DNA of 32,752 nt, taken from positions 1-32,752 of the forward strand of contig JAFGOA010000117.1 in the NCBI GenBank assembly GCA_016926735.1, written 5' to 3'. Source of the stretch: Promethearchaeota archaeon (lineage in GTDB: Archaea; Asgardarchaeota; Lokiarchaeia; Sigyniarchaeales; SOKP01). A program made the position numbers and the translations under genes. Position 1 is the first letter of the stretch, and the number at the start of each line of letters is the position of its first letter. Of this stretch, positions 1 through 32,752 are shown in pieces. The notes under the pieces are model-generated. The model saw nothing but the letters and a program-made list of their open reading frames with translations. It was not told the DNA's origin and made no database searches.

Positions 1-33
<33 letters not shown>

Positions 34-60
34 TTTCACTAAAAAAAAAGGATTAATACA

Positions 61-522
61 ATGAAAAAAATATTAATAGCTCATAATTCTCGAAATGGGA
101 ATTCAAAACAATTAGCAGACGAATTTGCTAAAAGTTATAAAGATATCTTTGAGGTTGATATTAAACGAATTGAAGACATAGATCAACAAGATCTAAATCC
201 AGAATTACATGCACTAATTCTTGCAACTCGCGTTGAAGCATTTGGAACAGATAGACTCATGAGATCATTCCTTGAAAGAATTGATTCATATAGAGAAAGT
301 CCAATACCTAAAATTGGGGTTTTTTTTACACATTCAATGAAATGGAAAAAATTATTTAAAAAAGGCCTTGATAAAACAATTAAAAAACTAAATAATTTTA
401 CAAATATGTATCATGAATTCTTAGAAGTTAGACTATATGGTATGAGAGGACCCATACGTGAGGGTCAAGAAGAAAAAATAAATAATTTTATCCAAAATTT
501 AAAAGAATATATAGAAAATTAA
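61..522 (+). CDS. Flavodoxin-like protein
   Basis: The 153-residue protein has a flavodoxin-like fold signature. It opens with a hydrophobic beta strand (KKILIAH) followed by the phosphate-binding loop N9-S-R-N-G-N-S15, which corresponds to the T/S-x-T-G-N-T FMN loop of flavodoxins. A second conserved segment (residues about 55-73, RVEAFGTDRLMRSFLERI) resembles the region near the second FMN loop. The length is right for a single-domain flavodoxin, and there is no signal peptide or membrane segment, so it should be a cytosolic electron carrier or a flavodoxin-domain oxidoreductase. An A/G-rich stretch with AAAGGATT lies 8-15 nt before the ATG. The gene converges on the [FeFe] hydrogenase with an 18-nt gap, which makes a shared redox role plausible but unproven. 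The family is confident; the partner and the bound flavin are inferred. Confidence 0.75.
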   Translation: MKKILIAHNSRNGNSKQLADEFAKSYKDIFEVDIKRIEDIDQQDLNPELHALILATRVEAFGTDRLMRSFLERIDSYRESPIPKIGVFFTHSMKWKKLFKKGLDKTIKKLNNFTNMYHEFLEVRLYGMRGPIREGQEEKINNFIQNLKEYIEN

Positions 523-539
523 AAAATATATTCTGACTT

Positions 540-2111
540 CTATTTCTTTTTTAAATACTCTGAAGGAAGTGTATTTTCTGCTTCTTCAGCAAACTTTTTA
601 ACAGCAATCTTTGCTCTATTAAGAGATGATAATGATCCAGGTCCACCTATACACCCAAAAGGACAAGCCATACCTTCAACAACTAAAGGTTTAGGATCAT
701 ATTTTTCTGATTTTAGTTTTTTTAACATCTTAAGACATTCTGCCAGAGTATCTGCGTTTATATGAGTGATATCACAATTTTTTTCACTTTCTGGAAGTAA
801 AGCACGTGTTTGTTGAATAATCGCTTGGGCAACTCCTCCTGCAACCGGAAAATTTCTCCCTATGCTTGAAGCATCATTGATAGATTCTTCTTCAGTTAAA
901 TCTACAGGATCAATATCAAAAGCTTGAAATACAGCAACTAATTCTTCAAAAGTCATAACAAAATCTACTAAAGATTTAACCTCTGGAATAAAACATTCCT
1001 CTTTTTTCGCAATACAAGGACCTATAAACACAACTATTCCCTCTGGATCTTTATTTTTTATAACTCGTGCTGTCTCAACCATTGGAGCAAACGATTCAGA
1101 AATATTATTTTTCGCAAGATTAGGAAAATGATGATCAGCACACATTTTCCAAGAGGTACAACAACTGGTACCTATAAAGTTTCTTTGATCTTTGGAGATA
1201 TGAGGTTCTTTTTTTTGTTTAATTAGTTTAACTAATTCTTCAGCTTCCTTTAATACAACTTTATCTGCTCCTAAAGCGACTTCTTTTATATCAAGAAACC
1301 CCATTTTTAATAATGCACTATGTATTTTTGCTGGAGTGGCTAAAGGTCCAAATTGATTAATAAAAGCTGGAGCTATTTCAGCATATACTCTTTTTCCCTT
1401 CTTAATGGCTGTTATTATTTGGACAATCTCAGATTTTTCCCCTATTGCTCCAAATGGACATGAAACAATGCACATACCACATGAAACACATAAATTGTAA
1501 TTTATATCTGCAAAGCCATAGTCATCAGAAGTAATTGCTTTTACACCACATGCTGCAGCACATGGTCTTTCTCGATAGGCTATTGCATTATATGGACAAA
1601 CTTGAGCACATCTCCCACACCGAATACATTTCGATTGGTCAATGAATGATTTACCTTTTTGTATAGAAACAGCATTTTTTGGGCACACTGATGTGCAAGG
1701 ATGAGCAATACATCCTCTACAGAGATCAGTAACTATAAAAGAATGTTCTGGACAGCGTTCACATCCCGCTTTAATCACATTCACAATAGGTCGCTTTAAT
1801 ATCTTCGAGTCTGTAATTGTATTTATTACATCATCATCATGAATTGGTCCATGTGCTCCAAATTCTTTTAATTCCATTCCAAATGCAAGTCTTATTCTTT
1901 CTCTCACAATTGCTCTTTCTTTAAAAACAGATTCTCTGTATGTAGGAATATCTTTATCGATTATTTGATATGGAATATATTCAATATTTCGCGGAGGTTG
2001 ATCTTCAACTATCATTCTGGCAACTGCTGCCAAAACCTTCCTCCTTATTTCAGTAACAGGAGTATAAATCCCTCGCATCTTTTCGAAAATATTTAAATCC
2101 TTTTTTCCCAT
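540..2111 (-). CDS. [FeFe] hydrogenase, catalytic subunit (group-B-like)
   Basis: The 523-residue protein is predicted to reduce protons to H2 or oxidise H2 at an H-cluster. The three H-cluster motifs are present: L1 T315-S-C-C-T-S (C318 ligand, C317 the usual proton-relay cysteine), L2 G-P-C366-I-A-K-K, and L3 M-A-C483-P-F-G-C487-I-G-G-P-G. All four cluster cysteines are retained. The N-terminal half holds several Fe-S motifs: C117/C120, C131/C134/C139/C143, C162-x2-C-x2-C-x3-C172, C184/C188, and C208-x2-C-x2-C-x3-C218. The TSCCTSW and GPCIAKK forms of L1 and L2, rather than TSCCPGW and MPCxAKK, resemble group B enzymes. No signal peptide is seen, so it is likely cytosolic. It lies 65 nt behind a small [2Fe-2S] protein on the same strand, which may be an electron-transfer partner. 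HydE, HydF and HydG maturases are not in the window. The enzyme class is confident; the group and physiological direction are inferred. Confidence 0.93.
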   Translation of the reverse strand: MGKKDLNIFEKMRGIYTPVTEIRRKVLAAVARMIVEDQPPRNIEYIPYQIIDKDIPTYRESVFKERAIVRERIRLAFGMELKEFGAHGPIHDDDVINTITDSKILKRPIVNVIKAGCERCPEHSFIVTDLCRGCIAHPCTSVCPKNAVSIQKGKSFIDQSKCIRCGRCAQVCPYNAIAYRERPCAAACGVKAITSDDYGFADINYNLCVSCGMCIVSCPFGAIGEKSEIVQIITAIKKGKRVYAEIAPAFINQFGPLATPAKIHSALLKMGFLDIKEVALGADKVVLKEAEELVKLIKQKKEPHISKDQRNFIGTSCCTSWKMCADHHFPNLAKNNISESFAPMVETARVIKNKDPEGIVVFIGPCIAKKEECFIPEVKSLVDFVMTFEELVAVFQAFDIDPVDLTEEESINDASSIGRNFPVAGGVAQAIIQQTRALLPESEKNCDITHINADTLAECLKMLKKLKSEKYDPKPLVVEGMACPFGCIGGPGSLSSLNRAKIAVKKFAEEAENTLPSEYLKKK

Positions 2112-2176
2112 AGAGTCACTCGTTTATTTTGGTAATCTCGTTATTAATTAAATAAATACATATATTTGTTTTTCAT

Positions 2177-2419
2177 TCATTTAGAAATAAAGTTTTCTAT
2201 CAAATTCATCATACAATCTGCGGTTATCTTTTTATAAATCTTGTCATTGATTTTAATCACGGGGCTGTTCTCTGCTGTATCGCCACATTCATTTAAACAA
2301 TTTACACATTTTATTTCACAATTTTTTTTATACTTCTCATTATTCTCCAAAATATCCAAGAGTTCTTGCCCTCCATGAGCTAAACAATTTAAACCACAAC
2401 ATATTTCTATTTTAATCAT
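2177..2419 (-). CDS. Thioredoxin-like [2Fe-2S] ferredoxin (NuoE/HoxE-like)
   Basis: The 80-residue protein carries the cysteine spacing of thioredoxin-fold [2Fe-2S] proteins: C7-x4-C12, then about 28 residues, then C41-x3-C45. Further cysteines lie at C8, C34 and C38. This domain is the NuoE/HoxE or HydC-like electron-transfer module, here as a stand-alone protein. The start ATG is preceded at about 6 nt by a perfect AAAGGAGG ribosome-binding site (+ strand complement near 2425-2433), so the start is secure. It is the first gene of a two-gene unit with the [FeFe] hydrogenase and probably passes electrons between that enzyme and an NAD(P)H- or ferredoxin-linked partner. The extra cysteines are unusual and could ligate the cluster alternatively. 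Confidence 0.8.
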   Translation of the reverse strand: MIKIEICCGLNCLAHGGQELLDILENNEKYKKNCEIKCVNCLNECGDTAENSPVIKINDKIYKKITADCMMNLIENFISK

Positions 2420-2732
2420 TGATTTTCCTCCTTTATCTTTAAATGGTAATGATTTTTATATTATTTGATTAAAGAATCCAATAATGAAAATAATTAGTAT
2501 TAGGAAAAATAAATAATTATGGTTCCTTTGTCTAAATTCTACAAAATTGATAGAATATTAATTTGATTTAGTATATGAATAATTTAACTATTGCAATAAG
2601 AGATCAATATCTATTCTGAATAATTTGATTGTCCATATCCCCTTTATATGAAATAATAATCAAATTGAATTATATTTATTCTTTTTAATATCTATTATAT
2701 TAAAAAACAATTATAAAACGAGTAATTTAATA
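2420..2732. other. Divergent intergenic region
   Basis: These 313 bases separate the hydrogenase unit (minus strand) from the ECF transporter operon (plus strand). I see the GGAGG ribosome-binding site of the ferredoxin gene at the left edge and generic AT-rich, promoter-like sequence before the ECF genes. No ORF with coding character, tRNA or recognisable riboswitch was found. In particular I saw no TPP-type CTGAGA core. Confidence 0.6.
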
Positions 2733-3413
2733 ATGCAAAGAGAAGGAAAATCAAAAAAAAATAATTTCAAATTACCTGAAGTTATTTTTATCTCATTAAT
2801 AAGTATAACTAACTTTATTTTAGATCTTCTCGTAAGTCCTGTACTAAAATTAGTTCTAACTCACATTATTGCAGGATTAATCATTATGGTCCCTCTTAAT
2901 TTTCTGTTATTATATCTAACGAGGAATATTGTTGATAAAAAAGGAACTTGTACTCTTTATCTTACAATTTTTGGATTAATTTCTATTCCAAGTCCTCTAT
3001 TTGGAGGTGTTGCGGGACCTTATAAAATCTTAGTAGGTTTTTGTATTGGGGTTATATTGGATCTCGTATTTATCATAAAGAAAAACATTCTAAGAATAAT
3101 TTGCATTGGAATCATCGGATCTATTATATGGTGGACAATTACCTTCTCTATTTGGGAATTATTCGATTTACCTTTTGTAACTGCTTTTTCTAATTTACTT
3201 AATGCAACAAATCCTAATTTTAATGGAATCTTAGATTTTTCTGCCTTATTAAATCTTCCTATAAATGGTTTTGGGATTGATTTCTTTATTTTTTCCTTGT
3301 TATGTGGTTTAGTATCATCAATTCCCGTTATATTGTGTTCTTCCATTGGATATTATATCTTTAAAAAAATTGAACCTACTGCTGTTTATCAACGGTTTCA
3401 AATTATTCAATAA
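2733..3413 (+). CDS. ECF transporter, substrate-binding S component
   Basis: The 226-residue protein is very hydrophobic, with about six transmembrane segments after a short basic, polar N-terminus. It sits immediately upstream of an ECF-type ATPase (46-nt gap) and an EcfT-type permease, which is the classical S-A-T gene order of a dedicated (group I) ECF importer. The segment around residues 88-115 (P-x-P-L-F-G-G-V-A-G-P-Y-K, then a long hydrophobic helix) resembles conserved loops of archaeal S components. I cannot assign the vitamin or metal substrate from sequence. No adjacent biosynthesis gene or riboswitch points to one. It should form the membrane substrate-capture subunit of the complex encoded by the next two genes. 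Confidence 0.7.
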   Translation: MQREGKSKKNNFKLPEVIFISLISITNFILDLLVSPVLKLVLTHIIAGLIIMVPLNFLLLYLTRNIVDKKGTCTLYLTIFGLISIPSPLFGGVAGPYKILVGFCIGVILDLVFIIKKNILRIICIGIIGSIIWWTITFSIWELFDLPFVTAFSNLLNATNPNFNGILDFSALLNLPINGFGIDFFIFSLLCGLVSSIPVILCSSIGYYIFKKIEPTAVYQRFQIIQ

Positions 3414-3459
3414 AAAAAAATTATTTCTTTATTACTTATAAAGTATTATTACTCTCAAA

Positions 3460-4200
3460 ATGTATGATAATAATTCAAATATCTCCTCAAACATACTTGT
3501 AGAAGCAAAAGATCTTTCATTCGCTTATAAAAAAAATTATTGGATCTTAAGAAATATAAATCTTATAATAAGAGAAAGAGAAATTATTGGTTTAGTTGGA
3601 GATTCGGGTTCAGGAAAAACGACTTTTGCTTATATATTGAAAGGAATAATTCCCCAAGTTTTTAAAGGTTATCTTAAAGGTAATGTTTATATTAATGGAT
3701 TAGATATAAAAAAAACAAAAATCGCTAATATTGCAAAAAATATAGGAATGGTTTTTCAAGATTTAAATTCGCAGTTATTTAGTAATACTGTTAAAGAAGA
3801 AATCTTATTTGGATTACAGAATTTAAAACTGAATTTAGCGTGGGCAGATGAAGCAATGAATTTTTTAGATATTATATCTTTAGGTAATGAAATTCCAATG
3901 AATTTATCTGCGGGACAAAAACAAAGAGTAATATTAGCATCTATTATAGCGACCAAACCAAAATTATTGATTTTAGATGAACCTTCAGCCCATCTTGACT
4001 ATAAAGGTAAATTTGCTCTTATAAGCACATTAAAAAGAATAAATTCAGAATATGATACAACCATCCTATTAATAAGTCAAGATCCATGGATAATTGGGGA
4101 ATTATGTAATAACATTCTTTATCTTCATAATTCCACAATAGATTGTATTCCGACCAAACAAAAGATACAAAAAAGTCCACAATGGAGTTGGATTCTATGA
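3460..4200 (+). CDS. ECF transporter ATPase (EcfA-like)
   Basis: The 246-residue protein is an ABC ATPase that would power the ECF importer on the cytosolic face of the membrane. The Walker A is G47-D-S-G-S-G-K-T54, the Q-loop glutamine is Q100 (MVFQD), the signature is L149-S-A-G-Q, and the Walker B is L169-L-I-L-D-E-P175 with catalytic E174 and a following SAHLD D-loop. The H-loop reads L-I-S-Q207-D, so the switch histidine is replaced by glutamine (CAA codon). Only one ATPase gene is present, so it is expected to form a homodimer or to share a partner encoded elsewhere. Its TGA stop overlaps the ATG of the T component in an ATGA junction, indicating translational coupling. Confidence 0.93.
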   Translation: MYDNNSNISSNILVEAKDLSFAYKKNYWILRNINLIIREREIIGLVGDSGSGKTTFAYILKGIIPQVFKGYLKGNVYINGLDIKKTKIANIAKNIGMVFQDLNSQLFSNTVKEEILFGLQNLKLNLAWADEAMNFLDIISLGNEIPMNLSAGQKQRVILASIIATKPKLLILDEPSAHLDYKGKFALISTLKRINSEYDTTILLISQDPWIIGELCNNILYLHNSTIDCIPTKQKIQKSPQWSWIL

Positions 4201-4805
4201 ATAATAAAAAAAATTTAACTAATAATTACAAAAGCTATAAATATGGAATTCATCCTTTACTTAAATTAATAGGATTAATCTTCTTGAATTTAATTGCATT
4301 TACAACTTTTTTTAAGTTTATAAAACTATATATTTTAATTTTTGAGCTTTTCTTGGGATTTTTGATAAAAATACCTATTAGAAAATTAAAAGGGCTTCTA
4401 AATATCTTACTGATTAATTTCATCAGCTTATACTTTCTATTTTATTTTATTAATTTTAATTTTTTAGATGCTTTTTTTATCTTTATTGACTATACATTAA
4501 TGATTCTTATTATGTTGCTTGCCACTTTCATCTTTTATCATATAACTCCTCCTTATGAATTACTTATTGCTTTAAAAAAATTGAGAATAAGTACTAAATT
4601 CGCAGTAGCTATTACAATTTCATTAGGATTCCTCCCTATGATGACTCAAATTATTAGACAAATATTAGCATTCCAACGAGCTCGTGGATATAAAATAAGA
4701 TTATGGAATTTAGGGCCTCTTCTAATTCCAATTTTTTTAGCAATTTTAGATCTATCAATAAATCTCTCACTGTCGTTAGATAGTAGAGGATTTAAGAAAA
4801 GTTAA
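4197..4805 (+). CDS. ECF transporter permease (EcfT/CbiQ family)
   Basis: The 202-residue, multi-pass T component couples the S component to the ATPase. The diagnostic coupling motifs are visible near the C-terminus: Q-R-A-R-G-Y-K and L-D-S-R-G-F-K, equivalent to the two A-R-G motifs that contact the ATPase. The upstream T-P-P-Y-E-L-L-I-A-L-K-K-L segment is also typical of the family. The frame is open from 4143, but I chose the ATG at 4197. It forms an ATGA overlap with the ATPase stop and has a GGAG ribosome-binding site 9 nt upstream. It completes an S-A-T operon from about 2733 to 4805. Confidence 0.87.
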   Translation: MNNKKNLTNNYKSYKYGIHPLLKLIGLIFLNLIAFTTFFKFIKLYILIFELFLGFLIKIPIRKLKGLLNILLINFISLYFLFYFINFNFLDAFFIFIDYTLMILIMLLATFIFYHITPPYELLIALKKLRISTKFAVAITISLGFLPMMTQIIRQILAFQRARGYKIRLWNLGPLLIPIFLAILDLSINLSLSLDSRGFKKS

Positions 4806-5024
4806 TATCTTTTAACTTATGGTATTTAAAGATTTACAGTTAAACTCAAATATATCAATCCAATTTGCTAAAAATAATTCTTGTGAGAAAATGTAATCAA
4901 AAAAAATGATAATGATTTAGTATAGAACGATTTTTTGCTTAATTATATAATTTCAAATCTATATAGATCCAATAACTATTAAATTTAAAAAAATTAATAT
5001 ATAAATAAAAATCTTAAAATAAAA

Positions 5025-5729
5025 ATGAAAAAACGTTATTCTCTAATTTTAATAATCATAGGGTCATTAAGTCCTTTATTATTTTCGACTTGGATTCCTT
5101 ATATTCTTCCTGAGAGAGTACAACTGGATGAAATTCAAACATATCAAGATAGTTCGGGGTTAATTCCAAAACAGTATATTGTACATATGACTCAAGGTAA
5201 TGCATATACAATTAGTGCTGATCCTTCTGGATATTATTATTCTTTTGATGTTGGGATAAAAATTGGAGATTCTCCATATATGATAACGGGTTATACTGTT
5301 GATGAGGCAGGAGAAGATGATATAGAGATTATGAATTTTATAGCTACAAGAACCGGAGATTATTATATTCAAATTTTTACTACTGGTTTCGGATTTTTTG
5401 ACTTTATTGTTGAATCTGGATTATCAGCATCAGCAACAGGACCTAATGTTGAATTTTTTGATTCTATTTATTTATTGGTTCTAATATTACCTAGTGTTAT
5501 AATATTTGTAATTGCTGTTATAATCTATGTTGTAATAAAGAGACAACCAAAAATCTCCTATCAAATCACACCAATAAGTCCAAGTCTTAATCCTTATAGA
5601 ACATCGTCAAATAAAGAAAGTATAAGTAATCTTGGTAAAAAAAAAATAAAATTCTGTGAATTTTGTGGAAGTATGTTGGATGAATCTTCAAATATATGTC
5701 CTCAATGTAGAGCCCCCATTATGAGATAA
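5025..5729 (+). CDS. Membrane-anchored exported protein with C-terminal zinc ribbon
   Basis: The 234-residue protein has an N-terminal signal anchor (residues about 5-26), a polar beta-rich domain of about 115 residues (30-145) predicted to lie outside the cell, a transmembrane helix (147-171), and a basic/polar cytoplasmic tail ending in a zinc ribbon, C211-x2-C214 and C225-x2-C228. The layout suggests a surface sensor or adaptor with a cytoplasmic zinc-binding module, but no catalytic motif is present. A strong TATA-like AATATATAAATA lies about 20-30 nt before the ATG and no Shine-Dalgarno sequence is evident, which fits a leaderless mRNA. Function unknown. Confidence 0.7.
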   Translation: MKKRYSLILIIIGSLSPLLFSTWIPYILPERVQLDEIQTYQDSSGLIPKQYIVHMTQGNAYTISADPSGYYYSFDVGIKIGDSPYMITGYTVDEAGEDDIEIMNFIATRTGDYYIQIFTTGFGFFDFIVESGLSASATGPNVEFFDSIYLLVLILPSVIIFVIAVIIYVVIKRQPKISYQITPISPSLNPYRTSSNKESISNLGKKKIKFCEFCGSMLDESSNICPQCRAPIMR

Positions 5730-5815
5730 GATCTATATCAAAATATTTTCATTTAAATTCTTTTTTTTATTATGATTATAGTTCAACGACAAAAAATAAA
5801 GAAAAAAAAAAAAGA

Positions 5816-6568
5816 TCATTCTTGACTTTTTGGTCTAATGTATCCTAAATATGCTCCAATTAAGGATATTATTGCAAAAGTCCATCCTGCATAATAAAAA
5901 ACAGTATAACCCACAATGTCTTGAACTATTATCAAAACTCTATCAATGGATTGGCAAATTAATATTAAAATAAAAGATATTGCCATTATCATAAGTGAAT
6001 AAAAAGCCATTTTATATTTTTTTTCCTCAACTTCTTTAGAAGCTGATAAACAGCTTTTCATGAAAGGAAAATAGATCATAAACATATATGCGCTAACTAT
6101 TAGAAAAGCAATAAGATCATATATTAATTCTCCCTTAAAAAACACAAGAAAAATAAATAAAGTTCCAATTGTTCCATAAAGGATAACAAATATTCTTTGG
6201 ACTTTATTATATTCTTTTTCGAATAGGTTTACTTTAAGAACATATGATATAAAGATAGCAATCATTAGAAAGACAAAAGTAAATCTAAATTCTGTGATTC
6301 TCAATAATATCCATGAAGTTAATGTCCCTGGATCTGGAACAAGATCATCCATAAGATAATCCAATCCAGAATATAATTGTAACACTTTAGATAACCAAGA
6401 AAATATAATTGAAATTGTCATACACAAGAATATTAAAAAAAGATATAACGTAAGTTTCTGTCTTTTTTTCCTTAATTTTAAAAAAACTAAAATAAGTATT
6501 ACAAATGCAATTAAAATTATACCTGTCTCGAAAACCATGCCATTAAAAATAAGATCTGCTTTAGACAT
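5816..6568 (-). CDS. Predicted seven-TM membrane protein
   Basis: The 250-residue protein has about seven hydrophobic helices separated by short basic cytoplasmic loops (for example K-L-R-K-K-R-Q-K after the first helix, and an E/K-rich loop near residue 180). This spacing fits a 7-TM topology with the N-terminus outside. No enzyme, channel or histidine-kinase motif is visible and I do not recognise the family. Similar-looking 7-TM hypotheticals are frequent in Asgard genomes, but that is a general impression rather than a homology result. It is a single gene, convergent with the membrane/zinc-ribbon gene. Confidence 0.6.
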   Translation of the reverse strand: MSKADLIFNGMVFETGIILIAFVILILVFLKLRKKRQKLTLYLFLIFLCMTISIIFSWLSKVLQLYSGLDYLMDDLVPDPGTLTSWILLRITEFRFTFVFLMIAIFISYVLKVNLFEKEYNKVQRIFVILYGTIGTLFIFLVFFKGELIYDLIAFLIVSAYMFMIYFPFMKSCLSASKEVEEKKYKMAFYSLMIMAISFILILICQSIDRVLIIVQDIVGYTVFYYAGWTFAIISLIGAYLGYIRPKSQE

Positions 6569-6662
6569 TTTTTATCAGATTAAAAATTCTTAATATTACT
6601 ATCATGACGATAATCGCATTATTTAATATTTATCTTCTTTTAAATCTATTTTAGACTAAAAC

Positions 6663-6971
6663 CTAAATGTATTTCCAAGTGTCAATAATTATTTGATATT
6701 CAACATAACCATCATGAATTTTTGAATGAGGATCATTATTCTGGGTATCTATTTTAATTATACTTCCTGTAAACTGAATATAATCCAAATTTTCTATTGG
6801 TTCTTTAGAATATGCTACAATTTGATGAGTTTCATCCAAATCTATATAAGTTGTATATGGATGATCCAATACAAAAGTAGAAAAATGTTGCCACATGATA
6901 TTAGAAACCTTTCCTTCTAAAGTCACTTTTTTTCCAATAAAATCTTCAAAATTAATTAATTCTTTTTTCAT
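6663..6971 (-). CDS. Small OB-fold-like protein
   Basis: The 102-residue soluble protein has the strand pattern of an OB fold. Its opening segment (about residues 11-25, G-K-K-V-T-L-E-G-K-V) is followed by a bulged strand with W/F residues, an aspartate-rich strand (Y-I-D-L), and then a D-x-I-Q-F-T-G-S-I strand near residue 85. Similar patterns occur in RPA/SSB-like and tRNA-type OB folds. It has no signal or membrane segment. It is a stand-alone gene on the minus strand behind the 7-TM protein start. Nucleic-acid or small-ligand binding is plausible but unproven. Confidence 0.55.
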   Translation of the reverse strand: MKKELINFEDFIGKKVTLEGKVSNIMWQHFSTFVLDHPYTTYIDLDETHQIVAYSKEPIENLDYIQFTGSIIKIDTQNNDPHSKIHDGYVEYQIIIDTWKYI

Positions 6972-7072
6972 AGAATAAATTTAAGAGATTTATTTGTTTG
7001 CTAAAGATAATATCTAATATTATTTAATTAACTTTTTTGATTTTGAATTCTTAAATTTATATAGAATACCTT

Positions 7073-7645
7073 ATGATGGAATTTATTATTAATAAATATC
7101 TTAAGCTCAGACTAGAAGACCAAAAAACATTTATTTATGTAAATAATATGAAAGTTCTACAATGTAAATACCTATTATTAAACAATTTTATCGATAATAT
7201 AGAAAACAATCCCTATACTATCAAAAAGATATCTATTGATGAACAAGCAGAAAACTTGGATAATTCATTAGAACGAGAAGATCTCTATTCTATAGATATA
7301 TCTCCAGAAACAGAATTTTGGGCGCATTCCTCAAATTTACAAGCATGGTATGAAAATAATTATAATTCTAACGTACTTCATTCAAATCTAGCTTTTCCTC
7401 TTTTGAGAAGATTGTCGAGAGCAGGGGATATAAAAGCAAAAAAAGTCTTTAAGGATGAGATTATTAATCGATTTAGAAATGGAAATTTAAATGTTATGAC
7501 TTTTTTAATAAAAGAAGGGTATTTGGATGAATTGGATATTGAAGTATCTGATCTACTTTATCAAGAATTAGATTTTGAAACTTATAAAATACTTAAAAAT
7601 AAGCTCAAGGAAAGCAATAAAAATAAAGAAAGATTTATTTTTTAA
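7073..7645 (+). CDS. Asgard-type conserved protein of unknown function
   Basis: The 190-residue protein is soluble and probably mostly helical. Its core motif, residues about 77-110 (S-P-E-T-E-F-W-A-H-S-S-N-L-Q-A-W-Y-E-N-N-Y, then L-H-S-N-L-A-F-P-L-L), belongs to a family I associate with many copies in Lokiarchaeia genomes, often joined to repeat domains. The C-terminal part (A-G-D-I-K-A, then G-N-L-N-V and G-Y-L-D-E-L) resembles short helical repeats. Two ATG codons lie in tandem at 7073 and 7076, and either could be the start. A TATA-like AATTTATATAG lies about 20 nt upstream, so the mRNA may be leaderless. Function unknown; the family recognition is from memory. Confidence 0.65.
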   Translation: MMEFIINKYLKLRLEDQKTFIYVNNMKVLQCKYLLLNNFIDNIENNPYTIKKISIDEQAENLDNSLEREDLYSIDISPETEFWAHSSNLQAWYENNYNSNVLHSNLAFPLLRRLSRAGDIKAKKVFKDEIINRFRNGNLNVMTFLIKEGYLDELDIEVSDLLYQELDFETYKILKNKLKESNKNKERFIF

Positions 7646-7697
7646 AGAAGAAATTAAAAATTATTTATCAAAAATTCATTCTCACTATTTCTTAATC

Positions 7698-8693
7698 TTA
7701 AAGAGAATTTTTTTTAATAAAATCAATCAAATCTTCCACCTTTGCATAAGCTAAAGCAGTGACAGTATCAGCAGCACCATAATAAATTGCGATACGTCCT
7801 GTATCAGAATCTACCAATGCGGAACATGGAAAAACTACATTAGGTGTATCTCCAACACATTCATATAGCGTTTGAGGTGACATCAAATATGGCTCGGTTC
7901 TATAGAGTATTTTCCATGGTTTTTCAAGATCCAAAATAGCCGCTCCCATACTATATGTATATCCATTACATGAGGTTAATACGCCATGATAAATCATCAG
8001 CCAGCCTTCATCTGTTTCTATAGGAATAGGCCCAGCTCCAACTTTTGTTGATTGCCAAGTAAATGGAAGTGTTGTCATCACATGTCTATGATATCCCCAA
8101 TGAACCATATCTGGGCTTGCACTATAAAAAATATCTCCAAAAGGTGTATGTCCATTATCACTTGGACGACTAAGCATTGCATATTTGTTATTAATTTTAC
8201 ATGGAAATAAAACACCATTTCTATTAAAAGGTAAGAATGCATTTTCTAATTGATAGAATGTTTCAAAATCATATGTATATCCGACTCCTATTGTAGGCCC
8301 ATGATAACCATTGCACCAAGTAATATAATATTTATCGTCTAATTTAACAACTCGAGGATCATATCCATATATAAAATTGTTAATTTCCTCATCTTCACAA
8401 ATGAATGTAATTGGTTCATTGTCTATGTTCCATGAAATTCCATCTTCACTAAAACCTCTGTGTATTTGCATTTTTCTTGATTTAGTATCTGCTCGAAAAA
8501 CACCTGCAAACGTCCCTTTATATGGTACTATGGCACTATTAAAAATACTATTAGAAGATGGGATAAGGTCTCTTGGAATTATTGGATTCTTATCAGACCT
8601 CCAAATTACATCTTTACAATTTTTTGGACAATCTTCCCAAGGTATATTTGGAAGAGGATCTCCTACTATTTTTATCTTTGAATTAGTTTCCAT
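7698..8693 (-). CDS. GH130 family glycoside phosphorylase/mannosidase
   Basis: The 331-residue protein matches the five-bladed beta-propeller GH130 family, which phosphorolyses beta-mannosides such as mannosylglucose or mannooligosaccharides; a minority are beta-1,2-mannosidases. Family marks include F-R-A-D-T-K (near 66), Y-D112-P-R with the expected catalytic aspartate, [24 protein letters not shown], and the C-terminal Y-Y-G-A-A-D-T. No signal peptide is present, so it acts in the cytosol on imported oligosaccharides. Its promoter (TATA-like CAAATATAAAG near 8738-8748) is preceded by a palindrome at 8819-8832. The substrate cannot be settled without comparing the phosphate-binding residues. 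A GH3 beta-glucosidase at the far end of the window could act in the same catabolism. Confidence 0.88.
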
Positions 8694-8818
8694 TTCTTTA
8701 AAATCCCTTTAATTCATTAATATTTAATATTCTTTATATTTGAATAATATTAGTTTTTAATTTAAAAAATTATATAATTTCTGAAATTAAATTTCCATTT
8801 TTTTTCTCCTAAAAAACA

Positions 8819-8832
8819 TTAACGCACGTTAA
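8819..8832. promoter_or_regulatory. TTAACG-CA-CGTTAA palindrome upstream of GH130
   Basis: The sequence TTAACGCACGTTAA is a 6+2+6 inverted repeat with perfect arms. A further CGTTAA half-site lies at 8860-8865. The site is about 125 bp upstream of the GH130 start codon, outside the core promoter, so it could be an activator or operator site. It could instead be the left-end remnant of the neighbouring insertion sequence. Confidence 0.35.
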
Positions 8833-8919
8833 ACTAATTGATATTATATGCTTTTCATTCGTTAAAATAATTATATCAAATGTTTAAAAGAATTAATGGA
8901 TTTGAGGTATAATTTAAAA

Positions 8920-9379
8920 ATGAAAATATCAAAACCAATAGTAAAACAAATAGGATTTTTTTTATAAAACCTCGAGAAAAGTCGTGAATCATTGTATTTC
9001 TCATAATATTGGGGTGATTATCATCGGATATAATGAGAGATGGAAACAAGAGATACATATTGGGAAGAAAAATAATCAAAACTTCGTCTTCGTTCCCTTT
9101 CTAAAGCTTGTCCAACAAATCGAATATAAGGCAGAGATGATTGGGATTAAAGTCATTCGAACAAGTGAAGAGTATACCTCCCAGAAGTTTTCTTGTCGTG
9201 GTGTTGTTTGTAAGTCAAATCGGAAATATCGAGGCTTATATGTATGTAAGAATTGTGGAATGGTCTTAAATGCTGATGTGAATGCGTCAATAAATATTTT
9301 ACAAAAAAAAGTTCCTAAATCAAAATGGATAGGGGATAGAGGGTGTCTGAGCCGACCATTAGTGTTAGAAATTAGTTGA
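8920..9379 (+). pseudogene. tnpB: Decayed IS200/IS605 TnpB (OrfB) C-terminal remnant
   Basis: The open part (GTG at 8984 to 9379, 131 residues) is the C-terminal third of a TnpB nuclease: G-V-I-I-I-G-Y-N-E-R-W-K-Q-E, F-V-x-x-P-F, a Y-K-A-E-M-I-G-I-K-V block, an E-Y-T-S motif, a zinc-finger region with V-C-K-N-C-G, and the final N-A-D-V-N-A-S motif with its RuvC aspartate. Homology continues upstream without a start: 8954-8983 encodes D-F-F-Y-K-T-S-R-K in the same frame after a TAG, and 8920-8953 encodes a matching helix in a shifted frame. The run of eight T at 8956-8963 is the likely frameshift site. The first RuvC aspartate and the whole N-terminal two thirds (about 250 residues) are missing, so nuclease activity is not expected. 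Confidence 0.85.
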
Positions 9380-9424
9380 TTTTTAACCTAGGAATCTCAC
9401 TCCTTTTGGGGTGAGTAGTTCAAA
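9380..9424 (+). mobile_element. IS605-type right end with omegaRNA-like hairpin
   Basis: Sixteen bases after the TnpB stop there is an 8-bp hairpin. Its arms are CTCACTCC (9396-9403) and GGGGTGAG (9408-9415), with a TTTT loop and one G-T pair. It is followed by TAGTTCAA (9416-9423). A subterminal hairpin followed by TTCAA-like sequence is the usual arrangement at the 3' end of TnpB elements, where it forms both the transposon right end and the 3' part of the guide (omega) RNA scaffold. The exact boundary is inferred, and no left end or TnpA was identified. Confidence 0.55.
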
Positions 9425-9449
9425 GTAAGTTACTTTTCATATAGTAACT
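9422..9449. promoter_or_regulatory. Overlapping palindromes upstream of the 34-residue ORF
   Basis: AAAGTAA-G-TTACTTT (9422-9436) is a perfect odd-length palindrome. Its right half-site also pairs with AGTAACT at 9443-9449 (arms AGTTACT 9428-9434 and AGTAACT 9443-9449). Three AGTAA-type half-sites therefore sit about 22-50 bp upstream of the TATA box of the small ORF, a layout typical of a regulator operator. Overlap with the insertion-sequence end is an alternative. Confidence 0.35.
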
Positions 9450-9470
9450 ACGCGATTATACACTTAACCA

Positions 9471-9478
9471 TTTAAATA
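9471..9478 (+). promoter_or_regulatory. Archaeal TATA box for the 34-residue ORF
   Basis: TTTAAATA preceded by AACCA (a weak BRE) lies 48-55 nt before the ATG at 9526, placing transcription start near 9500. An AAAGGTGA ribosome-binding site at 9513-9520 follows. Together they indicate a real, separately transcribed short gene. Confidence 0.55.
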
Positions 9479-9525
9479 CTTTGTAACATGTATTAACTAC
9501 AAGAAAGTAAGTAAAGGTGAAAAAT

Positions 9526-9630
9526 ATGAAAAAAGATTTTCTAGAAGAAGTATTAAAAGAATTAGACGAAATTGAATCAAGAAGAAAATGTAAAATTCAC
9601 CACATATGTGATGAAGAATCTAATGAGTAA
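9526..9630 (+). CDS. Small 34-residue protein with C/H cluster
   Basis: This short ORF (ATG 9526, TAA 9628-9630) encodes 34 highly charged residues. An acidic amphipathic helix (residues 1-20) is followed by C22-x2-H25-H26-x-C28, which could bind one zinc or other metal ion, and then an acidic tail. Support comes from context: a TATA box at 9471-9478, a near-perfect AAAGGTGA ribosome-binding site 5 nt before the ATG, and a 14-T tract right after the stop. No homologue is recognised. It lies directly behind an insertion-sequence remnant and could be a stranded regulator or a newly formed gene. Confidence 0.5.
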   Translation: MKKDFLEEVLKELDEIESRRKCKIHHICDEESNE

Positions 9631-9644
9631 TTTTTTTTTTTTTT
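9631..9644 (+). terminator. T-tract terminator after the 34-residue ORF
   Basis: Fourteen consecutive T follow directly after the TAA of the small ORF. Archaeal RNA polymerase terminates at such U-tracts without needing a hairpin. A 16-bp perfect palindrome, GATTTTAGCTAAAATC (9651-9666), follows and also lies downstream of the convergent DUF4139 genes. Confidence 0.5.
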
Positions 9645-9722
9645 CTTTATGATTTTAGCTAAAATCTTAGTGTCATAATAAGTATTTATTTAAATAAAAA
9701 ATAGATTAAAATTAATAACTAA

Positions 9723-10391
9723 TTATTGTTTTTCTTTTTTAAGGAACTCTGGTTTAATTTTTGTAACCCTTGCTATTATTTTTGCTTTTAATTCAATTAT
9801 TATACTGCTTTTTTGTTCAGATGGTATATTAATTTTATATTTATAGTTTGGTTCTTCTATTTCTGAAGGTACAGGTTCAGATGATACAAAAACAATATCC
9901 TTTGTTTGTTTAAAATCAAGAATTAATTGAATATCATCATTCAATTTATTTTCAATTGTGATTTTTCTTGATATATTATCATATCGAGTTCTGACTTCAA
10001 TATGCTCTTTTGGATCTCTTGCATCTTCATAAGTAACTTTCTCTATACCTTCATTTATGTTTACTACATCATCATCAACCTTGATATCATCATCTATTAA
10101 ATCTTCTGAGATAATCTTATTACCAATAGTTCCTGCAGTATTTAAAAAAAGGAATGGAAGATTATCTTTATATAGTGTCATAGGTGAATTAATGGGAATT
10201 TCTTTAATATCTCCTTGCTTTACTAAAATATATCTTATAATTACATCCCAATTGATTTTATTATAGGATACATTAGTTGCAGTATATTGAATTTTTATTT
10301 CTCGTTCAATATTGAGATCACATTTGGATTTAAACCAATTTAATTTGATCTTCTTACGGGTTGGTATATTTGCTTTCATTTTTTTTTTCAT
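9723..10391 (-). CDS. DUF4139 C-terminal-domain-like protein
   Basis: The 222-residue soluble, beta-rich protein resembles the C-terminal half of DUF4139 (MuiA-like) proteins. It has the pattern P-M-T-L-Y-K-D-N-L-P-F-L-F (near residues 68-80), which matches the conserved presentation of a residue stretch before the final beta sandwich. Then come an R-T-R-Y-D-N-I strand and the I-T-I-E-N-K-L motif followed by several alternating strands up to the end. Its start is one base after the stop of the preceding gene (TGA-G-ATG), so it is translationally coupled. The two upstream genes encode the matching N-terminal halves. I infer that a protein normally made as one chain is here made as separate chains that probably associate. 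No signal peptide. Molecular function of the family is unknown. Confidence 0.6.
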   Translation of the reverse strand: MKKKMKANIPTRKKIKLNWFKSKCDLNIEREIKIQYTATNVSYNKINWDVIIRYILVKQGDIKEIPINSPMTLYKDNLPFLFLNTAGTIGNKIISEDLIDDDIKVDDDVVNINEGIEKVTYEDARDPKEHIEVRTRYDNISRKITIENKLNDDIQLILDFKQTKDIVFVSSEPVPSEIEEPNYKYKINIPSEQKSSIIIELKAKIIARVTKIKPEFLKKEKQ

Positions 10392-10392
10392 C

Positions 10393-11112
10393 TCATAACA
10401 TTAAATTTTTTAATCTTTGAGTTTTTTTTCTTGATTGTTGGAGATCTTGTCCAATAGCTGATGATTGAAAATATGCTTGTTGTTCCTGTTCTTGCATCAA
10501 ATTCAAAGATGCGTCTTCAGGTATTTTGTATATCGCAAATCCTAAATCAACATGGTTATAAGAGAACCCTGTTTGATTATCAATCACAAGAAACCCTTCA
10601 ATCTCAGCAGTTTTTCCACTTTTGTTGATATTAACATGGAGGGTAGTATTCCATTTTATCCTAATATCATTAATAAAATATGTTATTTCTACAAGTATTT
10701 CACTTTCTCTGGAAGAATTTACTATGAATTCAAAAATTCCATTCATATCTGCGTATGTTTTATAAGAACTTGCTTCACAGATATTAGATATATTATCTCT
10801 CATCTCTCGAGTAAAATCTATGGAATGTGATATTATATTTTGGGCAGCTGATTTTTCTCGTTCTATAAGTTGATTTGCATTTTTTATATCTGGTAAAGAA
10901 GTTATAGTTTGTTGGAGTGTTATATGTGTCTTATCTTCTGGTTTAAGATATTTAAGTTTAACTTCCGCAGAATTGGGATCAAAACTTGCCGGGATATTTT
11001 GAATTTCAAAATTATTACTCCCTGTTTGTAATGTTAGTTTAATCTCACGTTTTACAATTCCTCCACCCTCATTAAAAATGATTATACTTTTTACTCTAGG
11101 ATCTATTAGCAT
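10393..11112 (-). CDS. DUF4140/DUF4139 N-terminal-like protein, paralogue B
   Basis: The 239-residue protein starts with a DUF4140-like beta domain: V-K-S-I-I-I-F-N-E-G-G-G-I-V-K-R-E (residues 7-23) and N-I-P-A-S-F-D-P-N-S-A-E-V (38-50). A conserved helical connector follows (E-R-E-K-S-A-A-Q-N). The chain then enters the start of a DUF4139 domain, with I-R-I-K-W-N-T-T-L and the D-N-Q-T-G-F-S-Y-N-H-V-D-L segment that corresponds to the Q-N-T-G-E-D-W motif of the family. It stops soon after, where full-length family members continue for roughly 200 residues. It is clearly similar along its whole length to the next gene upstream, so the two are a tandem duplication. The separate 222-residue gene downstream looks like the missing C-terminal half. 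Confidence 0.65.
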   Translation of the reverse strand: MLIDPRVKSIIIFNEGGGIVKREIKLTLQTGSNNFEIQNIPASFDPNSAEVKLKYLKPEDKTHITLQQTITSLPDIKNANQLIEREKSAAQNIISHSIDFTREMRDNISNICEASSYKTYADMNGIFEFIVNSSRESEILVEITYFINDIRIKWNTTLHVNINKSGKTAEIEGFLVIDNQTGFSYNHVDLGFAIYKIPEDASLNLMQEQEQQAYFQSSAIGQDLQQSRKKTQRLKNLML

Positions 11113-11126
11113 AATTTACACGATTT

Positions 11127-11861
11127 TTATTTGATTTGTTTATATCGTTGTGTTCTTTTTAATTTATTTTGGACTTCATAAAAATTATTATTGATGTTAG
11201 CTTGACCATAAGCTTGTTCGGGGAGATTAACATTTGATAAACCTCCCACAACAGAATATGATGTTGGTTCTGGAAGTTCAAATATAGCAAAACCTAAATC
11301 CACATTTTCATAAGAAAATCCTGTTTGATTATCTACAATTATAAATCCTTCGATTTCAGGAGTATTATTGTTAGATATCTTAACAATTAGGCTTGTTGAC
11401 CATTTTATCCGAATATCATTTATAAAATAAAGTATATTTACTATTATATCTCCAGAGATTTTACTGTTTATAATAAAATCAAATGTTCCTATCATGTCAG
11501 CATAAGTACGATAAGAACTTGATTCACAGATCTCAGATATTTTTTCACGCATTTCTCGTGTAAAATCTATAGAATATGATATAATATTATTCGCCGCAGA
11601 TTTTTCACGAGTAATTTCTTGATTTGCATTGTTTTTATCAGGAAGAGTTGTAATGGTTTGCTGAAGTTTGATCAGTTCTTTATCCTCTGGTCTTAAATAT
11701 TCCAACTTAATCTCTGCTGAGTTGGGATCAAAACTTGCAGGGACATTTTGAATTTGAAATTCATTTATTCCTTGGTGTAGAGAAAGTTTAATTTCTCGTT
11801 GAACAATTGCTCCTCCATTGTTAAAAATATCTAATCTTGTAACTTTTGGATCAATTAACAT
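11127..11861 (-). CDS. DUF4140/DUF4139 N-terminal-like protein, paralogue A
   Basis: The 244-residue protein is the first gene of the three-gene unit and is strongly similar to the neighbour 14 nt downstream. The two share M-L-I-D-P at the start, P-A-S-F-D-P-N-S-A-E near 40, L-Q-Q-T-I-T, the R-E-K-S-A-A connector, C-E-(A/S)-S-S-Y-(K/R)-T-Y-A-D-M, and D-N-Q-T-G-F-S-Y. The tails after about residue 205 diverge; here the tail is glycine/asparagine-rich with a basic end. A BRE/TATA-like GCGAAATATAAG lies 20-30 nt before the ATG with no Shine-Dalgarno sequence, so the operon mRNA is probably leaderless. The duplication followed by tail divergence suggests heteromeric assembly of the two copies with the C-terminal subunit. 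Confidence 0.65.
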   Translation of the reverse strand: MLIDPKVTRLDIFNNGGAIVQREIKLSLHQGINEFQIQNVPASFDPNSAEIKLEYLRPEDKELIKLQQTITTLPDKNNANQEITREKSAANNIISYSIDFTREMREKISEICESSSYRTYADMIGTFDFIINSKISGDIIVNILYFINDIRIKWSTSLIVKISNNNTPEIEGFIIVDNQTGFSYENVDLGFAIFELPEPTSYSVVGGLSNVNLPEQAYGQANINNNFYEVQNKLKRTQRYKQIK

Positions 11862-11881
11862 AGAAATTTCATCATATATTC

Positions 11882-11893
11882 TTATATTTCGCT
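11882..11893 (-). promoter_or_regulatory. Leaderless promoter of the DUF4139 operon
   Basis: On the minus strand, GCGAAATATAAG contains a BRE-like GCGAAA and an ATATAAG TATA element. Its distance to the ATG at 11861 (about 20-30 nt) places the transcription start at or next to the start codon. No ribosome-binding site is present between them, consistent with a leaderless transcript. Confidence 0.45.
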
Positions 11894-11974
11894 GTATGAA
11901 ATTATGAACATAATTTTGAATTTATATTTAACTTTTTTTTTATAAAAATTTTGTAAAACAATAATAATTACAAT

Positions 11975-12430
11975 TTAATCAGAACAATTTTTCATGAGTT
12001 GAATAAATTCTTTAAAATTAATTCTATTGTCGTTATCTCTATCAACTTCCTTTAGTATTGCATTAACTTGAGGATCCTTTAAGTTTTCTCCTACTTCATA
12101 CATAATACTTTTCAATTCATCCAGAGTTACATATTTATTTCCATCAAGATCGCAAATTTTAAACGCTTCAATAAGTTTTTCTTCTTGGAGTTTGAAAAAT
12201 ACATGATTCTTATATAAATTCAGAAATTCATGAAAAGTGATAAATCCATCTTCATTTAAATCCATCTTATGCATCAGTCCCATAATTTCATTATCTGAGA
12301 AATCATGACCTAAAGCAGAATAGATATCTTTTAATTCATTTAAAGTTATACTTCCACTTCCATCATTATCAAATGTCGAAAAAATATCTCTTATCCTGTG
12401 AATTTCAGTATCATTAATATCAAACAACAT
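11975..12430 (-). CDS. Calmodulin-like four-EF-hand Ca2+-binding protein
   Basis: The 151-residue protein is predicted to bind calcium through four EF-hands. The loops run D21-E32 (DNDGSGSITLNE), D57-E68 (DLNEDGFITFHE), D94-E105 (DLDGNKYVTLDE) and D130-E141 (DRDNDNRINFKE). Each has acidic or Asn ligands at loop positions 1, 3 and 5, a hydrophobic residue at 8, and Glu at 12. Loops 3 and 4 lack the usual Gly at position 6 (Lys and Asn instead), which may weaken binding. Spacing between loop starts is 36, 37 and 36 residues, the same as eukaryotic calmodulin (D20, D56, D93, D129) shifted by one. Length (151 versus 149) and helix pattern also match. No signal peptide or membrane segment is present, so it is cytosolic. 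It has its own TATA box and an AGGTGAG ribosome-binding site. It follows the NikR gene and precedes the DUF4139 operon on the same strand. Confidence 0.92.
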   Translation of the reverse strand: MLFDINDTEIHRIRDIFSTFDNDGSGSITLNELKDIYSALGHDFSDNEIMGLMHKMDLNEDGFITFHEFLNLYKNHVFFKLQEEKLIEAFKICDLDGNKYVTLDELKSIMYEVGENLKDPQVNAILKEVDRDNDNRINFKEFIQLMKNCSD

Positions 12431-12467
12431 TTTTTATAATCTCACCTAAATATCTAAAAATTTGTTC

Positions 12468-12478
12468 TTTTTTATATT
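12468..12478 (-). promoter_or_regulatory. TATA box of the calmodulin-like gene
   Basis: On the minus strand AATATAAAAAA lies 38-48 nt before the ATG at 12430. Transcription is expected to begin near 12446, just at the AGGTGAG ribosome-binding site (12441-12447), giving a leader of about 16 nt. This shows the EF-hand gene has archaeal expression signals of its own. Confidence 0.5.
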
Positions 12479-12508
12479 CTTTGAATTTATTCAATAAATA
12501 AACGAATC

Positions 12509-12910
12509 TCAGGTTAATGGAAGTATTGTATATTTCAGTTGATTAATTCCTCTAATTCCTCTTATTCTAGCCAATAGATTAGTTATTTCAATATTTTTAC
12601 CCTCTGCTAAAAATAATTCAATACAATATTTTTCTTCAACATGGCGATGAAGTACTTCTATAATCAAATTATTATAATCATGTCTTAATTTAGAGAGTTT
12701 ATTTTCTACGTCATTTCTGTCAAATTCATTAACAACAATAATTGATGCAAAAACTCGATCTTGATCTTTTACATTTATATCATAATCAACTATAATACTT
12801 CGAACAGCATCCCTTATTGCTTCAGATCGACTAAAATATCCTCTTTTTTTTACTAGTTTTTCTAAACTTTCAGTAAGTTTCTTTGTAAGCGAAACACTAA
12901 TAATAGGCAT
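12509..12910 (-). CDS. nikR: NikR-type nickel-responsive regulator
   Basis: The 133-residue protein has the same length as E. coli NikR. Residues 1-45 form a ribbon-helix-helix DNA-binding domain (I-S-V-S-L-T-K-K-L strand, then helices with S-R-S-E-A-I-R-D-A-V-R). The C-terminal ACT-like domain has the four high-affinity nickel ligands H77, H88, H90 and C96, exactly the spacing of E. coli H76, H87, H89 and C95. It should be a tetrameric, metal-dependent repressor. The ATG is preceded by a GGTGAT ribosome-binding site. It is transcribed divergently from a heavy-metal P-type ATPase, and the shared region holds a dyad with NikR-like spacing, so regulation of itself and of the ATPase is likely. 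NikR more often controls nickel uptake, so an efflux target is less usual. Confidence 0.9.
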   Translation of the reverse strand: MPIISVSLTKKLTESLEKLVKKRGYFSRSEAIRDAVRSIIVDYDINVKDQDRVFASIIVVNEFDRNDVENKLSKLRHDYNNLIIEVLHRHVEEKYCIELFLAEGKNIEITNLLARIRGIRGINQLKYTILPLT

Positions 12911-12945
12911 TATATCACCAAAATTACCTATTTTTTATAAAATAG

Positions 12946-12985
12946 TTATTAACTAATTGATTATATGTTAATAATAAATTATTAA
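12946..12985. promoter_or_regulatory. Candidate NikR operator between nikR and the P-type ATPase
   Basis: TTATTAAC (12946-12953) and GTTAATAA (12967-12974) are perfect inverted repeats separated by 13 bases. The right arm also forms a second dyad, TTAATAAT-AA-ATTATTAA (12968-12985). The arm spacing (centres 21 bp apart) is close to known NikR sites, such as GTATGA-N16-TCATAC in E. coli and GTGTTAC-N13/14-GTAACAC in Geobacter. The site sits just upstream of the nikR TATA-like TTTTATAAAAAATAGG and about 30-40 bp upstream of the ATPase TATA region. Low sequence complexity weakens the case. Confidence 0.5.
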
Positions 12986-13051
12986 TCTTTGTATTTTTTT
13001 TAACATTAATTTAATAAAGAAGTATGTGTATTATCAAAATGAGGTATATCT

Positions 13052-15049
13052 ATGAGTAATTTATGTAAATCATGTGAAGAATCTATCATAAAAGATGATA
13101 AAAATGATATAAGAGAAAGAAATCAAAAATTAGTGATTATCATCGTCTCTAGCCTTTTATTAGCTATTTCACTTATCTATGAATTTGTTATAGGGAATTT
13201 CTTATACAATCAAATTTTTGCGGCTATTGTTACAATTATTAGTGGAGCAGAAGTAATGTATTATGGATTAAAGAAATTACTCCAAAAACAGATTACTATT
13301 AATTTTTTGATGACTATTGCTACAATTGGAGCTTTTTTAATAGGTCATGGAGGAGAAGGAGCCGTACTTATGCTCCTTTATTATATTGCTGAATTTTTAG
13401 AGGATTATGCAAAAGATAAATCAAAAAAATCGATAAGTTCTCTCATGAAAATTACTCCTGAAACCACATTTGTAAAAAAAAACAATGAATTTACTGAACT
13501 CCATACACATGATGTCTCTATAGGTGATATAATTCAAATAAAACCAGGGGAAATAATCTCTTTAGATGGAATTATTATTTATGGCTCGTCAAATATAAAT
13601 GAGGCTTCCTTGACAGGAGAATCTATTCCGGTCTTTAAAAAAATTGGTAATGAAGTCCTAGCAGGAACAATAAATTGTGATGGATATCTTGAAATTAAAA
13701 TAACGGCAACATATGATAAAAGTTTTATTTCAAAAATAAAAGAATTAATTGAGAATGCTAAAAATCAAAAATCATCAACAGAACTATTTGTTGATCAATT
13801 CGCTAAATATTATACTCCAATTATGGTCATACTTACTTTTTTTATTATGTTTATTATGCCATTACTCATTCAACAATCTTATAATTTATGGATATACAGA
13901 GGATTAACATTACTGGTTATCTCTTGTCCATGTGCTATTGCATTAGCAACACCAATTTCGACAATTACAGCGATCATAAGTGCTGCAAAGCATGGGATCC
14001 TAATAAAAGGTGGAAAGTATATTGAAGAAATGGCAAAAATAAACTCAATAGCATTTGATAAAACAGGTACACTTACTCATGGAATAATTGAAGTTAAAGA
14101 TATTCTATCTTACGATGGTACAATTGAAAATTGGTTTGGTATTGTATATGGATTAGAATTATTATCTGAACATCCTATTTCTAAAGCAATTATTACAGAG
14201 GCAAAAAAAAGACATATTAATCCATCGAAAATAGAAAATTTCAAAGCAATTATTGGTAAAGGTGTATCTGGTAATTATAATCAAAAAGAATTTTTATTAG
14301 GTAATAAACAATTATTCAAAAATATTAATCATCCAAATATAAAAAATAAAGAACTATTGGACACATATAATGAAAAATCTATACTTTTTTTTGGTGATAA
14401 AGAAAAAATTCTTGGTTCTATCATCCTTCAAGATAAAATGCGAGAGGAATCAAAAGAAGTTATTGAAATATTAAAAAGACAAAAAATAAAAACAATTCTA
14501 ATATCCGGAGATAATAAAAATACTGTAATCTATGCTCAAAAAAGATTAGATGTAAATGAATTTCATTATGAACTTAAACCTCATGAAAAACAACATATTA
14601 TACAACAAAAAAAGGATAATAGAAATAAGATAGCAATGATTGGTGATGGAATAAACGATGCTCCTTCACTTGCTCTTGCTAATGTTGGAATTGCTATGGG
14701 GGGTATTGGAAGTGACGTATCAATGGAGACTGCGGATGTTATATTGGTTAAAGATAATCTGAAAGATATTTTATCATTTCTCGAAGTTAGTAAGAAAACA
14801 GCTTCTATTATCAAATTTAATATCATTTTTTCTATATTGATTAAAATATTATTCGTATTTCTTACATTTCTCGGATTTATGACGCTTTATATTGCTGTCG
14901 GGATTGGTGATTTAGGGCTAACTCTATTTGTTATATTAAATGCTTTTAGAATTTCAAAGATTAAATTTTACAGCAAAAATCCAAAAAAAAACAAGTCAAT
15001 AATAAACAAAATAGAGACGAAGTATTGTAGCAGTATTTGTAATTGCTGA
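13052..15049 (+). CDS. P1B-type heavy-metal-exporting ATPase (Zn/Cd-like)
   Basis: The 665-residue membrane ATPase would pump a soft or transition metal ion out of the cytosol. Core motifs are T188-G-E-S, the metal-binding C292-P-C294 in a transmembrane helix, the phosphorylated D336-K-T-G-T-L-T, the S-E-H-P-I nucleotide motif, and G531-D-G-I-N-D-A-P. The last helices have K followed by G-D-L-G-L-T-L-F-V-I-L-N-A-F-R, the pattern of the P1B-2 (Zn/Cd/Pb) subgroup. No N-terminal HMA domain is present; instead there is a short C5-x2-C8 N-terminus and a C-terminal tail with three cysteines near the end (Y-C-S-S-I-C-N-C). A GAGGT ribosome-binding site precedes the ATG. Divergence from nikR suggests nickel-responsive control, so nickel itself is a possible substrate. 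Confidence 0.93.
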   Translation: MSNLCKSCEESIIKDDKNDIRERNQKLVIIIVSSLLLAISLIYEFVIGNFLYNQIFAAIVTIISGAEVMYYGLKKLLQKQITINFLMTIATIGAFLIGHGGEGAVLMLLYYIAEFLEDYAKDKSKKSISSLMKITPETTFVKKNNEFTELHTHDVSIGDIIQIKPGEIISLDGIIIYGSSNINEASLTGESIPVFKKIGNEVLAGTINCDGYLEIKITATYDKSFISKIKELIENAKNQKSSTELFVDQFAKYYTPIMVILTFFIMFIMPLLIQQSYNLWIYRGLTLLVISCPCAIALATPISTITAIISAAKHGILIKGGKYIEEMAKINSIAFDKTGTLTHGIIEVKDILSYDGTIENWFGIVYGLELLSEHPISKAIITEAKKRHINPSKIENFKAIIGKGVSGNYNQKEFLLGNKQLFKNINHPNIKNKELLDTYNEKSILFFGDKEKILGSIILQDKMREESKEVIEILKRQKIKTILISGDNKNTVIYAQKRLDVNEFHYELKPHEKQHIIQQKKDNRNKIAMIGDGINDAPSLALANVGIAMGGIGSDVSMETADVILVKDNLKDILSFLEVSKKTASIIKFNIIFSILIKILFVFLTFLGFMTLYIAVGIGDLGLTLFVILNAFRISKIKFYSKNPKKNKSIINKIETKYCSSICNC

Positions 15050-15088
15050 AAATAAAAAAAATCTTATTAATATACATAAGATTTAATG

Positions 15089-16603
15089 TTATGAATGATG
15101 ATGTTGTATATCTATATTTACAGGAGTTAAATTTCCAATAACCCATCCTGTTACTTCATTCAATGAAGGATGTATGATCATGGAGTTATAAATTGGAAGA
15201 AATGATCCTCCTTCAGGACATGCATAAGCTGTTTTCGGCAATATATCCTCTCTTTCAATATTATTCTCAATAGAGGTGCATGTAAAACCAGAATTCATTA
15301 AATATACAAAGGGTTGTACTAAAATTGCTGCTTCTGGTCCGACTATATGTGCTCCTAATATACGATAAGATTGATCTACAATTAATTTCACAAAACCATC
15401 ATTTTCATCTCCTTCATCATATCCCATAGCAAAACCTTTAGCAACAGATGAATATCTATTCTTTGCTATATATATTTTATACTCCTTTTTGATTGCTTCC
15501 TCCTCAGTAATACCAACATGTGCTATTTGAGGATATGTAAAAACAGCCCAAGGGACTGAACTGTAATCCATTATTTGTTTTTGTTCCATGAACATATTAT
15601 TTATACATATCCTTGCTTCTAAATTTGCTTTATGTCTAAATGGATATAATCCATTAGCATCTCCGATACACCAAATATTATTTACTGTAGTCTCAAGAAA
15701 TTCATTTGTTATAATCCATCCCCTTTTATCTAATTCTATATTTGTATTCTCAATCCTTAATATATCTGTGTTTGAGCGACGTCCAGTCGCAATAAATATC
15801 TCTTCTGCTTCGATCTCTGTTCTTTCTTTTGTATTTATATCCTCTAATATTACTTTTTTCATACCATTATTTAATTTGACTTCAATAGCTTTTTGATTTA
15901 AATAAACATTCATATTTTTCTTAAAAACACGTTCTACAATACTACTTATTTCTGGTTCTTCTGTAGAGACAAGTCTTGGTAGCATTTCAACTATTGTAAC
16001 TTCTGTTCCATAAGCAGAGAATATATGAGCAAATTCTGCAGCAATAATTCCTCCTCCAATAAGAATTAAGCTTTTCCATGGTTTTTTTGGATATTTTTCT
16101 CCAAAAAAACTTTCACTTGTTATATACCCTACATCTTCAATACCTTTTATTGGAGGTATTAATGCTCTACCTCCAGATGCTATAACTATTTTATTTCCCT
16201 TTAGTGGACCAATGATCGTATTATCCTTATTTAATGTCACTTTTAATTCATAATTTCCAATAAATTCTGCATTTCCCATAAAAAGATCAAGGTTTTTAAT
16301 TTCCAATAGACCTTTATGCATTTCTTTTTCTTCATTAATTTGAGACCAGACTCTCTTGGAAATAAGATCCCAATCTATACCCTTAAATTTCAGATTAACC
16401 CCTATCTTATTAACATGACGTGCTTCCCTGATTATATCTGCAGGATAAACTAATACTTTAGAGGGAATACAACCTCTTGTTAAACATGTAGCACCTATTT
16501 TAGTATTTTCAATAAGTGCACATTTAAGACCTCTCCTTAATCCTGCATTAATGATACTCAATCCAGCACCGCTTCCTATAACAATTAAATCATATAGATC
16601 CAT
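15089..16603 (-). CDS. Dihydrolipoamide dehydrogenase/mercuric-reductase-like flavoprotein
   Basis: The 504-residue FAD-dependent pyridine nucleotide-disulfide oxidoreductase has an N-terminal FAD motif (I-G-S-G-A-G-L), a redox-active disulfide C40-L-T-R-G-C45, a central NAD(P)H motif (I-L-I-G-G-G-I-I-A-A-E-F-A), a second FAD motif (W-C-I-G-D-A-N-G), and the dimer-interface H-P-S-L-N-E pair near the C-terminus that completes the active site. It is somewhat longer than typical lipoamide dehydrogenase (about 460-480) and ends in a metal-binding-looking I-Q-H-H-H-S. An A-C-P-E motif lies about 40 residues before the end. No 2-oxoacid dehydrogenase genes are near. It converges on the metal ATPase with a 39-nt gap. 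A metal-related reductase is as plausible as a lipoamide dehydrogenase. Confidence 0.82.
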   Translation of the reverse strand: MDLYDLIVIGSGAGLSIINAGLRRGLKCALIENTKIGATCLTRGCIPSKVLVYPADIIREARHVNKIGVNLKFKGIDWDLISKRVWSQINEEKEMHKGLLEIKNLDLFMGNAEFIGNYELKVTLNKDNTIIGPLKGNKIVIASGGRALIPPIKGIEDVGYITSESFFGEKYPKKPWKSLILIGGGIIAAEFAHIFSAYGTEVTIVEMLPRLVSTEEPEISSIVERVFKKNMNVYLNQKAIEVKLNNGMKKVILEDINTKERTEIEAEEIFIATGRRSNTDILRIENTNIELDKRGWIITNEFLETTVNNIWCIGDANGLYPFRHKANLEARICINNMFMEQKQIMDYSSVPWAVFTYPQIAHVGITEEEAIKKEYKIYIAKNRYSSVAKGFAMGYDEGDENDGFVKLIVDQSYRILGAHIVGPEAAILVQPFVYLMNSGFTCTSIENNIEREDILPKTAYACPEGGSFLPIYNSMIIHPSLNEVTGWVIGNLTPVNIDIQHHHS

Positions 16604-16629
16604 AATCTTCTTTATATCATGAGCTATTT

Positions 16630-16654
16630 TTTAAACTTTAGCTTATAGTTTAAA
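16630..16654. promoter_or_regulatory. Inverted repeat at the flavoprotein promoter
   Basis: TTTAAACT (16630-16637) and AGTTTAAA (16647-16654) are perfect 8-bp arms with a 9-bp spacer, starting 27 nt upstream of the flavoprotein start codon at 16603. Each arm contains a TATA-like TTTAAA, so the repeat overlaps the core promoter, the position of a repressor operator. Confidence 0.4.
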
Positions 16655-16753
16655 GATTTGGTTAAAGAATTATTAAAAAGACTCCCTTCTATAGTTGTGA
16701 AATCTGTCATTATCTTTTTTATAAATAATTACATCTAGATATACCTAATAATA

Positions 16754-16797
16754 TAAGATCTATAATAGAAAAAAGGGTCTTAAAAAAGTAGATCTTA
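16754..16797. repeat. 9-bp inverted repeat upstream of the small heat-shock gene
   Basis: TAAGATCTA (16754-16762) and TAGATCTTA (16789-16797) are perfect inverted repeats 26 bp apart, and each contains a self-palindromic AGATCT. They lie about 140 bp upstream of the heat-shock gene. They could be regulator half-sites or a stem-loop; the role is unknown. Confidence 0.4.
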
Positions 16798-16937
16798 AAT
16801 AAATTTATATTATTTAAGAATTTTAAAAGAATTTCTTTACTTAATGAATAATTTTATATCAAACTTTTATATTTCTTCATAGAAACATTAAAATTTCTAT
16901 ATTTTAATATTATTATAATTAAAAATTAGATTTAGGA

Positions 16938-17300
16938 GTGAAAAAAAAAATTAATTCATGCATCCAAGAAAGAGAAAATTTTGATTCTGCTCACGTAGAT
17001 GAATCTGGGAAAACAGTGATGGCACCAAGATTATATATTTCTGCAGTAGAAGATTTTAATGGTTTGACATTAGAATATACCCTACCTGGCGTGAATAAAG
17101 ATGCGATAGTATTAAAAATGAGTGAAGATAGTATTTCTATAAAAGGAGAAACTGATTCTATTCATTATTCAAGTTTTTATAGATTTACATGCCCAGTTTT
17201 ACCTAAAGAAGTAAAAGCATCATATGATAATGGGCTTTTAAGGTTAAAAGTTCCTTATAAGGATGTGACTTTAGATATGATTGATATTGATATTCAATAA
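16938..17300 (+). CDS. Small heat-shock protein (Hsp20/alpha-crystallin)
   Basis: The 120-residue protein has an alpha-crystallin domain from about residue 30: Y-I-S-A-V-E-D-F-N-G-L-T-L-E, L-P-G-V-N-K-D-A-I, then I-S-I-K-G-E and the V-K-A-S-Y-D-N-G-L-L-R-L-K-V-P strand, which is the conserved A-x-x-x-N-G-x-L hallmark. It should be an ATP-independent holdase chaperone. The C-terminal I-x-I motif appears as I-D-I-D-I. The start is uncertain. The first in-frame GTG (16938) lies inside the AGGAGTG ribosome-binding site itself, so translation may begin at an ATT codon at 16950 (9 nt after that site) or at the ATG at 17019. The N-terminal arm is short for the family in either case. Confidence 0.82.
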   Translation: MKKKINSCIQERENFDSAHVDESGKTVMAPRLYISAVEDFNGLTLEYTLPGVNKDAIVLKMSEDSISIKGETDSIHYSSFYRFTCPVLPKEVKASYDNGLLRLKVPYKDVTLDMIDIDIQ

Positions 17301-17320
17301 TTTTTTTTCTTTCTTTTTTA
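17301..17320 (+). terminator. T-rich terminator after the small heat-shock gene
   Basis: The stop codon is followed at once by a nearly pure T run interrupted by C (about 20 nt), typical of archaeal U-tract termination. It separates the heat-shock gene from the next small ORF. Confidence 0.45.
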
Positions 17321-17356
17321 CCATTTTCCCTTCCAATAACTACTAAGAAAAATTAG

Positions 17357-17512
17357 GTGATAATTATTAAAAATTTTAAAAGTTGCGTTGAAGAAATAAA
17401 GAACAAAAAAATTATTCCTAAAAGAACTTTAAATAAATTAAAAGGTATAGATTATGATTTAGGAGATTTCTTTCTTGAAATTTGTGAATTTAGAAATGAA
17501 CTTAACTTCTAA
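17357..17512 (+). CDS. Small ORF, 51 residues, unknown
   Basis: This open frame of 51 residues ends at TAA 17510-17512. It has a mixed charged/hydrophobic composition with lysine-rich helices (E-E-I-K-N-K-K, L-N-K-L-K-G) and an acidic/aromatic C-terminal part (Y-D-L-G-D-F-F-L-E-I-C-E-F). The only standard start, GTG 17357, is part of a strong AGGTGAT ribosome-binding sequence (17355-17361). Initiation at an ATT (17363 or 17366) would therefore fit the spacing better. No homologue is recognised. An in-frame TAG lies immediately upstream. Confidence 0.35.
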   Translation: MIIIKNFKSCVEEIKNKKIIPKRTLNKLKGIDYDLGDFFLEICEFRNELNF

Positions 17513-17530
17513 AAAAAAAGAGTAAAAATT

Positions 17531-18172
17531 CTAAATAATTTTCTTTTTTGTTATGTATATATGAAAAACTATAATACATAAACTAGTTATTAAAAGAATT
17601 GAGTAAAGATTAAAACCTGAGATTGAAAAGAGATCATCATATGAGGAACCCGTATAATATACATATAATAACCAATTTAATGGGTCAAATTCATTATAAT
17701 AATCCATTATCTGAGCATTATTACTATTAAGTAGGGCTTTATTAATATTAATTAAAAATGTAGAATTATAACGTAAATAAACTACAGCTACTAATCTCCC
17801 ATATACGTCTGTTCTGAATATATCATCTATATCCAAATATACTTCATGATTTAATACTAATGACATGACATATCCTTTAGATTCTTGATATCCTTCGTTA
17901 TTTTGCTCAGGTGCATCAATATCCGCCAATCTAATTCTTCCCACATTTTCCACATCAAAAGTATCTCCATCTACAACATAATTCACATTTCCGCTATCAT
18001 CAATCTCCCAATTATCATAGGACAAATTAATAGTAATAGATTTATTATTATGATATATAGTTCCATAGGTTCCTATTTTATTAAGTAGTAAACTTGAAAA
18101 AGAAAATATTCCCAAGAATAATAATCTCTTGAGATTTTTATCCTTTTTTGATCTTAACCTATTATCTAACAT
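17531..18172 (-). CDS. Membrane-anchored staphylococcal-nuclease-like (SNase) protein
   Basis: The 213-residue protein has an N-terminal signal/anchor helix (about residues 16-34, after a basic N-terminus), an SNase (thermonuclease) domain (about 60-160), and a C-terminal transmembrane helix (about 185-207) followed by K-K-K. Catalytic residues are retained: D70 in V-V-D-G-D-T, R81 and E89 in R-L-A-D-I-D-A-P-E (equivalent to R35 and E43 of S. aureus nuclease, with D86 like D40), and R126 in D-V-Y-G-R. It is predicted to cleave DNA or RNA with calcium outside the membrane, for nutrient or nucleotide scavenging or defence. It converges on the small ORF at 17357-17512. Confidence 0.85.
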   Translation of the reverse strand: MLDNRLRSKKDKNLKRLLFLGIFSFSSLLLNKIGTYGTIYHNNKSITINLSYDNWEIDDSGNVNYVVDGDTFDVENVGRIRLADIDAPEQNNEGYQESKGYVMSLVLNHEVYLDIDDIFRTDVYGRLVAVVYLRYNSTFLININKALLNSNNAQIMDYYNEFDPLNWLLYVYYTGSSYDDLFSISGFNLYSILLITSLCIIVFHIYITKKKII

Positions 18173-18424
18173 TATCTTTATATTTCACCCAATTAAAATA
18201 ATATGATTATAAGATTTCTATGATTATATACAAAATATACCTTTATAAATATAATGGGGCAAAGAGAATTTGTGAATTATTAAGAATCCCGACAATAATA
18301 AAATAAAAAAAGAAAGAGATTAATGTTTTTATTTTTTAAACTAATCAGTTCATGTTTTATAAAAAATAAATTAATATCTTGACTGTGATCACAATATCAA
18401 TAAAATTTTTAAAATTATCAGAAA

Positions 18425-18586
18425 TTAATACCGTCTAGGTTTTTTTTTTTGATAACAATCTCTACAATAAACTGGTCTTGTACCATCTGGTTTAAAAGGT
18501 ACTTCTGTTTCCACTCCACACTCAGCGCAAGTTACTTTATGCATTGGTCGAGGTGTTCTAAAATTATTATTTCTTCTATATGACAT
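18425..18586 (-). CDS. CxxC-x17-CxxC zinc-ribbon protein
   Basis: This 53-residue protein (start ATG complement 18584-18586, stop at 18425-18427) has a basic N-terminus (residues 1-17) and a zinc ribbon with C20-x2-C23, exactly 17 residues, then C41-x2-C44, followed by a lysine/arginine-rich tail. The sequence between the cysteine pairs (V-P-F-K-P-D-G-T-R-P-V-Y) is the hallmark of the small archaeal/bacterial CxxC-x17-CxxC family. The basic ends suggest nucleic-acid binding. A perfect 11-bp inverted repeat lies 20 nt upstream of its start. The lysine codons cross an 11-T run on the plus strand, so a sequencing indel there would alter the C-terminus. Confidence 0.8.
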   Translation of the reverse strand: MSYRRNNNFRTPRPMHKVTCAECGVETEVPFKPDGTRPVYCRDCYQKKKPRRY

Positions 18587-18606
18587 ATTTTTCAACTTAG
18601 ATTTAT

Positions 18607-18665
18607 TATAGTAAGATGATTCGAATATTAAACATGAAAGAAAAAGAATATTTTATCTTACTATA
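18607..18665. repeat. Perfect 11-bp inverted repeat before the zinc-ribbon gene
   Basis: TATAGTAAGAT (18607-18617) and ATCTTACTATA (18655-18665) are perfect inverted arms around a 37-nt A-rich centre. They lie between two minus-strand genes, 20 nt before the start of the zinc-ribbon gene. They could be paired operator sites, a structured 5' leader or an intergenic stem-loop. Confidence 0.5.
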
Positions 18666-18772
18666 TAGATATAAATCAATACTTTAATAATAATTTGATT
18701 GTTTGTAATATGTGAAATTTACCACCCCAAAAAAAAAATCACTATAGATTAAATAAATATCAAATCAATAGA

Positions 18773-19459
18773 TTACTTTCCTATATTATGCCATTTTATC
18801 ATTGTTTTAATTATATGAAAAATGATGATTATAATGATAATAATTACATTAACAACATGCATTTGTACCGCTAATGTACCCTCAAGAAAAATTCCACTAA
18901 ATATCCCATATAGATATAAAAGACCAATCATATAAGATATGATATTTGCGATAAAGACATTCATAGCAATTTTTTTATTTGAAAGAATTAAAATAGGTTC
19001 TCGTTTAATTTGATCTTGAGGAAGTTTATCCAATTTTTTTACTATATCTTTTCTAATTTTATTGAATTGATTAAAATATAATATCAAAATAAAAACATCA
19101 ATCAAAATAAGTGCTATTTCAAATAAAAGTGAAAAAACTATATAGAAGACAAAATTTAGATGATACCAACTGATTATGATAAGATTTCCTACCTGGGTCG
19201 GTATTATTGTAAAAATGGTAATAAAAAAGATAATTGTTGAGAATTTCGCTTTTGGGTAATATTTCTTAAAATAATAATGTATTATATTATATTCTAATTC
19301 ATAGGAGATAAGAGCAAGAACTAGTGGAAATAAAACAAATAGCATTAAAACCTCATAAGACATGTCTATAATGTGAATAAATAAGAGAGTCATGTTAATT
19401 TTCGTTATTAAAGTTGCAATATTTAAAATATATTTTTTTATATTAATAAAATTACACAA
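18773..19459 (-). CDS. Predicted multi-TM membrane protein
   Basis: The 228-residue protein has about six hydrophobic helices with a basic cytoplasmic loop in the middle (K-I-R-K-D-I-V-K-K-L-D-K-L-P, near 130-147) and a short basic C-terminus. The last helix contains a run of nine isoleucines, a consequence of extreme AT bias (ATA, ATT and ATC codons). I see no catalytic or ligand motif and do not recognise the family. It is a single gene on the minus strand upstream of the zinc-ribbon gene. Confidence 0.55.
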   Translation of the reverse strand: MCNFINIKKYILNIATLITKINMTLLFIHIIDMSYEVLMLFVLFPLVLALISYELEYNIIHYYFKKYYPKAKFSTIIFFITIFTIIPTQVGNLIIISWYHLNFVFYIVFSLLFEIALILIDVFILILYFNQFNKIRKDIVKKLDKLPQDQIKREPILILSNKKIAMNVFIANIISYMIGLLYLYGIFSGIFLEGTLAVQMHVVNVIIIIIIIIFHIIKTMIKWHNIGK

Positions 19460-19622
19460 TTTTGTATTTGATTTATTGAATAATACTAAAAATTATTTTA
19501 ATCTGTGTTATGTGATAAAATTATGTCTACAAGAACAAATCGATTAATTTTATTGATTTTGAATATTTTATTATTATTAATTAGAAAAAACCAATTTTCT
19601 TTAGGGAGAGAATGATATTGAT

Positions 19623-20345
19623 ATGAAGGAATGGAATCCCAAATGTCTAAAACATCCTCTCCTTCAAAATCATTATTCGGAGAAGGAAGCTATTCAATTA
19701 CAACAAATTTGGAAAAAAAAATGCCTAAAAAACAATAATCAATTGATAAAATATAATGATATTATTTTAGTTGCCGGTGTTGATATCTCTTTTCCAAAAA
19801 TTAAAGATCCTATATGGGGTATTGCTTGTGCTACATTATGGAATCAAAATAAAAAAAAAATTATATATTCTGCAACCCATAAAGGAGAACTTCCTTTCAA
19901 ATATATTCCTGGATTGTTAGGTTTTCGAGAAGCCCGATTAATCACTCAAGCATTACTAAATCTGCCAGAAGTTCCAGATATCATTTTATGTGATGGTTAT
20001 GGAATAGTTCACCCTCGTGAATTCGGAGAAGCCATACATTTAGGAATTGCTTTAAATATTCCTACAATAGGCATTGCAAAGAAAATGTTTATTGGTGAAT
20101 GTAATTGGAAAGACATGGCGCAAAAGAAAGGGAATAAAATACCTATTATGATTAATAGAGAAATTAAAGGATATGCTATTTGCTTAAAAAATAATGTACA
20201 CCCTGTTTTTATTAGCTCAGGCTATTTAACAGATATAGATTTAGCATTAAAAATTTCCTTAGAAACTACTTTAAATAACAAACAACCTGAACCTATCTTC
20301 CAAGCAGATCAAATATCTCGAAAATTAATTCAAGAATATACATAG
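19623..20345 (+). CDS. nfi: Endonuclease V
   Basis: The 240-residue enzyme is predicted to incise DNA near deaminated bases (inosine, also uracil), starting alternative excision repair, or to cleave inosine-containing RNA. Family signatures are present: V-A-G-V-D54 (catalytic Asp, E. coli D35), the Y94-I-P-G wedge motif in L-P-F-K-Y-I-P-G, F101-R-E103 (catalytic Glu), and I-L-C-D124-G-Y-G-I-V-H-P-R with the second Asp. The length is normal. A GGGAG sequence lies 14 nt before the ATG, a little far for a ribosome-binding site. The next gene (MFS) follows after 84 nt on the same strand but seems functionally unrelated. Confidence 0.93.
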   Translation: MKEWNPKCLKHPLLQNHYSEKEAIQLQQIWKKKCLKNNNQLIKYNDIILVAGVDISFPKIKDPIWGIACATLWNQNKKKIIYSATHKGELPFKYIPGLLGFREARLITQALLNLPEVPDIILCDGYGIVHPREFGEAIHLGIALNIPTIGIAKKMFIGECNWKDMAQKKGNKIPIMINREIKGYAICLKNNVHPVFISSGYLTDIDLALKISLETTLNNKQPEPIFQADQISRKLIQEYT

Positions 20346-20429
20346 TAATATCCATTTTCTTTATTTGGATAAAGTTGTGCATATTAGTTAACGATAAAAT
20401 TCAAATGAGATTAATTTCTTTTTAAATTA

Positions 20430-21752
20430 ATGGTAGACTATACTCAACATTTATCTCCCGAGATTAAAAAGCAATATCGTTATTTAAAAATCTTTAGTTT
20501 TTTTAAATATTGGCTATTTGCATATTATGTGGTGTTTCAACCATTATATTATATTGATATTGGATTTTCTCTTACTGAGGTCTTATTTAATGCGGCATTA
20601 GCACCTATTTTATCGATAGTTTTTCAAAATACATGGTCTAAAATTGTTGATCAGACCCAAAATGTCAAAAAATATATTATAATATCTAATATAGCATTTG
20701 CTATTTCTTCTACAATGACTCTTTATGTAGATTCTTTTTTTATGATGATATTAACTACTTTAGTTATTCAAATTTCGCCAAATGGTGATAGTCTTACCAA
20801 TATTCTTGTATATAATCTCTCTGATCGAGTAACTGATATTCCAGATGATCCTATTGAAAAACAATATCACAATATTAATTTATTTGCACGATATCGCCGT
20901 TATGGGAGTATTGGATGGGCTATTGGATTGCCAATCATGGGATTGATTCTAAATATATATAGTAATATTGGCCTAAGTTTTATTGTCTGCACTTTAGGTA
21001 TGTTAATTTTAACAATCGTTTTTTACATTATTACTGATGAGAAAACCATTTTAGCCTCTCATGATATAATAGAATGTAATTCATTTCCGGGACAATTATG
21101 CCCAATTGAAAAAAAACTTGAAAAATCCAGTTTAATTTCCAATTATAAAAAATTGTTTTCCAATAGAATATATCTTTACTTTATAATTGCAGCTCTTTTT
21201 TATGCTATTGCTTTCAGATCAACTTTATCTGTTCAAGGTCTTTTTTACAACCTATTTTCGAGGAATAATTATTTTGAGCTAGTATGGGTTTATAGCATTG
21301 CTGCTTTGGCAGAGTGGCCTGTAATGACAATCATTGCCAAACAAGTAAAAAAAATAGGCTGGAAAAATATACTTGTTATTTCATATCTATTCTCAGGAAT
21401 GCGTATGATTTTAATGCCTTTCTTAGTAATTTTTCTTGGAAATATTTATTGGGGTTATTTATTACAAATAACTGCAGGTATTCTTTTTGGATTAAGATGG
21501 CCAACTGCCACATTTGGAATATATATTTCTTTACCAAAAGGACAAAAAGCTATTGGACAATCATTCTATGGAACAATTGAGTTAATTGGAGGATTTCTTG
21601 GTGGTCTTATTGGTGCTCTTATATCTTTCGTTGTTCTTGATGAGCAAACGAAATATTTCTATATACACTGGATTGCAGGTATTATAGCTATTCTTAGTGG
21701 AATAATCTTTATAATATATCTAAAGAACTATAGGGGAACAAAAAAAAAATAA
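20430..21752 (+). CDS. MFS transporter (LacY/NupG-like family)
   Basis: The 440-residue protein has about twelve hydrophobic helices in two groups of six, separated by a long polar loop (about 205-245). The R-R-Y-G-S-I-G-W-A-I-G motif around residues 154-164 and the R-W-P-T-A-T / G-Q-S-F-Y-G-T segment in the C-terminal half are characteristic of the MFS_1-like group. This group includes nucleoside and sugar proton symporters. The substrate cannot be deduced. It sits downstream of endonuclease V and upstream of the large surface protease, with separate spacing from each. Confidence 0.8.
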   Translation: MVDYTQHLSPEIKKQYRYLKIFSFFKYWLFAYYVVFQPLYYIDIGFSLTEVLFNAALAPILSIVFQNTWSKIVDQTQNVKKYIIISNIAFAISSTMTLYVDSFFMMILTTLVIQISPNGDSLTNILVYNLSDRVTDIPDDPIEKQYHNINLFARYRRYGSIGWAIGLPIMGLILNIYSNIGLSFIVCTLGMLILTIVFYIITDEKTILASHDIIECNSFPGQLCPIEKKLEKSSLISNYKKLFSNRIYLYFIIAALFYAIAFRSTLSVQGLFYNLFSRNNYFELVWVYSIAALAEWPVMTIIAKQVKKIGWKNILVISYLFSGMRMILMPFLVIFLGNIYWGYLLQITAGILFGLRWPTATFGIYISLPKGQKAIGQSFYGTIELIGGFLGGLIGALISFVVLDEQTKYFYIHWIAGIIAILSGIIFIIYLKNYRGTKKK

Positions 21753-21847
21753 GAAAAAAATTTCAAACTTATTCCAACCAGTTTTTTATTATAATTTAGC
21801 TTTTTTTTAAAAGATCTAAAAACAACTTGAGGAATGTGATTTTTAAA

Positions 21848-24800
21848 ATGATAAAAATAAATAGATTTCATTCACAAAAGAAAAATTTTTTCAACTACCT
21901 TTTATTTTTTACTTGTATTATTATTTCAAATTGTCAGTCTATAACTTTTATTACAACTAATGTAAATCCAAATAATCCAAATCTAAAAACATCTCAAACA
22001 ATACCAGTCTTAAATTATACAATGAATTCTAACTATGATTATAATTGGATTGATGCTTCTGATGGTACTAAATTATTATTAGGAGAATATGAATATTCAG
22101 CAATTCAATTACCCTTTGAATTCTATTTTTATAATCAGTCATTCTCTGTTCTTTATCTTTCGAGTAATGGATTTTTAAGATTTGTAGAATCTAATATGGA
22201 TCATGGAAACAGTTATTATGGTTTTTCATCTGCTTACTATCCTTATACTATTGCACCTTTTTGGACATATTTAGAGAGATTAAATGATAGAGAAATATTT
22301 GTTCAGAATCATACTGAATATTGGGTTGCAGAATGGAAAAATATGTATTACTATAATAATGCATCTATAGGTTCATTTGAAGTCATTCTATATAGAACGG
22401 GAGAAATAATTTTTAATTTTGAAGAAATTAAATATAATTGTTCCTATTCATGTGGATTAAATCAAGGGAGTAATTTAGATCTTTTTAATATTTATAAAGG
22501 TATTAATGACGCTACGGCTAATTTCGCAATTCAATTTAAACAGACTAAACCTGAACATGAAATAGCGGTAACTTTAGATCTACCAAACAATCCTAAAATT
22601 GATTCAACCTATTTAGTTAATGCCTCCATATGGAATTTAGGGGAATTTAATGAATCTAATATTGAATTTAACATATATCTTGATGATATAATTGTTGAAT
22701 CTACATTTTTAACATCCTTATTATCCAACGATATTATCTTCCTTTCTTATATATGGAATCCTGTATTGACAGGAACATATAATTTCACTGTGACATCTTC
22801 TCTCATAGTAAATGAATCAGTTCTTACAAATAATCAAATAATTAAGCTAATTCCTGTTGTTGCTTTAAAAAATTATACAATGATAACTAATTATGCTTTT
22901 AATTGGATTGATGCGTCCATAGGACATGAATTATATATGAGTGATGATGGATATTCAACTTTAGGATTACCATTCACATTTACATTCTATAATTGTACGT
23001 TTAAAACAGTTTATTTTAGTGCCAATGGATATCTGAGTTTTGGGGATTCCACACCAACAAATTGGGGAAATATAGCATTTCCTAATAATAGATATAAAGA
23101 CTATTTCTATATGATCGCACCTTTTTGGGATGATTTAAATCCACGAGCAGGAGGAAAAGTATATACTCTTACAACAAAAGATTATTGTGTTATAGAATGG
23201 GAAAATATATGTTATGCAGGAGGAACTTATGTAGGGAGTTTTCAAGTTATTTTATTTAATTCCGGAGACATAATCTTTAATTATGATCATATAAGATCAA
23301 CTATCGGAAATCCAACGTGCGGATTGAATATGGGAGCTAATATTTCATATTATACAGTTTTTGACAAACTCAATGATTCTATAAATGAATTTTCACTACT
23401 TTTTACTCAAGCTGAGATAAAACATGATATTGTTGTTGCTTTAGATACTCCTTATTTAGCAAATATCAATCATAATTACTTAATTAATGCTAGTGTATAT
23501 AACATAGGGTATTTTGATGAAATTAATATCGATTTAAATCTCTATATCGATGGAATTTTAGTAAATTCGACCTATATTCCCGTATTAAAAAATTGTAGCT
23601 ATAAAACTATTACATTTGATTGGTATCCAACAGATATCAAACAATTCAATTTCAGTCTAATTTCAAATATTATTACTAATGAATATGAAAAAAATAATAA
23701 TTATATACAAAAAAATATCACAACATCCAATATTATAAATTATCATCTGGTTCCTAATCATCCTTATTATTGGATTGATGCTTCTCAAGGAGAATGTTTT
23801 AAAAACCATCGTTATGGAGCATATGAAACTGCTTATTTGCCATTTGATTTTTATTTTTATAATCAGACTTTTTCCAAAGTCTACATAAGCTCCTTTGGAT
23901 ATCTTAGTTTCACAGATGAATATCCAAACAGTTGGAATAATAGACCATTCCCTCTAACGTCAAATGATTATTCATATATGATTGCTCCGATGTGGATGGA
24001 TCTAGATTTATCTCGTGGAGGAGAAATATATATGAGGAATTTTAGCGATTGTTGGGTTGTCGAATGGAATGAGATTAGAATATATGATTATTTTGAAATT
24101 ATTGGAGGAACATTTCAAGTAATATTATTCAAATCTGGAGATATCGTTTTTAATTATCAACGAGTAAATACATTGAGAAATGGATATTCATGTGGAATAA
24201 ACTTTGGATATGATCATAGAATATTTAATGCTTATACAAAATTAACAACATCATCTGAATATTCTCTTTATTTTACACAAAATTCAAATAATCCTCCAGA
24301 TAAACCAAATCTACATCCAATTAATCCACAAATGGACCAAGATGGAATAATTTCATTAGTTTGGGATGAGGTAGATGCAGCATTATTTTATAATATTTAT
24401 AGATACACTGATCAAATTACTTATTTGAATCCTCGATGGTTGATACAAAGTATGAATCAAGGAACTTCATTTACAGATATAGTGTATATAAGTCAAGTTT
24501 ATTATTACGTTGTTGTTGCTGTTAATGGAACTGGAGTTTCTAATCTATCAGAATGTAGATCCGTTAGTGTCGAATTAGTTGTACCTCCTATCCCTTTCCT
24601 TGAAAATATCAGTATTTGTTCTTATGATCAAAGCTATATTATTTTAAACTGGTCTAATATTCTCAGTGCAACATCATATAATATATATCGTGATAATGTT
24701 CCAATTACTACTCCAAAACCATCTCAATTAATTAAAACAAATTCATATAATTCTACATTAGATTGGTTACCCTCAATTGGTAGGTTTTATTATGTTGTAA

Positions 24801-26098
24801 CTGCTATTAATGAAGCAGGGGAATCTGAATCCTCTAATTGTGTAATGATCACTTTAGATTCAATTCCACCTAAAAAGTGGACTATTCTAATATATATCGC
24901 AGCGGATAATGATCTTGAACGGTATGGAATTCAAGATATTAATGAGATGGAATCAATTGGTTCGGATGACAATATAAGTATTTTAGTTCAAATAGATAGG
25001 AGATTAGGATATGATTATTCAAATGCAAATTGGACAGATACAAGACGAGGTATTATTTTATATGATGATAACAATGCAGTTATCGAATCTACATTATTAT
25101 CATTAGGAGAATTAAATATGGGTAGTAGTCAAACTCTAGAGGAATTTATTAATTGGGGGAAAGAAAGATGTCCTGCTGAAAATTATATGTTAATTCTATG
25201 GAATCATGGTACTGGTGTAATGAATGGAATGGAACAAGGTTATATCTGTGAGGATATTAATGATAATGATTCCTTGACTAATCAAGAGATTGAATCTGCT
25301 ATTAAGGATAAAGAATTAGATATTTTAGGATTTGATGCTTGTTTAATGGCTTCAATTGAGTATTATTATGCTCTAAAAAACCATACAGATATTTTTATTG
25401 GGGCAGAAGGATTTGAACCTGGTGAAGGGTGGCCTTATGATACAATTTTAAATTGGCTTAGATTAAACTCAAATGCAAATTCAACTGAATTCAGTAAGGT
25501 TTTAGTTGATAAATATATCAGTTCAATGTATACATTAGATAGATATAGTACTTTAAGCGCTGTAAAATCTTCTTGTATAGATAATTTAATTACATCATTT
25601 TCTAATTATATATCTGCATTATTAGAGAATATTGAAATATATAAAGACAGAATTTCTATAATTAGGGATAATATTAATACATATGATTATAAACCCTATG
25701 TTGATTTTTATGATTTAATCTTTTGCTTGAATCGAGATATTCCAGAACTAAATAAAACAGCAGAATTTTTGTTAAATAACATATCTGAATGTGTCATTAA
25801 CTCAAGGTATCGTGGTAATTCTTATTCAAATAGTAAGGGATTATCGATATACTTTCCCCAATCTCGTACGGAATTTTCAAGCAATTATTGTAAGCTTCCA
25901 TGGGGTCTCGATGTAAATTGGGATAATTTTCTCATGAAATATTATGGAATTTATGATCCCAATCAAGGTAATCCAGACAATCCAGACAACCCTAATAATT
26001 CGATTTCAGGATATAATATAATGATCTTAATATGTGTTATTGGATTCTCCTTCATATTATTTTTGACTAAAAAGAAAAAATTCAATATAAAAAAATAA
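21848..26098 (+). CDS. Large surface protein: three repeats, FN3 domains, C11 clostripain-type protease, C-terminal anchor
   Basis: The chain is 1416 residues from the chosen ATG; a TTG at 21827 would add seven. An N-terminal signal peptide is followed by three repeats of about 287 residues, each starting at a W-I-D-A-S motif (W67, W353, W642). Each has a nidogen-like part with an A-P-(F/M)-W-x-D/Y-L motif and a C-G-(L/I)-N segment; the first two end in a CARDB-like Ig domain. Two FN3-like domains follow (about 815-1005). Then comes a C11 (clostripain/gingipain-like) peptidase with W-N-H1120-G-T-G and G-F-D-A-C1165 as the catalytic His and Cys. A Pro/Asn-rich linker leads to I-S-G-Y-N plus a transmembrane helix and a basic tail, an archaeal C-terminal sorting-like anchor. 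It is predicted to digest or bind proteins at the cell surface. Confidence 0.9.
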   Translation: MIKINRFHSQKKNFFNYLLFFTCIIISNCQSITFITTNVNPNNPNLKTSQTIPVLNYTMNSNYDYNWIDASDGTKLLLGEYEYSAIQLPFEFYFYNQSFSVLYLSSNGFLRFVESNMDHGNSYYGFSSAYYPYTIAPFWTYLERLNDREIFVQNHTEYWVAEWKNMYYYNNASIGSFEVILYRTGEIIFNFEEIKYNCSYSCGLNQGSNLDLFNIYKGINDATANFAIQFKQTKPEHEIAVTLDLPNNPKIDSTYLVNASIWNLGEFNESNIEFNIYLDDIIVESTFLTSLLSNDIIFLSYIWNPVLTGTYNFTVTSSLIVNESVLTNNQIIKLIPVVALKNYTMITNYAFNWIDASIGHELYMSDDGYSTLGLPFTFTFYNCTFKTVYFSANGYLSFGDSTPTNWGNIAFPNNRYKDYFYMIAPFWDDLNPRAGGKVYTLTTKDYCVIEWENICYAGGTYVGSFQVILFNSGDIIFNYDHIRSTIGNPTCGLNMGANISYYTVFDKLNDSINEFSLLFTQAEIKHDIVVALDTPYLANINHNYLINASVYNIGYFDEINIDLNLYIDGILVNSTYIPVLKNCSYKTITFDWYPTDIKQFNFSLISNIITNEYEKNNNYIQKNITTSNIINYHLVPNHPYYWIDASQGECFKNHRYGAYETAYLPFDFYFYNQTFSKVYISSFGYLSFTDEYPNSWNNRPFPLTSNDYSYMIAPMWMDLDLSRGGEIYMRNFSDCWVVEWNEIRIYDYFEIIGGTFQVILFKSGDIVFNYQRVNTLRNGYSCGINFGYDHRIFNAYTKLTTSSEYSLYFTQNSNNPPDKPNLHPINPQMDQDGIISLVWDEVDAALFYNIYRYTDQITYLNPRWLIQSMNQGTSFTDIVYISQVYYYVVVAVNGTGVSNLSECRSVSVELVVPPIPFLENISICSYDQSYIILNWSNILSATSYNIYRDNVPITTPKPSQLIKTNSYNSTLDWLPSIGRFYYVVTAINEAGESESSNCVMITLDSIPPKKWTILIYIAADNDLERYGIQDINEMESIGSDDNISILVQIDRRLGYDYSNANWTDTRRGIILYDDNNAVIESTLLSLGELNMGSSQTLEEFINWGKERCPAENYMLILWNHGTGVMNGMEQGYICEDINDNDSLTNQEIESAIKDKELDILGFDACLMASIEYYYALKNHTDIFIGAEGFEPGEGWPYDTILNWLRLNSNANSTEFSKVLVDKYISSMYTLDRYSTLSAVKSSCIDNLITSFSNYISALLENIEIYKDRISIIRDNINTYDYKPYVDFYDLIFCLNRDIPELNKTAEFLLNNISECVINSRYRGNSYSNSKGLSIYFPQSRTEFSSNYCKLPWGLDVNWDNFLMKYYGIYDPNQGNPDNPDNPNNSISGYNIMILICVIGFSFILFLTKKKKFNIKK

Positions 26099-26108
26099 TT
26101 CTTTTTTT

Positions 26109-26933
26109 TTATTTCAATTTAAGAACTAATTTTTCAACCCTCTTTGGAAAATTTTTTATAAGTCTTTTTTTTTTTAGATTTTCTTTAACTATCCATAAAA
26201 CATCTTTATCATTGGTATTAATTAATTGCTCTAAATATTCGAATCCTTCGTTTGGATTTATAAAAACAACCAGACTTAGAGTAAAACCTAATCCTTTTCT
26301 CAAAATTCTAAATTCTTCTGATTTTTTATCAATTGCTTCTAAAATAAAATTAAAAATTATTTTATGCAGTTCAAAAGTGGCATTAATAAATATCTTATCT
26401 TCTTTTAAAGTTTTATGAATTAAAGATTCTGCTGTTCCTGCAGCAATTGCCCGTAAAGATAACCAATCATTTTCTTTTTTTATCCAATCATTTAAGAAAA
26501 GTAGTAAAATTTCTTTATTATTAATAGCAATTATTTCTAACGCTTTTGCAACTGCCTCTCTAACGCGCCATCTAGAATCTTTTGCCATTTTTTTTATTGC
26601 TGAAAACGCAAAATCCATATATTCCTTATTTAATGCTAATGATCCTAATCCTAATGTTCCACAAAATGCTAAAAATTCTTTTGGATCATTAACAGGTGCT
26701 TTTGAAGGTGTCCACGATAATAATTGTTCAATCGTGTGTTTCAAAAAATCAAGCTTATCATTTTTATTCAAAATGATTTCTGAAAATGCTTGGCCTAATT
26801 CTAAATTTCCTCTTGGTTCAGGAAGGTTACTATTTAATTTTAAATATGATATTAGGTCCTCAATATCATCAGATTCAATACATTTAGTTAATATCAATTC
26901 CAATTTAGGGATTAATATATCTTTTTTTTTCAT
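26109..26933 (-). CDS. HEAT-repeat-like helical protein
   Basis: The 274-residue soluble protein is nearly all helical. A clear HEAT-type repeat lies at about 113-137 (M-A-K-D-S-R-W-R-V-R-E-A-V-A-K-A-L-E), where the W-R-V-R-E-A-V pattern is shared with DNA-alkylation-repair (AlkD-like) and PBS-lyase HEAT proteins. Other helices (for example W-L-S-L-R-A-I-A-A-G and the C-terminal K-D-V-L-W-I-V-K-E-N-L-K-K) look like diverged repeats. Protein or DNA binding is plausible; catalytic residues cannot be named. It converges on the surface protease with a 10-nt gap. Confidence 0.7.
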   Translation of the reverse strand: MKKKDILIPKLELILTKCIESDDIEDLISYLKLNSNLPEPRGNLELGQAFSEIILNKNDKLDFLKHTIEQLLSWTPSKAPVNDPKEFLAFCGTLGLGSLALNKEYMDFAFSAIKKMAKDSRWRVREAVAKALEIIAINNKEILLLFLNDWIKKENDWLSLRAIAAGTAESLIHKTLKEDKIFINATFELHKIIFNFILEAIDKKSEEFRILRKGLGFTLSLVVFINPNEGFEYLEQLINTNDKDVLWIVKENLKKKRLIKNFPKRVEKLVLKLK

Positions 26934-27102
26934 TTTAACAATCTCATAAATAATAAATTTTAATAATTCTCAATTTGAAATTTATTTTATAAAATTTTAA
27001 TGACTACTAAATTTTTAATTTGGATAAATTTTATATCTAAAAATAGTTACCTTATTCATACTTACTTACTACTAAAAGACTTGATCATTTAGGTGGGATA
27101 TC

Positions 27103-27345
27103 ATAGAATTAGATCTTCATAATTTAACGCTTTGGGAAGCAATTGATGAAATTTTGTATAAACTTGAAGAATGTCGTGAAAAAGGTGATAATAAAATTAT
27201 AATTATTCATGGTTATCATGGAAAACATACATTAAAGACTTATATTCAATCTACTGGATTTTTAAAAGAAATAAAAAACAGAGGATTTAATTTAAAAAGA
27301 AAAACTCAATCTAATCCTGGTAAATCCATATTTGAAATAATTTAA
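27103..27345 (+). CDS. Smr-domain protein with non-standard start
   Basis: About 80 residues make up a minimal Smr domain: L-D-L-H-N-L-T-L-W-E-A-I at the N-terminus, then I-I-I-I-H-G-Y-H-G-K-H-T-L-K-T-Y-I (the H-G-x-G-x-H-x-L-K motif; the second glycine is present as H-G-K). Smr domains bind or cut nucleic acids, as in MutS2. No ATG, GTG or TTG precedes the L-D-L-H motif: an in-frame TGA lies at 27082-27084, and the first TTG (27154) would remove half of the domain. A good AGGTGG ribosome-binding site (27091-27096) points to initiation at ATA 27103 (or ATC 27100). The tail (F-N-L-K-R-K-T-Q-S-N-P-G-K-S-I) fits the conserved end of the domain. Confidence 0.7.
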   Translation: MELDLHNLTLWEAIDEILYKLEECREKGDNKIIIIHGYHGKHTLKTYIQSTGFLKEIKNRGFNLKRKTQSNPGKSIFEII

Positions 27346-27354
27346 CAACTCATT

Positions 27355-28281
27355 TTAGTTCTTGTAAATTGAAATAATTGTAGGGATTTCTATTTTGAAT
27401 TTTTTACTCATATGAATTAAGGTATCTCCAAAAAGATCTCCCTCATTATGGCCTCCTTTTTCAAGATCTCTCACATAAGATGGCTTTACATCCGGATAAT
27501 TTTTGCAAAAATCGATAGTATCATTTATTATTGTTTCAGATAATTTAATGCCGTGTGCTTTTGCGATCAAAATAATTTCCTTCATAACATTAACCAATAT
27601 TTCATGTGAATTTTTATCATTAATTATTTCTCCTAATGTTTGATTAGTGTGGGCTGAAACTAGGGCAAATGAAGCTACCAAAAAATACTTATCCCAGATT
27701 TTTTGAGTAGGATCGTCAATCCAACGTATGTCTATTTTCAAATCTGAAAAAACATCTATAAGATCTTTTGGATTAAAATCAAGATAAAGAGGATCGAATC
27801 CACTAACGAAAAAACCCGGATTACCACTATGAATTAATACTCCGGGTTTTTCTATATGAGAGCCTATATATACACAAGAAGGTAATACAATACCTCTCTT
27901 AAGATTTCTCCTTATTCTTTTATATATGTCTATTCCATTCATTAATGCTATTATAATTGTATCTTAGTTTAGTTTATCTTTAATTATATTGACTACATCA
28001 TCTAAATCATAACTCTTCACAGAAATAATGCATAAATCTGGTGAAGGAAAGTCACCTATATTGTCTGAAGCTAATGTTGGTTTACATATAAGTATTTTAC
28101 CATCTGATTTATGAATTTCTAATCCTTTTTTTTGTATTTCTTTTAAATGATTTCCACGAGCATAGAAATAAATATTATAGATTTTTTTGAATGATTTAAT
28201 TATATTATAAGCCATTATTCCACCAAAATACCCTCCAACACCACCAACACCACAAATTAAAATATCTTTTATAATTTTCAT
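27355..28281 (-). pseudogene. panE: Ketopantoate-reductase-like gene split by an in-frame TAA
   Basis: The upstream open frame (28281 to 27964, 105 residues) has the N-terminal Rossmann motif G-V-G-G-V-G-G-Y-F-G-G and ends ...K-D-K-L-N. After a single TAA (27964-27966), translation continues in the same frame as D-T-I-I-I-A-L-M-N-G-I-D. The C-terminal domain runs to 27355, with W-D-K (catalytic Lys region), S-Y-V-R-D-L-E-K-G-G-H-N-E-G and a usual end. Together they make one full-length enzyme (about 308 residues) of the ApbA/PanE 2-dehydropantoate 2-reductase family, which acts in pantothenate/CoA synthesis or on related 2-oxoacids. The one base that would restore it is T to C (CAA, Gln). It could be a recent nonsense mutation, strain polymorphism, sequencing error or readthrough. 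Confidence 0.82.
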
Positions 28282-28386
28282 CCAATAATCCTTTAATATG
28301 TCTCTTAATTTGTTTTTTTATTCTGTATATCTATTTTTTTGATATCGTAAAAATCTTTTTATTAAAAAAATATTTAAATAACAGAG

Positions 28387-29151
28387 ATGAAAAATCATAA
28401 GAAAATTACTCCAAAATACATAGGCCCAGATGTTAGTACCAAAAACCGAAAAATGACTAAAGATGAAATTAAATATCGTTTTAATAATGAGACAGCAGAA
28501 TTATATAGCCAAAAGAACCCTATTTGGTTGCCTAACTTTGAATTTATGTTCAATACAATAGTAGAAACTTTGCAACTTTATTATCAGTCAAATATGCTGA
28601 TTCTTGATTTAGGTGCAGGCACTGGGAACTTATCTCGTAAAGTTCTTGAGAATCTTACTGATACTAACATTAATTTAGTTGATTTTTCAGAAAATATGTT
28701 GAAAGAAGTTCCAAATGTACTCAGTAATTTCAAAGGACAATATTCTTGTGTTAAAGATGATATCTTCCACGTTGATTTTGAACCTAATTCATATCATGCG
28801 GTTATTTCAAGTTTTTCAATTCATCATGGACGAGGAGAATTAATATACTCAAAATTATATAAATCCATCTATAAATGGTTGAAAAATCCTGGTATTTTCC
28901 TATGTTGTGATGTTATTGAAGGAGATAATCCTAAATTATCAAAATTAAATGAAGATGGATGGAGGCATTTTTTAAAATTAAAAAAATTTTCAGATAAAGA
29001 GATAAATAGAATTCTTTCTAATTATCATAGAGAGGATAATCCATTGTCCATACGTCAACATATGAAATTATTAATAGAATCAGGATTCAATTCAGCAGAT
29101 TTTATTTGGAAAAAATATAATTTTGGTATCTATCTTGGAATTAAAAACTAA
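28387..29151 (+). CDS. Class I SAM-dependent methyltransferase
   Basis: The 254-residue protein has the class I methyltransferase core: motif I L-D74-L-G-A-G-T-G80, an acidic end of strand 2 (L-V-D-F-S), the strand 4 region (A-V-I-S-S-F-S-I-H-H-G) and P-G-I-F-L-C-C-D near strand 5. The helical insertions after strand 5 are typical of small-molecule methyltransferases. The substrate is unknown. The stop overlaps by 4 nt the stop of the convergent TPR gene. It is divergent from the broken ketopantoate-reductase-like gene, and no pathway link is visible. Confidence 0.85.
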   Translation: MKNHKKITPKYIGPDVSTKNRKMTKDEIKYRFNNETAELYSQKNPIWLPNFEFMFNTIVETLQLYYQSNMLILDLGAGTGNLSRKVLENLTDTNINLVDFSENMLKEVPNVLSNFKGQYSCVKDDIFHVDFEPNSYHAVISSFSIHHGRGELIYSKLYKSIYKWLKNPGIFLCCDVIEGDNPKLSKLNEDGWRHFLKLKKFSDKEINRILSNYHREDNPLSIRQHMKLLIESGFNSADFIWKKYNFGIYLGIKN

Positions 29152-30122
29152 TGGTTTATTTTTTGACATTCTTCAATCTCAAGATCTATCGATTTTGCTA
29201 AGGGTATCTCATTATATTTTAAAGCTAAATTTTTCATTTTTTCAAAATATTCAATAGCTTTAAGATTGTTTTTTAATTTTTTATAAATTAAAGCCATTGA
29301 CCTATATTGAACAATTTTATTCTGATCATTATCACTTTTCTCAATTATATTCAAAGCTTTTTGACAATATTCCAATGCTTTATCTATTTCTCCCTTAGTT
29401 AAATTTAATCTACCAAAATTATTAAATTGAATGCTTATTCCTTCCAAATCCCTAATTTTTTCTGCTATTTCAAAAGCTTTTTTATAGCTTTCTAATGCTT
29501 TTTCTTCATCTCCTGATAGCTCGAAGATTCGCCCAATATTATTATATTGTGTTTCTGTAATAATTTGATTTTTTAATTCTAGTCCAATTTCTAATCCTTT
29601 TTTATAAAACTCAATAGCGTTCTCAAAGATTTTCTGTTTTTCATAACAAAATCCAATCATATTGGAGATATATATATATGTTTCCTTGTCCTTATCATTT
29701 TTTAGTTCTGGTATTTCTTTTAAAGCGTCATTATATGCTCCAAGAGCTAAATCCCATTGCTTTAAAAGTTCATTGCATTCTCCAATGTTTAGCAAATCAT
29801 GTATCTTTTTTTTTTTATCATTAATTACAATTTTATCTAATTCATATGCTTTGGAAAAGGATTTAATGGCTTCTTTAAAATTATTTTTTGCTCTTAGTAT
29901 CAACCCTAAATTACTTAAATCATTTGCATAGTTGATATTATCTCCCACTTTTATATCACTTGCTATTGCTTGGTTTATATATTCTATTGCTTTATTAAAT
30001 TCCCCAATTTCAAAATATAATCCTGAGATTTCATTTAATAAACTATTATATTTAGAATTATCGTTTTTATCTACATTTTCTAACAATAATAAAGCAGCTT
30101 TTAATTTTTCGTCTTTCTCCAT
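29148..30122 (-). CDS. TPR-repeat protein
   Basis: The 324-residue protein consists of about seven tetratricopeptide repeats with a period of 38-42 residues. Examples are the F-N-K-A-I-E-Y repeat near 42, F-K-E-A-I-K-S-F near 82, F-E-N-A-I-E-F-Y near 165, E-E-K-A-L-E-S-Y near 207, I-D-K-A-L-E-Y near 247 and L-K-A-I-E-Y-F near 290. There is no signal peptide, membrane helix or fused catalytic domain, so it is a cytosolic scaffold or adaptor. The long-period repeats resemble the TPR_12-type arrays of signalling adaptors. The partner is unknown. Confidence 0.9.
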   Translation of the reverse strand: MEKDEKLKAALLLLENVDKNDNSKYNSLLNEISGLYFEIGEFNKAIEYINQAIASDIKVGDNINYANDLSNLGLILRAKNNFKEAIKSFSKAYELDKIVINDKKKKIHDLLNIGECNELLKQWDLALGAYNDALKEIPELKNDKDKETYIYISNMIGFCYEKQKIFENAIEFYKKGLEIGLELKNQIITETQYNNIGRIFELSGDEEKALESYKKAFEIAEKIRDLEGISIQFNNFGRLNLTKGEIDKALEYCQKALNIIEKSDNDQNKIVQYRSMALIYKKLKNNLKAIEYFEKMKNLALKYNEIPLAKSIDLEIEECQKINH

Positions 30123-30271
30123 ATTTTATCAAAATTTTAAATTGAATTATTCATGATATTATTCTTAACCATCAACAAAAATAATAAATTTAGTATAAAG
30201 TAAAAAATTAAATAATTTTCACAGATTATCTAATCATCATTAAAATATAATCAAAAAAAATATGTGATTGT

Positions 30272-32542
30272 ATGGAAGAATCTGATCTAAACAAATTAAT
30301 AAGTAAAATGACTATCGAAGAAAAAGTCCAATTACTGACTGGAAAAACATTTTGGACTACTTTTTCCAATGATCGTTTAAACATTCCATCAATTTTTCTT
30401 GCTGATGGTCCACATGGTATAAGAAAAGTTGTTGGACGTGATTCATTAGCTATGAAAGGGATTAAAGCTATTTGTTTTCCAACTGCTCCAGCATTAGCGT
30501 CTTCATGGAATATAGATCTAGCAAAACGATTAGGAGAAGCGTTAGGTGAGGAATGCATATCTTTAGATGTGCAGATTCTTCTTGGTCCTGGTGTAAACCA
30601 AAAAAGATCTCCATTATGTGGTAGGAATTTTGAATATTTTTCAGAAGATCCTATTTTAACAGGACAAATTGGAACAGCTTTTGTTTTAGGTGTACAGAGT
30701 ATGGGTGTTGGATCCTCAATTAAGCATTATGCACTTAATAATCAAGAATATGAAAGATTCTCTTCTAATTCTATCGTAGATGAAAGAACGATGAGAGAAA
30801 TATATTTACTGGCGTTTGAAATGATTATTAAAAATGCTAAACCAATGACGATAATGTGTTCATATAATAAAATCAACGGAATTTACGCTTCAGAGCATAA
30901 TTATCTTATTCGTGATATTCTAAAAAATGAATGGGGATATGAAGGATTTGTTCTTTCTGACTGGATGGCTTCTAATGATAAAGTAGAAAGTATAAAAAAT
31001 GGATTAGATTTAGAAATGCCAACTAAAAATCAGTTCAGAGATGATGAGGTCATTAGTGCAATTAATAAAGGCGATCTAGATGAGAAAGTAGTAAATGAAG
31101 CTGTAAGGAGAGTTTTAAGCGTTATTTTTAAAACCTATAAAATCCCCAACAATAATATATCATTTGATATTGAACAACATCATCAACTAGCTCGAGAAAT
31201 AGCAATTGAATCAATGGTCTTACTGAAAAATGAAAATGATATTTTACCATTAGATTTGAATGAAATAAAAAAAATTGCTATTTTAGGTGATTTTGCCAAG
31301 AATCCCCGTTATCAGGGTGCTGGAAGTTCAAATATTACATCAACCCAATTAGATATTCCATATGATTGTTTAAAAAACGAAATTGGGCATAGAATAGAAA
31401 TAAAATACAGTCAAGGATATAATTCAGACACTATAGATGATAAATTAATTATTGAAGCTGTAGATATAGCAAAACATTCTGATGTTGCTATAATATTTGC
31501 TGGATTACCTCCGTCTTATGAATCCGAAGGCATTGATAGAGAACATATTAATCTCCCTCCTTCTCATAATCACTTAATTGAAGAAATTTGTAAAGTTCAA
31601 AAAAAAACAGTTGTTATTCTACTAAATGGGTCATGTGTTGCAATGCCATGGATTGATCTCCCATCGGCTATTATAGAAGCATGGTTATTAGGACAAGCAT
31701 GTGGTAGTGCGATTGTTGATATTTTATTAGGAAAAATCAATCCATCAGGTAAGCTATCAGAAACATTTCCAATAGTTCTTGAAGAAAATCCTTCTTTTCT
31801 AAATTTTGGAGAAAGAGATGTAATATATGGAGAAAGAATCTTTATTGGATATAGATATTATGAAAAAAAAAAAATTAAACCATTATTTCCCTTTGGATTT
31901 GGATTATCATATACAACTTTTGAATACAAAGATATTACCGTTGATAAAGAGAAGATTACTAACAAATCAGATTTGAATATCGTTATTACTATAAAAAACA
32001 CGGGAAACAGAAAAGGAAAAGAAATAATACAGGTCTATGTTAGAGATATTGAATCTGACCTAATTAGGCCAATTAAAGAATTAAAAGCTTTTAAAAAAAT
32101 TGAATTAGATATAGGAGAAGAGAAAAAGGTTAAGTTTACTCTTAAAGAACGTGATTTTGCATACTGGCATCCTAAATATAAAACTTGGATTGTTGAAAGT
32201 GGAGATTTTGAAATATTAGTTGGTAGTTCAAGTGCTGATATAAGACTTAAAAAAAAAATAAAAATGAACTCGAATTTCATGTTTCAAATCCCACTTTTTA
32301 GAGATAGTCTTTTAAAAGATTTTTTTAATCATTCCAAAGGAAGAGAACTATTAAATAATCTTTTTCAAGAAGCTTTAGATCCTGATGATAATGAGAATTT
32401 TCTTGAAAAAATTACTAAAATGAATATGAATTTGATAAATGATCTCCCTCTAAATAAAATAATTGATTATCTATTTTTAGGTAAAATATCTTATGCAAAA
32501 GTGGATTCCCTACTTTTAAAATTAAATTCTGATTTAAAATAA
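30272..32542 (+). CDS. GH3 family beta-glucosidase
   Basis: The 756-residue protein hydrolyses terminal beta-linked sugars from oligosaccharides. The N-terminal GH3 barrel has L-A-D-G-P-H-G-I (44-50), G-R-N-F-E-Y-F-S-E-D-P (117-127), K151-H-Y-A-L-N-N-Q-E and the nucleophile motif F-V-L-S-D230-W. The C-terminal GH3 domain includes G-A-G-S-S-N, E-S-E-G-I-D-R (typical acid/base region), G-Q-A-C-G-S-A-I and N-P-S-G-K-L-S-E-T-F-P. A fibronectin-III-like domain (F-G-F-G-L-S-Y-T-T-F, I-T-I-K-N-T-G-N-R-K-G) follows. About 85 extra residues remain at the C-terminus. No signal peptide is present, so it is cytosolic and acts on imported oligosaccharides, perhaps alongside the GH130 enzyme. Confidence 0.95.
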   Translation: MEESDLNKLISKMTIEEKVQLLTGKTFWTTFSNDRLNIPSIFLADGPHGIRKVVGRDSLAMKGIKAICFPTAPALASSWNIDLAKRLGEALGEECISLDVQILLGPGVNQKRSPLCGRNFEYFSEDPILTGQIGTAFVLGVQSMGVGSSIKHYALNNQEYERFSSNSIVDERTMREIYLLAFEMIIKNAKPMTIMCSYNKINGIYASEHNYLIRDILKNEWGYEGFVLSDWMASNDKVESIKNGLDLEMPTKNQFRDDEVISAINKGDLDEKVVNEAVRRVLSVIFKTYKIPNNNISFDIEQHHQLAREIAIESMVLLKNENDILPLDLNEIKKIAILGDFAKNPRYQGAGSSNITSTQLDIPYDCLKNEIGHRIEIKYSQGYNSDTIDDKLIIEAVDIAKHSDVAIIFAGLPPSYESEGIDREHINLPPSHNHLIEEICKVQKKTVVILLNGSCVAMPWIDLPSAIIEAWLLGQACGSAIVDILLGKINPSGKLSETFPIVLEENPSFLNFGERDVIYGERIFIGYRYYEKKKIKPLFPFGFGLSYTTFEYKDITVDKEKITNKSDLNIVITIKNTGNRKGKEIIQVYVRDIESDLIRPIKELKAFKKIELDIGEEKKVKFTLKERDFAYWHPKYKTWIVESGDFEILVGSSSADIRLKKKIKMNSNFMFQIPLFRDSLLKDFFNHSKGRELLNNLFQEALDPDDNENFLEKITKMNMNLINDLPLNKIIDYLFLGKISYAKVDSLLLKLNSDLK

Positions 32543-32678
32543 TTCCTTGATTTTTTAAAGAAAATAAAGATATCCAAGAAAAAATTTCACTTTTATTCCA
32601 ATAGCTTTTAAATAATATTCAAGTTATGATTAATCATCAACAAATAGAAATTCAAAAATAAAATTAAAAGGTATTAAA

Positions 32679-32752
32679 ATGGGTTTCAAAGATAAATTAA
32701 AGGCAGCAGCAGATAAAGCTGTCGGAGATGTTGTTGACTCCGCTAAGGGTGC
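32679..32752 (+). CDS. Start of a small charged protein, truncated by window edge
   Basis: An ATG at 32679, with AAAGGT 5-10 nt upstream, opens a frame that continues to the window end (24 complete codons). The start is lysine/alanine/aspartate-rich and amphipathic (M-G-F-K-D-K-L-K-A-A-A-D-K-A-V-G-D-V), similar to many small stress- or stability-related helical proteins, but the fragment is too short to classify. Confidence 0.45.
   Translation, partial: MGFKDKLKAAADKAVGDVVDSAKG

What the first reader, a model, noticed from the sequence alone, without database searches (positions are those of the whole stretch)
11975..12430. Archaeal protein with exactly the architecture of eukaryotic calmodulin
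The 151-residue protein carries four EF-hand loops with starts at 21, 57, 94 and 130. The intervals of 36, 37 and 36 are identical to calmodulin (20, 56, 93, 129), with matching inter-loop helices and total length. All four loops keep Glu at position 12; loops 3 and 4 have Lys/Asn instead of Gly at position 6. Prokaryotic EF-hand proteins usually have fewer hands or different spacing, so a colinear calmodulin in an apparent Asgard genome bears on the origin of eukaryotic calcium signalling. Its own archaeal TATA box and AGGTGAG ribosome-binding site argue against a eukaryotic contaminant. The spacing is seen; homology and function are inference.
Basis: partly seen in the sequence, partly recalled or inferred. 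Interest (0 to 1): 0.88.

Follow-up and report, generated by a model that had tools for sequence, protein, structure and literature searches.

The report
Calmodulin-like calcium protein in Lokiarchaea
A small group of Asgard (Lokiarchaeota) archaea carries a real, actively maintained gene for a protein laid out exactly like calmodulin, the calcium sensor of eukaryotic cells, but it is missing from nearly all other Asgard genomes, so it more likely entered this group by gene transfer than founded eukaryotic calcium signalling.

Summary
The gene is real. It lies on the MINUS strand (ATG at 12430, stop 11975-11977) and encodes 151 aa with four canonical EF-hand loops at 21, 57, 94 and 130. It aligns without gaps to calmodulin over its whole length (34-36% identity; PDB phmmer E about 1e-28; best structural hit Paramecium calmodulin). 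It is not contamination: orthologues sit in five other Lokiarchaeal genomes among archaeal genes (nikR/DUF4140-like, proS, and inside trpB-trpA), under purifying selection. The evolutionary reading is only partly supported. Six of 228 Asgard genomes have it, all in one sub-clade of one family. One member without it keeps a 3' scar at the syntenic site, so the gene was lost there. Trees place the archaeal clade outside the sampled calmodulins, but weakly. Best account: a genuine stand-alone calmodulin-type Ca2+ protein that entered the ancestor of this clade, most simply from a eukaryote, then was inherited with relocations and losses. Ca2+ binding and targets are inferred, not shown. It is calmodulin-like, not calmodulin sensu stricto: loops 3 and 4 lack the position-6 Gly, and most N-lobe pocket Met are replaced. 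I found no report of an archaeal calmodulin in the papers searched.

The parts
11975..12430 (-). CDS of the 151-aa calmodulin-like protein, stop codon included
12335..12370 (-). EF-hand loop 1 (aa 21-32, DNDGSGSITLNE), canonical ligands
12227..12262 (-). EF-hand loop 2 (aa 57-68, DLNEDGFITFHE), canonical ligands
12152..12235 (-). aa 66-93: exiting helix of EF2, linker and entering helix of EF3, predicted as one continuous helix, as in crystal calmodulin
   Evidence: AlphaFold2 model
12116..12151 (-). EF-hand loop 3 (aa 94-105, DLDGNKYVTLDE), Lys at position 6
12008..12043 (-). EF-hand loop 4 (aa 130-141, DRDNDNRINFKE), Asn at position 6
12441..12447 (-). AGGTGAG ribosome-binding site, 10 nt before the ATG
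   Evidence: sequence; partly conserved in the sister species
12468..12479 (-). TATA-like GAATATAAAAAA, identical in the sister species; possible core promoter (inferred)
12509..12910 (-). NikR/CopG-type metal-responsive regulator, 78 bp upstream on the same strand; same arrangement in the sister species only
9723..11861 (-). three downstream genes (two DUF4140-like paralogues and a third ORF); a conserved Lokiarchaeal cluster that occurs elsewhere without the calmodulin-like gene, so context rather than partner

Best explanation
The gene encodes a soluble, stand-alone, four-EF-hand protein homologous over its full length to the calmodulin/troponin C/centrin/CDPK superfamily. It entered the common ancestor of one sub-clade of a Lokiarchaeal family (genera g1, g3, g4 and g6), most simply by horizontal transfer from a eukaryote, and was then inherited vertically with relocation into at least three chromosomal sites and repeated loss. 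Inferred mechanism: both lobes bind Ca2+ in canonical loops, binding opens the hydrophobic pockets, and the protein then grips amphipathic helices of cytosolic targets, or at least buffers Ca2+. Shown: homology, colinearity, intact Ca2+ ligands and hydrophobic pockets, archaeal location, purifying selection, one loss scar. Inferred: Ca2+ binding, Ca2+-driven opening, targets, and the direction of transfer.
For: Gapless alignment to calmodulin and top-60 PDB hits all calmodulin or calmodulin fusions; archaeal profile scores Paramecium/human calmodulin 135/134 bits, centrin 103-105, CDPK 91-102, troponin C 94, calcineurin B 71, plasmid EF-hand 36. All six members keep positions 1, 3, 5 and 12 of all four loops; 209 of 216 pocket cells hydrophobic. 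AlphaFold2 pLDDT 78.5, seven helices, long central helix; Foldseek best hit calmodulin 1osa, E 1.4e-11. C-lobe closest to calmodulin C-lobe in all six; N-lobe closest to calmodulin N-lobe in five. Six genomes, all on one side of the ProRS tree (100/99); trpB-gene-trpA in G007 where trpB-trpA are neighbours elsewhere; 3' remnant after proS in G015; dN/dS 0.15-0.39 for divergent pairs.
Against: No Ca2+-binding or target data. No conserved partner gene: three genera, three neighbourhoods. Position-6 Gly lost in loop 4 of all six and in loop 3 of five, which may lower C-lobe affinity. The calmodulin Met residues of the N-lobe pocket are mostly replaced by Tyr or Leu, and the linker is more hydrophobic than in calmodulin. 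The archaeal clade does not fall inside the sampled calmodulins. Eukaryotes were thinly sampled and bacterial chromosomes could not be searched at depth, so the donor is not identified.
Confidence: 0.6

Rival explanations
1. Ancestral Asgard calmodulin: the gene is the archaeal sister of the eukaryotic calmodulin family, kept in one Lokiarchaeal sub-clade and lost in all other Asgard lineages.
For: All archaeal sequences form one clade outside the sampled calmodulins, troponin C and centrins; one documented loss with a scar shows the gene is easily lost.
Against: Absent from all genomes outside one family and from 222 of 228 Asgard genomes, which would need very many losses; the within-family pattern (present only in g1, g3, g6) again marks one entry point.
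Confidence: 0.12
2. The gene came from a bacterium with a calmodulin-like four-EF-hand protein.
For: A published analysis derives eukaryotic calmodulin itself from cyanobacteria or actinobacteria (PMC7016017), and bacterial EF-hand proteins are diverse.
Against: The best match among 72,556 plasmid records is 24.5% identical, E 2e-4, with a different architecture; even human calmodulin finds only partial or differently spaced plasmid proteins. No match in phages. Bacterial chromosomes were scanned only for close relatives.
Confidence: 0.2
3. Convergence: an archaeal two-EF-hand protein duplicated independently and reached calmodulin spacing.
For: A separate lobe tree does not formally reject grouping the archaeal N and C lobes (p-AU 0.18); in G007 the N-lobe is slightly closer to its own C-lobe than to calmodulin's N-lobe.
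Against: C-lobes match calmodulin C-lobes clearly better than their own N-lobes in all six; the best lobe tree puts archaeal N lobes with eukaryotic N lobes and archaeal C with C (81/85; only the CDPK N lobes stray); no clear two-EF-hand archaeal precursor was found in Asgards.
Confidence: 0.06
4. Eukaryotic contamination or a binning error.
For: Host is a 238-contig metagenome assembly with 4.8% estimated contamination.
Against: Orthologues in five other assemblies, flanked by archaeal genes and in one case inside an archaeal trp operon; intronless; gene 26.5% G+C against 27.0% for the window.
Confidence: 0.01

Closest known systems
Calmodulin (eukaryotes)
   Same: Length, four canonical loops at 36/37/36 spacing, gapless alignment, long central helix in the model, acidity (net -15 to -19 against -24), hydrophobic pockets, C-lobe Met109 and Met145 equivalents
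   Different: Only 34-40% identical; position-6 Gly missing in loop 4 (all) and loop 3 (five of six); N-lobe pocket Met mostly Tyr or Leu; invariant Cys93 in place of Phe92; hydrophobic linker; encoded among archaeal genes
Centrin, troponin C, CDPK calmodulin-like domain
   Same: Same superfamily and lobe order
   Different: Lower scores than calmodulin; centrin and troponin C have N-terminal extensions, troponin C a longer linker, CDPK is fused to a kinase and has shorter C-lobe spacing
Bacterial EF-hand proteins (sarcoplasmic/calerythrin type, small two-EF-hand proteins, repeat EF-hand proteins)
   Same: EF-hand Ca2+ motifs in a prokaryote
   Different: Two hands or other spacing in the plasmid examples seen; about 25% identity to the archaeal protein, with gaps
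G157 four-EF-hand protein (same order, other family; L050)
   Same: Four canonical loops; calmodulin is the best PDB hit (E about 1e-13 for plain calmodulins)
   Different: Loops at 22, 58, 105, 141, so the linker is about 10 residues longer; much weaker similarity, not an orthologue by score

Membership tests
Calmodulin superfamily (calmodulin/troponin C/centrin/CDPK type four-EF-hand proteins) | Four EF-hands in two lobes, full-length colinear alignment | tested here: met
Calmodulin superfamily (calmodulin/troponin C/centrin/CDPK type four-EF-hand proteins) | N- and C-lobes correspond to the N- and C-lobes of the superfamily (shared ancient duplication) | tested here: inconclusive
   Scores favour it, most clearly for C-lobes; the best lobe tree separates N and C at 81/85 (CDPK N lobes excepted), but the alternative is not rejected (p-AU 0.18)
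Calmodulin sensu stricto | Loop spacing 36/37/36 and about 148-residue length without extensions | tested here: met
Calmodulin sensu stricto | Canonical Ca2+ ligands in all four loops, including Gly at position 6 | tested here: not met
   Ligands at 1, 3, 5, 12 kept; Gly6 lost in loops 3 and 4 of the window protein
Calmodulin sensu stricto | Methionine-rich target-binding pockets | tested here: not met
   Hydrophobic character kept (209/216 cells), but Met36, 71, 72, 76 and 144 equivalents are Tyr, Phe, Leu, Val or Ile
Calmodulin sensu stricto | Falls inside the calmodulin clade | tested here: inconclusive
   Best trees place it outside; p-AU 0.07 and 0.10 for joining calmodulins
Calmodulin sensu stricto | Binds Ca2+ and Ca2+-dependent target helices | not testable with these tools
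   needs purified protein

The most novel reading that the evidence does not exclude
The Lokiarchaeal proteins are the archaeal sister lineage of the whole eukaryotic calmodulin superfamily, so that a complete two-lobed Ca2+ sensor existed in the archaeal ancestor (or stem line) of eukaryotes and works as a Ca2+ switch in living archaea.
Probability: 0.1. Interest if true: 0.95.

Novelty: new variant of a known kind. Interest (0 to 1): 0.62.

Why it matters
Calmodulin is often treated as a eukaryotic hallmark, and its origin has been ascribed to bacteria (PMC7016017). A maintained, full-length calmodulin-type protein in a defined Asgard clade gives a natural test of what such a protein does in a cell without the eukaryotic target set, and adds a likely case of traffic of a signalling protein between eukaryotes and Asgard archaea. 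It also warns that presence in one Asgard genome is not evidence of ancestry: here the gene is confined to one sub-clade.

Tried and rejected
Conserved partner gene: rejected; nikR/DUF4140-like, proS and trpB/trpA are the neighbours in different genera, and the DUF4140-like cluster occurs without the gene. Transmission by viruses, phages or plasmids: no close relative in phages or plasmids or by profile in viral contigs; human calmodulin as query found one viral contig with a 70% identical calmodulin, which is closer to eukaryotic calmodulin than to the archaeal proteins. Other Asgard EF-hand proteins (G099, G102 sarcoplasmic type, G157) are not orthologues by score. First lobe tree used loop starts off by one for the CDPK rows and for the 8osi calmodulin, and was replaced. 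Ca2+/cation antiporters are present in the host but also in 11 of 14 control genomes, so they are not informative. Paper searches for an archaeal or Asgard calmodulin returned no report; only openly licensed papers are held.

Full report
OBSERVATION. The coordinates hold, but the gene is on the minus strand: ATG at 12430, stop at 11975-11977, 151 residues (the plus strand there is full of stops). Loops start at residues 21, 57, 94 and 130, against 20, 56, 93 and 129 in human calmodulin; the intervals are identical. All loops end in Glu at position 12. Position 6 is Gly, Gly, Lys, Asn. Pfam EF-hand_7 matches twice (E 4e-33). A PDB search gives calmodulin or calmodulin fusions for all of the best 60 hits, about 1e-28, without gaps. 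Gene G+C is 26.5% in a 27.0% window.

WHERE IT OCCURS. The window is one contig (C160) of a 3.88-Mb, 238-contig genome, estimated 99% complete. A scan of GTDB species genomes brought up one close relative, titled Candidatus Lokiarchaeota archaeon (76% identity). Among 65 genomes of the window's family, six have the gene: two of genus g1, three of g6 and one of g3. A profile of those six searched against 228 genomes of the phylum finds only the same six, plus one weak partial hit to a different protein in another family of the order. An EF-hand family search shows a few other EF-hand proteins in Asgards: a four-EF-hand protein with a longer linker (G157) and sarcoplasmic-type proteins in G099 and G102. 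None is an orthologue by score.

NOT CONTAMINATION. In g1 the gene follows nikR and precedes two DUF4140-like genes and a third ORF. In g6 it follows proS by about 40 bp. In G007 (g3) it lies between trpB and trpA, genes that are direct neighbours in the g1, g6, g7 and g9 genomes checked. These are archaeal contexts in independent assemblies. Divergent pairs have dN/dS of 0.15-0.39, that is purifying selection; the three close g6 pairs give 0.19-0.5 on few changes.

HISTORY. A prolyl-tRNA synthetase tree of 27 genomes divides the family; g1, g3, g4 and g6 form one side with support 100/99, and g7/g8, where no genome has the gene, form the other. One entry into the ancestor of the first side is therefore the simplest account. 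G015 (g6) lacks the gene, but shortly after its proS stop it has FFKEFIQLMKKQ-stop, matching the end of the calmodulin-like protein (NFKEFIQLMKIQ-stop in G009). None of 100 shuffles of that region reached the score (observed 47, best shuffle 41). I read this as a deletion scar: absence in G015 is loss. Change of site between genera shows that the gene has moved.

RELATION TO CALMODULIN. The archaeal profile scores calmodulin highest (Paramecium 135, human 134 bits), then yeast-type calmodulins (107-112), centrin (103-105), CDPK (91-102), troponin C (94), calcineurin B (71) and a plasmid EF-hand protein (36). In the trees the six form one clade (97/90 and 100/98) outside the calmodulin, troponin C and centrin rows; joining them to calmodulin alone is not rejected (p-AU 0.07 and 0.10), nor is joining CDPK (0.32) or centrin (0.07). 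With 150 columns, few eukaryotic sequences and long branches, the placement is unresolved. Comparing lobes, archaeal C-lobes match calmodulin C-lobes clearly best in all six, and N-lobes match calmodulin N-lobes best in five; the lobe tree groups archaeal N with eukaryotic N and C with C at 81/85 (CDPK N lobes stray), while independent duplication is not formally rejected (p-AU 0.18).

STRUCTURE AND LIKELY ACTION. AlphaFold2 on the six-sequence alignment gives mean pLDDT 78.5, pTM 0.59, the EF-hand pattern and a continuous helix 66-93. Foldseek's best PDB hits are calmodulins (1osa, E 1.4e-11); full-length TM-scores are only about 0.5, as expected when lobe orientation differs. All six proteins keep the ligand positions of all four loops. 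Of 216 cells at calmodulin's pocket positions, 209 are hydrophobic; Met109 and Met145 equivalents are invariant, but Met36, 71 and 72 equivalents are Tyr, Phe or Leu. Phe92 is an invariant Cys93, and the linker is more hydrophobic than in calmodulin. The parsimonious mechanism is a cytosolic Ca2+-binding protein whose two lobes open on Ca2+ and hold target helices. Loss of Gly6 in loops 3 and 4 (general knowledge of EF-hands) suggests weaker or altered C-lobe binding; simple buffering is the fallback. No partner gene is conserved, so targets are unknown. The upstream region shares a TATA-like GAATATAAAAAA and a GTGAG-type ribosome-binding site between the two g1 species, so expression from its own promoter is plausible there; in g3 and g6 the short gaps suggest co-transcription.

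ORIGIN. A published study assigns eukaryotic calmodulin to a cyanobacterial or actinobacterial source; the passages read do not mention an Asgard calmodulin (PMC7016017). Two recent Asgard papers do not contain the words calmodulin or EF-hand (PMC12993045, PMC12872458). Since 222 of 228 Asgard genomes lack the family, late entry is favoured over descent from an Asgard ancestor. A eukaryotic donor is favoured over a bacterial one because nothing in plasmids comes close, but bacterial chromosomes could not be searched at depth, so the donor is an inference.

VERDICT. Real, maintained, and a new variant of a known kind: a calmodulin-like protein native to a Lokiarchaeal sub-clade. That it works like calmodulin rests so far on homology alone. 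The claim that it bears on the origin of eukaryotic Ca2+ signalling is possible but not the best reading.

Noticed in passing
L087:3733-3771 (genome G015): Twelve-codon 3' remnant of the calmodulin-like gene, with its stop, directly after proS in a genome that otherwise lacks the gene; a loss scar.
   Followed up: yes
L013:5485-8053 (genome G007): Calmodulin-like gene lies between trpB and trpA, splitting an otherwise contiguous tryptophan gene pair.
   Followed up: yes
L050:2-529 (genome G157): A second, distinct four-EF-hand protein in another family of the same order, loops at 22, 58, 105, 141 (longer linker), on a 3.5-kb contig.
   Followed up: partly
L051, L052, L053 (genome G099) and L054 (genome G102): EF-hand proteins resembling the sarcoplasmic/calerythrin type in another Asgard family, three copies in G099.
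   Followed up: partly
L100:3001-3447 (IMGVR_UViG_2872861354_000001): A contig classed as viral (39 kb) encodes a calmodulin 70% identical to human; possibly a virus of a eukaryote or a misfiled eukaryotic contig.
   Followed up: no
window 12509-15049: NikR-type regulator divergent from a P-type ATPase with E1-E2 and hydrolase domains, conserved in the sister species; possibly a metal-responsive efflux pair.
   Followed up: no
window 21827-26098: 1423-aa ORF with three similar repeated units, and a C-terminal part that looks like a clostripain-type peptidase (by eye only).
   Followed up: no
window 8984-9379: ORF resembling the C-terminal part of a TnpB/OrfB transposase-associated protein (by eye), about 2.6 kb from the calmodulin-like gene.
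   Followed up: no
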